Positions 1-64,000 of a stretch of 64,000 nucleotides of DNA are shown piece after piece (position 1 is the stretch's first letter; each line of letters starts with the position of its first letter). The stretch is from an uncultured Pseudomonadota bacterium (GTDB taxonomy: Bacteria; Pseudomonadota; Gammaproteobacteria; Steroidobacterales; Steroidobacteraceae). A program made the translations under genes and the position numbers. The DNA is taken from positions 62,001 through 126,000 of the forward strand of contig CAISEB010000018.1 in assembly GCA_903884235.1 (NCBI GenBank), read 5' to 3'. The notes below the pieces were generated by a model. It made no database searches, was not told where the DNA came from, and saw only the letters and a list, made by a program, of their open reading frames with translations.

Positions 1-2
1 TC

Positions 3-1667
3 GTGGGCACGAACCCGACCGGCGTCACGGGAGCGCCGCGGGTCGCGCGGGGCAAGGTCTTCATCGGCTACGCCGGCGCGGACGAGCAGATGCGCGGCTC
101 GATCGCGGCATTCGATGCCAATTCCGGTCGGGAGCTGTGGCGCTTCTGGACGGTGCCCGGCAATCCTACCAAGGGCTTCGAGAGCAAGGCGCTCGAGATG
201 GCGGCGAAGACCTGGACCGGCGATCGCTGGTGGGAACAGGGTGGCGCGACGGTCTGGGATCCGATCACGTTCGATCCGGCGACCGGGCTGCTGCTGTTCG
301 GAACCTCGAAATCATTCCGGGACGAAGGCCCGGACGGACAGCGAACGGCGGGTGGCACGAAGCTCTTCTCCGGCAGCATCGTTGCCGTCAACGCGGACAC
401 CGGCGAGTACGCCTGGCACTACCAGACCAGCACGCCATCGCGCCAGAGCGAGAATTTCCACATCGTGCTCGCCGATGTCGAGATTGCGGGGCGCCAGCGA
501 CACGTCGCGATGACCGTACCGCGCAACGGGACGTACTACGTGCTGGACGCGGCCAGCGGCGAGCTGATCAGCCAGAGTCCGATGGTTCGGCAGGGCTGGG
601 TTGCCGCGCCCGCGGGCTCGCCGGCCGAGCAGATGGACTATCCGGGCGAGATGGTCGGAGGAGTCGAGGACTGCCCGGGTGGCGGCTGCTTCGGGGTGCG
701 CAACTGGTGGCCGATGAGCTTCAATCCGACGACCGGACTCACCTATGTACCGATCATGGACCGGCGCCGCCCGGTCGCGCCCGATGCCGGCCTGCCGTTC
801 GTCGGCCGCCTTGTCGCGTGGGATCCCCGGACGCAGTCGGCACGCTGGAGCGTCGAGCATGCGCTGTCGGTCAATAGCGGCGTGCTGTCGACCGCCGGCA
901 ATCTCGTGTTCCAGGGACAGGGCACCGGTGAATTCGCCGCCTACGCCGGCGATTCCGGACGCAAGCTCTGGTCGCAGCAGACAGGGTCGTCGATCAACGG
1001 CGTGCCCGTCACCTACCGGAGCGGTGGCGCGCAGTATGTGATCGTGCCGGTCGGCTGGGGCACCGCGTTCCGCCTGTTCGCGCCGGCGTCGATGTTCGTC
1101 ACGCCGGAATCGAAGTACGGGCCGACGCGACTGCTCGCATTCAAGCTCGGCTCGTCGCGACCGTTCCCGACGCCGCACATCAGCAAGCCGGCAGTGCCGG
1201 AGCCCCCCGTCCAGACGTACCCACCGGACGCCGTGAAACGAGGCGAGGTCCTTGCGGACGACCATGGCTGCACCGGGTGCCATTCGCCGCGGCTCGATGG
1301 CAGCGGTCGCTGGATCTTGAAAGGCGGGGTGCCGGACCTGCGGTACATGCCGCGTGACGTCCACGCGGACTGGTACGCCATCGTGCTCGGCGGCTCGCAT
1401 CGGAACCAGGGCATGCTGGCGTTTGGCGTTCCACTGCAGGTTCCCGCGATCCCCGCGCTCACGGCCGCCGAGGCAGATGATCTGCACGCCTACGTCATCG
1501 ACCGGGCATGGGATGCCTTCAATGCGCAGCAGCGGCGGTTGCAGGCGCCCCAACGGCAGCCGTCGGCGGGCGCCTCATGGCTTTCCCCCTCCCATGCCGA
1601 TGCCGTTCCGGCCCGTGACGGGTGGCGCGGAATGACTCACTGCGAATTGGGCCACGCGACCCCGTGA
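3..1667 (+). CDS. PQQ-dependent dehydrogenase with C-terminal cytochrome c domain (5' truncated)
   Basis: The gene enters from the left edge, so its start and signal peptide are outside the window; 554 residues are visible. The propeller part shows quinoprotein alcohol-dehydrogenase features: repeated blades ending in patterns such as SGRELWRFW and SGRKLW, and the WHYQT segment. A C-terminal cytochrome c domain carries one haem motif, CTGCH, at visible residues 423-427. Family members oxidise alcohols in the periplasm and pass electrons through PQQ and haem c. Two catalytic segments look changed: the usual GNGSPW loop reads GTSKSF, and the Asp-bearing segment after WHYQT reads STPSRQSENF. The family call is firm, the substrate unknown, and catalytic competence doubtful. 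It is unrelated to the flagellar genes downstream. Confidence 0.85.
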   Translation: MGTNPTGVTGAPRVARGKVFIGYAGADEQMRGSIAAFDANSGRELWRFWTVPGNPTKGFESKALEMAAKTWTGDRWWEQGGATVWDPITFDPATGLLLFGTSKSFRDEGPDGQRTAGGTKLFSGSIVAVNADTGEYAWHYQTSTPSRQSENFHIVLADVEIAGRQRHVAMTVPRNGTYYVLDAASGELISQSPMVRQGWVAAPAGSPAEQMDYPGEMVGGVEDCPGGGCFGVRNWWPMSFNPTTGLTYVPIMDRRRPVAPDAGLPFVGRLVAWDPRTQSARWSVEHALSVNSGVLSTAGNLVFQGQGTGEFAAYAGDSGRKLWSQQTGSSINGVPVTYRSGGAQYVIVPVGWGTAFRLFAPASMFVTPESKYGPTRLLAFKLGSSRPFPTPHISKPAVPEPPVQTYPPDAVKRGEVLADDHGCTGCHSPRLDGSGRWILKGGVPDLRYMPRDVHADWYAIVLGGSHRNQGMLAFGVPLQVPAIPALTAAEADDLHAYVIDRAWDAFNAQQRRLQAPQRQPSAGASWLSPSHADAVPARDGWRGMTHCELGHATP

Positions 1668-1716
1668 CGGAGTTCGCACTCCCCCGGCCCACGTCAGGCG
1701 GCCATGGCAGGAACCC

Positions 1717-1743
1717 TTAAGAATCGGCATCACCTGCCGATAC
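1717..1743 (+). promoter_or_regulatory. Candidate sigma28 (FliA) promoter of the first HDOD gene
   Basis: The -10 element GCCGATAC matches the FliA consensus GCCGATAA at 7 of 8 positions. An 11-base spacer separates it from a weak -35, TTAAGAAT (5 of 8 against TAAAGTTT). Transcription would begin at about the ATG at 1751, implying a leaderless or very short leader. The stronger version upstream of the second HDOD gene supports this reading. Confidence 0.5.
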
Positions 1744-1750
1744 TGCCTCA

Positions 1751-2653
1751 ATGCATACCGCTCAAATCGCCGATCAGCTCACCGAGCCGGCCCCGACGCC
1801 GCCGGTCAACCCAGCAGCGTTTGAATTCGTCCGCCAGCTCGCCGCCGATCTGTCGGGCCCGGCGATCGAGCTGCCGAGCTATCCGAAAGTAGCGCTGCGA
1901 GTCCAGAAGCTCCTCGCGGAGGAAAACGTCACCAGCGACCGCATCGTGCGGGTGCTCGGCGCCGAGCCGACCCTCGTTGGCCGGATCCTGACGCTGTGCA
2001 ATTCGGCGGCCCACAATCCTTCTGGCCGGCCCGTCGCCGACCTGCGCAACGCGATCCTCCGCCTCGGCTTCGATTCGCTGCGCAGCGCGGTGATCAGCTA
2101 CGCGATGGCCCAGCAGCGCGAAGCGCCTGCCTTCAGGGCGATCCAGACTCCGATGCGCTCCCTGTGGGAACACAGCGTCGAGGTGTCGGCGCTCTGCTAC
2201 GTGCTCGCGCGGCTGGAGAGCCGCTACAACCCGGATTCGGCCCTGCTCACCGGTGTGGTCTCCGGCGTCGGCAAGCTCTACATCCTGACCCGTGCATCCG
2301 GTCATCCCCAGCTCTTCGGGGACCCGGTCGCGTACGGGGCGATCGTCCGGGACTGGCACGCCGAAATCGCGCAGGCCGTCCTCGAACAGTGGCAGATGGC
2401 CGACGAAGTCGTCCGCGCAGTCCGGGACTTCCAGGAAGTCGACAGCGAAACCAGGCGCAACCCCAATCTCGCGGACCTGCTGGCCGCGGCGCACGTCATC
2501 GTCGAGTGCCGGGATGCCCCGGACCTCCTCCAGCTCAGGGTCTCGCAGTCGCCGGCGTTCGCGCGCATGAAGCTCGATGCGCTCGCATGCCAGAACCTGA
2601 TCGCAGAATCCGCCCAGGAAATCGCGGCACTACGCTCCGCCCTCGGCGACTAG
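1751..2653 (+). CDS. HDOD-domain signalling protein (left flank)
   Basis: A 300-residue protein with one HDOD domain (about residues 30-230) and no recognisable second domain. Typical features are LPSYPKVALRVQKLL, the GAEPTLVGRILTLCNSA helix pair, and NPSG followed by RLG. The catalytic His-Asp of true HD phosphohydrolases is absent (SGVGKLY at the matching place), as is usual for HDOD. The family is a scaffold linked to c-di-GMP, motility and stress signalling. It is clearly a paralogue of the HDOD protein at 41690-42577 on the other side of the flagellar locus. No good ribosome-binding site precedes the ATG, and the candidate FliA promoter would place the transcript start at or near it. Its molecular role here is unknown. 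Confidence 0.88.
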   Translation: MHTAQIADQLTEPAPTPPVNPAAFEFVRQLAADLSGPAIELPSYPKVALRVQKLLAEENVTSDRIVRVLGAEPTLVGRILTLCNSAAHNPSGRPVADLRNAILRLGFDSLRSAVISYAMAQQREAPAFRAIQTPMRSLWEHSVEVSALCYVLARLESRYNPDSALLTGVVSGVGKLYILTRASGHPQLFGDPVAYGAIVRDWHAEIAQAVLEQWQMADEVVRAVRDFQEVDSETRRNPNLADLLAAAHVIVECRDAPDLLQLRVSQSPAFARMKLDALACQNLIAESAQEIAALRSALGD

Positions 2654-2765
2654 TTCGTCGCGAGCAAGTCCTGCCCCGGCCGCCCCGCGGGCACGAGCGA
2701 TGCACACGCTTACGCCTATGCCTACCCGCGTGCCCGGGCGATTCCACCCTGTTCAACCCGGGTAG

Positions 2766-3620
2766 TCAGGGGTCCGGGGCGACGACGCCGGGCGTACGGC
2801 CGAGCACGAGCAGCACCACGCGGCGATTGGCGTTGCGCCCTTCCGGCGTCGAATTCGGCTGCAGCGGCCGGAACTCGCCGAACCCGGCCAGCTGAACCCG
2901 CTTGGGATCGATGCCATGCTCCGCCAGCAGCCTCGCGACACTGCCGGCGCGGGCGCCGGAAAGCTCCCAGTTCGATCGGAAGGCCCCACCGCGAATCTGC
3001 ACGTCGTCCGTGTGGCCCTCGACCCGGATCGCGTTGGGCCAGGGCCTGAGCGCCTCGGCCAGGCGCTGCAGTACGGCGAGCGCCGCCGGCGACGGGTCGG
3101 CCATGCCGCTCGCGAACAGCATGTCGGCGCCGATCTGCACCTCGACGGCGTCACGGCGCACCCTCACGTGCACCTGGTTGGTCTTGATGAGCTCGCTCAG
3201 CACGCCGCTGACGTCGGCCGCGACATCGGCGAGTTCCTTCGCCTTCGCGGCTTCGGCCTCGGCGAGCGCGATTCCGACCTTCGATCCCTTCTCCGCGGTG
3301 CCATCGCCCGCCTGGGGGGCATGGACGCCGCGCTGGACCGGAACCCCGGCATTGAACAGCTGTGCGACGGTCGCCGCCGGCAGCTGCTCCTCGAGCGTCA
3401 CCTCCTGGCTGCCGATCGGAACCAGCTCCGGGGTCGTCGGGGTGCCCCGGAACGCGGCATTCAGTGCATTCGAGAGGACGCGATACTTGCCCGCGTTCAC
3501 CGACGAGATCGCGTACATCACGACGAAGAACGCCAGCAGCAGCGTGATCAGGTCGCCATACGGGATCGCCCACGCCTCGTGGTTCTGGTGCTCCTCATGT
3601 CGTGGTCTGCGGCGTGCCAT
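2766..3620 (-). CDS. motD: Flagellar motor stator protein MotD (MotB family)
   Basis: A 284-residue stator B subunit. A short basic N-terminus is followed by one transmembrane helix at about residues 21-43 with the proton-binding Asp23 (PYGDLITLLLAFF). A linker and a C-terminal OmpA-like peptidoglycan-binding domain follow (VEGHTDDVQI, then NWELSGARAGSVARLL). Together with MotC it forms a proton-driven torque unit anchored to the cell wall. It starts 8 bases after motC and is the last gene of the flhA operon. Pseudomonas has the same motC-motD pair downstream of fliA, with chemotaxis genes in between; here those are missing. MotB could be used as a name, but the location favours MotD. Confidence 0.92.
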   Translation of the reverse strand: MARRRPRHEEHQNHEAWAIPYGDLITLLLAFFVVMYAISSVNAGKYRVLSNALNAAFRGTPTTPELVPIGSQEVTLEEQLPAATVAQLFNAGVPVQRGVHAPQAGDGTAEKGSKVGIALAEAEAAKAKELADVAADVSGVLSELIKTNQVHVRVRRDAVEVQIGADMLFASGMADPSPAALAVLQRLAEALRPWPNAIRVEGHTDDVQIRGGAFRSNWELSGARAGSVARLLAEHGIDPKRVQLAGFGEFRPLQPNSTPEGRNANRRVVLLVLGRTPGVVAPDP

Positions 3621-3628
3621 GTCTTAGC

Positions 3629-4369
3629 CTAGTGCAGGTAGCCCCGCAGGCGACCCTCGATGACCCTAGGATTGTCGCCGCGGGCGATGCAGATGAGTCC
3701 TTCCACGAGCATTTCGTGTTCGACGGTGTGGGCGTGGACCGCGCCCTTGAGCTTGTTCGCGATGGGAAGGAACAGCAGGTTCGCAAGGCCGATGCCGTAG
3801 ACGGTCGCGGTGAACGCCGCCGCAATCCCGTGACCAAGCTTCGACGGATCGGCGAGATTCTGCATTACGGCCATGAGGCCGAGCACCGCGCCGATGATGC
3901 CGAGGGTCGGCGAGTAGATGCCCATCCCCTCGAAAACCTTGGCTGCGAGCAGATCGGCGGTCTCGCGGGCATGCATCTCCACCTCGAGCGTGTCGCGAAT
4001 CGCGTCGGGCTCGCTGCCGTCAACGACAAGCTGCAGGCCCTTGCGCAGGAACGGGTCCGGCTCACTCGCCAGCATCGGCTCGAGACCGAGAAGGCCCTGC
4101 TTGCGCGAGATGCCGCTCCACTCGACGAGCTTCGCGAGCTGCGCCTCGGGCGCGCGCGCGGGTGGCCTGAAAACCCACGGCAGCATCGCCATGGCGCGGC
4201 GCATGACCACGAGCGGCGTCTGCAGGAAGATCGCGGCGATCGTGCCGACCACCACGATCATGAACGCGGCCGACGACAGGAGCGCATGCACCCCCGCGCC
4301 CTTCAGGATCGCGCCGACGATGATCGCGACGATCCCGAGCACCACGCCCATTATGCTGAGTATGTCCAC
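3629..4369 (-). CDS. motC: Flagellar motor stator protein MotC (MotA family)
   Basis: A 246-residue stator A subunit with four predicted membrane helices: two near the N-terminus (about 4-24 and 30-50) and two after the cytoplasmic loop (about 148-168 and 183-203). The conserved channel proline lies in GIYSPTLGIIGAVLG. The cytoplasmic loop holds the charged segment expected to contact FliG. The start is GTG (MDILSIMG), 16 bases after the fliA stop, so it is cotranscribed with fliA. Length and N-terminus resemble Pseudomonas MotC. With MotD it completes a stator; a second stator pair may exist elsewhere in the genome. Confidence 0.92.
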   Translation of the reverse strand: MDILSIMGVVLGIVAIIVGAILKGAGVHALLSSAAFMIVVVGTIAAIFLQTPLVVMRRAMAMLPWVFRPPARAPEAQLAKLVEWSGISRKQGLLGLEPMLASEPDPFLRKGLQLVVDGSEPDAIRDTLEVEMHARETADLLAAKVFEGMGIYSPTLGIIGAVLGLMAVMQNLADPSKLGHGIAAAFTATVYGIGLANLLFLPIANKLKGAVHAHTVEHEMLVEGLICIARGDNPRVIEGRLRGYLH

Positions 4370-4385
4370 GGCGATCAGCTATCCG

Positions 4386-5114
4386 TCAGGGACGCCATTC
4401 CGCGAGGATGCCGCGCAGCTTGAGCAGCGCGCGGCTGTGCAGCTGGCAGATCCTGGATTCGCTGACGCCGAGCACGGCGCCCACTTCCTTGAGGCTCAGC
4501 TCCTGTTCGTAGTAGAGCGACAGTACGGTCTTCTCGCGTTCCGGGAGGAAGCCGATCGCACGGATCACGGCCTGGCGGCGGGCCTCGTCGAGGATCTCCC
4601 GCTCCGGATTGGGTTCGCTGCTCTGGATCCGGTCCAGCGTCGTGCCGTTCTCGTCCTCGTCCGTATCGTCGAGACGCAGCAGGTGGCAGTCGAGCCCGTC
4701 GCGGACGATCTCGTGGTATTCGCTGAGCGGCACGCCAAGCCGGTCCGCGACATCGGCATCGGTGGCCTCGCGGCCGGTGCGCGACTCGACGGCCTGGATC
4801 GCGGCCGCCACTTCGCGCGTCCTGCGATGAACGGAGCGCGGCGCCCAGTCGAGCTTGCGCAGCGCATCGAACATCGCGCCGCGGATGCGGATGCCGGCGT
4901 ACGTCTCGAAGCTCGCGCCACGACCGCTCGAGAAGTGCTGCGCCGCCTCGAGCAGGCCGATCATCCCCGACTGGATGAGATCGTCGACCTCGACGTGCGA
5001 CGGGAGTCTTCCGGCGACATGGTAGGCGATTCGCTTGACCAGGTCGGCGTGCCGGAGCACGAGCGAGTCGTCATTGCGAGCCGGTGCGGTATTCTCGTAC
5101 ATCTGTGCGTTCAC
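4386..5114 (-). CDS. fliA: RNA polymerase sigma-28 factor FliA
   Basis: A 242-residue flagellar sigma factor that directs RNA polymerase to late genes (flagellin, flgM). Region 2 is visible around LPSHVEVDDLIQSGMIGLLEA. Region 4 is at the C-terminus, with ERGEK-type helix PEREKTVLSLYYEQELSL and the recognition helix GVSESRICQLHSRAL. I chose the GTG at 5114 because its GTGA overlaps the fleN stop and AAGGTGG lies 4 bases upstream. An ATG at 5102 (MYENTAP) is the alternative. Likely targets inside this window are fliC, flgM and both HDOD genes. FlgM at 40744 is its expected anti-sigma factor. Confidence 0.95.
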   Translation of the reverse strand: MNAQMYENTAPARNDDSLVLRHADLVKRIAYHVAGRLPSHVEVDDLIQSGMIGLLEAAQHFSSGRGASFETYAGIRIRGAMFDALRKLDWAPRSVHRRTREVAAAIQAVESRTGREATDADVADRLGVPLSEYHEIVRDGLDCHLLRLDDTDEDENGTTLDRIQSSEPNPEREILDEARRQAVIRAIGFLPEREKTVLSLYYEQELSLKEVGAVLGVSESRICQLHSRALLKLRGILAEWRP

Positions 5115-5980
5115 TTGACCACCTTGGGAAGGCGCACCGCGGGGCGCGCTACGAGTCTCTCGAAGAAGAAGGACACGCCACCCGTCGGCGCGTCTGGGGG
5201 GCTCCACGACGCGACCTTCGTCGCGAGGCGATGGAAGGCGCGGGTCGCGGCGCCGGTAGGAGACGTCGCGACCACCGGTCGCTGCACGCGGATGGAGCGG
5301 GCAATGCCCTCGTCGGCCGGGATATCCCCGACGAACTCGAGCACGACGTCGAGGAACCGGTCGGTCACGCGGCGCAGGCGCTCGAACAACTCGCGCGGAT
5401 CGGAATCCGGCGTCGCCATGTTGACGAGGACGCGGAAGCGCTTGACCTGGTAGGCACGGCGCAGCGTCTTGATCAGGGCATAGGCGTCTGTGAGGCTCGC
5501 CGGCTCGTCGCGGATCACGATCAGGTGATGCTGCGACGCCTGGCAGAAGAACAGCACGGACTCACCGATACCGGGGCCCGTGTCGACGATCAGCGTGTCG
5601 TAGATTTCCGGGAGCGCGGACAGCGCACTCACGATCGCCGCATTCTCGGCCGGGGCGAGCTTGGCCATCCGCGCGACGCCGGACGCCGACGGGATGACGG
5701 TGACCCCCTCGGTCGTGGTCAGCAGGATTTCGTCCAGCTGGCGCTCGCCCGCCAGCATCTGCTCGAGCGTGGCGGTCGGGGTCAGGCCCAGCAGGACATC
5801 GACGCTGGCGAGGCCCAGGTCGCCATCCAGGAGCAGAACCCGGCGGTCGGCCTTCGCGAGCGCGGTCGCGAGATTGACGGCAACCGTGCTCTTGCCGACG
5901 CCACCCTTGCCGCTCGATACCGCAATCACCTGCAGCGCAGGAACCGGCGGCGACTTGATGGCGAGCTTACGCTGCGGCAT
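5111..5980 (-). CDS. fleN: Flagellar number regulator FleN/FlhG (MinD-like ATPase)
   Basis: A 289-residue ParA/MinD-type ATPase that limits flagellar number and, in Pseudomonas, antagonises FleQ. The deviant Walker A motif SSGKGGVGKSTVAVNLA lies near residue 20, followed by LLLDGDLGLASVDVLLGL, and the fold is intact to the C-terminus. The start ATG at 5980 has GGAGG 8 bases upstream; an ATG at 5986 is too close to it. It overlaps the flhF end by 14 bases and the fliA start by 4, so expression is coupled. The N-terminus lacks the DQAxxLR helix that activates FlhF in Bacillus subtilis FlhG. This fits the altered FlhF next door. Confidence 0.93.
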   Translation of the reverse strand: MPQRKLAIKSPPVPALQVIAVSSGKGGVGKSTVAVNLATALAKADRRVLLLDGDLGLASVDVLLGLTPTATLEQMLAGERQLDEILLTTTEGVTVIPSASGVARMAKLAPAENAAIVSALSALPEIYDTLIVDTGPGIGESVLFFCQASQHHLIVIRDEPASLTDAYALIKTLRRAYQVKRFRVLVNMATPDSDPRELFERLRRVTDRFLDVVLEFVGDIPADEGIARSIRVQRPVVATSPTGAATRAFHRLATKVASWSPPDAPTGGVSFFFERLVARPAVRLPKVVK

Positions 5981-7157
5981 GGACATATCCTCCGAAGCGT
6001 CGACCGAGCAGGTCCTCGTCGGCATGTGCGCGGTCCTCGCGGGCAAGTTCGGCCGCACGCGCGACCAGCTGGTGTGCACGCGCCGCGCGCAGGTCCTCGG
6101 GGATGCGCGGACCGTCGCTGACCAGCGCCAGCGGCAACTGCGAGCGGACGACCGTCGACAGCAGGCCGCCGAGGCTGACGGCCTCGTCGAACCGCGTGAC
6201 CGCGCAGCATCGCGGCGAGAACGGGGCGGCGCGGCGCACGGCCTCCTCGAGCACCCCTGCCTGGAAGCTCGCGGGCAGCACGAGCATGCTCGACAGCGTC
6301 GGGCACGCCTCGGCGAGGCCGGCGGCGAGCGCCTGGATCTCCGCCTCGTCACCCGACAGCGCCGGCGTGTCGATCAGCACCAATTCCTGAGCGGCGACGC
6401 AGCGTGCCGCATCGGCGAAGGCCTCGGCCGTCGCGAACCGGTAGCTCGGCACGCCGAGCATCCGACCGAGCGAGCGCGACTGCTCCGCCGAGCCGATGTG
6501 ACCATCGTCGATGGTGACGATGGCGAGCGTGTCGCCGTCGTGCTCGAGCAGCCAGCGCCTGGCGAGCTTGGCGAGCATCGAGGTCCGACCGACGCCGGCC
6601 GCGCCGATCAGCGCAAGGACCCCGCCCGCCTCCACCGGCGAGTCGCAGGTCTGGATGCGCCGGGCGAGGAGCGCGTAGTGGGCGCGCTGGGCCTGCTCGG
6701 CGGTCGGGTTGACCGGGAAATCCTCGAGCACACTCAGGGCGACGTCGCGACCGACCCCCAGCTCCGTGAGCTCCGCAAGGGCGCGGGCGCGCATGGGCTC
6801 GCGGCGCGTGAAGTCGTTCCAGGCGAGGGCAGCGAGCTGGCGCTCGAGCAGCTGGCGCAGGGTCCGCAGCTCCTCGCTGACGGCAGCCTGTTCCGCTGGC
6901 GCAGTCGCGGTGCCTGCGGGCGCGACGGCGACCGCTTCCGCGACCGCCGCGATCGGTTCCGGGCGGAGCGGGGCCTGCGGCGCGATGGACTCGACCGTGA
7001 CCTCCGTCGGCAGCCGCGCGGCATCGACGGCGGCGCTCACCTCGACGCCGGCCTCCACCGACCGGGTCGAGAGGATGACGGCGTCGACACCAAATTCGCG
7101 ACGCACGAGGCGCAGTGCGTCCCGCATGTCCCGACCGACGAAGTTCTTTATTTTCAT
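5967..7157 (-). CDS. flhF: Flagellar biosynthesis GTPase-like protein FlhF, with altered G motifs
   Basis: A 396-residue FlhF (SRP-type GTPase family) that sets flagellar position at the pole. The start MKIKNFVGRDMRDALRLVRREFG is typical, followed by an Ala/Pro-rich linker (about 55-95) and the NG domain. All three main nucleotide motifs deviate. Walker A reads GAAGVGRTS at 185-193, with Arg191 replacing the invariant Lys (codon CGG at 6587-6585). DTAG is DTPAL at 263-267, and TKLD is TRFD at 321-324. The rest (DEAVSLGGLL, then GPRIPEDL) follows the family. I infer reduced or lost GTP hydrolysis; the scaffold role may persist. It lies between flhA and fleN in one operon. Confidence 0.92.
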   Translation of the reverse strand: MKIKNFVGRDMRDALRLVRREFGVDAVILSTRSVEAGVEVSAAVDAARLPTEVTVESIAPQAPLRPEPIAAVAEAVAVAPAGTATAPAEQAAVSEELRTLRQLLERQLAALAWNDFTRREPMRARALAELTELGVGRDVALSVLEDFPVNPTAEQAQRAHYALLARRIQTCDSPVEAGGVLALIGAAGVGRTSMLAKLARRWLLEHDGDTLAIVTIDDGHIGSAEQSRSLGRMLGVPSYRFATAEAFADAARCVAAQELVLIDTPALSGDEAEIQALAAGLAEACPTLSSMLVLPASFQAGVLEEAVRRAAPFSPRCCAVTRFDEAVSLGGLLSTVVRSQLPLALVSDGPRIPEDLRAARAHQLVARAAELAREDRAHADEDLLGRRFGGYVHAAA

Positions 7158-7192
7158 GAGCTCATGATCCGATCGAAGTCAGAATTCAGGGT

Positions 7193-9295
7193 TCAGGACC
7201 GGCCGACCGAGGCGACGAGACGCACGCGGCGGCTGTCGGGAATCTCGTTCCAGGCGAGGACGTTGAGGGTGGGTGCGGCCGCGCGTGCGAAGCGCGCGAG
7301 CGCCGGGCGCAGCGCGGGAGCCACCATCAGCACGGCAGGCTCGCCGATCGACTCCTGGCGCTGCGTGGACTCGGCGAGCCGTCCGGCGAGGCGCTCGGCG
7401 AGTCCGGGCTCGAGCGCGGGGCTCACGGACTGACCACTTCCGAGCGAGTTCTGCAGCAGCGCCTCCAGTTCCGGCTCGAGCGTCACCACCGGCAGCTCGA
7501 TCGCGGTGCCGGCGATGTCCTGAACGATCTGGCGTGACAGCGCGACGCGCACCTGGGCCTGCAGCGCCGCCGGGTCCTGGGTGCGCGGGGCATGCTCCGC
7601 GAGGGTCTCGACGATCGAACGGATGTTGCGGATCGGCACGCGCTCGGCGAGCAGCCCCTGCAGCACGCGCACGACGGTGCCGAGCGGCAGCAGCTTCGGC
7701 ACGAGGTCCTCGACGAGGCGCGGGGTGCTCTTGGCGAGTCCGTTCAGGAGTTGCTGTGCCTCCTCGTATCCGAGCAGTTCGTGGGCGTGGGTCTGGACGA
7801 CGTGGCTGACGTGCGTCGCGACGACGGTGCTCGCATCGACGACCGTGTAGCCGAGCGTCTGCGCCTGCTCGCGCTTGGCGGGCTCGATCCAGACCGCCTC
7901 CATGCCGAAGGCCGGGTCGCGGGTCTCGATGCCGGGCACCTTGCCGAAGACACGGCCGGGGTTGATCGCGAGTTCACGCTCGGGATAGACCACGCCGTCA
8001 CCGACGGCGACACCGCCGAGGCTGATGCGGTAGGCGTTCGGCGCAAGCTCGAGGTTGTCGCGGATGTGGACCGACTGCACGAGGAAACCGAGATCCTGGG
8101 ACAGCTTGCGGCGCACGCCGCGGATGCGGGCGAGCAGTTCGGCGCCGTTGTTGCGGTCGACGAGCGGCACCAGGCGGAAGCCCACCTCGACGCCGATCTC
8201 GTCAACCGGCTGGACGTCGTCCCAGGAGAGCTCGCGCGGCTCACCACCCGTCGGCACGACAGCGGGGGCCGGTGCCGCGGCGCGGGTCGCGTCGGCCGCG
8301 ATCTTCCGCGCACGCTGGCGCGCGAACCAGCCGAGCACCGCAGCGCAGAGCAGGAACACGAAATTCGGCATCCCGGGGATCAGGCCCATCACCGCGAGGA
8401 TGGTCGCGGCGACGGCGAGGCTGCGCGGCTGCCCGAACAGCTGGCCGACCAGCTCGCCGCCGAGGTCCTGCGCCCGCGACATCCGGGTGACGATGACCGC
8501 GACGGACGTCGACAGCAGCAGCGCCGGGATCTGCGCCACCAGGCCATCGCCGATCGTCAGCAGCGCGTACAGGCGCGCGGCCTCGGAAACGGGCAGGCCG
8601 TGGCTCAACGTTCCGATCGCGAGGCCGCCGATGATGTTGATGAACAGGATCAAGATGCCTGCGGTGGCGTCGCCTCGGACGAACTTGCTGGCGCCATCCA
8701 TCGAGCCATAGAAGTCAGCCTCGGTGCGTACCTCGGCACGGCGCGCCCGCGCCTCGTCCTGGTTGATCAGGCCCGCGTTCAGGTCCGCGTCGATGGCCAT
8801 CTGCTTGCCGGGCATCGCGTCGAGGGTGAAGCGCGCGCTGACTTCCGAGATGCGCCCGGCGCCCTTCGTGACGACGACGAAGTTGATGATAGTCAGGATC
8901 GCGAACACGACGATACCGACCGCGTAGTTGCCGCCGACGACGAACTCCCCGAACGCTTGGATGACGTGCCCGGCGGAGCTCGCCCCCTCGTGGCCATGCA
9001 GCAGCACGACGCGGGCGGAGGCGACGTTGAGCGCGAGGCGCAGCAGGGTCGACAGCAGCAGGACCGTCGGGAAGATCGCGAAGTCGAGGGGCCGCGAGAC
9101 GTTCATCACCGCCAGCACGACGAGCACCGACAGCGCGATGTTGAACGTGAACAGGACGTCGAGGGCGATCGCGGGCAGCGGCAGGACGATCATCGCCAGC
9201 ATCGACAGCAGCAGCAGCGGCGCTCCCACGCCGCGTCTCAGCATCGCGAGGATGCCGGCGGCGGGATTGGTCGATTGCAGGGCGAGTTCGGTCAT
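7193..9295 (-). CDS. flhA: Flagellar export gate protein FlhA
   Basis: A 700-residue FHIPEP-family component of the flagellar type III export gate. The N-terminal half is membrane-embedded with several helices (LLLLSMLAMIVLPLP, LSVLVVLAVMNVSRP). It contains the conserved cytoplasmic loop with GRISEVSARFTLDAMPGKQM and the ADLNAGLINQDEARARR segment. The C-terminal half is the soluble nonameric ring that binds chaperone-substrate complexes and FliJ. It is the first gene of an operon with its own sigma54 promoter about 50 bases upstream, separate from the fliL-flhB operon. Length is normal for the family. No anomaly was seen. Confidence 0.96.
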   Translation of the reverse strand: MTELALQSTNPAAGILAMLRRGVGAPLLLLSMLAMIVLPLPAIALDVLFTFNIALSVLVVLAVMNVSRPLDFAIFPTVLLLSTLLRLALNVASARVVLLHGHEGASSAGHVIQAFGEFVVGGNYAVGIVVFAILTIINFVVVTKGAGRISEVSARFTLDAMPGKQMAIDADLNAGLINQDEARARRAEVRTEADFYGSMDGASKFVRGDATAGILILFINIIGGLAIGTLSHGLPVSEAARLYALLTIGDGLVAQIPALLLSTSVAVIVTRMSRAQDLGGELVGQLFGQPRSLAVAATILAVMGLIPGMPNFVFLLCAAVLGWFARQRARKIAADATRAAAPAPAVVPTGGEPRELSWDDVQPVDEIGVEVGFRLVPLVDRNNGAELLARIRGVRRKLSQDLGFLVQSVHIRDNLELAPNAYRISLGGVAVGDGVVYPERELAINPGRVFGKVPGIETRDPAFGMEAVWIEPAKREQAQTLGYTVVDASTVVATHVSHVVQTHAHELLGYEEAQQLLNGLAKSTPRLVEDLVPKLLPLGTVVRVLQGLLAERVPIRNIRSIVETLAEHAPRTQDPAALQAQVRVALSRQIVQDIAGTAIELPVVTLEPELEALLQNSLGSGQSVSPALEPGLAERLAGRLAESTQRQESIGEPAVLMVAPALRPALARFARAAAPTLNVLAWNEIPDSRRVRLVASVGRS

Positions 9296-9342
9296 GTTTC
9301 GCGTGCCGCACCCTCATTGGCGCGTCTCCTTGCCAGGGGAAT

Positions 9343-9359
9343 AAGCAAGATGCGTGCCG
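9343..9359 (-). promoter_or_regulatory. Sigma54 promoter of the flhA operon
   Basis: On the minus strand CGGCAC, five bases, then TTGCTT. This is the -24/-12 consensus TGGCAC-N5-TTGC with one mismatch. It drives flhA-flhF-fleN-fliA-motC-motD; FleQ or the second activator is the likely enhancer-binding protein. Confidence 0.78.
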
Positions 9360-9428
9360 CCGGGACCCGGGGACGCCGCCGGATTGAACTCCGGTCGACA
9401 TCTGCGACGCAGCGCACAATCGGCAGCG

Positions 9429-10574
9429 TCAGGAGGGGGTGTTGGGCCCGGCTGGGGGCTGGCCGGGGACGGCGTCGAACCGGGGCGGTGTCGGTTCGCT
9501 GGCGCCCAAGCGCCTCGCGGCCTTCAATTGATAGACATAGGTCAGCAGCTGGGCGACGACGGCGTACAGCTGCGCCGGAATCTCGTCACCCAGCTCGCAT
9601 CCGGCGTGCAGGGACCGGGCCAGCGGCGGGGCCTCGACCAGCGGGACCCCGTGCTGCGCTGCGATTTCGCGGATCCGGGCGGCGATGAGGTCCGCGCCCT
9701 TGGCCACGACGACGGGGGCCCGCATCCGGCTTTCGTCGTATTTCAGGGCCACGGCATAGTGGGTCGGGTTGGTGACCACGACATCGGCGGTCGGCACCTG
9801 CTCCATCATCCGGCGCCGGGACAGCTGGTGTTGCATGCGCCGGATGCGACCCTTGATCTCGGGGTTGCCGTCGGACTCCTTCGACTCCTCCCGGATCTCC
9901 TCGCGGGTCATTTTCAGCGACTTGTAGTGCTGCCACAGCACCACCGGGACGTCGATCGCGGCAATCGCGACGAGCGCCGAGCCGAGTGTCAGGAACGCGC
10001 TCCCGACCATGTGCATTGCATGCACGATGCCGACCTCGATCGGCTGCGCCCCGAGGTCTCCGAATTCCCTGAACTGGTGTCGCAGTAGCGCGACGGCGAC
10101 GAGCGCGACGATCCCGAACCTCGCAAACGACTTGACCAGTTCGATCAGGCCCTTGGCCGAGAACATCCGGCCGATGCCCTTGATCGGGTTGAGCCGGTCG
10201 AAATTCGGCTGTAGCGCCTCGACGCTGAAGTTCCAGCCGCCGAGCGCAAGCGGCGCGATCGCGGCCGCGGCAAACAGGAGCCCGAACAGGGGGATGAGCG
10301 CGAGGAAGGCGCGCGACGCCCCCGCACCGAGGGCGAACACCATGCGATCCGGCACCACCGCGTCGACCGGGGCGATCGTAAGCCCGGCTCGCATGACATC
10401 CAGCAGCCCGTTCCCGACGAACTGCCCGAGGCCGTAGAGCCCGAGACCGCCGGCCAGCGTGACGGCCGCGGCCGTCAGGTCGCGCGAGCGGGGAACCTGG
10501 CCTTTCTTGCGGGCCTCGTCGAGCCGTTTCTGTGTCGGACTTTCAGTTTTTTCGGCGTCGTTCCCGTCAGACAT
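9429..10574 (-). CDS. flhB: Flagellar export switch protein FlhB
   Basis: A 381-residue membrane component of the export gate that switches substrate from rod/hook to filament proteins. Four hydrophobic helices occupy the first 215 residues. The cytoplasmic domain carries the autocleavage motif NPTH at residues 269-272 (VVVTNPTHYAVALKY). The N-terminus, EKTESPTQKRLDEARKKGQV, is diagnostic. It follows fliR by 9 bases and is the last gene of the fliL-to-flhB operon. The C-terminal tail after residue 350 is Pro-rich and ends PPAGPNTPS. No other identity is likely. Confidence 0.96.
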   Translation of the reverse strand: MSDGNDAEKTESPTQKRLDEARKKGQVPRSRDLTAAAVTLAGGLGLYGLGQFVGNGLLDVMRAGLTIAPVDAVVPDRMVFALGAGASRAFLALIPLFGLLFAAAAIAPLALGGWNFSVEALQPNFDRLNPIKGIGRMFSAKGLIELVKSFARFGIVALVAVALLRHQFREFGDLGAQPIEVGIVHAMHMVGSAFLTLGSALVAIAAIDVPVVLWQHYKSLKMTREEIREESKESDGNPEIKGRIRRMQHQLSRRRMMEQVPTADVVVTNPTHYAVALKYDESRMRAPVVVAKGADLIAARIREIAAQHGVPLVEAPPLARSLHAGCELGDEIPAQLYAVVAQLLTYVYQLKAARRLGASEPTPPRFDAVPGQPPAGPNTPS

Positions 10575-10583
10575 GGTCGCCGC

Positions 10584-11357
10584 TCAGTTCGTCACGGCGT
10601 GCAGGAAGGTGAACCCCTCGGACAGCAGCGACGAGAACGCATTGCCGAGGCCCGGCAGGCCGAACATCGCCACCGCGAGCCCGAAGACCAGTGTCACGGG
10701 CAGGCCGACGGCGAACAGGTTCAGGGACGGCGCCGCCCGGCTCATCATGCCGAACGCCAGGTTGATCACCAGCAGTGCGGTGACCCCCGGCAACGCGACA
10801 CCAAGGGCCCCTGAAAACAGCTTGCCACCCCACATCGCCAGCGACAGCCAGCGATTCGCATCGAGGCCGCTCTCGCCGATGGGCAGGCTGCGGAAGCTGT
10901 CGATCAGCGTCCCGATTAGCGCCAGATGGCCGTCCAGGGCGAGGAAGACCAGCGTTCCGAGCACGACATAGAGCTGGCCCAGGGCCGGCGTGCTCGCGCC
11001 GCGAATCGGGTCGATGTTGAATCCGAACCCGAGCCCCATGCCGTTGGCAATGAGCTGGCCACCCAGCGCGAGCGAGTCGAAGACGAGCTGCAGCGCGAAG
11101 CCGAGCGCGGCACCGATCAGGAGTTGCTCGATGGTCGTCAGGACGCCCGCCACCGAGAGGAGTTCGATGGCCGGCTGCGCCGGCAGCAAGGGGGCGATCG
11201 GCAGCGTGATCCCGGCGGCCAGGACGAGCCGGATCCTCGGTGGCACGTAGGTCGCACCGAACACCGGCGCGGTCATCAGGCAGGCGCCAATGCGGATGAA
11301 TGGCCACAGCCAGAGGGCGATCCAATGCTGCAGCTGGCCGATGTCGACGATCGGCAC
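10584..11357 (-). CDS. fliR: Flagellar export gate protein FliR
   Basis: A 257-residue integral membrane protein of the FliR/SpaR family. It opens with a helix (WIALWLWPFIRIGACLMTAP) and has six or so hydrophobic segments. Family motifs include the PPRIRLVLAAGI turn and GFGFNIDPIRGAS. FliR packs with FliP and FliQ to form the export channel at the centre of the MS ring. It is 3 bases from the fliQ stop and 9 bases from flhB. Length is normal. Some bacteria fuse FliR to FlhB; here they are separate. Confidence 0.94.
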   Translation of the reverse strand: MPIVDIGQLQHWIALWLWPFIRIGACLMTAPVFGATYVPPRIRLVLAAGITLPIAPLLPAQPAIELLSVAGVLTTIEQLLIGAALGFALQLVFDSLALGGQLIANGMGLGFGFNIDPIRGASTPALGQLYVVLGTLVFLALDGHLALIGTLIDSFRSLPIGESGLDANRWLSLAMWGGKLFSGALGVALPGVTALLVINLAFGMMSRAAPSLNLFAVGLPVTLVFGLAVAMFGLPGLGNAFSSLLSEGFTFLHAVTN

Positions 11358-11360
11358 GGC

Positions 11361-11630
11361 CTACCCCACGAGCGAGGGGATGCTCTCGATCAGCTGGCGC
11401 GTGTAGCCCACCATCTCCTTGAGCATCCAGGGCCCGGCGAGGAGAAGGACGGCCGCCATGCCGAGCACCTTCGGGATGAAGGACAGCGTCATCTCGTTGA
11501 TCTGCGTCGCCGCCTGGACGACGCCCACGAGCAGGCCGATCACGAGCGCGGCGAGCAGCATCGGGGCGGCCAGCAGCAGCGTCATTTCGAGCGCATGGCG
11601 GCCGATCATCATCACGGTGTCGGGTGTCAC
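11361..11630 (-). CDS. fliQ: Flagellar export gate protein FliQ
   Basis: An 89-residue protein with two hydrophobic helices (about 15-40 and 52-75). It includes the family segments MLLAALVIGLLVGVVQAATQINE and MTLSFIPKVLG. Four copies of FliQ wrap the FliP-FliR channel in the basal body. It lies between fliP (18 bases) and fliR (3 bases). Size and sequence are typical. Confidence 0.95.
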   Translation of the reverse strand: MTPDTVMMIGRHALEMTLLLAAPMLLAALVIGLLVGVVQAATQINEMTLSFIPKVLGMAAVLLLAGPWMLKEMVGYTRQLIESIPSLVG

Positions 11631-11648
11631 GTGCGCTCTCGTCCCGGC

Positions 11649-12431
11649 CTAGTGGTAGAAGCTCGCGGCCAGCGAGCCCATGACAAGAGCCCAGCCATCG
11701 ACCAGCACGAACAGCATCAGCTTGAACGGCAACGAGATCAGCGTCGGTGAAAGCATCATCATGCCCATCGACATCAGTACGCTGGCGACGACGAGATCGA
11801 TGATCACGAACGGGATGAACAGCAGGAAGCCGATCTGGAACGCGGTCTTCAGCTCGCTCGTCATGAATGCGGGCGCGAGCACGGTGAGCGGTACGTCCTT
11901 CGGGCTGGCATAGCCCTTGCCGCCCGAAATGCGCGTGAAATTGGCGATATCGCTCTCGCGCGTCTGCGCAAGCATGAAGGATTTCAGCGGCGCGACGCCG
12001 CGATCGAGCGCGGTCATGGAGTCGATGCTGCCGGCCATGTAAGGGGTCGCTGCTTCCGTGCGGATTCGGTCGATCACCGGCGACATGACGAACATCGTCA
12101 GGAACAGCGCGAGTCCGATCAGCACCTGGTTCGGCGGGGCCTGCCCCGCTCCGATCGCCTGACGGAGGATCGCCAGCACGATCACGATGCGGGGGAAGGC
12201 GGTCATGACGAGCAGCACCGCCGGCAACAGCGTGATCGCCGTCATCAGCACCAGCAGCTGGATCGTCACGGTGTAGGTCTGCCCACCACCCGCTCCCTGC
12301 ACCGCGAGGGCGGGAATTCCTGGGCTCTGGGCGGCGACCGTGGGGGCCGCGTGCCCCGCTGCCGCCATCGCGTGCGCGGGCATCAGGGCCGCGCCGATAA
12401 CCAGCAGCAGTCCGAGCAAGAGCGCCTTCAT
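11649..12431 (-). CDS. fliP: Flagellar export gate protein FliP
   Basis: A 260-residue FliP with an N-terminal signal peptide (basic Lys2, hydrophobic core to about residue 22, AHAMAAAG cleavage region). Signature segments are LVLMTAITLLPAVLLVMTAFPRI, RQAIGAGQAPPNQVLIGLALFLT and PFVIIDLVVASVLMSMGMMM. Five FliP subunits with FliR form the export channel. Its ATG overlaps the fliO stop by 4 bases, indicating translational coupling. The length matches other FliP proteins. Confidence 0.96.
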   Translation of the reverse strand: MKALLLGLLLVIGAALMPAHAMAAAGHAAPTVAAQSPGIPALAVQGAGGGQTYTVTIQLLVLMTAITLLPAVLLVMTAFPRIVIVLAILRQAIGAGQAPPNQVLIGLALFLTMFVMSPVIDRIRTEAATPYMAGSIDSMTALDRGVAPLKSFMLAQTRESDIANFTRISGGKGYASPKDVPLTVLAPAFMTSELKTAFQIGFLLFIPFVIIDLVVASVLMSMGMMMLSPTLISLPFKLMLFVLVDGWALVMGSLAASFYH

Positions 12432-12991
12432 CGACCCAGGCTCCGCATCAGCATGTCACGGAAATTCGGTCGCGACGGGCCGTCGGTCGGCGCGGCGGGA
12501 GTCCCGTCCGTGGCTGGCGTCGCCGAATCAGCGGCACCGCCGGGTTGCAAGTCGAGCAGCAGCCGGACATTGCCGGTCGCGACCCCGAGCAGGACTTCGC
12601 GGCCTCCGACGCGCAGCAGGACCGCTCGCTCGCGGGGTCCGAGCGGCGCCTGCGCGACGACCTCGAGACGCGCGGTGGGCGCGCCTCCGGCCACGCCCAT
12701 GCGTCGCGACAGCTTGGCAGCCGCGAAGACGGCGCCGAGCACGAGCAGGAGCGCAATGATCACCCGGACGAGAGGCATGCCTTCGCTCGGCGCCGCGAAT
12801 GGGACCACCGTTGCCGGCGCGGCGAATGGCGTCGCGCCCTGCGCAACGGCGAGGCCTGGCAGGCTCAGCAGCAGCGCGGCCGCGAGCAGCACGCCGCGTC
12901 GCGCCCGCGAGGTTGCGAAGCCGACGTGCCGGAGTACCGAGGCGTGGAAGGGTGCGTACATGGTTAGGACAATCTGCAAGGTTCGTGCCAC
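12428..12991 (-). CDS. fliO: Flagellar biosynthesis protein FliO
   Basis: Up to 187 residues, a poorly conserved small membrane protein that helps FliP assemble. It has an N-terminal hydrophobic segment (GVLLAALLLSLPGLAVAQ), then the main helix (LVRVIIALLLVLGAVFAAAKLSRRM). The cytoplasmic part contains the FliO signature VVAQAPLGPRERAVLLRVGGREVLLGV. The start is uncertain: GTG at 12991 (as given) or ATG at 12961 (MYAPFHAS); neither has a good ribosome-binding site. A Pro/Ala tail precedes the C-terminal NFRDMLMRSLGR. Position between fliN and fliP confirms the call. Confidence 0.88.
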   Translation of the reverse strand: MARTLQIVLTMYAPFHASVLRHVGFATSRARRGVLLAAALLLSLPGLAVAQGATPFAAPATVVPFAAPSEGMPLVRVIIALLLVLGAVFAAAKLSRRMGVAGGAPTARLEVVAQAPLGPRERAVLLRVGGREVLLGVATGNVRLLLDLQPGGAADSATPATDGTPAAPTDGPSRPNFRDMLMRSLGR

Positions 12992-13029
12992 GAGGAGCGA
13001 CGGTTTTCTGGCGTCGCCCCCGCCTGCGC

Positions 13030-13377
13030 CTACCGCAGCTTGCGGATCCGTTCAGCCGGGCTGATCACGTCGGTCAGCCGGATCCCGAACTTGTCGTTGA
13101 CGACGACGATCTCGCCGTGGGCCACGAGTGTGCCGTTCACGTACACGTCCAGCGGCTCGCCGGCGGCGCGATCGAGTTCGACGACGGAGCCCTGGTTCAG
13201 CTGCAGCAGGTTGCGGATGCTGATCCGGCTGCGGCCAACCTCCAGCGACAGCGTGACCGGAAGGTCGAGCACAACGTCGAGGTTCATCTCGCCCGCGGCT
13301 CCGGCAGCGGGTAGATCGGCCCTCAGTTCGTTGAGGGGGGCGGCGCGGGCCGGATCGGCGGCAGTATTCGATTTCAT
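13030..13377 (-). CDS. fliN: Flagellar motor switch protein FliN
   Basis: A 115-residue C-ring protein. The SpoA domain occupies residues ~35-110: NLDVVLDLPVTLSLEVGRS, then RNLLQLNQGSVVELDR, then VNGTLVAHGEIVVVNDKFGIRLTD. These are near-consensus. FliN with FliM forms the rotor ring and receives export substrates through FliH. I start at MKSNTAAD because it falls 7 bases after the fliM stop. The reading frame continues upstream into fliM, but that extension is not conserved in type. It is cotranscribed with fliM and fliO. Confidence 0.95.
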   Translation of the reverse strand: MKSNTAADPARAAPLNELRADLPAAGAAGEMNLDVVLDLPVTLSLEVGRSRISIRNLLQLNQGSVVELDRAAGEPLDVYVNGTLVAHGEIVVVNDKFGIRLTDVISPAERIRKLR

Positions 13378-13384
13378 GTGTGAC

Positions 13385-14386
13385 TCACTGACGAATTGAC
13401 TTGTTGACCTGGCGGTTCCGCGCCAGGTGCTGTTCGACCTTGACTGACTGCTGGCCGCGCGATGCGCCATAGCTTCCGCGCAGGATCGGAATGCCCTCCG
13501 CGAGCAGCGTCACCGACCCGGCAAAGTCGCATGGGATCACGTCGCCAGGCTTCAGGTTCAGCAGGCGACCGACGGTGATTTCCGAATGGCCGATGAGGGG
13601 CACGAGCTCGATCTCCGCCTCCTCGATTTCCTCGTGCAGTGAGCGCGCCCAATTCGCATCATGTGAAACGGGCTCGCCCTGTAGGCCGGCCTCAAGCGCA
13701 TCCCGCAGCGGTTCGATCATCGAGTACGGCATCGCGACCTGCAGTTCCCCGCCGCCGCCATCCAGGAACACCTGGAACGTACTCACGACCACGAGGTCCG
13801 TGGGACTGATCACGTTGACGAACTGCGGATTGAATTCCGATGCCTGGTGCTCCACGTCGAACTTCGCGACCGGCGCCCAGGCCTCGCGCAGATCCGCGCT
13901 GAACTGCTTGACGATCATCTGGATGATGCGGGCCTCAGTGCGGGTGAACTCGCGCTCGACGACCTTGACCTGGCGACCGCTGCCGCCGAAGAACCGATCG
14001 ACCGCGCCGAAGACGAGGTTGGCATCCAACACGAGCAGCGCGGGTCCACGCAGCGGCGGAAGCCGCACGACGCTGAGGCTGGTCGGCACTGCAAGGCCCT
14101 GCGCGTACTCGTCGTACTTGACGACCTTGACCGGGCGCACGACGACGTCGAGCGCGCTGCGGATCAGGCCGTGCAAGCCCGCCTTGAGCCCACGCGCGAG
14201 GCGTTCGTTGATCGCACCGAGCGCCGGCATCCGGTTGCGCGCGAGCTGTCCCGGGTTCGCCGGATCGAAGCTGCGCGCCTCGCCGGGCGGCACCGCCGCC
14301 GGCGTGAGCGGCACGGCCCCGGCATCGACGCCCTTCAACAGCGCGTCGATCTCCTCGGGCTCGAGCACTTCGCCGCCATTGCTCAT
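13385..14386 (-). CDS. fliM: Flagellar motor switch protein FliM
   Basis: A 333-residue C-ring protein. The N-terminal CheY-binding peptide is visible as VLEPEEIDALLKGVD. The CheC-like middle domain contains the GGSGRQVKV and EFTRTEARIIQ segments. The C-terminal SpoA domain has EIEEAEIELVPLIGHSEITV and LNLKPGDVIPCDF. It binds FliG above and FliN below and reverses the motor on CheY-P binding. It overlaps fliL by 4 bases. Retention of the CheY peptide implies chemotaxis control even though no che gene lies in this window. Confidence 0.95.
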   Translation of the reverse strand: MSNGGEVLEPEEIDALLKGVDAGAVPLTPAAVPPGEARSFDPANPGQLARNRMPALGAINERLARGLKAGLHGLIRSALDVVVRPVKVVKYDEYAQGLAVPTSLSVVRLPPLRGPALLVLDANLVFGAVDRFFGGSGRQVKVVEREFTRTEARIIQMIVKQFSADLREAWAPVAKFDVEHQASEFNPQFVNVISPTDLVVVSTFQVFLDGGGGELQVAMPYSMIEPLRDALEAGLQGEPVSHDANWARSLHEEIEEAEIELVPLIGHSEITVGRLLNLKPGDVIPCDFAGSVTLLAEGIPILRGSYGASRGQQSVKVEQHLARNRQVNKSIRQ

Positions 14387-14925
14387 TGAATCACCAGACT
14401 CGTGAAGTAGACGCTCTCGAGGCCTTCAGGATTGCCGCCTTCCGCGGCGAGGGCCTTGCGCACGGAATCCAGGGTCGCCTTGCGCAGCTTTTCCTTGCCG
14501 TCCTGGGTCAGCAGGTCCTCGTACTGCTGGGACGAGAACAGAAGCATCAGGTCATTGCGAATCGCGGGCTCGACGATCTTCAACTCGTCCATCACCTTCG
14601 CGTCGCGGCTCATCGCCTCGATCATGATCTGCAGGTACCGGACGTTGCCGGGGCTGCCAAAATTGACGACGAACGCGGGGTCGAACTTGTAGTACAGCGG
14701 TGCCGCCTTGTGCGTTCCGGCATCGGCCGCCGCCTCGCCGGCCGGCGCGCTTGCGCTCGCCTCGGCGGGACGCAGGAACCAGAATGCCGCACCGCCGCCG
14801 GCGGCGACGATCGCAACGGCCGCGACGATCAGGAGCGTGCGCTTACTCTTGCTCTTGGGCTCGCTCTTCGCGGCTTCTGGCGCGGCTCCGGCTTCTGCTT
14901 TGGCTACGGTCGACATACGTTCCAT
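14383..14925 (-). CDS. fliL: Flagellar basal body-associated protein FliL
   Basis: A 180-residue single-pass inner-membrane protein. After a Lys-rich cytoplasmic tail (EPKSKSKRT) one helix (LLIVAAVAIVAAGGGAAFWFL) leads to the periplasmic FliL domain. That domain includes YYKFDPAFVVNFG, RYLQIMIEAMSRD and IRNDLMLLFSSQ. FliL surrounds the stator and supports torque. An internal start at MSTVAKA (14916) is equally possible. It is the first gene behind a sigma54 promoter at 14955-14971 and overlaps fliM by 4 bases. Confidence 0.94.
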   Translation of the reverse strand: MERMSTVAKAEAGAAPEAAKSEPKSKSKRTLLIVAAVAIVAAGGGAAFWFLRPAEASASAPAGEAAADAGTHKAAPLYYKFDPAFVVNFGSPGNVRYLQIMIEAMSRDAKVMDELKIVEPAIRNDLMLLFSSQQYEDLLTQDGKEKLRKATLDSVRKALAAEGGNPEGLESVYFTSLVIQ

Positions 14926-14954
14926 CCATTCGTTTCAGTGACTGTTCGATTAAC

Positions 14955-14971
14955 AAGCAAGGCGCATGCCA
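14955..14971 (-). promoter_or_regulatory. Sigma54 promoter of the fliL operon
   Basis: Minus strand TGGCAT-GCGCC-TTGCTT. The -12 element is exact and the -24 differs from TGGCAC at the last base. The spacing of five bases between the elements is canonical. It lies in the 66-base gap between fliK and fliL and should drive fliLMNOPQR-flhB. Confidence 0.82.
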
Positions 14972-14991
14972 GACAGATTTCCGGCACTGCC

Positions 14992-16647
14992 TCACGCGTA
15001 CTCGTCGACGAGGCTAAGTGCCTGTCTCTGCTCGGACTTCGTCGAGACCTCATCGCTCGCGCCCGAATCGGCCTTTCGCGCGACTGTGTCGTTCTGTGAC
15101 TCCTGTCTCATCTGCTGCTGCACCGTGGCCTCGCCGAGCGTCAGCCCAGCCTGCGCAAACCCATCGCGAAGCTGCGGGAGCGCATGCTCGAGCGCGCTGC
15201 GCGTCTCCGAGTGCGCGGCTCCGAACGTCAAATTGATGACCTTTGCATCGAGATGGATGTGCACCTCGATCTGGCCGAGGTGCTCCGGTGACAGGCGCAG
15301 CGTCGCCGATTCGACCTTCTGGTGACCAAGCATCACGAGCTCGGCGGCGACGGCCTTCGGCCAATGCGGGGCTGCGACATCAACCGGAATGGACCGGACC
15401 TCGACAGGCGCGGCGCGATCCGGGGCCGCGGCACCAAGCGCTGCGACGCCCGCGAGGTCGACGCTCGGCCGGACGCCGGACGATGGGTCGGTCTTGGCCA
15501 GCCCTGCATCCGGCACGGTCGCCGAGGCGCGATCGGATGTGGGACCCGGGGTTAGATCGGCGATCGGGGATCCCAGGTCCTTCAGTCCGAGTGATCCGGA
15601 CATGGCGACGGGAGCCGCCTGCGCGCTTGCCGGGGCCGGCGCGCCAGGGGTCGTCCCCGTTGTCTCGTCGGCCCCGCTGTCGCCAGAGCCGGCGCCGTCG
15701 GCAACCGCGCGTGCATGGGCGGACACGATCGCCTGCATCGGCGTGCGAGAGCGCCCGGCGGGCACGGGCGGAGCGACGGAGTTGCCAGGGAGGCCGAGCG
15801 ACAGGCCAGCATCGGCACCCGTCGGTGCTGGCGGGATCGCGAGCGCAATTACCGGAGGCGGAACCGGCAGATCCGCGCCGGTCGTTGCCGCGGCGGCCGG
15901 CAATGCCGGGTTGGCCGTGCGGCGGGTCACGCCACCACGGGCAGTTGGACCCGCCGCCGACGCAGGCCCTTCGTGGTCATCCGGGAACACCGGTGTCGGT
16001 GGGAGTGCGGGCATCGCGCCGAGGAGCTCCGGCGCGGCGATCGCCGCGGAAGCGGGTCCTTGCACGGTCCCTGGATTGGGCGCGGGGGCGGTTGCAGCCG
16101 CCGCCGCGCGCTGCGGCGACCTGGTGGGCGTGGCGGGCATCACCTTCGGCACGACCGCAGCGTGATCCGGCGTGTCGGTCGTGACCTTGAGCCACGGCGG
16201 GGCACCGAACACGGCGAGCGCCGGGGTTGCCGTTGCGCGACGCGGTTGCGGCATGGGCGTCTCGTCCACCGTCGTCGGTGGCGACGCGGGGCCGGTCGTC
16301 GCGAGCCCCGTGCGCGGCCGCAGCCAGGACGGCGGCGTAAACAGGCTGCGGTCGGGCTCGACCAGCTGCGCCTGCACCGGGACGGGCTGCGCGGTGTCGG
16401 CGATGGCGGGCACAGGCGACTCTCCTGGCGATGCGCCCGGAACCGCGACCTGCCCTGCTCGAACGGCCGCAAGTGCCTGCGCGAACCGCACGACCTCCTC
16501 GGCAACCGGACCCGTCGGGCCGGCGGCACCGAATAGCGTCGTCTCGATGCCCGTCACGCCGACGGTGGTGCCGGACGTTGTCCCGACGGCTCCGCTGGGC
16601 GATGTGGCGACCGCGCCGGGAGCTGCGGCCTGTGTTGGGCGAATCAT
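14992..16647 (-). CDS. fliK: Flagellar hook-length control protein FliK
   Basis: A 551-residue protein rich in Ala, Pro and Gly, as expected for the secreted molecular ruler. The conserved C-terminal Flg_hook domain (about residues 420-520) contains VESATLRLSPEHLGQIEVHI and LRDGFAQAGLTLGEATV. The Gln-rich end VQQQMRQESQ is also typical. The long central region is low-complexity and not alignable. FliK measures the hook and makes FlhB switch specificity. Its ATG overlaps the fliJ stop by 4 bases, so it closes the operon that begins with the sigma54 activator. Confidence 0.9.
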   Translation of the reverse strand: MIRPTQAAAPGAVATSPSGAVGTTSGTTVGVTGIETTLFGAAGPTGPVAEEVVRFAQALAAVRAGQVAVPGASPGESPVPAIADTAQPVPVQAQLVEPDRSLFTPPSWLRPRTGLATTGPASPPTTVDETPMPQPRRATATPALAVFGAPPWLKVTTDTPDHAAVVPKVMPATPTRSPQRAAAAATAPAPNPGTVQGPASAAIAAPELLGAMPALPPTPVFPDDHEGPASAAGPTARGGVTRRTANPALPAAAATTGADLPVPPPVIALAIPPAPTGADAGLSLGLPGNSVAPPVPAGRSRTPMQAIVSAHARAVADGAGSGDSGADETTGTTPGAPAPASAQAAPVAMSGSLGLKDLGSPIADLTPGPTSDRASATVPDAGLAKTDPSSGVRPSVDLAGVAALGAAAPDRAAPVEVRSIPVDVAAPHWPKAVAAELVMLGHQKVESATLRLSPEHLGQIEVHIHLDAKVINLTFGAAHSETRSALEHALPQLRDGFAQAGLTLGEATVQQQMRQESQNDTVARKADSGASDEVSTKSEQRQALSLVDEYA

Positions 16648-17081
16648 CGCTGCACGCTCTGCTGGGCGGCCCGTTCGTCCATCTCGTGCTGGGTTCGACG
16701 CGCCTCGCGCAACCCTTCCTCGAGGCGTACGCGCTCAACGACCTTCGCGACCACCTTCTTGCGGGTCGCCGCCTCGCTCCAGCCCTGACGCTCCTCGTTC
16801 AGTCGCTCGCGCAGGTCGCCCAGCTGGCCCTCCTGGGCACGGACTGCATCATCGAGTGACGAGATGAACAGCCGACTCTCCCGCAGGCTGCGCATCTCGG
16901 CACCGGATGTGGCGCGCTCGTGGAATGCCTGTTCGTACTCGTGCCGGAACCGGATCAGGTCATCGAGGCGCCGTCCGGCCTCGCTCAGGCGGCGCTCCGC
17001 CTCCACAAGGCGCGTCGCACGATCGCGCTCGGTCTGTTCGGCGAGATTGACCAGGGGTCGCAGGCGGTTTTCGCGTTTCAC
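16644..17081 (-). CDS. fliJ: Flagellar export chaperone FliJ
   Basis: A 145-residue, highly charged helical coiled-coil protein. FliJ sits in the centre of the FliI hexamer and links the ATPase to FlhA. Visible features are the N-terminal basic residues, the helix around ERDRATRLVEAERRL and a long second helix ending in EMDERAAQQS. I start at GTG 17081 (MKRENRLR) because AAGGA lies 9 bases upstream and the small paralogue upstream begins the same way. A TTG at 17147 in the same frame is less likely. It overlaps fliK by 4 bases. Confidence 0.88.
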   Translation of the reverse strand: MKRENRLRPLVNLAEQTERDRATRLVEAERRLSEAGRRLDDLIRFRHEYEQAFHERATSGAEMRSLRESRLFISSLDDAVRAQEGQLGDLRERLNEERQGWSEAATRKKVVAKVVERVRLEEGLREARRTQHEMDERAAQQSVQR

Positions 17082-17124
17082 TTCGTAGGGTCCTTGAATG
17101 CTCGAATCCGGGCGGGGCTGGCCT

Positions 17125-17310
17125 CTACGGCCTTGGTACGGGATCAATCGCCGGCAGGCGGTCGAGTTCGCGGCGCATTCGCAGCAGCTCCTCGAGATGG
17201 TGCAGCGCCTCGTTCAGGCGCCGCTCGGCCTGCATCAGCCGGGACGTTCGGTCGCGCTCCGCCTGAGCGGCAGTCGGGTCCAGGGAGCGAATGTGATATT
17301 GACGTTTCAC
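17125..17310 (-). CDS. Mini-FliJ: duplicated N-terminal half of FliJ
   Basis: A 61-residue open frame between fliI and fliJ. It aligns without gaps to the first 51 residues of the adjacent FliJ with 25 identities counted by hand. The shared core includes QxERDR, RL, AERRLxEA and LxxLLRMR-type heptads. It then ends in a Pro-rich tail (LPAIDPVPRP). The GTG start at 17310 has AGGATGG about 6 bases upstream, and the frame differs from that of fliJ, so it is a separate gene rather than a 5' extension. It looks like a tandem partial duplication kept as a short coiled coil. It might bind FliI or FliH, or modulate FliJ. Function is inferred only. Confidence 0.72.
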   Translation of the reverse strand: MKRQYHIRSLDPTAAQAERDRTSRLMQAERRLNEALHHLEELLRMRRELDRLPAIDPVPRP

Positions 17311-17323
17311 GAGGATCCATCCT

Positions 17324-18688
17324 TCAGGGTGAAATTCCGGGGGCGGCCAGGATCGACTGCAGCTGGGCGATGCTGTCGGCGAACGTCACGCGCTCGTGCA
17401 TGTCCTGACGCAGGTAACCTTCGATCAGCGGCCAGCGGCCGATGGCCTCGTCGATGCGCGGATCGCTGCCGCGCTGGTAGGCGCCGATCGAAATGAGGTC
17501 ACGATTGTGCTCGTAGAGCGCGGAGTGCTGACGCAGTCGTCGGGCAAGCGCGCGGTGCTCGGGGGAGGCGACGTCGTGCATGACGCGGCTGACGGAAGCC
17601 TCGACGTCGATCGCCGGGTACCGGCCGCCGTCGGCGATCCGCCGCGACAGGACGATATGCCCGTCGAGGATCGCGCGCGCCGAGTCGACGATCGGGTCGT
17701 TCTGGTCGTCGCCCTCCGCGAGCACCGTGTAGAACGCCGTGATGGAGCCCCGGCCGGTAGTGCCGTTGCCGGCGCGCTCGACGAGCTGCGGCAGGCGGGC
17801 AAAGACCGAGGGAGGATAGCCCTTGGTGGCCGGCGCCTCGCCGATCGCAAGTCCGATCTCGCGCTGGGCCTGCGCGAACCGCGTCAGCGAGTCCATGATG
17901 AGCAGCACGCTGAGGCCCTGGTCGCGGAAGTACTCTGCGATCGCCGTCGCGAGCCAGGCGCCGTGCAGGCGCATCAGCGGCGGATGGTCGGCCGGGGTCG
18001 CAACCACGACCGCCCGCGCAAGGCCCTCCTGTCCCAGGGTCTGCTCGATGAATTCCTTCACCTCGCGGCCACGTTCGCCGATCAGGCCGACGACGATGAC
18101 GTCCGCGCCGGTGTAGCGCGCCATCATTCCCAGCAGAACGCTCTTGCCGACGCCGCTGCCCGCGAAAAGCCCGATGCGCTGGCCACGACCGACCGTCAGG
18201 AGCCCGTTGATGGCCCGCACGCCGACGTCGAGCGGCTCACTGATGCGCATCCGGCCGAGTGGGTTGATCGGCGTGCCGGTGAGCCGCACGCGTGACTCGA
18301 CCGCGATCGGGCCACGACCATCGAGCGGCTGGCAGGCGCCGTCGACGACGCGACCCAGCAGGCCGGGCCCGACGCCCACGAGTCCAGCGCCCGGCAGAGG
18401 GACCACCCGGGCATACGGCTTCACTCCGTGAATGTCACCGGTCGGCATCAGGTAGAGGCGCTCGCCGGCGAAGCCGACGACTTCCGCGTCCGTGCGCGTG
18501 TCGTCGGCGGTGACGATCTCGCAGTGATCCCCGACCGCCGCTTGACAACCCGATGCCTCGAGCGTCAGGCCGACCATCCGCGTGAGGCGCCCGGCGACGC
18601 TGGGCGGCGGCAGCGCCTCGACGCGGCTCGTCCCTTGCTGTAGGGAATTCAGCAGTCGACGCTGCAATTCTTGGCGTTCTGAGTTCAT
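17324..18688 (-). CDS. fliI: Flagellum-specific ATPase FliI
   Basis: A 454-residue F1-beta-like ATPase that energises flagellar export. Walker A is [11 protein letters not shown], Walker B is [21 protein letters not shown], and the segment [21 protein letters not shown] is typical of the family. I start at MNSERQELQ (18688), which overlaps the fliH stop by 4 bases. A further upstream extension in the same frame is Arg-rich readthrough of fliH DNA. FliI works with FliH as inhibitor and FliJ as central stalk. The stop is 13 bases before the mini-fliJ GTG. Confidence 0.95.
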
Positions 18689-19311
18689 GACGGCACGCTC
18701 ACGCCCGCGCGCTCGTCGCCGAGGGCGGCCGCGATTGCGGCGCCGATACGGGTCTCGAGCTGCGCGTCGATGCTCGAGTTGCCGGCGGTCACGCGACAAC
18801 CGCCGCGGGAAATGACCGGGTCCTCGACGATCGTCCAGGCGCGGCGGGCACCGGGTTCCACGAGACGCTCGCGAACCAACACCGCATCTTCCGGGTGCAA
18901 TTGAATCCGCACGTCGCGGGCAGCGCCAGGCAGGAGGCCGAGCGTTTCCCGTATGACGGCGATGATCTGGTCCGGCTGGTGGCGCAGCTCGCGCCGCACG
19001 AGCTGGCGCGCGATCGCGCCCGCCAGCGTCGCGAGCTCCCGGTGGAAGCTATCCTCGAGGTCCTTCACGGGCTCGGCGAGTGCGCCGAGGATCGCGTCGA
19101 TCTTCGCCACCCGCTCGCGCAGGGTGTCGAGTTCGCGCTGGTGCTCCGCCTGCACGGCGATGAGGCCCGCCTCGCGACCGGAGTTGAAGCCCTGCTCGAA
19201 CGCGTCGCGCTCGAGAATCTTGATGTCCTCGGCGCGGCCGCGGCCGAACGTCGGCCCGCTGACCTGCGGGAGCGTCCATGCGAGCGGGGGCGAGGTCGCG
19301 AGCTCAGACAT
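18685..19311 (-). CDS. fliH: Flagellar assembly protein FliH
   Basis: A 208-residue FliH, the dimeric stalk that holds and restrains FliI and ties it to FliN. The family pattern is visible: a glycine-spaced helix [20 protein letters not shown], a coiled coil, and the C-terminal domain with [18 protein letters not shown] and [12 protein letters not shown] start at MSELATSP (19311), which overlaps the fliG stop by 8 bases and has GAGG upstream. Eight further residues are possible upstream. Confidence 0.92.
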
Positions 19312-20311
19312 ATTCCTCGCCTCCCTTGCCGCCAAGCTGCAGGCGTCCTTCCTCCGCCATGCGCCGCACGACGACGAGGATTTCCTTCTGCGCAGCCTCC
19401 ACGTCGCGGAGCTTCACGGGCCCCTTTGCCTCCATGTCGTCCCGCAGGATCTGCGCGGCACGCTCGGACATGTTCTTGAAGACCTTCTGCTTGAGGTCCT
19501 CGCCGACTGCCTTCAGGGCCAGGATGAGTTGGTCACCGGGGACCTCGCGTAGGAGGTCCTGAATGCCGCGGTCGTCGACCGAGATGATGTCCTCGAACAC
19601 GAACATGAGGTCCTGCAAGCGCTCGCCCAGCGCGGAGTCGATCTGGCTGAGCTGCTCGAGTATCGGCAACTCCGAGCCGCCACCGACCCGGTTGAGCAGG
19701 TCAGCAGCCGCCTTCGGGCCGCCGAACTTGACGCCCTTGCCCGCGCTGACGGTGAACTGGCGCTCGAGGATCTCGTCGAGTTCGTGCAGGGCGGACGGGT
19801 GAACGCCATCGAGCGTCGCGACGCGATGGACGACGTCCGCACGCTTGGCCTCCGGCAGCGCCGCGAGTACCTCTGCACCCTGCTCCGGATCGAGATAGGA
19901 CAGCACGATCGCCACGATCTGCGGGTGCTCCTGTCCGAGCATCTCGGCGATCGCAGCGGGCTCCATCCACTTGACGGCCTCGAGGCCGCGGTTGCTGCGA
20001 CCGCGCAGGATACGGTCGATCAGGCCACCCGCCTTCTCGCTGCCGAGCGCCTCCGTGAGCACGTTGCGGACGTATTCGTCCGAGTCGACGCCGTAGGAGG
20101 TCTCCCGTTCGACGCGCTCCGCGAACCGGCCGAGCACGGTCGACACCTCGTCTCGCGTGATGCCGGACAGTTGTGCCATCGCGGCGCCGACGCGCTGGAC
20201 GTCCTTGGCGCCGAGGTGCTTGAGCACCTGGGCCGCATCCTGTTCGCCGAGCGTCAGCAGCAGGATCGCGGCCTGCTCGACGCCGGAGCGGTTGGTCTGT
20301 ACTTCAGGCAT
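19304..20311 (-). CDS. fliG: Flagellar motor switch protein FliG
   Basis: A 335-residue rotor protein linking the MS ring to the C ring and contacting the stator. Domains run in the usual order: the FliF-binding N-domain (AAILLLTLGEQDAAQVLKHL), the middle domain with EHPQ (LGQEHPQIVAIVLSYL), and the C-domain with the charged torque helix (LMFVFEDIISVDDRGIQ). The C-terminus, GGKGGEEYV, is typical. The ATG at 20311 overlaps the fliF stop (TGATG); a GTG one codon earlier is possible. No key residue is missing. Confidence 0.95.
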   Translation of the reverse strand: MPEVQTNRSGVEQAAILLLTLGEQDAAQVLKHLGAKDVQRVGAAMAQLSGITRDEVSTVLGRFAERVERETSYGVDSDEYVRNVLTEALGSEKAGGLIDRILRGRSNRGLEAVKWMEPAAIAEMLGQEHPQIVAIVLSYLDPEQGAEVLAALPEAKRADVVHRVATLDGVHPSALHELDEILERQFTVSAGKGVKFGGPKAAADLLNRVGGGSELPILEQLSQIDSALGERLQDLMFVFEDIISVDDRGIQDLLREVPGDQLILALKAVGEDLKQKVFKNMSERAAQILRDDMEAKGPVKLRDVEAAQKEILVVVRRMAEEGRLQLGGKGGEEYV

Positions 20312-21927
20312 CACTCACCCACCCATGTCTTGACGACCTGCGCCACGCGCTTGGGGTCCTGAGCCACCTGCGTGCGCGCATGGACGATCTGCTGCTCATA
20401 GGCGAGCGGCGGCGATACCTGCACCTGCAGTTCGCCGAGCCCGCCGGGGCCACCGGCAGGCACCGGCGAGAGGGCCTGGACGGTGAGGCTGCGGATCATC
20501 GGGCGCAGCACGCCGAGCGTGAGCGCGAGCAGCACCGCGGCGCCGAGCGCCAGCCGGGCCACGTCCTGAACCATCGGCTTCTGCCAGACGGGAATGGGCT
20601 CGGGTTTGAGGTCGGTGATGTCCTCGTGGAACGCCGAGTTGACGACGCTGACGCTGTCGCCACGCGACTCGTCGAAACCGACTGCGTTCTTGACGAGCCG
20701 GGTGATGTCCTCGATCTGGGCCGCGCTCAACGGCTCGACGCTCGACTTCCCGCCCTCGCCCGTCTTCGGGACGTTGTCGAGCAGGACCGCGACCGTGAGT
20801 CGCTTGATCCGGCCGCCGTTCTGGTGCGTGTAGGTCAGGGTCCGGTCGATCTCGAAGTTGCGGGTCGCCTGTTTGGTGACGCCGTCGGGCGTCGTCGTGG
20901 CGACGGCCGCCGGCGCTGCTGCGGTCGCGGCGGCGGCCGCGGGCGAACCGGTCGCGGGCTTCGCGGGTGGGGTCGCGATCGTGCCACCCGTCGGCGGCTG
21001 GTTCGTCAGGGCACCCGGCACGCCACCCCCCGCGGTGACCGCGGCGCCGGTCTGCTCGGCCGTCTGTTCGCTGCGCACGACGGCGCTGTCCGGCTTGTAC
21101 TGCTCGTGGGACTCCTCGTTCTCGTTCGTGTCGAGGTCCGCCGACACCTGCGCGCGAACGCGCCCGGCGCCGACGAGCGGCACCAGCAGCGCCTCGATGC
21201 GCTGCGCATAGCTCTCGCCGACGCGCTGCGCCGCAGCGAATCGCTCCGACTCAATGGCCGACTGCGCCGAGGTCGGGGCCGACAGGAGGCGCCCCTGCTG
21301 GTCCACGATGGTCACGTGATCCGCGGACAGCTCCGGGATGCTGGAAGCGACGAGGTGCACGAGCGCCTGGACCTCCTCGGGTTCCATGCGCGTACCGGGA
21401 CGCAGTTGCAGCAGCACCGAGGCGGTCGCGGGACGATGATCCCTGACGAAAGCCGACTCGCGCGTGAGCGCGAGGTGGACGCGCGCCGCGACGACGTTGC
21501 GCAACGAGCCGATTGTGCGGGCGAGGTCGGACTCGAGCGCCGACTGGTAGCGGGCCGACTCCATGAACTGGCTGACGCCGAGGCCGGATTCCTTGTTGAT
21601 CCGGTCCATGCTCGACGCGCTGCTCTCCGGCAGACCCTGCGCGGCGAGCTTGAGGCGCGCGTCATGCACCTGTTCGGCCGGCACCATGACGGCGCCGGTC
21701 GAGTCATTGAGCTTGTACTTGATGCCTGCGGTCTGGAGTGCCTGCACAACCTGGCTCGCATCCGCCGTCTCGAGGTTGCCGTACAGCAGGGTCCAGTTCG
21801 GCCCCTGCCACCACAGCATCACCGCGACTCCGGCCGCGACGGCGGCGGCGACGCCGACGAGCAGCAGCAGCGGTCTGAAGTTCATGCCGGGCATGCGCAG
21901 CGGATTCGTGATTGTGTCGTTCGCCAT
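20311..21927 (-). CDS. fliF: Flagellar MS-ring protein FliF
   Basis: A 538-residue MS-ring protein, the platform on which the basal body assembles. Two membrane helices flank the periplasmic part: about residues 17-40 (LLLLVGVAAAVAAGVAVMLWW) and about 455-475. The YscJ/FliF domain includes LARTIGSLRNVVAARVHLAL. The C-terminus DPKRVAQVVKTWVGE is the FliG-binding peptide. A long Ala/Pro/Gly-rich insertion of about 60 residues lies in the periplasmic domain. It follows fliE by 14 bases. Confidence 0.95.
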   Translation of the reverse strand: MANDTITNPLRMPGMNFRPLLLLVGVAAAVAAGVAVMLWWQGPNWTLLYGNLETADASQVVQALQTAGIKYKLNDSTGAVMVPAEQVHDARLKLAAQGLPESSASSMDRINKESGLGVSQFMESARYQSALESDLARTIGSLRNVVAARVHLALTRESAFVRDHRPATASVLLQLRPGTRMEPEEVQALVHLVASSIPELSADHVTIVDQQGRLLSAPTSAQSAIESERFAAAQRVGESYAQRIEALLVPLVGAGRVRAQVSADLDTNENEESHEQYKPDSAVVRSEQTAEQTGAAVTAGGGVPGALTNQPPTGGTIATPPAKPATGSPAAAAATAAAPAAVATTTPDGVTKQATRNFEIDRTLTYTHQNGGRIKRLTVAVLLDNVPKTGEGGKSSVEPLSAAQIEDITRLVKNAVGFDESRGDSVSVVNSAFHEDITDLKPEPIPVWQKPMVQDVARLALGAAVLLALTLGVLRPMIRSLTVQALSPVPAGGPGGLGELQVQVSPPLAYEQQIVHARTQVAQDPKRVAQVVKTWVGE

Positions 21928-21941
21928 GATTCAACTTCCAG

Positions 21942-22286
21942 CTAGATCGGCATGTTCATGATGTCCTGGTACACAGTGACCAGGCGGTTTCGAACTTCAG
22001 CGAGCGCGCGGAACTCGACGCTCGCCTTCTGTGTCTCGAGCATGGTGCGGGCGAGATCCACGCCGGGTGCGCCGCGCTCGTACGCGTCGGCCACGGCACT
22101 CGCCGTCTGCTGCGACTGGTTGACTGCGTCGATGCCCTGCTTGAGGAGCTGCCCGAAATCCGGCGCACCGGCCACGCTCGGCGTAGCCACGCCCCCTGGC
22201 GCCGCCGGGCGCGCGATGCCTCCGGCGCCGTGCGCCGAGAAGCTGCGGATCTGGGCGAGGACCTGGTCGATCTGCATCTGGCTCAT
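21942..22286 (-). CDS. fliE: Flagellar hook-basal body protein FliE
   Basis: A 114-residue rod-base protein that joins the MS ring to the rod. It has the FliE C-terminal signature: FGQLLKQGIDAVNQSQQTA, then DLARTMLETQKASVEFRALAEVRNRLVTVYQDIMNM. The N-terminal third is Gly/Ala/Pro-rich and variable. Its ATG overlaps the stop of the upstream activator by 4 bases, so the regulator and the first structural gene are translationally coupled. Confidence 0.94.
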   Translation of the reverse strand: MSQMQIDQVLAQIRSFSAHGAGGIARPAAPGGVATPSVAGAPDFGQLLKQGIDAVNQSQQTASAVADAYERGAPGVDLARTMLETQKASVEFRALAEVRNRLVTVYQDIMNMPI

Positions 22287-23359
22287 GCACCACCTCCGGC
22301 GACGGCCATGTCGATGCCGGCGGCGCGCATGCGCGCGAGCTTGTAGCGCAGCGTCCGCTCGCTGATGCCGAGGCGTGCCGCGACGCGATCGCGCCGGCCG
22401 CCGGTGCTGCCGAGCGCTTCGAGGATCGCCTTGTACTCCGTCGTGGCGAGCGCCCCGGCAAGATCTGCCGGCGCGAGGTCATGCGGAATCGGTTCTGGAC
22501 GCAGCCGGCTGGTGACGGGAGCCGGCAATGCCGCGGCGACCGGTGGCGCACCGAGCGACTCGAGGGAGATATGCTTGGGAAGGATCAGGGGGCCGTCGCA
22601 CAACACGAGTGCGCGCTGCATCACGTTGTCGAGCTCGCGGACATTGCCGGGCCACTCGTAAGCGAGGAGCAGCTGGCCAGCTTCCGCCGACAGTGCCGGA
22701 ATCGCCTCACCCGGTTCGGCGTGGCTCGTCAGCAGTCGCATCGCCAGCGGGAGGATGTCGGCGCGGCGCGCGCGCAGCGGCGCGAGCGCGAACGGGATTA
22801 CGTTCAGGCGGTAGTACAGGTCCTCGCGGAAGCGGCCCGTGGAGACTTCGGTCCGCAGCAGCCGATTGGTGGTCGCGAGCACGCGCACGTCCAGCGCGAC
22901 CAGTACGCGCCCACCGAGGCGTTCGACTTCCCGCTCTTGCAGCACTCGCAGCAGCTTTGCCTGCAGGGCAACGGGCATCTCGGAAACTTCGTCGAGCAGC
23001 AGCGTACCACCCTGGGCCTGCTCGAACTTGCCGGGGTGCGAGGCATGGGCGCCGGTGAACGCACCGCGCTCCCAGCCAAACAGCATCGCTTCGAGCATGT
23101 GCTCGGGTATGGCGGCGCAGTTGACGGCGACGAACGGCCCGTGGCGCCGCCGCGAGTGGCGGTGCACGTAGCGCGCGACGACTTCCTTACCCGTGCCCGA
23201 CTCGCCGGCAATCAGCACCGTGCAGTCGCTGGTCGCGACGCGTCGTGCCAGCTGCAGCAGTTCCACCGTGGACGGATCGCAGGCCACGGGATCCGTGGCC
23301 TCGGAGCCGAAGTCCGGCGCATTCGGCCGATGTTCGTGAGATGCAGTTTCGGTTTCCAT
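22283..23359 (-). CDS. Receiver-less sigma54 enhancer-binding protein (FleR/FlbD-like)
   Basis: A 358-residue AAA+ activator of sigma54 RNA polymerase. Walker A is GESGTGKEVVARYV, the sigma54-contact loop GAFTGA is intact, Walker B is GTLLLDEVSEMP, and the Fis-type helix-turn-helix is at the C-terminus (RVAARLGISERTLRYKLARM). The AAA+ domain begins after only about 30 residues, so the receiver domain of FleR is absent, and no histidine kinase (FleS) gene lies beside it. It therefore cannot be controlled by phosphorylation in the usual way. It leads the fliE-fliK operon behind a sigma54 promoter, as FleR leads class III genes in Pseudomonas. FlbD-like function is an alternative. Confidence 0.85.
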   Translation of the reverse strand: METETASHEHRPNAPDFGSEATDPVACDPSTVELLQLARRVATSDCTVLIAGESGTGKEVVARYVHRHSRRRHGPFVAVNCAAIPEHMLEAMLFGWERGAFTGAHASHPGKFEQAQGGTLLLDEVSEMPVALQAKLLRVLQEREVERLGGRVLVALDVRVLATTNRLLRTEVSTGRFREDLYYRLNVIPFALAPLRARRADILPLAMRLLTSHAEPGEAIPALSAEAGQLLLAYEWPGNVRELDNVMQRALVLCDGPLILPKHISLESLGAPPVAAALPAPVTSRLRPEPIPHDLAPADLAGALATTEYKAILEALGSTGGRRDRVAARLGISERTLRYKLARMRAAGIDMAVAGGGA

Positions 23360-23385
23360 TCCGCGTGTGCCCGAGAGGTTTGCGT

Positions 23386-23403
23386 GTTACCTGATGGGGT
23401 AAC
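23386..23403. promoter_or_regulatory. Perfect palindrome at the activator transcription start
   Basis: GTTACC-six bases-GGTAAC, perfectly symmetric. It abuts the -12 element of the sigma54 promoter, so the expected start site falls inside it. It could be an operator or a 5'-leader hairpin. No known site matches it. Confidence 0.45.
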
Positions 23404-23420
23404 AAGCAAACATCGTGCCA
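23404..23420 (-). promoter_or_regulatory. Sigma54 promoter of the activator-fliE operon
   Basis: Minus strand TGGCAC-GATGT-TTGCTT, exact to the TGGCAC-N5-TTGC consensus. It lies about 50 bases upstream of the activator gene and should drive the operon through fliK. FleQ, encoded just upstream, is the natural activator. Confidence 0.88.
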
Positions 23421-23474
23421 ACCGGAATAGCGTGACCCGTGTCTCACCGGCAAACCGCTGCCGGTCTCAGGGCG

Positions 23475-24635
<1,161 letters not shown>

Positions 24636-24962
24636 CGGCGCCTCCGTCGCCCATTTGCGACGCGCGAGATCATTCTATGCGCCCAGTTATGACAAATGCA
24701 TTGGGTTCTCATCAGTAAAAGTGTGAGTTACGTCACAGTTTTTAACTTTGGGTGTTGCCATGTACCGCATATCGTGTAGCGCAATCCCCTAAAGGGCCTA
24801 TCAGGTATTCCCCTCTTTATCCCGCAGCGATTGTCAAGGCGCTATCGCACAAATCGTTTAAATTTCATCTCGGTTCATAGGAGTTTTTGTTATTCAAATC
24901 AGCTACTTGTGATTAGGCCAGAGCTTGTGCGCCGCAGCAGTCGGAATCGCTTCCAATTTTCG
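24636..24962. other. AT-richer intergenic region, fleQ control region
   Basis: A 327-base gap between the PilZ-like gene and fleQ, clearly richer in A and T than its surroundings. I see no gene in it. It holds the CRP-type site at 24722-24737. On the minus strand TAGAAT (about 24674) is a possible -10, but no convincing -35 stands at the right distance. TTGACA and other AT-rich hexamers are also present. The fleQ transcript must start here. Confidence 0.6.
24722..24737. promoter_or_regulatory. CRP/Vfr-type binding site upstream of fleQ
   Basis: TGTGA-GTTACG-TCACA, a perfect palindromic match to the CRP core TGTGA-N6-TCACA. It is centred about 95 bases upstream of the fleQ ATG. In Pseudomonas aeruginosa the CRP homologue Vfr binds the fleQ promoter and represses it, so the same wiring is plausible. 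Activation is also possible. Confidence 0.75.
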
Positions 24963-25526
24963 TCAGGCGCGACGTGGATTGCGCGACCCTGCAACCCGCT
25001 TGCGGTGCTTGAGGAAACAGAGCTGCTGCACCAGGTCGGCGACCGGCGCGGCGACGTCGACGAACTCCGCGCTGACGGCGCCGAGTTCGTTCTCCGATAC
25101 GTCCGCAACGAAGTCGAGCGTCTGCGTCAACGACGACCTGAGGCCGATGTGGAGAATCCCGCGGCTGCCGACCGGCGGAAAGACGCTGCGTCCCTGCCAG
25201 GACGCGCCCCGCCGATTGAACTGCACCGGCACCGGGTCGATCGCCTGACGGCTGTCCACAAGCGAGCCGAGCAGTTTGAGAACGAGGTTGAGCTTGAAGT
25301 CGATTCGGGCGAGCTCGGTCGCGAGCGGGTGCAGATCGTCGTTCTTGTCCCGCGCCGGTTGCTCCTCGACCGCGACGCAGGCCTGCAGCAGCAGGACGTT
25401 GGACTCTTCCATCCCGCTGATTTCAAATGGATTTAGGACGCGCGTCAGGGGCTCCCAACGAACCGGCAGGACATCGTGGTAGGCCAACTCGTTGTGGATC
25501 GCGATCGTGTCCAGACCTTCGTACAT
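24963..25526 (-). CDS. PilZ-like domain protein of the fliD-fliS operon
   Basis: A 187-residue protein that I place in the atypical PilZ group with moderate confidence. After the ATG at 25526 (GGAG 6 bases upstream) come an N-terminal strand-rich part (DVLPVRWEPLTRVLN) and a helical stretch (DDLHPLATELARIDFKLNLVLKLLGSLVD). A beta-rich part follows, with VPVQFNRRGASW where PilZ proteins have the DxSxxG loop. The canonical RxxxR and DxSxxG c-di-GMP residues are not intact. It lies 94 bases after fliS. Xanthomonads have atypical helical PilZ proteins of this sort. A link to motility is likely from position; ligand binding is doubtful. Confidence 0.6.
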   Translation of the reverse strand: MYEGLDTIAIHNELAYHDVLPVRWEPLTRVLNPFEISGMEESNVLLLQACVAVEEQPARDKNDDLHPLATELARIDFKLNLVLKLLGSLVDSRQAIDPVPVQFNRRGASWQGRSVFPPVGSRGILHIGLRSSLTQTLDFVADVSENELGAVSAEFVDVAAPVADLVQQLCFLKHRKRVAGSRNPRRA

Positions 25527-25619
25527 GACCTTCTCCGCCGGGCGTCGTCTCCCCGATTGGCTTGCCGTCGTCCTCATCGCTGCACAGCCCGCCATGCCCT
25601 GCGGCACTCCGCGCGGGGC

Positions 25620-26045
25620 TCAGTTGAGATTGCCCACGGCACGCAGCGCCGCCACCTGCGGCCCGATTGCCGCCCATGCACCACGGATGTCGCTCAGCAG
25701 CGATCGAACCTCCTGGACACCCGTGGTACTGCCATCCGTGATCGCGCGCGTCAGCTGCCGCATCATGTACGCGTACAGCTCGCTCAGGTTCTGCGCGAGC
25801 GGCCCGCCGTCCTCCATGTTGAGGCTGCCGCGCAGCTCCGTGATGATGGTGATGCAGCTGTGCAGGACCTGGGCCTTGCGCGCCACCTCGCCGCGCTCGG
25901 CGAAGCCGCGGGCAAGCGCGAGGCGGTCCAGCGCACCATCCATGAGCATCAGCACGAGCTTGTGAGGATCCTCGCTGGCAACGCCACCATGCACGGAGAC
26001 CGTCTGGTAGGCCGCGAGCTTCGGATTCCTGGCGTGTGGCCTCAT
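25620..26045 (-). CDS. fliS: Flagellin chaperone FliS
   Basis: A 141-residue export chaperone that binds the C-terminus of flagellin in the cytoplasm. Family features are YQTVSVHGGVASEDPHKLVLMLMDGALDRL and the helical segment MEDGGPLAQNLSELYAYMMRQL. I choose ATG 26045 (MRPHARNP) because a strong AAGGAG lies 8 bases upstream; longer in-frame starts lack this. It is 79 bases from fliD and precedes the PilZ-like gene. No fliT is recognisable. Confidence 0.93.
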   Translation of the reverse strand: MRPHARNPKLAAYQTVSVHGGVASEDPHKLVLMLMDGALDRLALARGFAERGEVARKAQVLHSCITIITELRGSLNMEDGGPLAQNLSELYAYMMRQLTRAITDGSTTGVQEVRSLLSDIRGAWAAIGPQVAALRAVGNLN

Positions 26046-26124
26046 GATCGGTCTCCTTCGATATCCCGTGCCGTATGTAACGGCAGCGCGCTCGTGAACT
26101 TGAGGACCACGCATGCGGCGTGCG

Positions 26125-27546
26125 TCAACCGCCGGACTTGCCGACGTTCGACGGCAGGCTGGCGATCGCCTGGGTCAGGTAGCCCGACGTGGTCTGCAGA
26201 GAGGAGAGCAGCACGTTGAGCGCCGCATACTGCTGCGTCAGGCTGGCTGACATCGCATCCATCTGCTTGTTCAGGGTCGTGGTCTGGTCGTTGAGCGCAT
26301 TGCTCTGCTTGACCAGCATGTTGCTGCGACTGTCGATCGCCCCGCCGGTGGCAAGTTCCTTGCCGATCAGGGTGTCGAGCTGCGAGGCGATGCCGCCGGA
26401 GCCGCTGAACAGCGTCTTGACCGAGTTGAAGTCCTTGGCGAGTGCGGTCTGCAGCTTGGTGCTGTCCGCCGCGAGAGTGCCGTCCTTCTGCGTCGTGATC
26501 CCGAGGCTCGCCAGCGAGTTGTAGACCGACGTGCCGACGATGCTCTGCAGTGTATGGTGGATTTCGCCCTCGACGCCCGTCAATAGTGCATCACCCAGCA
26601 TGGGCCCGGCGCTGCCCGATGTCTTGTCGTAGGCGCCGAGCGGGGTCACCGAACTCTGCAGCGTGTTGTACGCCGCGACGAACGACTCGATGTTGGCGGC
26701 AACCGTCCCCGTGTCGTTGGCGACCGTCAGGCTCGCAGTCGCGCCCGCGGCAGTGGTACCAGTGAGCGACAGCGTCACACCGCTCAGGGCGTCGGTGACA
26801 GTGTTGTTCGCGCTCGTGTAGGCAACGCCGGCGATGCTGAAGCTCGCATCCTTTGCCGTCGTATTCTGCGTGTAGTTGGCCGTATTCCCGGTGCCGTAAG
26901 TCACGCCCGCAAGCGCGGTGCCGGCGTCGGTCTCGGTGACCTGGATCGTGTTTGCCGCGCCTGTCTGGGTCGACGAGAGCAGCAGGTGGGCGCCATCACT
27001 GCCCTGGACTACGGCGGCGACGATCCCGGGATTGTCGCTCGCGGAGTTGATCGCCGTCGCGAGACCGCCGATGGTCCCGTTCGTCGCGTCGACCGCAACT
27101 TTGAAGCTCGTCGCGCCGAGCTGGATGCTTAGCGTGCCCGGACCGATCGGGGCCGTGGCACCTCCCGCGAACCCGGTCGACAGCAGCTGCTGGGCGGACG
27201 CAAGTGAAGTGACGGTCATCGCGTAGTTGCCGGGAGGAGCCCCGGACGTCACGCTAGCCGTGAAGACCCCGCTGTCCGAAGTGGACGCCGACATGGCCGA
27301 GAAGGCGTTCGGCGTGTTCAGCGTGGTCAGGGCGGACTGGAAGGTCGAGAGCGCGCCCTTGAGGGTTCCGAGTGCCGAAATCTTGGTCGTGACCGTGCTC
27401 GACTGCTGGGAGATCAGCGCGTCCTGGGGCGCGCGTGACGCCGCGACGAGCTGGGAAACAAGGCTGCTGACATTGATGACCGAGCCGCCCGCGGAGGCAG
27501 CACTCGTGCTGCCGGCGATACTGACGACTGAACTGGCCGCGCTCAT
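26125..27546 (-). CDS. fliD: Flagellar filament cap protein FliD
   Basis: A 473-residue hook-associated protein 2 that caps the filament and inserts flagellin. The N-terminal coiled-coil part shows GSVINVSSLVSQLVAASRAPQDAL and TTKISALGTLKGALSTFQSAL. The C-terminal part has SLASLGITTQKDGTLAADSTKL and a coiled coil ending TQQYAALNVLLSSLQTTSGYL. The Ala/Thr/Gly-rich centre is variable. It lies after fliC behind two hairpins, so it needs its own promoter or readthrough; no sigma54 or sigma28 site was seen in front of it. Confidence 0.94.
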   Translation of the reverse strand: MSAASSVVSIAGSTSAASAGGSVINVSSLVSQLVAASRAPQDALISQQSSTVTTKISALGTLKGALSTFQSALTTLNTPNAFSAMSASTSDSGVFTASVTSGAPPGNYAMTVTSLASAQQLLSTGFAGGATAPIGPGTLSIQLGATSFKVAVDATNGTIGGLATAINSASDNPGIVAAVVQGSDGAHLLLSSTQTGAANTIQVTETDAGTALAGVTYGTGNTANYTQNTTAKDASFSIAGVAYTSANNTVTDALSGVTLSLTGTTAAGATASLTVANDTGTVAANIESFVAAYNTLQSSVTPLGAYDKTSGSAGPMLGDALLTGVEGEIHHTLQSIVGTSVYNSLASLGITTQKDGTLAADSTKLQTALAKDFNSVKTLFSGSGGIASQLDTLIGKELATGGAIDSRSNMLVKQSNALNDQTTTLNKQMDAMSASLTQQYAALNVLLSSLQTTSGYLTQAIASLPSNVGKSGG

Positions 27547-27581
27547 GGCTCAACGCTCCGCGTGCCGTCCGCCGAAGCCGG

Positions 27582-27643
27582 CCCGACATGCGGGTCGGGG
27601 CGACAATACGGAAGACGGGCGGGGACCTCCGAATCCCCGCCCG
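27582..27643 (-). terminator. fliC transcription terminator (two hairpins)
   Basis: Just after the fliC stop is a perfect 10-base stem, CGGGCGGGGA at 27616-27625 with its complement at 27634-27643 and an 8-base loop. On the minus strand it is followed by TCTTCC. A second perfect 6-base stem (CCCGAC/GTCGGG) lies at 27582-27599, before fliD. Confidence 0.75.
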
Positions 27644-27675
27644 CCCGCGTGCTTTGAAAGGCCGGTCATGGCCTC

Positions 27676-28893
27676 TTACGGCAGCTTCTGGAGCAGCGTC
27701 ATCACGTTCTGCGGAACCGTGTTCGCCTGCGCCACCATCGACGTACCAGCCTGCTGCAGGATCTGCGCCTTCGACAGGTCCGACGTGGCCTGGGCGAAGT
27801 TCGTGTCCTGGATTTCGCTGCGCGCCGCGCTCAGGTTCGTCGCGGTCGTGTTGATGCCCGAGATCGCCGCCTGGAAGCGATTCTGGTACGCGCCGAGCTG
27901 CGCACCCGAGGCCGCGACCTGCTGCAGCGCGCTGTCGATCTGCGCGAGCACCAGGTTCGAGCTGTCGACCGAAGTCACCGAGCCACTGTCGAGGAACTTG
28001 CCCGCAGTCGTCACCGCGATGGCCGTGCCGGCCGAGATGCCGAAGTCGGTGATGTTCGCCGCGCCAACGCCTGCAGCCGTGCTGTTGTTGGCGTTCGCCG
28101 AGAAGCTGAACGTGCCGCCAACCGTCTGGCTCGTCGTGCTGCTGAGCGTGATGCCGCCGCCGCCCGACTTCACCGTCGCGATCAGCCCGCCGTCAGAGCC
28201 CGACAGCTGGTTGAAGGCCGCAGCAACCGTCTTGAGGTCGGTGGCCGCATTGCCGGTCATCGTCAGCTCGGACGAGCTGAACTTGTTGCTGGCCGCGTCC
28301 GTGTAGCTGATCGTGTACTTGTCACCGGCCGCCCACACCGTGGAGGCCGCCAGCGTGCCGCCGGCGTCGGTGTAAAGCTTGCCAAGGTTCGAGGCGCGGG
28401 TGTCGGCGACCGAGCCGACCGAGATCGTGTTGCCGGCATTGGCGCCGATCTGGAACGATGCGCCCTGGAAGCTGCCGTCGAGCAGGTTCACGCCGTTGAA
28501 CGACGCGTTCTGCGCGACGTTGCTGATGTCGGCCTTCAGCTGCTGGAACTGCTGGTCGAGGTTGGTGCGATCCTGCGCGCTGTTCGTCGCGTTCAGCGAC
28601 TGCACGGCCAGGTCGCGCATCGTCTGCAGGTCGCTGACGACCTCCGACAGGGCGCCCGACGCGGTCTGGGTCAGCGACACGGCGTCCGCCGCGTTGCGCG
28701 AGGCCTGGTTGAGGCCGTTGATCTGCGAGGTCATGCCCTGCACGATCGCGTAGCCGGCGGCGTTGTCGGCCGCGGTGTTGATCCGCAGGCCCGAGGACAG
28801 CTGCTGGAGGGCATTGGAAAGCTTCATCCCGGACTCGGCCAGATTGTTCTGGGCGTTCAGCGAGTTCAGGTTGGTATTGAGGACCAGTGACAT
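27676..28893 (-). CDS. fliC: Flagellin FliC
   Basis: A 405-residue flagellin. The conserved N-terminal D0/D1 region (MSLVLNTNLNSLNAQNNL, LQQLSSGLRINTAADNAAGY, LQTMRDLAVQ) and C-terminal D1/D0 region (LGAYQNRFQAAISGI, LSKAQILQQAGTSMVAQAN, VMTLLQKLP) are both complete. The variable centre of about 150 residues is rich in Gly, Ala, Ser and Thr. The start at 28893 has AGGAG 8 bases upstream; the longer frame runs into the untranslated leader. It has its own FliA promoter and a strong terminator, so it is a single-gene unit. FliS is its chaperone. It is the only flagellin in the window. Confidence 0.96.
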   Translation of the reverse strand: MSLVLNTNLNSLNAQNNLAESGMKLSNALQQLSSGLRINTAADNAAGYAIVQGMTSQINGLNQASRNAADAVSLTQTASGALSEVVSDLQTMRDLAVQSLNATNSAQDRTNLDQQFQQLKADISNVAQNASFNGVNLLDGSFQGASFQIGANAGNTISVGSVADTRASNLGKLYTDAGGTLAASTVWAAGDKYTISYTDAASNKFSSSELTMTGNAATDLKTVAAAFNQLSGSDGGLIATVKSGGGGITLSSTTSQTVGGTFSFSANANNSTAAGVGAANITDFGISAGTAIAVTTAGKFLDSGSVTSVDSSNLVLAQIDSALQQVAASGAQLGAYQNRFQAAISGINTTATNLSAARSEIQDTNFAQATSDLSKAQILQQAGTSMVAQANTVPQNVMTLLQKLP

Positions 28894-28986
28894 TGCGTGT
28901 GCTCCTAAGTTTTGGTTCAGACGCCGGACACCAGTCCGTCGCGCTTGAGGAACCGTTGCGGACAATCCGCTTCCTGTTCGGGACCC

Positions 28987-29013
28987 TTATCGGTCCACCC
29001 GGGGGGAACTTGA
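28987..29013 (-). promoter_or_regulatory. Sigma28 (FliA) promoter of fliC
   Basis: Minus strand -35 TCAAGTTC and -10 ACCGATAA separated by exactly 11 bases, close to TAAAGTTT-N11-GCCGATAA. It leaves an untranslated leader of about 85 bases before the fliC ATG. Confidence 0.88.
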
Positions 29014-29030
29014 CGCCCGAAGCCCCCCGG
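28999..29030 (-). terminator. Hairpin after flgL overlapping the fliC promoter
   Basis: Perfect 8-base inverted repeat CCGGGGGG/CCCCCCGG with a 16-base loop containing the -35 of the fliC promoter. It lies about 37 bases past the flgL stop and could end the flg operon. No T-run follows, so this is tentative. Confidence 0.4.
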
Positions 29031-29066
29031 CGATGAATTCTGTCGAGTTCGTCACGCTCCCTCGAA

Positions 29067-30287
29067 CTACAGATACTTGAAAAGCGACAGCTGCCCGACC
29101 TGCGCAAACGACGCCTGGGCCGCCTGGAGGGCGAGGTACTGCTGGCTGTAGAGGGCCGTCGCCTTGACGTAGTCCACGTCCCCTAGGCTGGAGATCTGCG
29201 AGGAGACGGTCGTGCTACGGGCATTGAGCGTCGTCTGCATGCTGCTGATCATCGACAGGCGTGCCCCGACGTTGGAAGTCACGGTCGAGATCTGGCTGGA
29301 GACCTGGTCGATCTGCTGCAGCGCACCGCCGAGCGCCGTGCTCAGCTGCGCGCGCGCCGCGGCGCCACCGGCCGGCGCGTTCAGCGCGCCAACGAGCCGG
29401 TCCAGCGTGTCAAACACGCTCTCCCGACCGGACGGCGACACCGAGAACGTGTCGCCAGCGGCTGCGGCGCCACTGATTCCGACCTGGATGCCGTTGAACG
29501 CGACCGTGCCACCCTTGCCATCATAGGTGCCCTGCACGGGATTGCCACTCGCATCCGTGACGGGCTTACCGGAGCTGTCGGACACACTCCAGTGGCTCGC
29601 GTCGCTGAACGAGATCGTGTACTGCCCGGGCACCCAGGCACTTCGATTGGTGATACTCCCCGTATCAGCGATCGCCGCACCGGTATTGGAGGCCCCGGCG
29701 GCGGTCGTGAAGACGCCGTTCCCTGTCGGAACTCCCATGAAGATCGAGGATCCTGGATCGCCGAGCGCCACCGACGTGCTTGCATCGAGCTGGATCGTCC
29801 GCGCTCCGGAATCGCCAACGTACTGCATGCTGCCGGCGCTGCCGCGTACAAATGGCTGCGCGCTCGTCGCGTAGCCGGAGAAGAGGTAGTCGCCCTGCGC
29901 GTCCTGGCGATTGCCGATGCCCTGCAACTGCCCCTCGAGCGACTGGATCTGCGTCGCGATCGCCTTGTTGTCGCTGGCGTTGTTGGTCCCGCTGTTCGCT
30001 TGGACGACGAGGTCGCGGATGGATTGCATCGTCGTGGTCGCATCCGCGAGCGCCTGCTCCTGCAGGGTCAGGCGCGTATTCGCGCTTTGACCGTTGGTGA
30101 TGTACTGCTGGTACTGGGAGTTCGTGTTGGTGAGACCGAGGATCTGTACTGCAGCGGCCGGATTGTCGGCGGGCGTGTTGACGCTCTTGCCAGTGGACAG
30201 CTGCTGCTGCGTGAGGGCGAGCGCGGATTGGTCGCGAAGCATCTCGGTGACCACCGAGCCGTTGAACATGGAGCTGGACAGGCGCAT
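29067..30287 (-). CDS. flgL: Hook-filament junction protein FlgL
   Basis: A 406-residue flagellin-like junction protein (HAP3). The N-terminus has LALTQQQLSTGKSVNTPADNPAAAVQILGL, and DYLFSGYATSAQPFV follows further in. The C-terminal helix (QQYLALQAAQASFAQVGQLSLFKYL) is typical. It joins FlgK to the filament. It begins 8 bases after flgK and is the last gene of the flgB-to-flgL operon. The length is within the longer FlgL range seen in Pseudomonas-type clusters. Confidence 0.92.
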   Translation of the reverse strand: MRLSSSMFNGSVVTEMLRDQSALALTQQQLSTGKSVNTPADNPAAAVQILGLTNTNSQYQQYITNGQSANTRLTLQEQALADATTTMQSIRDLVVQANSGTNNASDNKAIATQIQSLEGQLQGIGNRQDAQGDYLFSGYATSAQPFVRGSAGSMQYVGDSGARTIQLDASTSVALGDPGSSIFMGVPTGNGVFTTAAGASNTGAAIADTGSITNRSAWVPGQYTISFSDASHWSVSDSSGKPVTDASGNPVQGTYDGKGGTVAFNGIQVGISGAAAAGDTFSVSPSGRESVFDTLDRLVGALNAPAGGAAARAQLSTALGGALQQIDQVSSQISTVTSNVGARLSMISSMQTTLNARSTTVSSQISSLGDVDYVKATALYSQQYLALQAAQASFAQVGQLSLFKYL

Positions 30288-30295
30288 GGCTACCC

Positions 30296-32218
30296 CTACC
30301 TACCGACGCTGGTCATCAGCGTCTGGAACAATGTGTCGGCGACCTTGATGACCTGGGCCGCGGCCTGATAGGCCTGCTCGTAGCGGATGAGATTGGCCGC
30401 CTCTTCGTCGAGGTTGACGCCGGAGACGCTCTGCTGGGCCGCCTGGGCGCTCGTCAACGCGCTCTGCTGGGCCACAGCCCCGTCCTGCGCCTGGCTAGTC
30501 TGCAGGCCGACCGTCCCGACGTAGGCGCCGAGCATCCCCGCAAGCGACTGCGAGCCGCCCTTGAGGACCTTGGAGTCAAGGATGCCGGCCAGCGCGACCG
30601 CATTGCGGCCATCGCCCGTACCGCCCGCGTTGTCGTTAATGGTGAACGAGTCGCCGGCCTGGGGGGCGCCGCTGATCGTCACGGCAAAGCCGTTGTAGCT
30701 GATCGGCTGACCGGACGTGTACGTCCCGGTCGTGCTCTGGCCGTTGGCACCGGTGATCGTGTAGGAGCTCGCGCTCGTGAAAGTCAGCGTGTAGTTCGAA
30801 CGGACCCATCCCGACATCGTCGGCACGCTTCCCGCATCGATCGTGGCGGTCCCCGTATTCGTTGCTGCGGCGCCTGTAAGCAGCGGTGCCGCAGCAGCGA
30901 CCTTTGTCGGGTCGGTGGTCACGAGCGCCAGTCCCGCAATCGCATTGCGGGTCGGCTGCACCAGGAATTGGTCTCCGGCCTTGGCGCTCCCGTTCACCGT
31001 GATCGACAGGCCTGCGCCGCTCAGTGTCACGGGCCCGCTGCCGGTGGCGGTCAACGACGCCGAAACACCACTGCTGGTATCGACGAGGCTCCACTGGCTG
31101 CCGTCGTACCGCAGGTAGTAGTCGCTCGTCGTCAGCCCGCCGAGGTCGTTCGGATTGCCGCTCGCGTCGGTCGCGAGCGCGGCGGACACGGACGCCGTCC
31201 CCGTATTCTGTGCGGCGGGGAGGACCGTCGGGGCGCCGTAGGCGAGCAGCGGCCCGCCCGGCGCGCCGTTCTGGTCGAGGCCCGCCGCATTCTGGGTGTT
31301 GACGAGCGAGGCAAAGGTCATCGCCGCCTGCCCGAGCGTGTTGTGGGCCGGTGTCAGCATCTGCTCCTGGAACTGCAGCAATCCTCCCACCGTTCCACCC
31401 GACAACGACGAGGTAATGTCGACGACGCCATTGGCGCCCTTCAGGAATACGCGCGTCTGGCCGGAGTTGAAGGGATCGGGTCCTGTGGTCAGGGTGGTGG
31501 AGGAAGTGCCGACGACGAGCGGCTGGCCGTTGCCGATGAACACGTTCACGCTGCCATCACTCTGTGGCACCGTGCTGACGCTGATGTGCTGCGACAGGTC
31601 CGAAATGAGCTGGTCGCGCTGGTCGAGCAGGTCGTTCGGGGCCTGTTGGGACTGACTGCGCGCCGAATTGATCTGCTGGTTCATCGACGCGATGTTCGCC
31701 GCGAGCGAGCTGATCGTGGCCGCCTCCGACCCGAGCTGCCCCGAAACCGCACCATCGAGCTGCGTGAGCGTGCCCTCGTAGCTCTTGAACTGCGTCACGA
31801 GCGTCTGCGCCTGGGAGAGGACCGCCTGGCGCGCGATCGTCTGCGACAGTGCATTCGCGAGGCTCTGCACCGACTGGCTGAACTGCTGCAGCCCAGCCGA
31901 AAGGCCGGTCGTCGGGTCACCGAACATGTTGTTGATGTTTCCGGCAAGCCCGCTGAGCGTGCTGAGCTGGTTGTAGCCGCTCGTCGCACCGAGCGTCTGC
32001 GTGTTGAGGAAGGCGTTGTAGGCGCGCGTGACGCCGGTCACCGAGACGCCATTGCCGATCCAGCCAAATCCAGTGGAATCCGCCAGGTTTGCGGCGAGCC
32101 CGACCGTCTGGCGCGTGTAGCCCGGCGTGCTGGAATTCGAGATATTGTGGCTGATCGTCGTGAGCGCGCTCTGGAACGCGAGCAAGCCCGATGCGCCGGT
32201 CGTCAGCATGTTGCTCAT
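30296..32218 (-). CDS. flgK: Hook-associated protein FlgK
   Basis: A 640-residue HAP1 joining hook to FlgL. N-terminal signatures are GASGLLAFQSALTTISHNISNSSTPGYTRQ and FGWIGNGVSVTGVTRAYN. The C-terminal helix has QQSVSGVNLDEEAANLIRYEQAYQAAAQVIKVADTL. The middle is Gly/Ala/Thr-rich. It overlaps flgJ by 4 bases. There is no sigma28 site in front of flgK; unlike in enteric bacteria, flgK and flgL appear to rely on the upstream sigma54 promoter. Confidence 0.95.
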   Translation of the reverse strand: MSNMLTTGASGLLAFQSALTTISHNISNSSTPGYTRQTVGLAANLADSTGFGWIGNGVSVTGVTRAYNAFLNTQTLGATSGYNQLSTLSGLAGNINNMFGDPTTGLSAGLQQFSQSVQSLANALSQTIARQAVLSQAQTLVTQFKSYEGTLTQLDGAVSGQLGSEAATISSLAANIASMNQQINSARSQSQQAPNDLLDQRDQLISDLSQHISVSTVPQSDGSVNVFIGNGQPLVVGTSSTTLTTGPDPFNSGQTRVFLKGANGVVDITSSLSGGTVGGLLQFQEQMLTPAHNTLGQAAMTFASLVNTQNAAGLDQNGAPGGPLLAYGAPTVLPAAQNTGTASVSAALATDASGNPNDLGGLTTSDYYLRYDGSQWSLVDTSSGVSASLTATGSGPVTLSGAGLSITVNGSAKAGDQFLVQPTRNAIAGLALVTTDPTKVAAAAPLLTGAAATNTGTATIDAGSVPTMSGWVRSNYTLTFTSASSYTITGANGQSTTGTYTSGQPISYNGFAVTISGAPQAGDSFTINDNAGGTGDGRNAVALAGILDSKVLKGGSQSLAGMLGAYVGTVGLQTSQAQDGAVAQQSALTSAQAAQQSVSGVNLDEEAANLIRYEQAYQAAAQVIKVADTLFQTLMTSVGR

Positions 32219-33342
32219 GTCGCGAGCCTCGTATCGATCGTGTTAGTTGTGTCCTTGGGGGCCGCGACGTCAGCGACGCGCATCGGGTCGGATGCGACCC
32301 CGGCGCGCAGCACGCGCACGCGATCCGCGACCGCGGCCAACTTAGCCCCGTACGCCGGATCCGTCGCATAGCCACCGCGGGCGAGGCCATTCGCGAATGC
32401 GCCGGTGTCCCGGCCGGTACCGAGGGCGGACCTGAAGCGTGCGCTGCCCTGCAGCACCTTGACGTAGTCGTTCATGCCCTGCTCGAGGGACGCGTAGGCC
32501 CGAAAGGGCTGCTCGACCGTCGAGGGAACGCCCGCCTCGTACTCGAGCGTCTGCGCCGCGACCGACGTGCCGCTCCACGAGCCGCCCGCCTTGATTCCGA
32601 ATAGATTGAAGCTGCTGCCGCCGGCCGCGGCGGCAGGCACGTGCCGGCCCCAGCCCGTCTCGAGCGCCGCGTGTGCGATCAATGCCTCTGGAGCGACCCC
32701 GAGCCGCGCGGCGGCCTGTTCGGCATAGGGCGCGATCCCGCGGATAAACGCCGCCTGCTCGGGGAGTGGGACGGCAATCGCGCCGGACGACTTCGCCAGC
32801 GGGCCCGGCGGAGCGATGGCCGGCGGCATCGGTGCGATCGGAGGCGGTGCCGGCGAATTGGGCGTCGCGGGCGCCTGGATAGACATCGGCACGCCCGTGC
32901 AAGTAGACGACCCGCTGGCCGGCTGCACAGACGGGACCGAAGCGGTGGGCGTGGCGGGCGCCGAAGGCAGCGTGGTACCGGTGCTCGAAGGCGGCGTCAG
33001 TGGCTTTGGTTTCGCGGCATCGGTGCCGGTGGCGAGCCCGCTGCGAGCGAGCTGCTGAACGAGCATGTCGGCAAGCCCAAGGCCCTTGCCCTGAGACAGC
33101 TGCACGGCGACCTGCTGGTCCAGCATGTCCTGGTAGAATTCCGTCTCCTGGCTGTCACCGAACCCGTCACCGAGCTTCGCCTGCCGCATGGATTTGAGCA
33201 GCATGCTGGTCAGCAGGCTCTCGAACTGGCGCGCAGCCTGCCGCAACGCCTTCGGGTCGTTTTCCCGGGCGGATTTCTTCAGCGAGGCGAGCCCGCGGAA
33301 GTCGGCGTAGTAGCCGGGATTGCTGACAGGGGTGGTGCTCAT
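32215..33342 (-). CDS. flgJ: Peptidoglycan hydrolase and rod-cap protein FlgJ
   Basis: A 375-residue bifunctional FlgJ. The N-terminal rod-binding domain has LRQAARQFESLLTSMLLKSMRQA and SQETEFYQDMLDQQVAVQLSQ. The C-terminal glucosaminidase domain (about residues 210-350) contains LGVAPEALIAHAALETGWG with the catalytic Glu, then FNLFGIKAGGSW. Between them is a Pro/Ala/Thr-rich linker of roughly 90 residues with repeated PPxxAP units, longer than in most FlgJ proteins. It cuts peptidoglycan to let the rod pass. It starts 15 bases after flgI. Confidence 0.93.
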   Translation of the reverse strand: MSTTPVSNPGYYADFRGLASLKKSARENDPKALRQAARQFESLLTSMLLKSMRQAKLGDGFGDSQETEFYQDMLDQQVAVQLSQGKGLGLADMLVQQLARSGLATGTDAAKPKPLTPPSSTGTTLPSAPATPTASVPSVQPASGSSTCTGVPMSIQAPATPNSPAPPPIAPMPPAIAPPGPLAKSSGAIAVPLPEQAAFIRGIAPYAEQAAARLGVAPEALIAHAALETGWGRHVPAAAAGGSSFNLFGIKAGGSWSGTSVAAQTLEYEAGVPSTVEQPFRAYASLEQGMNDYVKVLQGSARFRSALGTGRDTGAFANGLARGGYATDPAYGAKLAAVADRVRVLRAGVASDPMRVADVAAPKDTTNTIDTRLAT

Positions 33343-33357
33343 CGCGGGGTCCTGCGC

Positions 33358-34491
33358 CTAGATCACGATCAGCTGCGCACGCAGGGCACCGGCCTGCTGA
33401 AGCGCTTCCAGGATCGCCACGAGATCGCCGGGAGCGGCACCCACCTGGTTGACGGCCCGAACGATCTCCTCGAGGTCGACGCCCGCATTGAAGAGGAACA
33501 TCCGGGCATCCCCCGAAGGCGTGACCGTGATCTCGGAGCGGGGTGTCGACACCGTCGTGCCTCCGCTCGAAAGGGGCCGAGGCTGGCTGACGTCCGTGCG
33601 TTCGGTGATGGTGACGGACAGCGAGCCATGCGCGACGGCCGCCGGCGTCACCCGCACGTGCGAGCCGATCACGACCGTTCCTGTCCTGGAATTGATGATG
33701 ACGCGGGCTGCGGCCTCGCCCGGTTCCACTTCGATGTCCTGAAGGGCACCGATGAACGCCACGCGCGCGCCAGGATCCGTCGGTCCCTGTACCCGCACGG
33801 ACACTGCATCCAGCGCATGGGCCGTGCCGGGCCCAAGCGTCTTGTCGACCGCCTCGGACAGGCGCGCCGCCGTCGTGAAGTCCGGCGTGTTGAGGTTCAA
33901 TATCACGAAGCCGTCGTTGGCGAAGCGGGTTGTCACCTCGCGCTCGACCGTGGCGCCGTTGGGAACGCGCCCACCGCTCGGGACGTTGACGCTGACACGT
34001 GAGCCGTCCTTGCCTGAAATGCCGAAGCCGCTGACGACGACGCTGCCCTGCGCCATCGCGTAGACCTCGCCATCGGCGCCGCGCAGCGGTGTCATTAGCA
34101 GCGCGCCGCCACGCAAGCTGCTCGAATTGCCGATCGAGGCGACCGTGACGTCGAGCGTCTGGCCTGTCTTCGAGAATGCCGGAAGCTCCGCGGTCACGGT
34201 GACTGCCGCGACGTTCTTCAGCTGCGGATTGACGTTCGGCGGAATCGTCACGCCAAACTTCGCGAGCATGTTGAGGATGCTCTGCACGGTGAACGGCGTC
34301 TGCGTCGTCTGGTCGCCGGTACCGTCGAGCCCGACCACGAGGCCATAGCCGACGAGCTGGTTGGTGCGCACGCCGGCGACGGACGACATGTCCTTGATCC
34401 GCTCGGCGCGGGCCTGGGTTGGCAGCACGACTGCGAGCGCGCAGATGGCGCAAGTCAGGATTCGGTGCCAGCGGATGGATGGAGTATTCAT
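33358..34491 (-). CDS. flgI: Flagellar P-ring protein FlgI
   Basis: A 377-residue periplasmic P-ring protein. A signal peptide covers residues 1 to about 29 (hydrophobic [14 protein letters not shown], cleavage near ARAERIKD). Mature signatures include [36 protein letters not shown] and GSVVVSGFG. The C-terminus ends [19 protein letters not shown] start at MNTPSIRW (34491). It lies 16 bases after flgH. No anomaly was seen. Confidence 0.95.
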
Positions 34492-34507
34492 AGTGCGATC
34501 CAGTAGT

Positions 34508-35218
34508 TCAGAACGGCATCCACTTCGAATCGAAGAAGCGCGCGAGCCAGCCCTTGGAATTGGCGTCGTTGAGCGCCCCCTGCGCGCCATACGCGATGGT
34601 CGCGTCGGCGACCCGCATCGAGGACACCGTGTTGTCAGGCCCGATATCCACCGGCCTCACGATTCCCTGGATGCGGACGAATTCGCGACCCTGGTTGATC
34701 GTGATCCACTTCTGTCCTCGGACCAGGAGGTTTCCGTTCGCGAGGCGCTTAGAGACGGTGACCGAGATGCCGCCGGTCAACTGGTTGCTCTGCTTGCTCC
34801 CACCCTCCCCGTCGAAGCTCGTGGTTCCGCTCAGGGACGTGTTGAGGAGATTCCGACCCCGGATCGTCGGCGCAGCACCGAGCAGGCTCGTGGCAGACGT
34901 ATCCACGGCCGTATCCTTCTTGGTCGTCGTGACCGCGGTCTTCGAAGCATCGGTCTTTTCGTCGAGCGTGATCGTCAGCACGTCGCCAATGCGGTGCGCG
35001 ACGGAGTTCTCGAACAGCGGGACGTCGTGTCCATTCTGGAAGATCCCACCGTTGCCGGCGTCGGCCACCGGGATCTCCTCTGGCAGCGTCGCGGCAAAGT
35101 TCGCGTCCGGGTGCGGCGTCGAGGCACAGGCGTGGATCGCGGCGAGGGCGAGCGCGGTCGCAACGACGCGCCACGCCTTCCACAACATCCGCAGCAGCTT
35201 CCTGATCCATTCAGTCAC
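34508..35218 (-). CDS. flgH: Flagellar L-ring lipoprotein FlgH
   Basis: A 236-residue outer-membrane L-ring protein. A lipoprotein-type signal ends at the Cys in IHACAS (about residue 32); the lipobox is imperfect, with His at the -2 position. Mature motifs include [27 protein letters not shown] and [29 protein letters not shown]. It encircles the distal rod with FlgI. It sits 18 bases after flgG. Confidence 0.93.
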
Positions 35219-35236
35219 GATGCGTCATCCTTCAGT

Positions 35237-36022
35237 CTAGAGATTGGTGCCGAGGTACTGGAGCATCTGGTCCGTCGTCTGGATTGCCTTGGTGTTCATC
35301 TCGTACGCGCGCTGTGTCTCGATCATGTTCACCATCTCCTCGACCACATTGACGTTGGAGGCCTCGATCGAGCCCTGCAGCAGGGTGCCGACGCCGTTCT
35401 GCCCGGGACTGGCGGCCTGCGCCGTACCGCTCGAGGCGGATTCGCTCAGCAGGTTCTCACCGCGCGCCTGCAGCCCCGATGGATTGACGAAATCCGCGAG
35501 CTGCAGCGTGCCGACCGTCGACGTCGCGGACTGACCGGCGAGCTGGGCGCTGACGGTGCCGTCGGCACCGATCGTGATGCTCTGCGCACCCTTCGGAATC
35601 GTGATCGCCGGCTGCACCGGGTAGCCGCTCGAGGTGACGAGCTGGCCACTGGAATTCATCTGGAAGTCGCCGGCGCGCGTGTAGCCGACCGTGCCATCCG
35701 GCATGAGCACCTGGAAGAACCCGCGGCCATTGATGGCGAGATCCAGGGCGTTGCCGGTCTGGTTCAGGCTGCCCTGCGTGTAGGTCTTCTCGGTCGCGAC
35801 CACGCGCACGCCAGTCCCGAGCGACATGCCCGTGGACGACTGGGTGTTCTGCGACGTCGCGGCACCGACCTGGGTGACCGTCTGGTAGAGCAGGTCCTCG
35901 AACACGGCCCGGCCCTTCTTGAAGCCGGTCGTGTTGACGTTGGCGAGGTTGTTCGAGACCACGGCCATCCGGGTCTGCTGGGCGTCGAGTCCGGTCTTGG
36001 CGGCCCAAAGTGCGGGATTCAT
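35237..36022 (-). CDS. flgG: Distal rod protein FlgG
   Basis: A 261-residue distal rod protein. The N-terminus (LWAAKTGLDAQQTRMAVVSNNLANVNTTGFKKGRAVFEDL) and C-terminus (EASNVNVVEEMVNMIETQRAYEMNTKAIQTTDQMLQYL) match FlgG closely, and the length is the usual one. It lies between flgF and flgH in the expected order. No anomaly was seen. Confidence 0.96.
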   Translation of the reverse strand: MNPALWAAKTGLDAQQTRMAVVSNNLANVNTTGFKKGRAVFEDLLYQTVTQVGAATSQNTQSSTGMSLGTGVRVVATEKTYTQGSLNQTGNALDLAINGRGFFQVLMPDGTVGYTRAGDFQMNSSGQLVTSSGYPVQPAITIPKGAQSITIGADGTVSAQLAGQSATSTVGTLQLADFVNPSGLQARGENLLSESASSGTAQAASPGQNGVGTLLQGSIEASNVNVVEEMVNMIETQRAYEMNTKAIQTTDQMLQYLGTNL

Positions 36023-36044
36023 GTATTTAGCCTCCTGAAGTGGT

Positions 36045-36785
36045 TCAGCTGCTCTGCAGCAGCTTGGCGCTGGCGGCAGAGTCTTCCTCGGCGGTGTGCA
36101 TGGCCTTCACCTGGAGGTCGTAGTTGCGGGACAGTTCGATCATCGTGGTCATCGTCACGGCGATGTTGACGTTGCTCGACTCGAGTGCGCCGCTGACGAC
36201 GTGGACGCTCGCATCGGAAGGCGCTTCGCCCCCAGCGGCAAGGCGGAAGAGCCCATCGGGGCCCCGGGACAGCGCTTCCGCCGGCGGATTGACCAGCTTG
36301 AGTCGCCCCACGGTCGACACGGTCTTCGCTTCCTGCCCGAGCGGCACGACCGACAGCGATCCGTCACCGCCAATCGTGATCGACGCATGCGGCGGAACGC
36401 TGATCGGCCCCGAGTCACCGAGCACCGGCAGGCCGGAGGCGGTCGTCAGCATGCCGCTCGTCTCCACGTGCAGATTGCCCGCCCGCGTATAGCCCTCGGT
36501 GCCGTCGGCCCCCTGGACTGCGAGCCACCCCTGGCCCTTGATCGCAACGTCCAGGTCGCCGCCGGTTGCTTCCATGGCGCCCGACGTCGAGTCCCAGCCC
36601 GTGCCGGCACTCGTCGCGTAGGCGCGGGACGGGAACCCGGAACCGACGACGTCCTGGGTCTGGAACGCAGACAGGTCCGCCCTGAAGCCCGTCGTGCTCG
36701 CGTTCGCGAGGTTGTGGTTGTTCGCGGCCTGGGCGCGAAGGGTTTCCTTCGCGCCAGCCATCGCCACGTAGACAAGCCGATCCAT
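36045..36785 (-). CDS. flgF: Proximal rod protein FlgF
   Basis: A 246-residue rod protein. The N-terminus has VAMAGAKETLRAQAANNHNLANASTTGFRADLSAF, followed by the GQGWLAVQG turn and GYTRAGNLHV. The C-terminal segment is ESSNVNIAVTMTTMIELSRNYDLQVKAMHTAEE. It sits between flgE and flgG. Length and motifs are typical. Confidence 0.95.
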   Translation of the reverse strand: MDRLVYVAMAGAKETLRAQAANNHNLANASTTGFRADLSAFQTQDVVGSGFPSRAYATSAGTGWDSTSGAMEATGGDLDVAIKGQGWLAVQGADGTEGYTRAGNLHVETSGMLTTASGLPVLGDSGPISVPPHASITIGGDGSLSVVPLGQEAKTVSTVGRLKLVNPPAEALSRGPDGLFRLAAGGEAPSDASVHVVSGALESSNVNIAVTMTTMIELSRNYDLQVKAMHTAEEDSAASAKLLQSS

Positions 36786-36833
36786 TGCGACTGCTCCTCA
36801 GGTTCCGTTGCGTGCCAGTACTGCATCCGCTCC

Positions 36834-38075
36834 TTAGCCGCGGATCTGGATGATGCTCTGCGTGATCTGGTTCTCGGTCGAGATCATCTGGGCGTTGGCC
36901 TGGAACGACCGCTGCGCGGTGATCATCTGCACCAGCTGCGCCGTGATGTCGACGTTCGAGTCCTCGAGCGCGCCGGCCTGGACGAGTCCGAAGCCGGAGC
37001 CGCCCGCCGGACCGTAGATCGGCGAGCCCGACGAGTAGGTCTCCGTCCAGTTCGTATTGCCGACCTGCTGCAGGCCTTCCTGGTTCGAGAAGTTCGCGAG
37101 CGCAACCTGGCCGAGCGCGACCGAACGGCCGTTCGTGTAGTTGGCCTGCACAACGCCGGTCGAATCGACGGAGATCCCGCTCAGCTTGCCGGTGGTGTAG
37201 CCGTTCTGCGTGACGGAATTGACACCGAACGTGTCGCCGTACTGGGTGCTCTTGCTGAGATCGAAGCCGACGTTCATCGGCGACGCGCCGGTCGAGGTCG
37301 GCGTGAAGGTGCCGAAGTTCACGGCGGACGTGTTCGTGCCGCCGGCCGGATCGGCCGAGGCCGCAAGCACGCCGCTCGGGCCGTAGGTCAGCTTGACCGG
37401 CGTTGCGTTGACGGGCTTCGCGTCGATGTATTCGTACGCATTCCAGACGTTCGGCGAAACGTTGACGAAGTACATCGCCGCCGTATGCGCGGCACCGAGC
37501 GAGTCGTACAGCGTAACCGAGGTCGACTGGTTGTAGCTGGTCGGGTCGGCGGTTGAGAAGCTTGCGGTCGGCGGCGTTGCGTTGGCCGGAAGGTTGAACA
37601 CCATCTGCGCGGTGCTCGTGGCCTGCGGCGCGCTGTCGCCCGTCACCAGCTGCAGATCCGACAGGGAAGTCGTGTCGAAGGAGCCGGCGGTGGTCGGCTT
37701 GAAGACCTGCAGGCGCTGGCCGGAGGAATTCACGACGTAGCCGCTGACATCCGTCTGGAAGCTGCCGGCACGGGTGTACTGCAGCGCGCCATGGTCGCTG
37801 ACCGCGAACATGCCGTCGCCGCTGATCGCCATGTCAAGGCTGTTGCCGGTCGAGGTGATGTTGCCTTGCGTGAAGCGCTGCGCAACCTGCGCGATCTTCA
37901 CGCCATTGCCGGTCTGCGTATTGCTCGTACCCTGCGGCGAGACCGCGAAGAGCTCGGAGAACTGGGCCGCCGAGGACTTGAATCCGGTGGTGGCCGAGTT
38001 GGCGACGTTGTTGGCGGTGACGTTGAGGTTGCTCTGCGCCGCGTCGATGCCACTGAGTGCGATTCCGAAAGCCAT
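36834..38075 (-). CDS. flgE: Flagellar hook protein FlgE
   Basis: A 413-residue hook subunit. N-terminal signatures are ALSGIDAAQSNLNVTANNVANSATTGFKSS and the FAVSPQGTSNTQTGNGV segment. The C-terminal helix is EDSNVDITAQLVQMITAQRSFQANAQMIST. The hook is the universal joint; its completion triggers the FlhB switch and FlgM export. It begins 34 bases after flgD. Confidence 0.96.
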   Translation of the reverse strand: MAFGIALSGIDAAQSNLNVTANNVANSATTGFKSSAAQFSELFAVSPQGTSNTQTGNGVKIAQVAQRFTQGNITSTGNSLDMAISGDGMFAVSDHGALQYTRAGSFQTDVSGYVVNSSGQRLQVFKPTTAGSFDTTSLSDLQLVTGDSAPQATSTAQMVFNLPANATPPTASFSTADPTSYNQSTSVTLYDSLGAAHTAAMYFVNVSPNVWNAYEYIDAKPVNATPVKLTYGPSGVLAASADPAGGTNTSAVNFGTFTPTSTGASPMNVGFDLSKSTQYGDTFGVNSVTQNGYTTGKLSGISVDSTGVVQANYTNGRSVALGQVALANFSNQEGLQQVGNTNWTETYSSGSPIYGPAGGSGFGLVQAGALEDSNVDITAQLVQMITAQRSFQANAQMISTENQITQSIIQIRG

Positions 38076-38109
38076 TGTGATGCTCCTGGTCGATGAATGA
38101 AGGAAAAAT

Positions 38110-38778
38110 TCAGCCGATCTGCTTGACGTTGCTGAGCGCGATGGCGCCCAGTTCTGGGGTGTTCACGGTGACGCCGCTTCCGGACGCGTCCAGCGTCACG
38201 CTGGTGACCGTGCCGTTGAGTAGCGTCGTCGCCCCCTGGTTCTGGCCGCCCACCACGGCGGTTGCCGAGACGCCGTACACGCCGCTTGGAGCAGCAGTTC
38301 CCGCGTCCGTGGTGCCGTCCCAGCTGAACGACTGGTTACCCGCACCCGACTGCACCGGCAGATGCCTAACGACGACCCCGGACGCGTCGGTGATCGTCAG
38401 CATCGCGGCACTGGCGCCGGCCGGCACCTGCACGGCCCCGGACAGGGGATAGCCTGCGGAATAGCTCGCGACATTGCCGACGGCCTGGATCGCATGGCCG
38501 ACCAGCGAGACGCTGGACAAGGCCTGCGAGGACAGCATCGCGCTCGACAGCGTGCTCATCGACTGGTTCATCGACGAGATGCCGGTCACGGTGCTGAGCT
38601 GCGCGAGCTGCGACAGGAACTGGTTGCTGTCGGTCGGGTTAAGGGGGTCCTGGTTCTTCAACTGGGCGGTCATCAAGGTCAGGAAGTCGTTGGTCGACAG
38701 CCCCTGGATCGCGCTGGCCTTCGCGGCCGAGGCGGCGGTCTGGGGTGCGGCGGTCGCGGTGATGGGATTGGTGGACAT
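38110..38778 (-). CDS. flgD: Hook assembly scaffold protein FlgD
   Basis: A 222-residue hook cap protein. The N-terminus contains the conserved core NDFLTLMTAQLKNQDPLNPTDSNQFLSQLAQLSTVTG. The C-terminal half has the Ig/Fn-like module with QSFSWDGTTDAGTAAPSGVYGV. It assembles FlgE subunits at the growing hook. It lies 41 bases after flgC. Confidence 0.95.
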   Translation of the reverse strand: MSTNPITATAAPQTAASAAKASAIQGLSTNDFLTLMTAQLKNQDPLNPTDSNQFLSQLAQLSTVTGISSMNQSMSTLSSAMLSSQALSSVSLVGHAIQAVGNVASYSAGYPLSGAVQVPAGASAAMLTITDASGVVVRHLPVQSGAGNQSFSWDGTTDAGTAAPSGVYGVSATAVVGGQNQGATTLLNGTVTSVTLDASGSGVTVNTPELGAIALSNVKQIG

Positions 38779-38819
38779 GGGTCAATTCACTCCGGTGGGA
38801 TGATGTTCTGGACCCGCGC

Positions 38820-39230
38820 TCACTGGCCGAGCTTCAGCGTGGCGAGCAGCAGGTCACGGGTGGTGTTCATGACTTCGACGTTGTTCTGGTAGGACCGGGA
38901 CGCCGAGATCATGTCGGTCATCTCCTCCACGACATTGACCGCAGGCGCGTACACGTATCCCTGCCCGTCCGCGAGCGGGTTGCCGGGGTCGTAGCGGACG
39001 TCGGGCTTCGCGGTGCTCTGGGAGATGCCTGCAACGCCGACCGAGGCCGTGCTCGCGTCGCCGGCGGCACCGAGGATCGCGCGAAACACCGGATGCTTCG
39101 CCCGGTACACGGTCGACGGATCGCCACTGACACTGTCGGCGTTGGCGAGGTTGCTGGCGACGGTATTGAGGCGCACCGACTGCGCACTCATCCCGGATCC
39201 GGCAATGTCGAAGATGTTGAACGAGGACAT
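38820..39230 (-). CDS. flgC: Proximal rod protein FlgC
   Basis: A 136-residue rod protein. N-terminal FDIAGSGMSAQSVRLNTVASNLANADSV and C-terminal NVVEEMTDMISASRSYQNNVEVMNTTRDLLLATLKLGQ are characteristic. The DVRYDPGNPLADGQGYVYAPAVN segment is close to consensus. It sits 27 bases after flgB. Confidence 0.95.
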   Translation of the reverse strand: MSSFNIFDIAGSGMSAQSVRLNTVASNLANADSVSGDPSTVYRAKHPVFRAILGAAGDASTASVGVAGISQSTAKPDVRYDPGNPLADGQGYVYAPAVNVVEEMTDMISASRSYQNNVEVMNTTRDLLLATLKLGQ

Positions 39231-39257
39231 GGTTGGTTACTCCTGCTGTGCGCGGGG

Positions 39258-39662
39258 CTACTGGCCGGTGATCGCAGTCATCAAGGCGCGGAACTTCCCG
39301 CTCAGCAGCGTCAGCGTCGCCTGGTAGCGCACGCTGTTCTCCGCGAAGGCAGCCTGCTCAAGGTGTTCGTCCACGGTGTTTCCATCGAGCGAGGGCGCCG
39401 TCGGCGTGCGGTAACGCAGCGCCGCGTCCTCGATACCGGCGGGCGAGCCGCCCGGCAGCGAGCCCTGCGTCGCCTGCATCGGCAGATTTCCGGGGGTCGC
39501 GCCGCCGGCGCCGGCGAGTGCGATACGAAAGTCGAGGTCGCGCGCCTTGAAGTTCGGCGTGTCGGCATTGGCGATGTTGGCCGCAAGCAGCTCCGTGCGC
39601 CGCGCCTCGACACTGAGTGCGCGTGCATGTACGCCGAGGTAGCTGTCGATGCTGTTGCTCAC
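39258..39662 (-). CDS. flgB: Proximal rod protein FlgB
   Basis: A 134-residue rod protein. The N-terminus shows YLGVHARALSVEARRTELLAANIANADTPNFKARDLDF and the C-terminus NSVRYQATLTLLSGKFRALMTAITGQ. I start at GTG 39662 (MSNSIDSY) because GGAGG lies 4 bases upstream; the frame continues upstream without family similarity. It is the first gene of the rod-hook operon behind a sigma54 promoter and is divergent from flgA. Confidence 0.94.
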   Translation of the reverse strand: MSNSIDSYLGVHARALSVEARRTELLAANIANADTPNFKARDLDFRIALAGAGGATPGNLPMQATQGSLPGGSPAGIEDAALRYRTPTAPSLDGNTVDEHLEQAAFAENSVRYQATLTLLSGKFRALMTAITGQ

Positions 39663-39700
39663 GGGCCCTCCACAAGTTCGATTCACTTGGGCGGTACAAG

Positions 39701-39717
39701 GAGCAAGTCCTGTGCCA
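39701..39717 (-). promoter_or_regulatory. Sigma54 promoter of the flgB-flgL operon
   Basis: Minus strand TGGCAC-AGGAC-TTGCTC, exact to the core consensus. It lies about 40 bases upstream of the flgB start and faces away from the flgA promoter. Confidence 0.88.
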
Positions 39718-39912
39718 TTGGCCCGGAATGCCTCTTTTCGCATCGGGAACTGTGACGGGGCGCGCAATAGCCCGCGGCGCCGACCGGGCGACCGGCAAGT
39801 TCTTGCCGGCCTCGGGCAACCCTCGGCCGGGTGGCAGGGTCGCTGTCGGCCGCCAAAGAGTTCCGATTGAGAGGGTTGGGGCCGGAACCGTCATGGATCT
39901 GACGCTTGGAGC

Positions 39913-39929
39913 TGGCACGGGTCTTGCTC
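39913..39929 (+). promoter_or_regulatory. Sigma54 promoter of flgA
   Basis: Plus strand TGGCAC-GGGTC-TTGCTC, exact to the core consensus. It ends about 37 bases before the flgA start. The roughly 195 bases between this site and the flgB promoter probably hold shared activator sites for divergent control. Confidence 0.88.
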
Positions 39930-39965
39930 CTGTAACAGGCAATGCCCAGCCCGATGAGGATCCGG

Positions 39966-40679
39966 ATGATGAGAAGGCCCGCCACCCGACACGCGACAGC
40001 GACGATGCTCATGCTCGCGGCGGCGGCGGCGCACGCAGCCACGGTCGACATCGAGGATGGCCAGCGCATCCGCGACGCTGCGGAGCAGGCGATCCACGCC
40101 GCGACCAGTTCCGCGGCATCGGAGCTCTCCGCGGTGGCCGATCCGACGGATCCGCGACTGCGCCTGGCCCGTTGCCCGTCGCCGCCCCACGGTCAGATCG
40201 TCGGTGGAGGCCAGGTGCGCGAACATACGACGGTCGCGGTGCGCTGCGAGGCAGGCACGCCTTGGCTGGTGTACGTCAGCGTCGCGGTGTCGACCGACCT
40301 GCCCGTACTGGTCGCGCGCCGGGCGCTGCCGCGGGATGCCGTACCGACGCCTGCGGACTTCAGTTCGGTCGTTCGCCGGGTTCCCGGAACCTCGGCTCTC
40401 TTTATTACGGATCCGGCCCAGCTCGGCGGGAAGCGCCTGATCCGTCCCGTCGGCATCGGCGAGGCGCTGACCGCCGATGCGCTGCAGACGACGCCGGTCG
40501 TACACCGCGGCCAGCAAGTCATGTTGTTGGCGCATGCCGGCGGGATGGACGTCCGGGTCACCGTCGTCGCCCTGATGGACGGGAAACCCGAGGAGCGGAT
40601 CCGGGTCCAGAACCCCTCGTCACTTCGGGTTGTGGAAGCGACCGTCAGAAGCGCCGAACTCGTTGAAATCGCTCTATAA
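39966..40679 (+). CDS. flgA: Flagellar P-ring assembly chaperone FlgA
   Basis: A 237-residue periplasmic chaperone for FlgI. A signal peptide occupies about the first 24 residues (basic MMRRPATRH, hydrophobic core, AAHAATVD). The SAF-type C-terminal part has ARRALPRDAVPTPADFSSVVRR, GKRLIRPVGIGEALTADAL and RIRVQNPSSLRVVEATV. The start at 39966 has GAGGA 6 bases upstream and leaves room after the sigma54 start site. Earlier ATGs at 39942 and 39954 are too close to it. It leads the flgA-flgM-flgN group. Confidence 0.92.
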   Translation: MMRRPATRHATATMLMLAAAAAHAATVDIEDGQRIRDAAEQAIHAATSSAASELSAVADPTDPRLRLARCPSPPHGQIVGGGQVREHTTVAVRCEAGTPWLVYVSVAVSTDLPVLVARRALPRDAVPTPADFSSVVRRVPGTSALFITDPAQLGGKRLIRPVGIGEALTADALQTTPVVHRGQQVMLLAHAGGMDVRVTVVALMDGKPEERIRVQNPSSLRVVEATVRSAELVEIAL

Positions 40680-40689
40680 ATTCTGACCC

Positions 40690-40716
40690 TAAAGTTTTCG
40701 CCACCGCGGCCGTTAC
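40690..40716 (+). promoter_or_regulatory. Sigma28 (FliA) promoter of flgM
   Basis: Perfect -35 TAAAGTTT, 11-base spacer and -10 GCCGTTAC (6 of 8). It lies in the flgA-flgM gap, so flgMN can be made late, as in other gammaproteobacteria. Confidence 0.85.
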
Positions 40717-40743
40717 CTGCATGGAGAGTGCAGGAGGTGTCCC

Positions 40744-41082
40744 GTGGCGATCGAAATCAAGGGTGTGGACGCAGGACCGGTCGGTTCCGGCGCGGGTCAG
40801 CCTGTCGAACGGGTTCGCGGCACTGCCGCAGTTGGCACCGGCACGCCCCAGGGCACGTCCCCGGCCGCGTCGGACCGGATCAACATCACCGGCACCGCAC
40901 GCACGCTCGCAACGCTGCAGGCCGCCGTCGCCGCCACCCCGGAGATCGACACGAAGCGGGTTGCGCAGTTGCGCCTGTCCGTTGAGCGCGGCACCTACGT
41001 GCCGAATCCCGCCCGGATCGCCGACCGGCTGCTGCAGCTCGAAACCGACATCGCCGCCGCCACCGGGCGCGCCCAGGGCTGA
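40744..41082 (+). CDS. flgM: Anti-sigma28 factor FlgM
   Basis: A 112-residue small protein, mostly disordered N-terminally. It has the FlgM C-terminal sigma-binding region (TPEIDTKRVAQLRLSVERGTYVPNPARIADRLLQLE). It binds FliA until the hook is complete and is then exported. The start is GTG, with GGAGG 7 bases upstream. Likely transcribed both from flgA and from its own FliA promoter. Confidence 0.93.
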   Translation: MAIEIKGVDAGPVGSGAGQPVERVRGTAAVGTGTPQGTSPAASDRINITGTARTLATLQAAVAATPEIDTKRVAQLRLSVERGTYVPNPARIADRLLQLETDIAAATGRAQG

Positions 41083-41090
41083 CGCACGCC

Positions 41091-41576
41091 ATGAGCATCC
41101 GTCCCGAAGACCTGCGTCAGCTCCTCGGCCGCGTACTCGCCGAAGAGACCGGACTCCTCTCGAACCTCGAACAGGTACTCGCGCGCGAGGCCGACGTCGT
41201 CCGTGGCGACGATGCCGGCGCGATCGAGAACATCGGCGCCGCGCGCCATCACTGCATCGACTCCCTGATGCGGCTGGATGCCGAGCGCACATCGGCATGC
41301 CGCATGCTCTCCTTCGGCGTCGGCCCTGACGGCATCGACCGGCTGCTCGCCTGGTGCGATCCCGATCGGACCCTGCGCGGTCGTTGGGAATCCAACCTCC
41401 AGATCGCCCGCCGTTGCAAGGAGCTGAACGAGCGCAATGGCGCCGTTGTCACGCTCAAGCTCGGCCAGGTGCGCCAGCGCCTCGCGACGATGCGCGGCAG
41501 CACTGCGGCGCCCGTCTACGGACGCCAGGGACTGCCCTACGAAGGTGTCGCCCGACGAGAGCTTGCGCAGGCCTGA
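41091..41576 (+). CDS. flgN: Export chaperone FlgN
   Basis: A 161-residue helical cytoplasmic chaperone for FlgK and FlgL. The typical pattern LLGRVLAEETGLLSNLEQVLAREADVV is followed by a helix ending ERTSACRMLSF. The conserved NLQIARRCKELNERNGAVVTLK segment is present. It begins 8 bases after flgM. Divergence within the family is high, but position and pattern agree. Confidence 0.9.
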   Translation: MSIRPEDLRQLLGRVLAEETGLLSNLEQVLAREADVVRGDDAGAIENIGAARHHCIDSLMRLDAERTSACRMLSFGVGPDGIDRLLAWCDPDRTLRGRWESNLQIARRCKELNERNGAVVTLKLGQVRQRLATMRGSTAAPVYGRQGLPYEGVARRELAQA

Positions 41577-41689
41577 TCGGCTGCTCGCATCGGGGCGGCG
41601 TCCGCCGCCGTACCCATTCCATCTCGAACGAACATCCGCCGCGATAGCCCCTCGGGGCGCTGGCAGGATCTGTGGGCGGGGTGAACGGC

Positions 41690-42577
41690 TCAGCCCTGCA
41701 GGGCTGCCTGGAGCGCCCGGATCGGCTGGGCGCTGGCCGTCAGGATGCGACGGCAGTCATCGGCTGTCAGCCCGAGGTCCTGGAACGCCGGTACCGTCGT
41801 GGCAATCTCGTCGACCAGTGCCCGCTTGAACACGCTCGGCACGAGCGCGATCGCAGCGATCAGGACGTTCGAGAGCCCGATGGCGATACCAGGCGCCCGC
41901 TCCATCGTCGTCTGGTTGCCGACGGCGGTCACGATGGGCGCCGGGAACTTCCACTGCTTCAGGATCGACGCCGCCATCCGCGGGTGCCATTCGTCCATCA
42001 CCTCCGTGGGTATTTCGGTTCGCTCACCCTCGCCGCCACCGCCCGTCGAATTCACGGTGATGTAGAGCCGACCGATGTTGTGCATCAGCCCGGTGAGCAT
42101 CGCCTCCTCCGGTCGTGCCGCGCGCGACTCGCGGGCGACGATGTAGGCGATGGCGGCAACGAGCATGCCCACGCGCCATATAGCCTGCAGCTTCGGGCGC
42201 AGTTCCGACGAACGGCCGCCGAACTTCATCTGCTGCAGGGCGAATGCGACGGCCGTGCAGCGCACCAGTTGGTGACCCAGCCGCGTGATCGCGAAATTCA
42301 GGTCCGTTACGACCTTGCCGGAGGGATTCATGAAGGCTGAATTCGCGAGTCGCAGGATCCGCGCAGCGAGCGCGGCATCCGCGCCGATGATGTACGCGAT
42401 CTGTGCGGGCGAGGTGGCCGGATCGTCCAGCACGCGCTGCAGGCGCACGACGATGTCCGGGAACGACGGCAAGCGCACGTCACCCGCCAGAAGCTCCACC
42501 GTCAGGTCCTGGACGAACCGCGGCGGCGCCGGAGCCGCCGGCGGCATCTCAAGTTCCAGAACCTGCACCACGGCCAT
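41690..42577 (-). CDS. HDOD-domain signalling protein (right flank)
   Basis: A 295-residue single-domain HDOD protein, paralogue of the one at 1751-2653. Shared positions include LPSFPDIVVRLQRVL, the GADAALAARILRLANSA helix, NPSGK, RLGHQLVR and the place of the lost HD pair (HNIGRLY). It is convergent with flgN. It has a near-perfect FliA promoter directly upstream, so it is probably expressed as a late flagellar gene. HDOD proteins have been tied to c-di-GMP and motility signalling, but the partner here is unknown. Confidence 0.88.
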   Translation of the reverse strand: MAVVQVLELEMPPAAPAPPRFVQDLTVELLAGDVRLPSFPDIVVRLQRVLDDPATSPAQIAYIIGADAALAARILRLANSAFMNPSGKVVTDLNFAITRLGHQLVRCTAVAFALQQMKFGGRSSELRPKLQAIWRVGMLVAAIAYIVARESRAARPEEAMLTGLMHNIGRLYITVNSTGGGGEGERTEIPTEVMDEWHPRMAASILKQWKFPAPIVTAVGNQTTMERAPGIAIGLSNVLIAAIALVPSVFKRALVDEIATTVPAFQDLGLTADDCRRILTASAQPIRALQAALQG

Positions 42578-42609
42578 ACGCGATTGAATCCTGCCCTACG
42601 TCAGGATCG

Positions 42610-42636
42610 GTATCGGCGTGCCGGACGCCAACTTTA
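42610..42636 (-). promoter_or_regulatory. Sigma28 (FliA) promoter of the second HDOD gene
   Basis: Minus strand -35 TAAAGTTG (7 of 8), an 11-base spacer and -10 GCCGATAC (7 of 8). The start site would be about 26 bases before the ATG. This is among the best FliA matches in the window. Confidence 0.87.
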
Positions 42637-42735
42637 GTTCAATTGCCCGGCTTGCGGAGTGCCGCACAGGACGGTCCGGCGGGCTGTCGCGCCGGGGGCA
42701 CCGTGATCCGAGGCGGACCCGTGCGCCGCGTCCGA

Positions 42736-43428
42736 CTACAGCGTGCGGAGATTGTCTGTCTCGGCACGCAGCCTGCCGATGAACCCCCGCAGCTCCGCCT
42801 CGAGCATCGGCAGGCGCTTCCTGGCGGCCGCCGACCGGACGCCGGCCGGCACCGACACCAGGTTCTCCTCGAGCATCTGGACGGCCTTCGGGCCATCCGG
42901 GTCGCCGCCGCCAGCATCGACCGTTGCGATGATCCGCGCAACGCCGATTGCACCGAGCCAATCGAGCGCATCCGCATCGTGGAGGTAAGTCGCCTCCGGG
43001 CCGGCCGGCGCACGATCGAACATATGCGTACGGATCGCCGCACGGACCGCTTCAATCTTCGCCATCGGAAAGCCAGTCCCCTGCAGGATGCCGTCGACCA
43101 CCCGGGCACCCTCGTCAGCGTGGTCGATACCTTCCTTTTCCCGATCCCAGGGCGCGAACGCAGCGATGTCATGCAGGAACGCCGAGGCGAACAGCACGTC
43201 GTCATCCAACGCGACGTGATCCTCCGCGGCGAGCGCGGTCGCGAGCTCGTAGTCGCGTACCGAATGGGAGAACCCCCACGCCGGATGGTGGAAGTGCTCG
43301 GCCGAGAACCGCCGGACCAGATCGCGCCAGTGTGCGGCGGGCGGCTCGCCTGCGTCCGCCATGGATGGGGCGGCGATGCAGGCGATCGCGAGCAACATTG
43401 CGCCGACGGTGGCACTGGGACGGCTCAT
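42736..43428 (-). CDS. Exported HD-domain phosphohydrolase-like protein
   Basis: A 230-residue protein with an apparent signal peptide (MSRPSATV, hydrophobic AMLLAIACIAA, cleavage near ADAGE). The HD motifs are intact: SHSVRDYELA, then FLHDIAAFAP, IDHADEGARV, IRTHMF and HDADALDWLG. HD proteins of this type hydrolyse nucleotides or other phosphoesters, usually in the cytoplasm. An exported copy is unusual; the call depends on the N-terminus. A start two codons earlier is possible. It is separate from both the HDOD gene and the ammonia-lyase gene, and its substrate is unknown. Confidence 0.72.
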   Translation of the reverse strand: MSRPSATVGAMLLAIACIAAPSMADAGEPPAAHWRDLVRRFSAEHFHHPAWGFSHSVRDYELATALAAEDHVALDDDVLFASAFLHDIAAFAPWDREKEGIDHADEGARVVDGILQGTGFPMAKIEAVRAAIRTHMFDRAPAGPEATYLHDADALDWLGAIGVARIIATVDAGGGDPDGPKAVQMLEENLVSVPAGVRSAAARKRLPMLEAELRGFIGRLRAETDNLRTL

Positions 43429-43488
43429 GCACATGGATCGACCTCCGGACGCTTCGGATATTGAGGACGATGGCGCCGGCGCGACCGA

Positions 43489-45036
43489 CTAGCGAGCGGA
43501 CGGCATCAGCGCAGCAATCTCCGCCGGCCACTCATTCTCGTTCGCCCAGCGCTGCATCGCAACAAGATCGGGCGCAAGCAACCTGTCCTGATCGAGGAAC
43601 GCGACGCGTGTCCGGATACCGGCGAAAATCGCTTCAATCGCCGCGGAGCTCTGCAGCGGGCGATGCAGCTCGAATCCCTGTGTCGCCGCCATCGCCTCGA
43701 TACCGACGACGGCGGCGGTGTTCAGCACCATCTCGCCGAGACGCCGCGCGCCGAAGGTCGCCATGGAGACGTGGTCTTCCTGGTTCGCCGACGTCGGCAG
43801 GCTGTCGACGCTCGCCGGATGGGCGAGCGACTTGTTCTCGGACGCGAGCGCTGCGGCCGTGACCTGCGCGATCATGAAACCGGAGTTCACGCCGCCGTCC
43901 CGGACGAGGAACGGCGGTAGGCCGGACAACCCGCTGTCGAGCAGCAACGCCATGCGCCGCTCCGAAATCGCGCCGATCTCCGCGATGGACAACGCGATGA
44001 TGTCGGCCGCGAATGCGATCGGCTCGGCATGGAAATTACCACCCGAGATCACCTCGCCCGTGTCGCAGAACACGAGCGGATTGTCGGATGCCGCGTTCGC
44101 CTCGATGCGCAGCACGCCGCTCGCATGCACGAGGTTGTCGAGGCACGCTCCCATGACCTGCGGTACACAGCGAATCGAGTATGGATCCTGCACGCGACCG
44201 CAATGGGCATGCGATGCGACGATGTCGCTGCCATCGAGGAGCGAGCGCAACGCCGCGGCGACGGCGATCTGGCCGGGCTGGCCGCGCGCAGCGTGGATTC
44301 GCGGATCGAGCGGCGCCACCGAGCCCTTGATCGCCTCGAGCGACAGCGCGCCCGCGACGAGCCCGGCGGCAAGCACGCTTTCCGCGCCGAACAGTCCGTG
44401 CAGCGCGAGCGCCAGCGACACCTGGGTGCCGTTGAGCAATGCCAGGCCCTCCTTGGGGCCCAGCACGAACGGCTCGAGCCCAGCGTGCTTGAGCGCCACG
44501 CGCGCCGGCAGGCGCTTGCCAGCGACGTGGGCCTCGCCCTCCCCGATCAGCACACAGGCGAGGTGCGCGAGAGGCGCGAGGTCGCCGGAGGCGCCGACGG
44601 AGCCCTTAGACGGGATGCACGGGAGGACCTCGGCGTTCGCGAGCGCAAGCAGCGCATCGACGATCTCCGGCACGACGCCGGAGTGTCCGCGTGCGAGGCT
44701 GATCGCCTTCAGCACGAGGATCAGGCGGACCGTGTCATCGGCGAGGAATTCGCCGAGGCCGACGCTGTGGGACAGCACGAGGTTGCGTTGCAGCTCGGCG
44801 AGCCGCGCCGGGGGGATGATCGTCTGGGCAAGCTTGCCGAAGCCCGTATTGATGCCATAGACGACCGCTTCGCGGTCGACGATGTCCTTCACGGTCTTGC
44901 GTGCGGCGACGATGCCGGCGCGGACGTCGGAAGTGAATTCGACGCGGACACCGCCGCGATGGATCGCCTTCAGCTGCGTGAGCGTGACCTCGCCTGGGCG
45001 GAGCACGAGGACCGGGCGGTCGGGGCGGGAGGACAT
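43489..45036 (-). CDS. hutH: Histidine ammonia-lyase (aromatic amino acid lyase family)
   Basis: A 515-residue MIO-dependent ammonia-lyase. The MIO-forming Ala-Ser-Gly is at residues 149-151 ([16 protein letters not shown]), the catalytic Tyr60 lies in VYGINTGFG, and His90 in NLVLSHSVG is at the place that favours histidine. It converts L-histidine to urocanate and ammonia. hutU, hutI, hutG and hutC are not in the window; the neighbour is an acyl-CoA ligase. The start at 45036 (MSSRPDRP) is supported by length. A HutC-type operator overlaps its upstream region. Other aromatic amino acids as substrates cannot be excluded. Confidence 0.88.
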
Positions 45037-45044
45037 GGCGCTAA

Positions 45045-45058
45045 CCTGTATAGACAAG
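45045..45058. promoter_or_regulatory. HutC-type operator upstream of hutH
   Basis: CCTGTATAGACAAG on the plus strand; the minus strand contains GT-C-TA-T-AC, fitting the HutC-subfamily GntR pattern GT-N-TA-N-AC. It lies 9 bases before the hutH ATG, where a repressor would block transcription or translation. Confidence 0.5.
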
Positions 45059-45142
45059 CTGTGCCTATAAGGTACCGTAGGCGCGGCAAAAAGTAACGCC
45101 CTCGGCGCCCAGACCGGCTGCCCGCGCCGTCCGCCCGGTCGC

Positions 45143-46786
45143 CTAGAACCGCGCCGAATCGTCGCGGAGCACGCGCCGGAGCACTTTCCCCACCGGTGAT
45201 TTTGGCAGCGCATCCCGGAACTCGATCCGGCGGGGACGCTTGTACCCGGTCAGGTGCGCCGCGCAGTAGTCGTGGACCTCCGCCTCGCCGAGCGCGGGAT
45301 CCCGGCGCACGACGAACGCGACGGGAGCCTGGCCGGAGTGCTCGTCCGCCACCGCGATCACCGCAGCCTCGAGAATTCCCGGATGACCGAGCAGGACGCC
45401 CTCGATCTCGGTCGGGAATACGTTGAATCCGGACACGAGGATCATGTCCTTCTTGCGCTCGGATAGCCGCAGGTAGCCACCCCTGTCGATGCTGCCGATG
45501 TCGCCGGTCCGCAGGTAGCCATCCTGCGTCATGACGAGCGTGGTCTCATCCGGCCGGTTCCAGTACCCGGCCATCACCTGCGGGCCCCGGACGCACACTT
45601 CACCCTGCTCGCCGACCGCGAGCTCGCGATCCGATGCGTCGCGGATCGACAGCTCCGTCAGCGGCAGCGGGAGGCCGACTGACCCGTCGAAGGGGCGACC
45701 ATCGAGCGCCTGCTGACTGATGTAGCAGCAGGTCTCGGTCATGCCGTAGCCCTCGAGGATGCTCATTCCGGAAATGGCCAGCCAGCGATCGGCGACGACC
45801 TGCTGCGTCGCGGTTGCGCCCGCGCCCGAGAATGCACATTGCGAGAAATCGACGTCGCGTATGCGCGGGTGATTGATCAGCGCGTTGTAAAGCGTGTTGA
45901 CGCCGCCCATCACGGTGAACCGCTGGCTCACAAGCACGTCGATGAGCCCGTCCAGGTTGCGCGGATCTGCGATCAGGATGCACGCGGAGCCGTCGATCAG
46001 CGCACGGTACATGCCCGCCATCAGCGCTGCGATGTGGTAGAGCGGCATCGCGAGCACGCGACGGTGTGGACCCGGTCGCCTCGCCAGGAACGGGCCCGTC
46101 CAGGCCATTTGCTGCGCGAGCGCGGCGCGTACGTTGCGCTCGGTGAGGACCGCGCCCTTCGATACGCCGGTCGTCCCCCCGGTGTACTGCAGCATCACCG
46201 GTCGCGACGGATCCGGCGGAGGCGGCGCGATCTCGTCTCCTTCGCCACCGACGACCAGCACGGCCTCGAAGGAGACCCACTGGTCGCCCGGCGCGCCGCG
46301 CAGCGCATATCGGTCGACGGTCCCGAGCAGCGATCCCGGCGCGATCGACACGAGTGTCCCGAGCTCGAGATCCGGCAGGCACTTCTCGACGGCCGGGCGC
46401 GCCGGCTCCCACGCGAACAGCACGCGGGCGCCCGAGTCACGCAACTGGTGCGTGAGTTCGCGCGGGGTGTACATCGGGTTGACGTTGACGACGACGCCAC
46501 CGGCGACCAGCGTCCCATAGGTCAGCACGGGAAATGCGAGCACGTTCGGCAGCATGATCGCGACGCGATCGCCAGGACGTACACCCTGCGCGACGAGCCA
46601 GCGCGCGACGCGCTGCGCAAGGGTCCAGGTTTCGGCGAACGTCAACGAGCGACCCATCGACCAGTACGCCTCCGCGGGCGCGAACTGACGGCAACAGTCG
46701 CGGATCAGCTCGGGCACGGAACCGTCCGGAACCGGCGGGGTCGGATCAACCTCGGGTGGGTAGCTGCTCAACCAGATTGCATCCAT
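45143..46786 (-). CDS. Long-chain fatty acid or aryl acyl-CoA ligase (ANL family)
   Basis: A 547-residue adenylate-forming ligase that activates a carboxylic acid to its CoA thioester with ATP. The P-loop is [14 protein letters not shown], motif A5 is [15 protein letters not shown], and the hinge/A8 region is [35 protein letters not shown]. The C-terminal [11 protein letters not shown] carries the catalytic Lys. The start is ATG 46786 (MDAIWLSS). Similarity is strongest to FadD-type enzymes. Its position beside hutH is unusual; the substrate could be an unsaturated acid, but that is inference. It follows the MFS gene by 116 bases. Confidence 0.85.
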
Positions 46787-46902
46787 GCGGAGCGTCCCTC
46801 TCGGTGGCGGGCGGCCCGGGCGTGCCCGGGCCGCTGCAGGCCGGGCAAGGTCCGGACCATCGTGCCTGTCGGCTGCCGGCGTGTCGACCGGCGCGGCTCG
46901 GG

Positions 46903-48207
46903 TCAGGCCGGTCGCGGCTCGCCCAGCGGCCGCGACGTGTCGATCCAAAACCACGCGGCTGCCGCGGCCAGCGCACAGCCGAAGCCGATCACGAACGCGG
47001 TACCCCACAGGCCATGCCCGGACAGCCAGGCGACGATCGGTATGCCGATCCAGCCACCCGCGTTCCCGCCGGTGTTGAGCACGCCGGTGGCCGCCATCGA
47101 ATCGGCCTGCGCGATGCGCATCGTGCCGGCCCAGTAGGCCGCTTCGTTGAGTTCCACGGCGAGATATGCCAGCGTCAACGCGCCAACCGCGAGTCCGGCA
47201 CCCGGGCTCCACGTCGCCACCAGTAGCGCGACGCCCGCGATCGGCAACGCGACGAGCGGCACGATCCGGAACCCCCATGCGATCCCGAACCGTCGGCAGA
47301 GTGCATCCGTCAGGATGCCGCCGAGCCCCGCGCCGATCGCAGCGCCGAGCGGTGGCAGGCTCCCGCGGAACCCGCTTTCAAGCGCCGTCAGGTGGCGCTC
47401 CTGGACGAGATACAGGAAGGTCCAGGTGGATAGCAGGTAGAACACGTAATTCATGCTGACGTACGAGATGGTCAGCATCAGGATGCTGCGGTTCGAGAGG
47501 ATCCTGCGGATCCGATCGAGGCTGACGCGACCTTCAGGCGCCACGGCGTCGGTGCCGCCAAGCTCCGCCAGTTCCTGCCGCGATACAGACGGATGTTCCC
47601 GCGGCGTATCGCGTCCGTACCAGGCCCACACGGCGATGAGCAGCAGTGGCGGCACGGAGGCGACGAGGAGCGCGCGCTGCCACCCGAACGCCGCGGTCAG
47701 CAGCACGAGGGCCGGTGGTGCAATCGCGGCACCGACCTGGCAGCCAAGCGTGTGGATGCCCTGCGCCAAGGCCCAGCGTCCGGGCGGTAGCCAAGCTTCC
47801 ATCGTCCCGGCGCACACGGGCATGAACGGCGCGTGCGCGATCCCGAGCACGAACTGCGTCATGAACAGCGCGACGAAGAGCGTCGTGCCGTGCAGCAGGT
47901 ACGGCGCCAATGGCGTCGCGACGCACATCGCCACCGCCACCAGCATGATCGCGGTGAGGGCCCGTCTCGATCCAATCCGCTGCCCGAGCAGTCCTCCCGG
48001 GAACTGCAGCAATCCATATCCGAGCACGACGGCCCACTGCAGCCAGCCGATCTGCATCTGGCTGAGCGACAGCTCCGGCATGATCCGCTCGGCAGCGATC
48101 GAAATCGCTCGCTGCTGGAAGTAGACGATCGACGCGAACCCGACCAGTATCGAGAATATCCGCCAGCGCACGCGTGGCCCGACGATCGTCGCGGGGATGC
48201 TGATCAC
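46903..48207 (-). CDS. MFS transporter (anion:cation symporter-like)
   Basis: A 434-residue major facilitator with about 12 hydrophobic segments in two groups of six. A central cytoplasmic loop (about residues 200-240, GRDTPREHPSVSRQELAELGG) separates them. The pattern GYGLLQFPGGLLGQRIGSRRAL is the loop 2-3 motif, and the sequence resembles the ACS family that carries organic anions. It follows the MttB-like gene by 36 bases, so it probably imports the substrate of this cluster. Substrate unknown. Confidence 0.82.
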   Translation of the reverse strand: MISIPATIVGPRVRWRIFSILVGFASIVYFQQRAISIAAERIMPELSLSQMQIGWLQWAVVLGYGLLQFPGGLLGQRIGSRRALTAIMLVAVAMCVATPLAPYLLHGTTLFVALFMTQFVLGIAHAPFMPVCAGTMEAWLPPGRWALAQGIHTLGCQVGAAIAPPALVLLTAAFGWQRALLVASVPPLLLIAVWAWYGRDTPREHPSVSRQELAELGGTDAVAPEGRVSLDRIRRILSNRSILMLTISYVSMNYVFYLLSTWTFLYLVQERHLTALESGFRGSLPPLGAAIGAGLGGILTDALCRRFGIAWGFRIVPLVALPIAGVALLVATWSPGAGLAVGALTLAYLAVELNEAAYWAGTMRIAQADSMAATGVLNTGGNAGGWIGIPIVAWLSGHGLWGTAFVIGFGCALAAAAAWFWIDTSRPLGEPRPA

Positions 48208-48243
48208 CGGGCCTCCTCGATCGATTGGACGGTCATGGCCGGC

Positions 48244-49794
48244 TCATCCGGCAGGCGGCGCCCCGCCCTCCTCGGACCTGCGGCGGCGGAATGCCTCGAG
48301 CGCCTCGGCAACGGCAGGATCGAGTGCCGGTGCCTCGAAGGAATCGAGCGTCGCGCGCCAGACTCCGGCGGCGCGCTCGGTAGCGCTACGCGCTCCATCG
48401 CCGCTCCAGGCGCCGTAGTTTCGCCAATCCGAGACGATCGGCGCATAGAACGCGTCCCGGTAGCGGGCCATCGTGTGCTGCGTGCCGAAGAAGTGGCCAG
48501 CAGGGCCCGCCTCGGAAATCGCGTCGAGCCCGAAGTCGTCGTCAGTCACACCGAGTGGCTGCATCACCTCGGCGAGCATCTGCAGCTGCTCGATGTCGAG
48601 GATGAACTTCTCGTAGCTCGCCGAGAGCCCGCTCTCGAGCCAACCCGCCGCATGCAGCACGAAATTCGCGCCACCGACCAGCGCGCCCCAGAGGCTCATC
48701 TGTGACTCGTAGGCGCACTGCGCATCGGGCGAATTCGACGCCGTCGCGTTGGACGAGCGCCACGGCAGCCCGACATGACGGGCCATCTGGCCCGCGCCGA
48801 TCTGAGCCTTGACGTACTCCGGTGTGCCGAACGCGGGGGACCCGGACTTCATGTCGACGTTGGAGGTGAAGCTGCCATAGACGACCGGCGCACCTGGGCG
48901 CGCAATCTGCGCCAGCGTGAGCCCGGCGAGTGTCTCGGCATGCGCAAGCGTCAACGCGCCGGCAATGGTCACCGGCGCCATGGCGCCGGCGAGCGTGAAC
49001 GGCGTGATCATCTGGACCTGCCCGGCAAGCGCAAAGTCGACGATGCCGTCGGCCATCGGTGCGTCGAGGACCCGGGGCGAGTTCGTATTGATGATCGTAT
49101 AGGTGCACGGCGTGTCGCGAAACTGCTCCGGCGACAGGCCGTACGCGATCCTGATCTGCTCGAAGCAATCGGCGATCTGCGCACTTCCGCGCGAGTACAC
49201 GTGCGGAATCTTGTCCGACAGCGTCAACTGCGCATGCACCATCTCGAGCTGGCGGACCTGCACGGGTACGTCCTGCGGCTCGGTGAACGCGCCGAGCACG
49301 TGCATGACGTCGAACGCCTGGCACAGCCGCACGCCGTTCGCGTAGTCGACGAGCGTGCCGGCGCGCCGGCCACCCTCGAGGTCCATGACGTTCGGCGCAC
49401 CCGATACCGGTCCGAACGACACGGCCGTATTGTCGAGCGCGACGTGCCGCGCCGGGTTGCGGGAGTGCAGCGTGAACGTCCGCGGCGCCTGCGCGAGGCA
49501 CTCGGCCACGAGGCCCCGGTCGAGCCGGACGAGGCCGCTGCCCTCGTCGACGAGGGCGCCCGCGGCTCGGTATCGGGCGCGGGCCGCCGAGGACAGCACC
49601 CTGACCCCTTCAACCTCGAGGATGCCGAGCGCGGCGCGGTGCAGCGCCTCGACGCGGTCCTCGCTCATCACTCGCCAGGGTGTGTACGGCATCCGCAGCT
49701 GCCGGTAGCGCTCGGCGCGCGGGTGTGCCGGCGCGCTCGGGACGACCGGTCGCCGTCGGCCCCGACGCGATGCATCCGATCCGGGTTCAGACAT
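48244..49794 (-). CDS. MttB-family methyltransferase without pyrrolysine
   Basis: A 516-residue protein of the trimethylamine methyltransferase MttB superfamily. The family barrel is evident: NVMDLEGGRRAGTLVDYANGVRL, CTYTIINTNSPRVLDAPMADG, GQVQMITPFTLAGAMAPVTIAGAL, GAPVVYGSFTSNVDMKSGSPAFGTPE and the MLAEVMQPLGVTDDD region. The reading frame has no internal stop, so there is no pyrrolysine codon. Such non-pyrrolysine members use quaternary amines such as glycine betaine with a corrinoid protein. No corrinoid protein or reactivator gene is nearby. It is next to dimethylglycine and sarcosine enzymes, which suggests a betaine-like substrate. Confidence 0.85.
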   Translation of the reverse strand: MSEPGSDASRRGRRRPVVPSAPAHPRAERYRQLRMPYTPWRVMSEDRVEALHRAALGILEVEGVRVLSSAARARYRAAGALVDEGSGLVRLDRGLVAECLAQAPRTFTLHSRNPARHVALDNTAVSFGPVSGAPNVMDLEGGRRAGTLVDYANGVRLCQAFDVMHVLGAFTEPQDVPVQVRQLEMVHAQLTLSDKIPHVYSRGSAQIADCFEQIRIAYGLSPEQFRDTPCTYTIINTNSPRVLDAPMADGIVDFALAGQVQMITPFTLAGAMAPVTIAGALTLAHAETLAGLTLAQIARPGAPVVYGSFTSNVDMKSGSPAFGTPEYVKAQIGAGQMARHVGLPWRSSNATASNSPDAQCAYESQMSLWGALVGGANFVLHAAGWLESGLSASYEKFILDIEQLQMLAEVMQPLGVTDDDFGLDAISEAGPAGHFFGTQHTMARYRDAFYAPIVSDWRNYGAWSGDGARSATERAAGVWRATLDSFEAPALDPAVAEALEAFRRRRSEEGGAPPAG

Positions 49795-49827
49795 GGGAGG
49801 GTTCCTCGAACGGGGTCGATGCGCGAT

Positions 49828-50742
49828 TCATCCCGCACCGTCCGGCGACGCGGCGAGCCAGGCGACGAAGGCCCGGATCGTCGGATTGCGGTCGTTGGCG
49901 CGCGTGTGCACCGCGCAGTAGTCGTACTGCAGCGCAAGGCGGTGCGCGAACGGCGCGACGAGCTGGCCGGCCGCAAGCTCCGGCGCGGCCAGCATCGGCT
50001 GGCCCAGCGCGATGCCACAGCCGGCCTTCGCGAGGTCGATCGCGACGCTGGACGTGTCCACCGTGTGACCGAGATCGCGGCGCGGGCGCCGCGGCAGATC
50101 GAGGCTCGCCAGCCAGCCGTCCCAGGTCGGGTACGACGCGAAGCCGGTCCGCCATGTGACGTGGATCAGGTCCTCGTCGCGGGGCGAGGCGGGATCCGCC
50201 TCGTCGACGCGGCCATCCGCCAGGAAGTCCGGCCGGCACAGCACCGTCACCCCATCGCGAACGAACGGAACCGTGACGAATTCCGGATACAGATGCTCCC
50301 CATAGCAGAGCCGCACATCGATTCGGTTGCGGAAGAAATCGACCGGGTCCTCCTCGAGCCGCAGGTCGATGCGCACATCCGGGTGCGCCGAGAGGAACTC
50401 CGGCAAGCGCCGGGTCAGCCAGCGCACGCCCACCGACGGCAGCACGCTGACGATCAGGCTGGAGCGCACCTCCCCCTCGAGCAGCCGCTGGGTCAGGCGC
50501 GCGAGGCCATCCATCATCTCGGAGCTCTCGGCCTGCACCGCGATCGCGACGTCGGTCAGCAGCAGCTGGTTGTTGCGCCGGATGAACAGCTGGCGTCCGA
50601 AGAAATCCTCGAGCTTCTTGATCTGCTGGGAGACGGCCCCGGGCGTGACGTTCAACTCCGCGGCGGCGAGCACGAAGCTGCCGAGGCGGGCGCTGGCCTC
50701 GAAGGTCTTCAGGGCGTTGAGCGGCGGGAGCTTGCGCGGCAC
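49828..50742 (-). CDS. LysR-family transcriptional regulator (GcvA-like)
   Basis: A 304-residue LysR regulator. The N-terminal helix-turn-helix (PPLNALKTFEASARLGSFVLAAAELNVTPGAVSQQIKKLE) resembles GcvA. The effector domain contains VTVLCRPDFLADG and the IDLAKAGCGIALGQPML segment. It lies inside the catabolic array in the same direction, 96 bases after the dehydrogenase and 33 bases before the MttB-like gene, rather than divergent from its target. It likely controls the sox/MttB operon. Ligand unknown. Confidence 0.9.
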   Translation of the reverse strand: MPRKLPPLNALKTFEASARLGSFVLAAAELNVTPGAVSQQIKKLEDFFGRQLFIRRNNQLLLTDVAIAVQAESSEMMDGLARLTQRLLEGEVRSSLIVSVLPSVGVRWLTRRLPEFLSAHPDVRIDLRLEEDPVDFFRNRIDVRLCYGEHLYPEFVTVPFVRDGVTVLCRPDFLADGRVDEADPASPRDEDLIHVTWRTGFASYPTWDGWLASLDLPRRPRRDLGHTVDTSSVAIDLAKAGCGIALGQPMLAAPELAAGQLVAPFAHRLALQYDYCAVHTRANDRNPTIRAFVAWLAASPDGAG

Positions 50743-50838
50743 CGGGCGCCTCCGGGCGGCTGGGATCGTATTTTTCTACACGACCGGGTGCCCGGGAGCA
50801 ACTTCCGCTTAGTTTTTCACTTGCCCGCCGCGCCGGGC

Positions 50839-53274
50839 TCACATCCGCATCCGGGCGCCATCCGGGTCGAACGGGGGTTCGACGAGAATCGAGGCCTTGC
50901 GGCGCTCGCCCAGGATTTCGATCTCGAACGCCCCGGCGCGCGTGTCGGATGCGAGCGCCACCGGCACGTAGCCCTGTGCGAGCGACGTGTCGACGTAATG
51001 GCCGAAGCCGCCCGAGGTCGCCCAGCCAATCACCTTGCCGTCGTGCCAGATCGGTTCGTCGCCGAGCACGTCCGCATCGCCGGCCGCGACCGCGAAGCTG
51101 ACGCGTCGCAGTGTCCCGCCGGTCTCCTTCTCGCGCACGGCGGCCGCCTTGCCGATGAAATCCGGCTTCGAGAGGTCGACGAAGCGATCGAGGCCCGCCT
51201 CGAACGCACCGTAGATCGGCCTGAGCTCGCGATACCAGGTCGGGAAGTTCTTCTCCAGGCGCAGGCACAGCAGCGCGCGCATGCCGAAGTGCACGAGCCC
51301 GAGGTCGTCGCCCGCCCGGCAGATGCCGTCGTACAGCCGGCGCTGGTACTCCGGCGCGACCCAGATCTCGTAGCCGAGATCGCCGGAGTACGTCACGCGA
51401 TTGATCATCGCCGGCACGTTCGCGATGTCCATGCAGCGGAAGTCCATGAACCGCAGGCCGGTCGGCGAGACGTCCTCGTCGGTGAGGCGCGCGAGCAGCT
51501 CGCGCGACCGCGGCCCGGCGATGGACAGGCCCACGAGGGCCATGTCGTAGCGGCGGATGCGCACCGAGCCGTCCGCAGGCAGGTGCTGCTCGAACCAGCG
51601 CATGTGGTACACCTGCGCCTGCGAGGATCCCCACATCAGGAAGCGTTCCGCCGAGGCACGCGCGATCGTGAAGTCGCCGATCAGCTTGCCCGCCGGATTC
51701 AGCATTGGCGTGAGGACGAGGCGTCCCTCCTTCGGCATGCGGTTCGTCATCAGCTTCGCGAGGTATGCCTCGGCGCCGGGCCCCGTGAACTCGTACTTCG
51801 CGAAATTCGCGATCTCCGTAACTCCGACCGCATTGCGAACGCCGAGGCACTCTGCCTTCACGTGCTCGAAGTCGTTCGAGCGGTGGAACGAGACGACGTC
51901 GACCGGCTCGACGCCCTGCGGCGCGTACCAGAGCGGCGTCTCGAGGCCCCAGCTATCGCCCATCACCGCGCCCTTGGAGCGCAGCACGTCGTAGAGTGCC
52001 GTCGTCTGCTGCGGCCGCGCGGCCGGCAGCTCCTCGTTCGGGAAGCGGATCGAGAAGCGCTTGGAGTAGTTCTCGCGGACCTTCTCGTTGGTGTAGCTGC
52101 GCGTCGCCCACTCGCCATAGCGCGCGACGTCCATTCCCCATACGTCGAAGCCGGGATCGCCGTTGACCATCCACTCCGAGAGCGCCAGCCCGACGCCGCC
52201 ACCCTGGCTGAAGCCGGCCATGACCGCGCACGCACACCAGAACCCCGGCCGGCCCTGCACGGGACCCACCAGAGGATTGCCATCCGGCGAGAACGTGAAC
52301 GGACCGTTGATGACTCGCTTGATGCCCGCCTTCTCCATCGCCGGGAAGTGCCGGTAGCCGATCTCGAGCGACGGCGCGATGCGATCGAGGTCCGGCGGCA
52401 GGAGCTCGGCGCCGAAGTCCCACGGCGTCGTGCGCGGCTGCCACGGGACGCAAGCCTTCTCGTAGGTGCCGAGGACCAGCCCGGAGCGCTCCTGGCGCAT
52501 GTAGATCTCGGACTTGAAGTCGATCGCATGCGGCAGCTCCACGCCCCGCTCCTTGTTGTAGGCGACGACCTCCGGCATCTCGTCCGTGACGAGGTACATG
52601 TGCTCCATCGCCAGCACCGGCAGTTCGATGCCGACCATGCGGCCGACTTCGCGGGCCCAGAGGCCACCGCAGTTGACGACATGCTCGGCGTTGATCGTGC
52701 CCTGCGTGGTCGCGACGTCCCAGGTGCGGTCCGGACGCTGTGTCAGGCCCGTCACGCGCGTCTGGATGTAGACCTCCGCACCGCCGATCTTCGCGGCCTT
52801 CGCATAGGCGTGCGTCGTGCCATACGGATCGAGGTTGCCATCCGCGACGTCGAGCATCGCGCCGACGAAGTACTTCTCCTCGATCAGCGGATGCAACTGC
52901 TTCGCCTCGGCCGCCGTCAGCAGCTGGGTGTCGAGCCCCAGGTACCGTGCCCGGCCGTGGGCCATCTTCAGCCACTCCATCCTGGCAGGCGTGTCCGCGA
53001 GCAGCAGGCCGCCGGAGCGGTGCAGGCCGCAGGACTGTCCGGAGATCCGCTCGAGCTCGTCGTACAACCCGATCGTGTAGTTCTGCAGCTTGGCGACGTT
53101 GGGGTCGCCGTTCAGCGTGTGAAACCCGCCGGCGGCATGCCAGGTGGATCCGGAGGTGAGCTGGTCCCTCTCGATCAGCACGACGTCCGTCCAGCCGGCC
53201 TTCGTCAGGTGGTAGAGCACGCTGCACCCGACGACTCCGCCACCGATGACGGCAACCCGTGTATGCGATTTCAT
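50839..53274 (-). CDS. Dimethylglycine/sarcosine dehydrogenase-type FAD enzyme
   Basis: An 811-residue flavoprotein. The N-terminal DAO domain starts with the dinucleotide motif VIGGGVVGCSVLYHL and carries GSTWHAAGG, whose His46 is where the family attaches FAD covalently. The C-terminal half is a GcvT-like folate-binding domain (MALVGLSIAGPRSRELLARL, TYSGDLGYEIWVAPEYQRRLYDGI). Enzymes of this type demethylate dimethylglycine or sarcosine, and the C1 unit goes to tetrahydrofolate. It lies 42 bases after soxG. Which methylamine it uses cannot be told from sequence. Confidence 0.87.
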   Translation of the reverse strand: MKSHTRVAVIGGGVVGCSVLYHLTKAGWTDVVLIERDQLTSGSTWHAAGGFHTLNGDPNVAKLQNYTIGLYDELERISGQSCGLHRSGGLLLADTPARMEWLKMAHGRARYLGLDTQLLTAAEAKQLHPLIEEKYFVGAMLDVADGNLDPYGTTHAYAKAAKIGGAEVYIQTRVTGLTQRPDRTWDVATTQGTINAEHVVNCGGLWAREVGRMVGIELPVLAMEHMYLVTDEMPEVVAYNKERGVELPHAIDFKSEIYMRQERSGLVLGTYEKACVPWQPRTTPWDFGAELLPPDLDRIAPSLEIGYRHFPAMEKAGIKRVINGPFTFSPDGNPLVGPVQGRPGFWCACAVMAGFSQGGGVGLALSEWMVNGDPGFDVWGMDVARYGEWATRSYTNEKVRENYSKRFSIRFPNEELPAARPQQTTALYDVLRSKGAVMGDSWGLETPLWYAPQGVEPVDVVSFHRSNDFEHVKAECLGVRNAVGVTEIANFAKYEFTGPGAEAYLAKLMTNRMPKEGRLVLTPMLNPAGKLIGDFTIARASAERFLMWGSSQAQVYHMRWFEQHLPADGSVRIRRYDMALVGLSIAGPRSRELLARLTDEDVSPTGLRFMDFRCMDIANVPAMINRVTYSGDLGYEIWVAPEYQRRLYDGICRAGDDLGLVHFGMRALLCLRLEKNFPTWYRELRPIYGAFEAGLDRFVDLSKPDFIGKAAAVREKETGGTLRRVSFAVAAGDADVLGDEPIWHDGKVIGWATSGGFGHYVDTSLAQGYVPVALASDTRAGAFEIEILGERRKASILVEPPFDPDGARMRM

Positions 53275-53316
53275 GAACGAATTCTCCGATGCGATGGAAG
53301 ACGGCGGATCGCGGCC

Positions 53317-53922
53317 TCAGGCCGGGTCGCCATCGATGAACGTGTCGTAGCCGAACTGGAGCGCGGCGTCCGCGATCGCCTCCCACGTCGTCGCACCGTA
53401 CGTCCGCAGCGCGAAGTACTCGTAGCGATCCCCGGCGGCGCGATGCAGCAGGCCGCCGACATGGTGGACACCGGTCTGCACGAAACGCCCGACCTCGAAC
53501 GCGGAGGGGTGCAGGTCGATCGGCACGAGCTTCGCCAGCACTGCCCGGGCATCCGCACCCTCGATGACGAGGCGGGTTCGCGACGCGGACAGGTCGAGTA
53601 CGGTGCCGACTTCGATGGGCACCGCCGCGGCAAGTGCAGCGGCACGTCCGGTGTCGTCGGTGACCACCCAGTACTGGTCCGGCGCGATGCGCATGATGAC
53701 GTCGGGACCGGCGTGCCCCGCGACGGTCGAGGAGCACGGCAGCTCCTGGCCGAGCACGCGACTGACGGCGACAGCGAATCCGGTCGCCGTGGCGCCATAG
53801 TGGCCGAGCTGGACCAGGTGCCAGCCGCGCCGTTCGCCGAGCCGCAGCCGACGGCGACCTTCCGCGCCGTCGTGACCCCCCGTCGCAAGCGCCGCGGCGA
53901 TCGCCGAACTTGCTTCAAGCAT
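53317..53922 (-). CDS. soxG: Sarcosine oxidase gamma subunit
   Basis: A 201-residue gamma subunit of heterotetrameric sarcosine oxidase. It shows the GcvT-like fold of the family: a LDLSASRTRLVIEGADARAVLAKLVPIDLHPSAF segment and the C-terminal YEYFALRTYGATTWEAIADAALQFGYD. The ATG at 53922 overlaps the soxA end by 8 bases. This subunit is the most divergent, but it holds the expected place. It caps the SoxB-D-A complex. Confidence 0.88.
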   Translation of the reverse strand: MLEASSAIAAALATGGHDGAEGRRRLRLGERRGWHLVQLGHYGATATGFAVAVSRVLGQELPCSSTVAGHAGPDVIMRIAPDQYWVVTDDTGRAAALAAAVPIEVGTVLDLSASRTRLVIEGADARAVLAKLVPIDLHPSAFEVGRFVQTGVHHVGGLLHRAAGDRYEYFALRTYGATTWEAIADAALQFGYDTFIDGDPA

Positions 53923-56875
53923 GGACGCGCTCCCCCGTCGGGTCGATGAACATGGGCGAGACGATCCGTGCCCGCACGATCTCGTTCCTGAGCGGATAGG
54001 CGCAGACGATCTCCTCACCCTCATGCGCGAGGCCACCCTCGAACAGGCCGAGCGCGATCAGCTTCTGGTGCTCGGTCGACCAGGTCACCGAGGTGATGTA
54101 GCCGCGGCCGTGTCCCTCGAGCGCCTCATGGCGGTTGAACAGGATCGATCCACCGCGCAGCTTCTTGGTGGGCTCGAGCAGTTCGAGCCCGACGAGGCTC
54201 CAGCGGCCCGGCCTGCGCAGGTTCGCGCGCGTCGCGAGCTCGCGCCCGATGTAGGCCTTCGACTTCGAGGCCATCTTGCCGAGGCCAAGGTCCTCGAGCG
54301 TGTTGCGGTGGTCGAGCTCGAGGCCTGCGACGTGGCCCTTCTCGATGCGCAGCGAGGCGAGGGACTCGAGACCGTACGGGCGGATCCCGAGCGGCGCGGC
54401 CTCCGCGAGGATCCGCGACCACATCGCGGTTCCGACGTCGGCCGGCACGTACACCTCGTAGGCGAGTTCGCCCGAGAAGCTGAGCCGCAGGAGCCGCACT
54501 GTGGTGCCCTGGAACATGAATTCGCGCACGCCCATGTACGGAAGCGACTCGTTCGACAGGTCCACGCCCGGGAACGCGAGCTGCAGGGCCTGCCGCGCCC
54601 GCGGGCCCGCCACCGACATGCCGGCCCAGCGATCGGTGACCGATGCCACCTGCACGCGCAGTTCCGGCCAGGCGACCTGCAGCAGGAACTCGAGCCAGGA
54701 CATGACCTCGCCGGCCTGCGCCGTCGTGGTCGTCATGAAGTACGTGTGTTCATCGAAGCGCGCCGTCGTCCCATCGTCGAGAACGGTCGCGTCGTCATTG
54801 AGCATCACGCCGTAGCGGGCCTTGCCGGCTGGCAGTTTCGCAAAGGCATTGACGTACACCCGATCGAGGAAGATCGCGGCGTCGGGTCCGCGGATGTCGA
54901 TCTTGCCGAGGGACGATACGTCGGACATGCCGACGCCGCTGCGGACGAGTTTCATCTCCTCGACGTAGGCCGCGCCGACGGTCTTGCCTGCCCAGCCGTA
55001 GTACCAGGGTCGCAGCCAGGGGCCGGCCTGGATCATCACCGCCCCGTTGGCGAGGTGCCAGTCGTGCATCGGGGTGAGCCGCGTCGCGCGGAAGTGGGTA
55101 CCGACCGACCGGCCGGCGAGCGCGCCGACGGAGACCGGCGTGTACGGCGGGCGGTACGTCGTCGTGCCGGCCACCGCCATCTCGATCCCTCGCAGCGACG
55201 CCATCACCTTCGCTGCATCGACGTTGGCGGTCTTGCCCTGGTCGGTTCCCATGCCGAGGGTCGTGAAGCGCTTCAGGTGCTCGACCGAGTGGTAGCCCTC
55301 CTCGTGCGCGAGCGCGACGTCCTTCGTCGTGACGTCGTTCTGGAAGTCGATGAACGCCTTGCCAGTACCGGGCGAGCGTTCCGGCGGCGACGGCGCGTGC
55401 CCCGTCGGCCATTCGCCGGCGCAGGCCGGACCCGCGCCAACGGCTCCGGTGGCGCCAACGTGCCGCGCAGCGGCCGCACCGACCGCGTGCCCTTCATCGA
55501 GGGATTCCTGCAGCGAGCGCGTGCCCATCATCGCGCCGGCGCCGTAGTGCCCCGTGGCGAACGGCCCTGGCCGGAACGCATCGAGCGCCGTGTCGAAGAC
55601 CGGCTTCGGGCCCGTGTGCGAGGTCAGGTGCAGTGTCGGCGCCCAGCCGCCGGATATCCCGACCACGTCGCAGGCGAGGGTTTCCGGCGCGCCGTCCCGA
55701 CGCGCGTACTCGACGCCTCGCACCGACCGGCCGCCGAGCGCCCGGCGCAGGCGCACCTCGTAGCGGACATCGACGCCTGCCCGGCGGGCGGCCTCGCCAA
55801 GCCCGGCACCCGCCCCGGCCCGCTCGTCGAGCAGCGTCACGTGGGCGCCGGTCGCCGCCAGGTCGAGCGCTGCGCACCACGCCGAATCATTGTTGGTGGC
55901 GATGACCGCGGTCTGGCCGACCGCGACCGCGTAGCGGTTGAGGTAGGTGCGCACCGCGCCTGCGAGCATCACGCCCGGGCGGTCGTTGTCGCCGAACAGC
56001 ATCGAGCGCTCGATCGCACCCGTCGCGTGGATGATGGTGCCGGCGCGCAGGGTGACGATCACCTCGCGCGCCTCGCCCTTCGCGGGATCCGGGCGGGCGT
56101 GGTCGTGGCGCTCGACGAGCACGACGGTATTGCCGTCATACACCCCAAGTGCGGTCGTGCGCCTCAGCACCTCGACGTTGGCAAGCGCCGCGACGTCGGC
56201 TTCGAGCGTGGCGAGCAGGTCCGCGTCGCTACTGCCGGCCGGCGCGGACAGCAGGCTGCCGCCGAGTTCGAAGTCCTGCTCGACCAGCGTCACGCGGCAG
56301 CCCGCCCGGCCCGCCGCACGTGCCGCCGCGAGGCCCGTGGGACCGGCGCCGATTACCAGCACATCGGCGAACGCGTGGCGCGTCTCGTAGCGATCCGGGT
56401 CCGGCAGGTGAGTCGCCTCGCCGAGGCCGGCGGCACGGCGGATGAACGGCTCGTACATCATCCACGAGCCGCGACGCGGTCCCATGAACGTCTTGTAGTA
56501 GAACCCGGCGCCGAAGAAGGGCGCGAGCCAGGAGGTCAGCGCCATCACGTCGAAGTCCACGGAAGGCCAGCCATTCTGGCGTCGGCAGAAGAGCCCCTCG
56601 CGCAGCTCCGTGGTCGTCGCCGGCACGTTGGGCGTGCACCGTGCACCCTCGCCGATCGTCAGCAGGCCGTTCGGCTCCTCGACGCCGGCGGCGAGGAACC
56701 CCCGCGGCCGGTGATACTTGAAGCTCCGCCCGATCAGCTGCACACCATTGGCGAGCAGTGCGGACGCGACCGTGTCTCCCGCGCAGCCGTGGAGCCGCCT
56801 GTGATCGAACACGAAGGACAGCGGGCGGGCGCGATCGATGCGCCCGCCTGTAGGGAGTCGTGCCGGGACCGTCAT
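53915..56875 (-). CDS. soxA: Sarcosine oxidase alpha subunit
   Basis: A 986-residue alpha subunit. Order: N-terminal Fer2_4-like domain (RLHGCAGDTVASALLANGVQLIGRSFKYHRPRG), dinucleotide-binding domain (VLVIGAGPTGLAAARAAGRAGCRV), then a C-terminal GcvT/folate domain (MSVAGPRARQALQLAF, LSFSGELAYEVYVPADVGT). It binds NAD and tetrahydrofolate in the complex that oxidises sarcosine to glycine, formaldehyde equivalents and hydrogen peroxide. The ATG at 56875 overlaps the soxD stop by 4 bases. Length is typical. Confidence 0.93.
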   Translation of the reverse strand: MTVPARLPTGGRIDRARPLSFVFDHRRLHGCAGDTVASALLANGVQLIGRSFKYHRPRGFLAAGVEEPNGLLTIGEGARCTPNVPATTTELREGLFCRRQNGWPSVDFDVMALTSWLAPFFGAGFYYKTFMGPRRGSWMMYEPFIRRAAGLGEATHLPDPDRYETRHAFADVLVIGAGPTGLAAARAAGRAGCRVTLVEQDFELGGSLLSAPAGSSDADLLATLEADVAALANVEVLRRTTALGVYDGNTVVLVERHDHARPDPAKGEAREVIVTLRAGTIIHATGAIERSMLFGDNDRPGVMLAGAVRTYLNRYAVAVGQTAVIATNNDSAWCAALDLAATGAHVTLLDERAGAGAGLGEAARRAGVDVRYEVRLRRALGGRSVRGVEYARRDGAPETLACDVVGISGGWAPTLHLTSHTGPKPVFDTALDAFRPGPFATGHYGAGAMMGTRSLQESLDEGHAVGAAAARHVGATGAVGAGPACAGEWPTGHAPSPPERSPGTGKAFIDFQNDVTTKDVALAHEEGYHSVEHLKRFTTLGMGTDQGKTANVDAAKVMASLRGIEMAVAGTTTYRPPYTPVSVGALAGRSVGTHFRATRLTPMHDWHLANGAVMIQAGPWLRPWYYGWAGKTVGAAYVEEMKLVRSGVGMSDVSSLGKIDIRGPDAAIFLDRVYVNAFAKLPAGKARYGVMLNDDATVLDDGTTARFDEHTYFMTTTTAQAGEVMSWLEFLLQVAWPELRVQVASVTDRWAGMSVAGPRARQALQLAFPGVDLSNESLPYMGVREFMFQGTTVRLLRLSFSGELAYEVYVPADVGTAMWSRILAEAAPLGIRPYGLESLASLRIEKGHVAGLELDHRNTLEDLGLGKMASKSKAYIGRELATRANLRRPGRWSLVGLELLEPTKKLRGGSILFNRHEALEGHGRGYITSVTWSTEHQKLIALGLFEGGLAHEGEEIVCAYPLRNEIVRARIVSPMFIDPTGERVHA

Positions 56876-57141
56876 GAAGGCGCTCCCGTGCGGGCGAGCC
56901 ATGAGCGACCGACCGTATTGGTCGCCGTGTCCCGTTCGAGCACCAGCCACTGCCGGCAGCCCTGCACATGCTGCCAGTATTCCCGGTGCGGCCCCTTGGG
57001 GTTGGTGAACAGGAAAACGTGTTCGTACCAGGCCCGCACGTCCTCGGTACCGTGCACCGGACGCCGCTTGGTTGCATCGCCGGCGTAGCGGAACTCCGTG
57101 TAGTCGCGCTCGCCGCAGTGGGGACAGGGGATTCGAAGCAT
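56872..57141 (-). CDS. soxD: Sarcosine oxidase delta subunit
   Basis: An 89-residue delta subunit with a zinc ribbon: CPHCGERDYTEF near the N-terminus, then HGTEDVRAWYEHVFLFTNPKGPHREYWQHVQGCRQWL. The start at 57141 (MLRIPCPH) lies 4 bases after the soxB stop. It joins the alpha and beta subunits. Size and Cys pattern are typical. Confidence 0.93.
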   Translation of the reverse strand: MLRIPCPHCGERDYTEFRYAGDATKRRPVHGTEDVRAWYEHVFLFTNPKGPHREYWQHVQGCRQWLVLERDTATNTVGRSWLARTGAPS

Positions 57142-57145
57142 CGAC

Positions 57146-58408
57146 TTACTGCCTGTAGGTCCAGAGGCCGAGACCGTATTCGTCATGGCCGTTCCCGGCC
57201 ATGTGTCGATCCAGCGCGAGGTGACGGATCAGTGGATGCTCGGCGTCATGCGCGATCGTATGCGCGAGGCACCAGCCGGTCGCCGGCGTCGCCTTGAAGC
57301 CCTGGTAGCACCACCCGGCGTTGATGTAGAGATCGCGGAACGGCGTGCGGCCGATGAATGGACTGCCGTCCGGTGTCATGTCCTGGATCCCGCCCCAATG
57401 GCGCAGCAGGCGCAGCCTCGACATCGCGGGGATCAGCGCCACCGCACACTCCGCGACGGTCTGCGCGCGGGGGAACTGGCCCCGCTGCGTATAGGTATTG
57501 AAGCCGTCGATGTGGCCGCCGAACACCATACCGCCCTTGTCCGACTGCGAGATATAGAAGAGTTCGGCACCGAACGAGACGACGCAGTCGAGGAACGGCT
57601 TGATCGGTTCGGTGACGAATGCCTGCAGGATGTGGCTCTCGATCGGCAGGCGCATGCCGAGCATGGCCGCAACATGCGACGAATGGCCGGCGACGGAGAT
57701 CGCCGTGCGCCCGGCGTGGATCGTGCCGCGGCTCGTCTCGACGCCGGTCACGCGATCACCATCGCGCAGGAACCCGGTCACCTCGCAGTTCTCGATGATA
57801 TCGACGCCGAGACGGTCGGCGGCGCGCGCGTAGCCCCAGGCGACCGCATCGTGCCGGACCGTGCCGGCGCGCTGCTGGAACAGGCCGCCGTAGATCGGAA
57901 AGCGACAGTGTTCGGAATGATCGAGGAACGGCAGGAAGCGCATCACGTCCTCGCGCTCCATCAGTTCGGCATCGATCCCGTTCAGGCGCATCGTATTGCC
58001 CTTGCGGGCGAGCACGTCGAGCTGGCCCGGGCCGTGCGCGAGGACGATCTGGCCACGCTGCGAGAGCATCACGTTGAAGTTCAGCTCGTGCGACAGGCCC
58101 TCCCACAGCTGCAGCGAGTGCTCGAAGAACTGGGTGTTGCCCGGCATCAGGTAGTTGGAGCGCACGAGCGTCGTGTTGCGGCCGACGTTGCCGGATCCCA
58201 GGTATCCGCGCTCGAGCACCGCAACATTGCGGATGCCGTGGCGCGACGCGAGGTAATAGGCGGTGGCGAGACCATGACCACCTCCGCCGACGATGATCAC
58301 GTCGTAGGACGGCTTCGGGTCCGGGGAACGCCAGGCGCGCTGCCAGCGCGAGTCGGTCAGGGCCCGTCGCGCGAGCGCGAGGCCGGAATAGCGCGAGAGA
58401 AGCTTCAA
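57146..58408 (-). CDS. soxB: Sarcosine oxidase beta subunit
   Basis: A 420-residue flavoprotein subunit. The dinucleotide motif is VIIVGGGGHGLATAYYLAS. RHDAVAWGYARAAD contains His186, the residue that carries FMN covalently in known beta subunits. The C-terminus shows GWCYQGFKATPATGWCLAHTIA. It is the first gene of the soxBDAG operon. The start is a TTG with GGAGG 10 bases upstream, which may keep translation low. The substrate is sarcosine, produced by the demethylation enzymes in the same cluster. Confidence 0.93.
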   Translation of the reverse strand: MKLLSRYSGLALARRALTDSRWQRAWRSPDPKPSYDVIIVGGGGHGLATAYYLASRHGIRNVAVLERGYLGSGNVGRNTTLVRSNYLMPGNTQFFEHSLQLWEGLSHELNFNVMLSQRGQIVLAHGPGQLDVLARKGNTMRLNGIDAELMEREDVMRFLPFLDHSEHCRFPIYGGLFQQRAGTVRHDAVAWGYARAADRLGVDIIENCEVTGFLRDGDRVTGVETSRGTIHAGRTAISVAGHSSHVAAMLGMRLPIESHILQAFVTEPIKPFLDCVVSFGAELFYISQSDKGGMVFGGHIDGFNTYTQRGQFPRAQTVAECAVALIPAMSRLRLLRHWGGIQDMTPDGSPFIGRTPFRDLYINAGWCYQGFKATPATGWCLAHTIAHDAEHPLIRHLALDRHMAGNGHDEYGLGLWTYRQ

Positions 58409-59238
58409 GTCAGGTCACCCTCCGGGATCTGGCCGGGCAGCACCTCCAGGCGCGACCGCGGAACGCACCTTACCCGAACCCGACCCATGCTACCGGGGCC
58501 AAGGCACGCGGCCAGCCTGAAAAATTGCCGGAGGCGCGAGAAAAACTCTCGGCATCCACCCGACCCGAGCCGGCAACGCCCAAGGCGTCGCGGGAGCCGC
58601 GAAAAACACAGCGGACTCAGGCGCTTGGCGCTTCCCGCCGGCGCGCAATGAGCGGCGACCGGGCGCCGGCGGTCTCGCCCGGGCATCCCACGCGCCGCAG
58701 CCCTCGGGCATGGTGTGCGGTGCCCCTTTCAACGCCGGTGGTCCAGATCCACGGCCAAGCACAAGACGCCAGTGCGTGCCCCATGCACCCAGCCCACCGA
58801 TCAGATGGGGTCGCTAGGCCATCAGTTCATCAACGACCTCGTCGTTCGCCGCCTGGGACGGCGCGACAATCCGGTTTCCCGTTCGCAAACGACTACACGC
58901 TGATCACGTCGACCGAGGTCCTGAGAGAGACCGTGTACCTCCTGTGCCCGATCCAATCGGACGCGCGCCTCGACGAGCCGGTCAAAAGGCTGCGCAGTCT
59001 CGTCGTTGCGGCGCGCTCGGCCGGCGGTTCGGCGCGACTGAGGTGCATTTCAGTCGGTCCGGAGGCGGTCCCAAGGCCTGATATCCCGCTGCACCGGAGC
59101 GCCGCCGCCAAGCTTGAGCGTTCTTAATCAATCGGTCGTCCGCCTCAGGTAGCGTATCGACGAGCGCAGGAGGCGGCTCGCCCCTCAGCACGCATACCCG
59201 GCTCGTCCGGATCACGGCAGCACAGGCAGGAGAGTTTC
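58409..59238. other. Long gap with no convincing gene
   Basis: An 830-base region between soxB and the YidB-like gene. Open frames exist (for example 58525-59127 plus, 58893-59111 minus) but show no recognisable domain, no good ribosome-binding site and Arg/Pro-rich composition typical of GC-driven chance frames. The sox promoter should lie at 58409-58520 and the YidB-like promoter near 59100-59230, but I saw no clear -35/-10 pair. No tRNA was found. Confidence 0.6.
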
Positions 59239-59571
59239 ATGGGTCTACTGGATGGAGTACTCGGCGGCATCGTCGGCGCAGGCGCCGTGAACCTCGCGGC
59301 GGCGTTCATCGACCACCATGGTGGCGTCTCGGGGCTGGTGTCCCAGTTCGAGCAGCACGGCCTCGGCGGGGTCGCGCAGTCGTGGGTCGGCACGGGCGCG
59401 AACCTGCCGGTGTCGCCGGAACAGATCCAGAAGGTCCTCGGCAGCCAGGCCGTCTCGGAGATGGCCGCGAAGTTCGGCATCAACCCGCAGGAGCTCGCCG
59501 AGAAGCTCGCGCAGATCCTGCCGCAGACCGTCGACAAGATGACGCCAGGCGGCGTGATTCCCGGCAACTGA
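59239..59571 (+). CDS. YidB-family (DUF937) protein
   Basis: A 110-residue protein of the YidB/DUF937 family. Typical features are MGLLDGVLGGIVGAG, then LVSQFEQHGLGGVAQSWVGTGANLPVSPEQIQKVLG and the C-terminal MAAKFGINPQELAEKLAQILPQTVDKMTPGG. Family function is poorly understood. GGAGAG stands 6 bases before the ATG. It is 34 bases from the next gene and may be cotranscribed with it. Confidence 0.88.
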   Translation: MGLLDGVLGGIVGAGAVNLAAAFIDHHGGVSGLVSQFEQHGLGGVAQSWVGTGANLPVSPEQIQKVLGSQAVSEMAAKFGINPQELAEKLAQILPQTVDKMTPGGVIPGN

Positions 59572-59605
59572 TTCCGTCCCCCTCCTTCATGCAACGGAGA
59601 TATCC

Positions 59606-60091
59606 ATGACGCGTTCCATCCACTGCGCGGCGATCATCGCCGCGCTCTCGTTCAGCATCGCGGCGTTCGCTCAGGTCCCGGCCGGCGCGCCGGCCGGCAC
59701 GACGGGCTTGTGTAACGATGGCTCGTACTACTCGGGGGCCACGAAGAAAGGCGCCTGCCGAGGCCACAAGGGCGTGAAGGATTGGTACGCGCCGGCGGCG
59801 ACCGCCGCACCGGTGGCGCCCGCCGCACCGACCGCCGCGCAAAGCGCAGCAGCCCCGGCGCCGGCCGCTCCTGCTGCGCCGGCGGCAGCGCCGAAGCCGG
59901 CGAAGGCGGCGGATGCACCAGTCGCTGCCGCGGGCGGCGGCCCGGGGCTCGTCTGGGTCAACACGCCGACCAAGGTCTATCACTGCCAGGGCGACCGCTG
60001 GTACGGCAAGACCAAGCAGGGTGAGTACCTGACCGAAGCGGCGGCGAAAGCGCAGGGCTATCGCCCCGACCACGGCAAGGCTTGCCAGTAG
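59606..60091 (+). CDS. Exported DUF3761-like protein
   Basis: A 161-residue exported protein. A signal peptide ends near residue 22 (AFAQVPAG). A DUF3761 module follows (TGLCNDGSYYSGATKKGACRGHKGV), then an Ala/Pro/Lys-rich linker of about 50 residues. A C-terminal domain carries YHCQGDRWYGKTKQGEYLTEAAAKAQGYRPDHGKAC. The two Cys-bearing domains are small and often found at cell surfaces, but function is unknown. The start has GGAG 7 bases upstream. Confidence 0.82.
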   Translation: MTRSIHCAAIIAALSFSIAAFAQVPAGAPAGTTGLCNDGSYYSGATKKGACRGHKGVKDWYAPAATAAPVAPAAPTAAQSAAAPAPAAPAAPAAAPKPAKAADAPVAAAGGGPGLVWVNTPTKVYHCQGDRWYGKTKQGEYLTEAAAKAQGYRPDHGKACQ

Positions 60092-60100
60092 CGAATGGCT

Positions 60101-60131
60101 CGACGGGACGATCGCCCGGATCGTCCCGTCG
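60101..60131 (+). terminator. Strong hairpin after the exported protein gene
   Basis: Perfect 13-base stem with a GCCCG loop, 10 bases past the stop. No T-run follows, so termination may need Rho or the structure may act in transcript stability. Confidence 0.55.
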
Positions 60132-60191
60132 ACTCGCGCGCGCCGGCCCGGCACGGCTGCCTGGGGACCGGTCCGGCCCCCACAGATCGCA

Positions 60192-60210
60192 CCTCATATG
60201 CGGTATGAGG
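60192..60210 (+). terminator. Palindrome with T-rich trailer
   Basis: CCTCATA-TGCGG-TATGAGG, perfect 7-base stem, followed by CTGTTTT and later a run of six T. It could be a second terminator or an operator for the downstream gene. Confidence 0.45.
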
Positions 60211-60430
60211 CTGTTTTAATGACGGTTTTTTGACTGCGCTCGCTCGGCAAGGCGCGCCGAGACCGACCGCAAAGCGCGATCTCGTTCTCAGACTCCACAC
60301 GGCGACACCGACAGCCTCCTCAAGCATCCCATTCCACCGCCGATACGGACTGAGGATCAGGCTGATTGCGCGAGGCCTGGGCCACACCGGCCTGCAAGGG
60401 CGGCGGGCCGGCGACTGGGGAGTCTTGTTG

Positions 60431-62278
60431 ATGGGGTTCGATAGGGAAGTCGGCAGCATCATCCGCGACGAGCGTGTTTCGATCGTCCTGCAACCGATCG
60501 TCGATGTCGGCGCCAGAACCATCCTCGCCTATGAAGCGCTGACCCGGGGTCCCGCCGACGGCGCGCTGCATTCCCCGCTCGCGCTCTTCGCGGCGGCTAC
60601 CGAACGCGACCTGCTTCCGGATCTCGAGCTGGTCTGCCTGAAAGCGGCGCTGCGTCGCGCCGCGGGGCTCAAGTACACGGGGCGCCTGTTCCTGAACGTC
60701 TCTCCGCATTCGCTGCTCGCCGGTCTCGACTGGCCGCGGCTGCTCGGCGCCATGTGCCACGAAACCGGCATCGACCCCGGCGCGTGCACGCTCGAACTGA
60801 CCGAGCAGACGCTGGTCGCCGATTTCGACCGGATCCGCGGCACATTGCGGGCGCTGCGCGAGGTCGGCTTCGATTTTGCGATCGACGACTTCGGCACCGG
60901 GCACTCGGGCCTGAGGATGTGGTCGGAACTGCGCCCGGATTTCGTGAAGATCGATCGCTACTTCGCGACCGGCATCGACCAGGATCCGGTCAAGCTCGAA
61001 TTCGTACGCTCGATCGTCGACATGGGCCGCGCGGTCGGAAGTCGTGTCATCGCGGAAGGCATCGAGACGGCCAACGAATGCCGCGCGCTGTTCGAGCTCG
61101 ACATCGATGGCGCGCAGGGATACCTGTTCGGCCGCCCCGAACCGTCGCTCCGCGAAGCGGCTACCATCCTCGCGCCGCTCGCCAGCGTCGAGGCCACCGA
61201 CGCGCCGGCTACCGCCGGCGACCTGCTCGTCGAGGTAGGGCCGGTGCGGCCTTCGATGAGGATCGCCGATTTCGTGCGCCTCATCCACGAGCAACCCCAG
61301 TGCGCCGCGTTCCCCGTCATCAACGACACCGGGACACCCGCCGGCATGGTCTGGCGCGATCGCTTCCTCGTGATGTATTCGAAACCGATGCAACCGGACT
61401 TGCTCGCACGCAAGCCCGTCAGCACGATCATGGATCCGTCGCCGCTCGTCGTCGATGCGCGCCTGCGGCTCGAGCAGGCCAGTCGGCTCGTCACGCGGCA
61501 GTCCCACATGCAGGCGACGGACCAGTTCATCATCGTGCGGGATGGGGCCTATGCCGGCATCGGACGGATGATCGACCTGCTGTCGCATATCACGGAACGG
61601 CGAATCCAGGCCGCCACCCACTGCAATCCGTTGACTGCGCTCCCCGGAAACGTTCCGCTCCGGGAGAACATCAGTCGCGCGCTGCAGCACGGGCAATCGT
61701 TCGTCGCCGCCTATGTCGACCTCGACCAATTCAAGCCCTTCAACGACGTGTATGGCTATGCGAAGGGGGACCAGGCCCTGCTGGAGCTCGCGCAGGTCAT
61801 CACCAGCGTGATCGCCCGTCGCACCGATTTCGTCGGCCATATTGGCGGCGACGACTTCCTGGTCCTGATGCGTTCTCCAGACTGGGCAATCCGCCTGGTC
61901 CGGCTCGTCGAGACCTTCTCGGCGCGGATCCGCAGTCACTACAAGCCCGCCGACGTGCTGCGCGAGGGCATCGAATCGGTGGATCGATACGGGCAGCTGC
62001 GTCGATTTGGATTTCTCACGCTCTCGGTGGCCATCGTCGACAGCCGGGGGAGGAGCTTCCAGTCGGTCGACGAGGTCGCCGAGGCCCTGCAGGTCGCGAA
62101 GGGCCGAGCGAAGCAGATCGAAGGAAACGCCCTCTGGTACGACGGCGCCTATGTCGAGCGCAACCTGCTCGAGGATCCCGCGCTTCTCGCGACTCTAGGC
62201 GAGGCGCGAACTGGCGACCTCGACACGTTCCTCGACACCGGAAACTTCGACACCCACTGCCCCGCCGCTGTCGGCTGA
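60431..62278 (+). CDS. EAL-CBS-GGDEF c-di-GMP turnover protein
   Basis: A 615-residue protein with the domains in the order EAL, regulatory (CBS-like), GGDEF. The EAL domain is at about residues 8-245: EAL at 35-37, FLNVSPHS, TLELTEQT, DFAIDDFGTGHSGL, VKID and IAEGIET. All catalytic residues I can check are present, so phosphodiesterase activity is likely. The GGDEF site reads GGDDF (472-476), with an RxxD inhibitory site (RRTD) five residues before it. Cyclase activity is possible but less certain. No membrane segment is present, so it is cytoplasmic. GGGGAG lies 8 bases before ATG 60431; the longer frame upstream is not domain sequence. Confidence 0.88.
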   Translation: MGFDREVGSIIRDERVSIVLQPIVDVGARTILAYEALTRGPADGALHSPLALFAAATERDLLPDLELVCLKAALRRAAGLKYTGRLFLNVSPHSLLAGLDWPRLLGAMCHETGIDPGACTLELTEQTLVADFDRIRGTLRALREVGFDFAIDDFGTGHSGLRMWSELRPDFVKIDRYFATGIDQDPVKLEFVRSIVDMGRAVGSRVIAEGIETANECRALFELDIDGAQGYLFGRPEPSLREAATILAPLASVEATDAPATAGDLLVEVGPVRPSMRIADFVRLIHEQPQCAAFPVINDTGTPAGMVWRDRFLVMYSKPMQPDLLARKPVSTIMDPSPLVVDARLRLEQASRLVTRQSHMQATDQFIIVRDGAYAGIGRMIDLLSHITERRIQAATHCNPLTALPGNVPLRENISRALQHGQSFVAAYVDLDQFKPFNDVYGYAKGDQALLELAQVITSVIARRTDFVGHIGGDDFLVLMRSPDWAIRLVRLVETFSARIRSHYKPADVLREGIESVDRYGQLRRFGFLTLSVAIVDSRGRSFQSVDEVAEALQVAKGRAKQIEGNALWYDGAYVERNLLEDPALLATLGEARTGDLDTFLDTGNFDTHCPAAVG

Positions 62279-63063
62279 TCGATGTCGCCATTCGACGAAC
62301 GGCGCGGGTGACCGGTGGTCCGCCCCCCACCGCACGGGTCATGAGTCGACGGAACCGACAGCCCTTTGGGTAGATCCGCACGACACATCCGGTGCAGCGC
62401 GCTTCAACCGGCGCGCCCCGGCAGCGCCAGAAGCAGTGCGAGTGCCAGCAGGATCAGGAGGAGGATCATGAGCCCCGGCGAGGCGCGGGCGCTGGCGATA
62501 TATCGGGTGACGGCGTTCATGCTGTGATTCTCGTGCTTTCGCCACGAACGACTTGCCTTGCTGCTCGCCGGCGGGGACGGCGAAAGCCCGCGATCTCGAG
62601 CGAACGAATCAGCGACGCCGTCGGCCTTCCTTGGCTCCCCTCGTACAGCGCATGGACTTGGGGTCGCGGGCAGATTCGAGCGCCCGCCGCGCGGCGGACT
62701 GCGCCAGCCGGTCGCCGACGCCTGCGGTGAGGCTGTTCATCTGGGGCGATTTGGAGAACGGGAGCGCGGCATTTCAATCAACTGCCGTGGCGCCAACGAT
62801 GATCGTCCAGGCAATTGGTCGAATCGGTACGCATTCGCGCTTAGGCCGCAGCGTCGCCCGCAGGCGCCCCCGGTCGACTCGGCGCGCCAACTCAGTAGGA
62901 AATTCATTGCACGTTCCAGGATCTGTCTGTGCGTCACCGCACATTAAGATCGTCCTGACGCGATCCATTCCTGACTGCCATCGTTCCGTTCGCTACTGGA
63001 CAGAGCGCGCGATTGCATGGATAACGTAGTGAACTCACCCGCCCACTCAGCCGCTCCGCCGTT
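62279..63063. other. Gap with a small possible membrane peptide
   Basis: A 785-base region without a recognised gene. A 6-base stem (CGGTGG/CCACCG at 62313-62332) follows the EAL-GGDEF gene. A 38-residue frame on the minus strand is listed separately. Frames at 62392-62730, 62553-63029 and 62737-62937 show no domain. Confidence 0.55.
62404..62520 (-). CDS. Possible 38-residue single-pass membrane peptide
   Basis: A 38-residue frame. A short N-terminus with two basic residues (MNAVTRYIASARASPG) precedes a strongly hydrophobic stretch of about 18 residues and a C-terminus PGRAG. The hydrophobic run and the ATG argue for a small inner-membrane peptide. There is no strong ribosome-binding site and no known family. 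It could be chance; the GC-rich Leu codons make this hard to judge. Confidence 0.3.
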   Translation of the reverse strand: MNAVTRYIASARASPGLMILLLILLALALLLALPGRAG

Positions 63064-63810
63064 TTGATAGGTCGGGACCATGCCACTGCCCCGTCGAGCT
63101 GCCCCGGCGCGCGCACGAACCGCCTGCTCGCCGCGCTTCCTGAAATCGACTGGGCGCTGGTCGAGCCCCATCTTGTGCCAGCCAAGCTGGCGCTCGGTGC
63201 GCCCGTGTATGAGTCGGGGCAGCATATCGAGCACGTCTACTTTCCGGTCACGGCGATCATTTCGTTGCTCTACGTCTTGGAGAACGGGTCGTCGGCCGAG
63301 ATCGCCATCGTCGGGCGCGAAGGCCTCGTGGGCGTTTCACTCTTCATGGGAGGCGAATCGACCCCGAGTCGCGCGGTCGTGCAGAGCGAAGGGTGGGTCT
63401 ACAGGCTGCCCGGCCGCATCCTGAAACGGGAGTTCGTCCGCGGTGGAGAGCTGCAGCACCTGATGCTGCGCTACACCCAGGCGCTGCTGACACAGATGGC
63501 GCAGACGGCGGTCTGCAACCGGCATCATTCCATCGATCAGCAACTTTGCCGCTGGCTGCTGCTCAGCCTGGATCGCCTCGAGAGCAACGAATTGACGATG
63601 ACCCAGGAGCTGATCGCGAACATGCTCGGGGTTCGCCGCGAGGGCGTCACGGAAGCGGCCGGGAATCTCCAGGAGGCCAAGCTCATCTCCTATTCGCGCG
63701 GGAAGATCACGGTACTCGACCGACCCGCCTTGGAAGCGCGCTGCTGCGAGTGCTACGAAGTCGTGCGCAAGGAATCGAATCGGCTGTTCGCACACCCATC
63801 GGCCGGGTAA
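63064..63810 (+). CDS. Crp/Fnr-family transcriptional regulator
   Basis: A 248-residue regulator. The N-terminal cyclic-nucleotide-like beta barrel (ESGQHIEHVYFPVTAIISLLY, then VGREGLVGVSLFMGG) is followed by a dimer helix (LMLRYTQALLTQMAQTAVCNRHHSIDQQLCRWLLLSLDRL) and a winged helix (TMTQELIANMLGVRREGVTEAAGNLQEAKLISYSRGKI). The segment aligned to the cAMP pocket is not that of CRP, and there is no Fnr-type Cys cluster. The start given is TTG at 63064; other starts are possible. Its signal is unknown, and it should not be assumed to bind the CRP site at fleQ. Confidence 0.85.
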   Translation: MIGRDHATAPSSCPGARTNRLLAALPEIDWALVEPHLVPAKLALGAPVYESGQHIEHVYFPVTAIISLLYVLENGSSAEIAIVGREGLVGVSLFMGGESTPSRAVVQSEGWVYRLPGRILKREFVRGGELQHLMLRYTQALLTQMAQTAVCNRHHSIDQQLCRWLLLSLDRLESNELTMTQELIANMLGVRREGVTEAAGNLQEAKLISYSRGKITVLDRPALEARCCECYEVVRKESNRLFAHPSAG

Positions 63811-64000
63811 AGCGGCCCGAAATCTCAGCCGCGCGGCGAAGTGATTTGGCAGACGACGCGGGCAAACTGGTGGGCGTTACCCGGGAAGTCACTGAACGCC
63901 AACGCACCACGCTTCCTGCAGATGCGCGCGCACGCGCACTTTCCCTGCTCGTTTGGGCGTCGGCAACGAGCCTCGACCGTGCCGGGGGAGCGCGCCGGGA

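Follow-up and report, generated by a model that had tools for sequence, protein, structure and literature searches.

FliJ is described as sitting in the centre of the ring formed by the flagellar export ATPase FliI, where it promotes assembly of the ring and its ATPase activity (PMC9114704, PMC3665681). Its tip, residues 38–83, reportedly protrudes from the ring, and the conserved Salmonella residues 38, 42, 45, 49, 72, 76, 79 and 83 are described as reaching out to contact the FlhA linker, with Phe72 and Leu76 termed critical for this binding (PMC9114704). Another group, however, describes Phe72 and Leu76 as stabilizing the coiled coil without touching the gate (PMC7584215). How the place of FliJ in the FliI ring relates to the opening of the FlhA gate is, in our reading of the field, an open question. 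Among the open-licence papers listed by full-text searches for a truncated, duplicated, second or half FliJ, no title or abstract start describes a mini-FliJ, in agreement with the original prediction, which knew of no described mini-FliJ.

The window, a stretch of 64,000 nucleotides, carries on its minus strand a flagellar operon (by Pfam matches) in the order fliF, fliG, fliH, fliI, mini-FliJ, fliJ, fliK, fliL, fliM, fliN, fliO and fliP. The export ATPase gene fliI (17324..18688, minus strand; PF00006 and PF18269; start codon provisional) is followed by the mini-FliJ gene (17125..17310, minus strand), comprising 61 codons from GTG to TAG, of which codons 1–51 are homologous to fliJ codons 1–51 and codons 52–61 form a poorly conserved tail. 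Next come an intact fliJ (16644..17081, minus strand; 145 codons and a stop, GTG start at 17081) and, directly 3′ of it, fliK (14992..16647, minus strand; PF02120), so that mini-FliJ occupies the position between fliI and fliK expected of a fliJ gene. It starts 13 nt past the fliI stop and has AGGATGG directly 5′ of its GTG; a ribosome-binding-like AAGGA (17320..17324, minus strand) ends 9 nt ahead of the GTG and shares one base with the fliI stop codon, the last one. The corresponding AAGGA of fliJ (17091..17095, minus strand) likewise ends 9 nt ahead of its start. No promoter or terminator was found by consensus in the gap, and a plasmid collection gave no match.

One of the 14 other genomes of the genus, designated G006, has a mini-FliJ in the same place (L072:908-1090). 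The fliJ GTG lies 229 nt downstream of that of mini-FliJ in the window, placing the two genes in different frames, which confirms for the window the originally described 61-residue frame with its own GTG and AGGATGG outside the fliJ frame. In G006 this distance is 231 nt and the two genes share one frame with a stop between them; the frame difference is thus not conserved.

The mini-FliJ product aligns to FliJ residues 1–51 without gaps, with identity at 25 of 51 residues and 98 of 153 bases. Its local score of 120 stands far above 5000 shuffles (mean 31.0, sd 5.2, maximum 58), which bears out the gapless alignment and the 25 identities first noted by the earlier reader. Both minis are matched by a hidden Markov model (HMM) of 81 family FliJs (the window's and 80 others) and also by one built from the 80 without the window FliJ. 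Curated FliJ models at E ≤ 1 returned neither PF02050 nor any NCBIfam match on mini-FliJ, while the product of the neighbouring fliJ matches both (PF02050 with E 3.9e-17, TIGR02473 above cut-off) and aligns gaplessly with 3ajw, the solved Salmonella FliJ. A single weak PHROGs match of mini-FliJ to a membrane protein family (E 0.0077) was taken as chance, and four weak Pfam matches, all below cut-off, as composition. Duplication of a unit running from fliI into fliJ was considered as the source of the tail and spacer and rejected: local alignments of these segments to the fliI 3′ end did not score above shuffled sequences (p 0.59 for the window, 0.45 for G006).

Within the family, fliI matches were obtained in 143 genomes and junctions were fetched in 110, of which two contain mini-FliJ and one (L090) is unreadable at a contig end; the gene is absent from all 107 other readable junctions. 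The first set of 30 loci gave two junctions with mini-FliJ, 27 with fliJ straight after fliI and one cut by a contig end; for these 27 the verdict came from frame length, motif and visual reading, and for the remaining 80 from an HMM that does detect both minis. Regions L040–L045 contributed little, as the junctions were already contained in L002 and later loci. A single FliJ match was found in 80/80 of the latter. In 79 of them the start of the fliJ frame falls within −41 to +90 nt of the fliI stop, leaving little room for a 61-codon gene, and the sole long gap, 303 nt in G195 (L152), holds no FliJ-like frame by HMM search. The ends of that gap look, by eye, like inverted repeats.

No third copy emerged from searches with an alignment of the two minis, run at E ≤ 0.01 on 217 genomes of the family and at E ≤ 0.001 on 396 order, 369 class and 398 phylum genomes, in sets that overlap; these searches are less sensitive outside the family, where absence means the absence of a close copy. 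Two matches per genome, mini-FliJ and fliJ, occur only in the window genome and G006, the latter being included in the family and order sets, and every other matching genome has one; 16 of the 23 single matches in the family search lie in frames of 104–193 codons, a length in keeping with FliJ. A contig scan restricted to two peptide patterns matched a single genome, again G006, reported through its FliJ.

In a tree of 25 chosen proteins, including 7 of the 11 extracted FliJs of genus g10 and 14 of the 80 FliJs from HMM-judged junctions, the two minis are sisters (100/99) and form a group with the FliJs of their own genomes (100/99), without a settled branching order within it. Three genus g10 FliJs stand next to the group (98/95); the midpoint root serves for drawing only. 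Given this arrangement, the copying of part of fliJ most likely predates the split of the window species and G006 and postdates their split from those g10 lineages. The alignment, the G006 ortholog and the tree together support the proposal that mini-FliJ is a half-copy of FliJ retaining the first coiled-coil helix and lacking the second.

The surrounding flagellar genes have a distribution of their own. In its C-terminal part (17324-17725) the window FliI shares 93% identity with the FliI of G006, 73–83% with that of 13 of the 14 matched genus g10 genomes (50% with the remaining one, G170) and 63–65% with that of all five further same-genus genomes in which this part is present; the cluster of flagellar genes may have undergone exchange or differential retention. 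Genus g1, with 15 genomes including the window's, has a fliI match in 7/15 and a FliJ match in 7/15, and flagella look patchy there.

The G006 mini-FliJ also has 61 codons and a GTG start and aligns to the window copy without gaps, with identity at 32 of 61 residues and 122 of 183 bases; the arrangement of AAGGA, 9 nt and GTG is common to all four genes, mini-FliJ and fliJ in both genomes. For this single pair, with dS near 1, the Nei–Gojobori method gave a dN/dS of 0.31 overall, 0.24 in residues 1–51 and 0.83 in the tail, the last from few sites, and the bootstrap 95% range of pN/pS is 0.32–0.70. For fliJ of the same two genomes dN/dS is 0.17, and mini-FliJ evolves faster (dN 0.32 versus 0.17). 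Mini-FliJ thus looks to be under purifying selection. Retention of the frame in one of the 14 other genus genomes and the dN/dS, albeit from one pair, were among the points on which the original prediction proposed to be judged, and both came out in its favour. Judged from sequence comparison, mini-FliJ is a real, selected and narrowly spread partial FliJ paralog, and we consider it very probable that it is translated, still yielding a 61-residue protein on which selection acts.

Other reading frames over the gene were compared as well. On the opposite strand, frame 0 is open in the window and in G006; antisense frame 2 is open in the window alone. Between the two genomes, four of the other five frames show 21–23 identities over 60–61 residues, and antisense frame 1, with three stops in each genome, shows 32/60; these observations were treated as chance plus an echo of codon positions.

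Structure prediction gave two long helices for FliJ, 3–58 and 63–144 (model from a two-sequence alignment). For mini-FliJ it gave one helix, 12–51, with loose ends (model from four sequences; block pLDDT 86–98), so that the 61-residue chain does not form the antiparallel two-helix hairpin of FliJ. Residue numbers were carried over from 3ajw through the gapless alignment, in which the published residues are matched correctly at a chain offset of 3. Among the 81 family FliJs, position 45 is aromatic in 81/81, 49 is Tyr in 81/81, 72 is Phe in 81/81 and 76 is Leu in 80/81. Both minis have an aliphatic residue in place of the aromatic one at 45 (Met or Ile) and at 49 (Leu), and both end before position 72, lacking Phe72, Leu76 and the whole of 72–83; of the FlhA-facing residues, Leu42 is kept. 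Positions 25, 28, 32, 35, 39 and 42, by comparison, do not differ among the two minis and the FliJs of their genomes. With these core positions unchanged, 45 and 49 altered and 72 missing, the helix with its core seems to have been preserved by selection, and the tip given up. The full FliJs of the window and G006 themselves have Phe45, versus Tyr in 78 of the 81 aligned FliJs.

With the published tip, 38–83, described as protruding from the ring, the rest of helix 1, which mini-FliJ keeps, should lie in or near the FliI ring. Mini-FliJ could enter this ring; a lone helix 1 presumably cannot be a full stalk. We hypothesize that the 5′ third of fliJ was copied before the window species and G006 parted and became a second gene, whose product would be the first helix of FliJ without the loop and the return helix. 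This product would most likely work inside the export ATPase complex, pairing with the second helix of FliJ, with another mini-FliJ or with the FliI pore. There it could tune the assembly of the ring or its ATPase coupling; having lost the tip that faces FlhA, it would not engage the FlhA linker. The contrary reading of Phe72 and Leu76 in PMC7584215 weakens this argument from the lost tip. FliI itself bears no clear sign of a new contact: its last 300 residues have four unique changes in the window/G006 pair, and three control pairs have 0, 7 and 0 (12 of 29 sequences). In our view mini-FliJ probably acts at the FliH–FliI–FliJ ATPase and not as an FlhA competitor. The whole chain, from the copied 5′ third of fliJ to a selected protein working in the export ATPase complex by this mechanism, is put forward tentatively, as somewhat less than an even bet. 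As a naturally occurring, selected fragment in which the N-terminal helix is retained without the tip that faces FlhA, it would offer a ready-made separation of the place of FliJ in the ring from gate opening. We further speculate, and consider it unlikely, that the central stalk of the FliI ring is two-chained or exchangeable, the tipless mini-FliJ replacing one FliJ helix or FliJ itself. This would create a state with ATP hydrolysis uncoupled from activation of the FlhA gate, a natural switch in the export motor.

An unlikely alternative places mini-FliJ among the chaperone-handling components, as a helix that, like FliJ, binds FlgN or a similar chaperone, thereby altering how hook–filament junction subunits are supplied. 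FlgN is encoded in the same genome as the window, and FliJ binds FlgN in a way that is not abolished by deleting residues 13–24 (PMC7955116). The same deletion, which falls in helix 1, made FlgN binding in Salmonella tighter rather than weaker, and the statements on this binding taken from PMC7955116 name no FlgN site on FliJ.

Competition at the export gate was the second role suggested originally: mini-FliJ would bind FlhA instead of FliJ, as a decoy, and slow export. Findings from Salmonella lend this some appeal, in that export in cells without FliH and FliI is inhibited by a non-functional GST-FliJ, which binds FlhA, and FliJ(Δ13–24) binds FlhA poorly, so that helix 1 contributes to this contact (PMC7955116); mini-FliJ keeps residues 13–24. 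Phe72 and Leu76, moreover, perhaps make no direct FlhA contacts (PMC7584215). Nevertheless, mini-FliJ lacks the loop and these two residues, elsewhere called critical for the FlhA linker, and its positions 45 (Met or Ile) and 49 (Leu) have both ceased to be aromatic. With the tip missing a decoy role is less likely, and we regard it as very improbable; the proposed competition with FliJ for FlhA is disfavoured and is the weaker half of the earlier interpretation.

Mini-FliJ might also serve as a leader cistron, its translation bringing ribosomes across from fliI to fliJ, with no importance attached to the peptide. The fliJ frame starts at −4 in 49 of the 80 HMM-judged family junctions, a 4-nt overlap with the fliI stop, and it is mini-FliJ that now adjoins fliI, starting 13 nt after it with a matching ribosome-binding site. 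However, the amino-acid sequence of mini-FliJ is constrained, unlike that of a pure coupling frame, and fliJ retains an AAGGA site of its own; we rate this explanation as very unlikely.

Highly improbable, in our estimate, is a decaying duplication scar, that is, a functionless partial copy of fliJ still open by chance. Such a scar would fit with the long branch to both minis (1.0 change per column), with the little-constrained tail and with the occurrence in two genomes only. In neutral simulations started from the window mini-FliJ, moreover, 30% of 5000 runs were still open at matched base identity, so that openness alone says little. Against this, an open frame together with at least 32/61 identity, as observed, arose in 0.58% of the 5000 runs, and at the dS distance 16% of runs were open with a best identity of 24/61. 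At a dS near 1, the equal length without gaps, the same start codon and the same ribosome-binding-site spacing of the two copies also argue against decay, as does the dN/dS of 0.24 in residues 1–51. Were mini-FliJ inert after all, it would still clearly exemplify how part of a gene can be copied and then retained for a while. An assembly error is an unlikely cause because the second, diverged genome, G006, has the gene too.

Compared with known systems, the selected paralog is closest to FliJ itself (PF02050, TIGR02473), the central stalk of the flagellar export ATPase, with which it has in common residues 1–51, the helix-1 core, the ribosome-binding-site spacing and the place in the operon. 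It differs from FliJ in having 61 residues instead of 145 and in lacking the loop, the second helix, Phe72, Leu76 and the aromatic residues at 45 and 49. The SctO family of injectisomes (YscO, InvI, CdsO and EscO) provides another parallel, being coiled-coil stalk proteins whose gene, like that of mini-FliJ, follows the ATPase gene (PMC3500872, PMC7584215). This likeness is drawn from published descriptions; SctO proteins have two helices, whereas mini-FliJ has one predicted helix and is encoded beside a complete FliJ. HP0256 of Helicobacter pylori is FliJ-like with a different role and was found through its likeness to the FliJ N-terminal coiled coil, but with 142 residues it is not a shortened copy, unlike mini-FliJ (PMC2864241).
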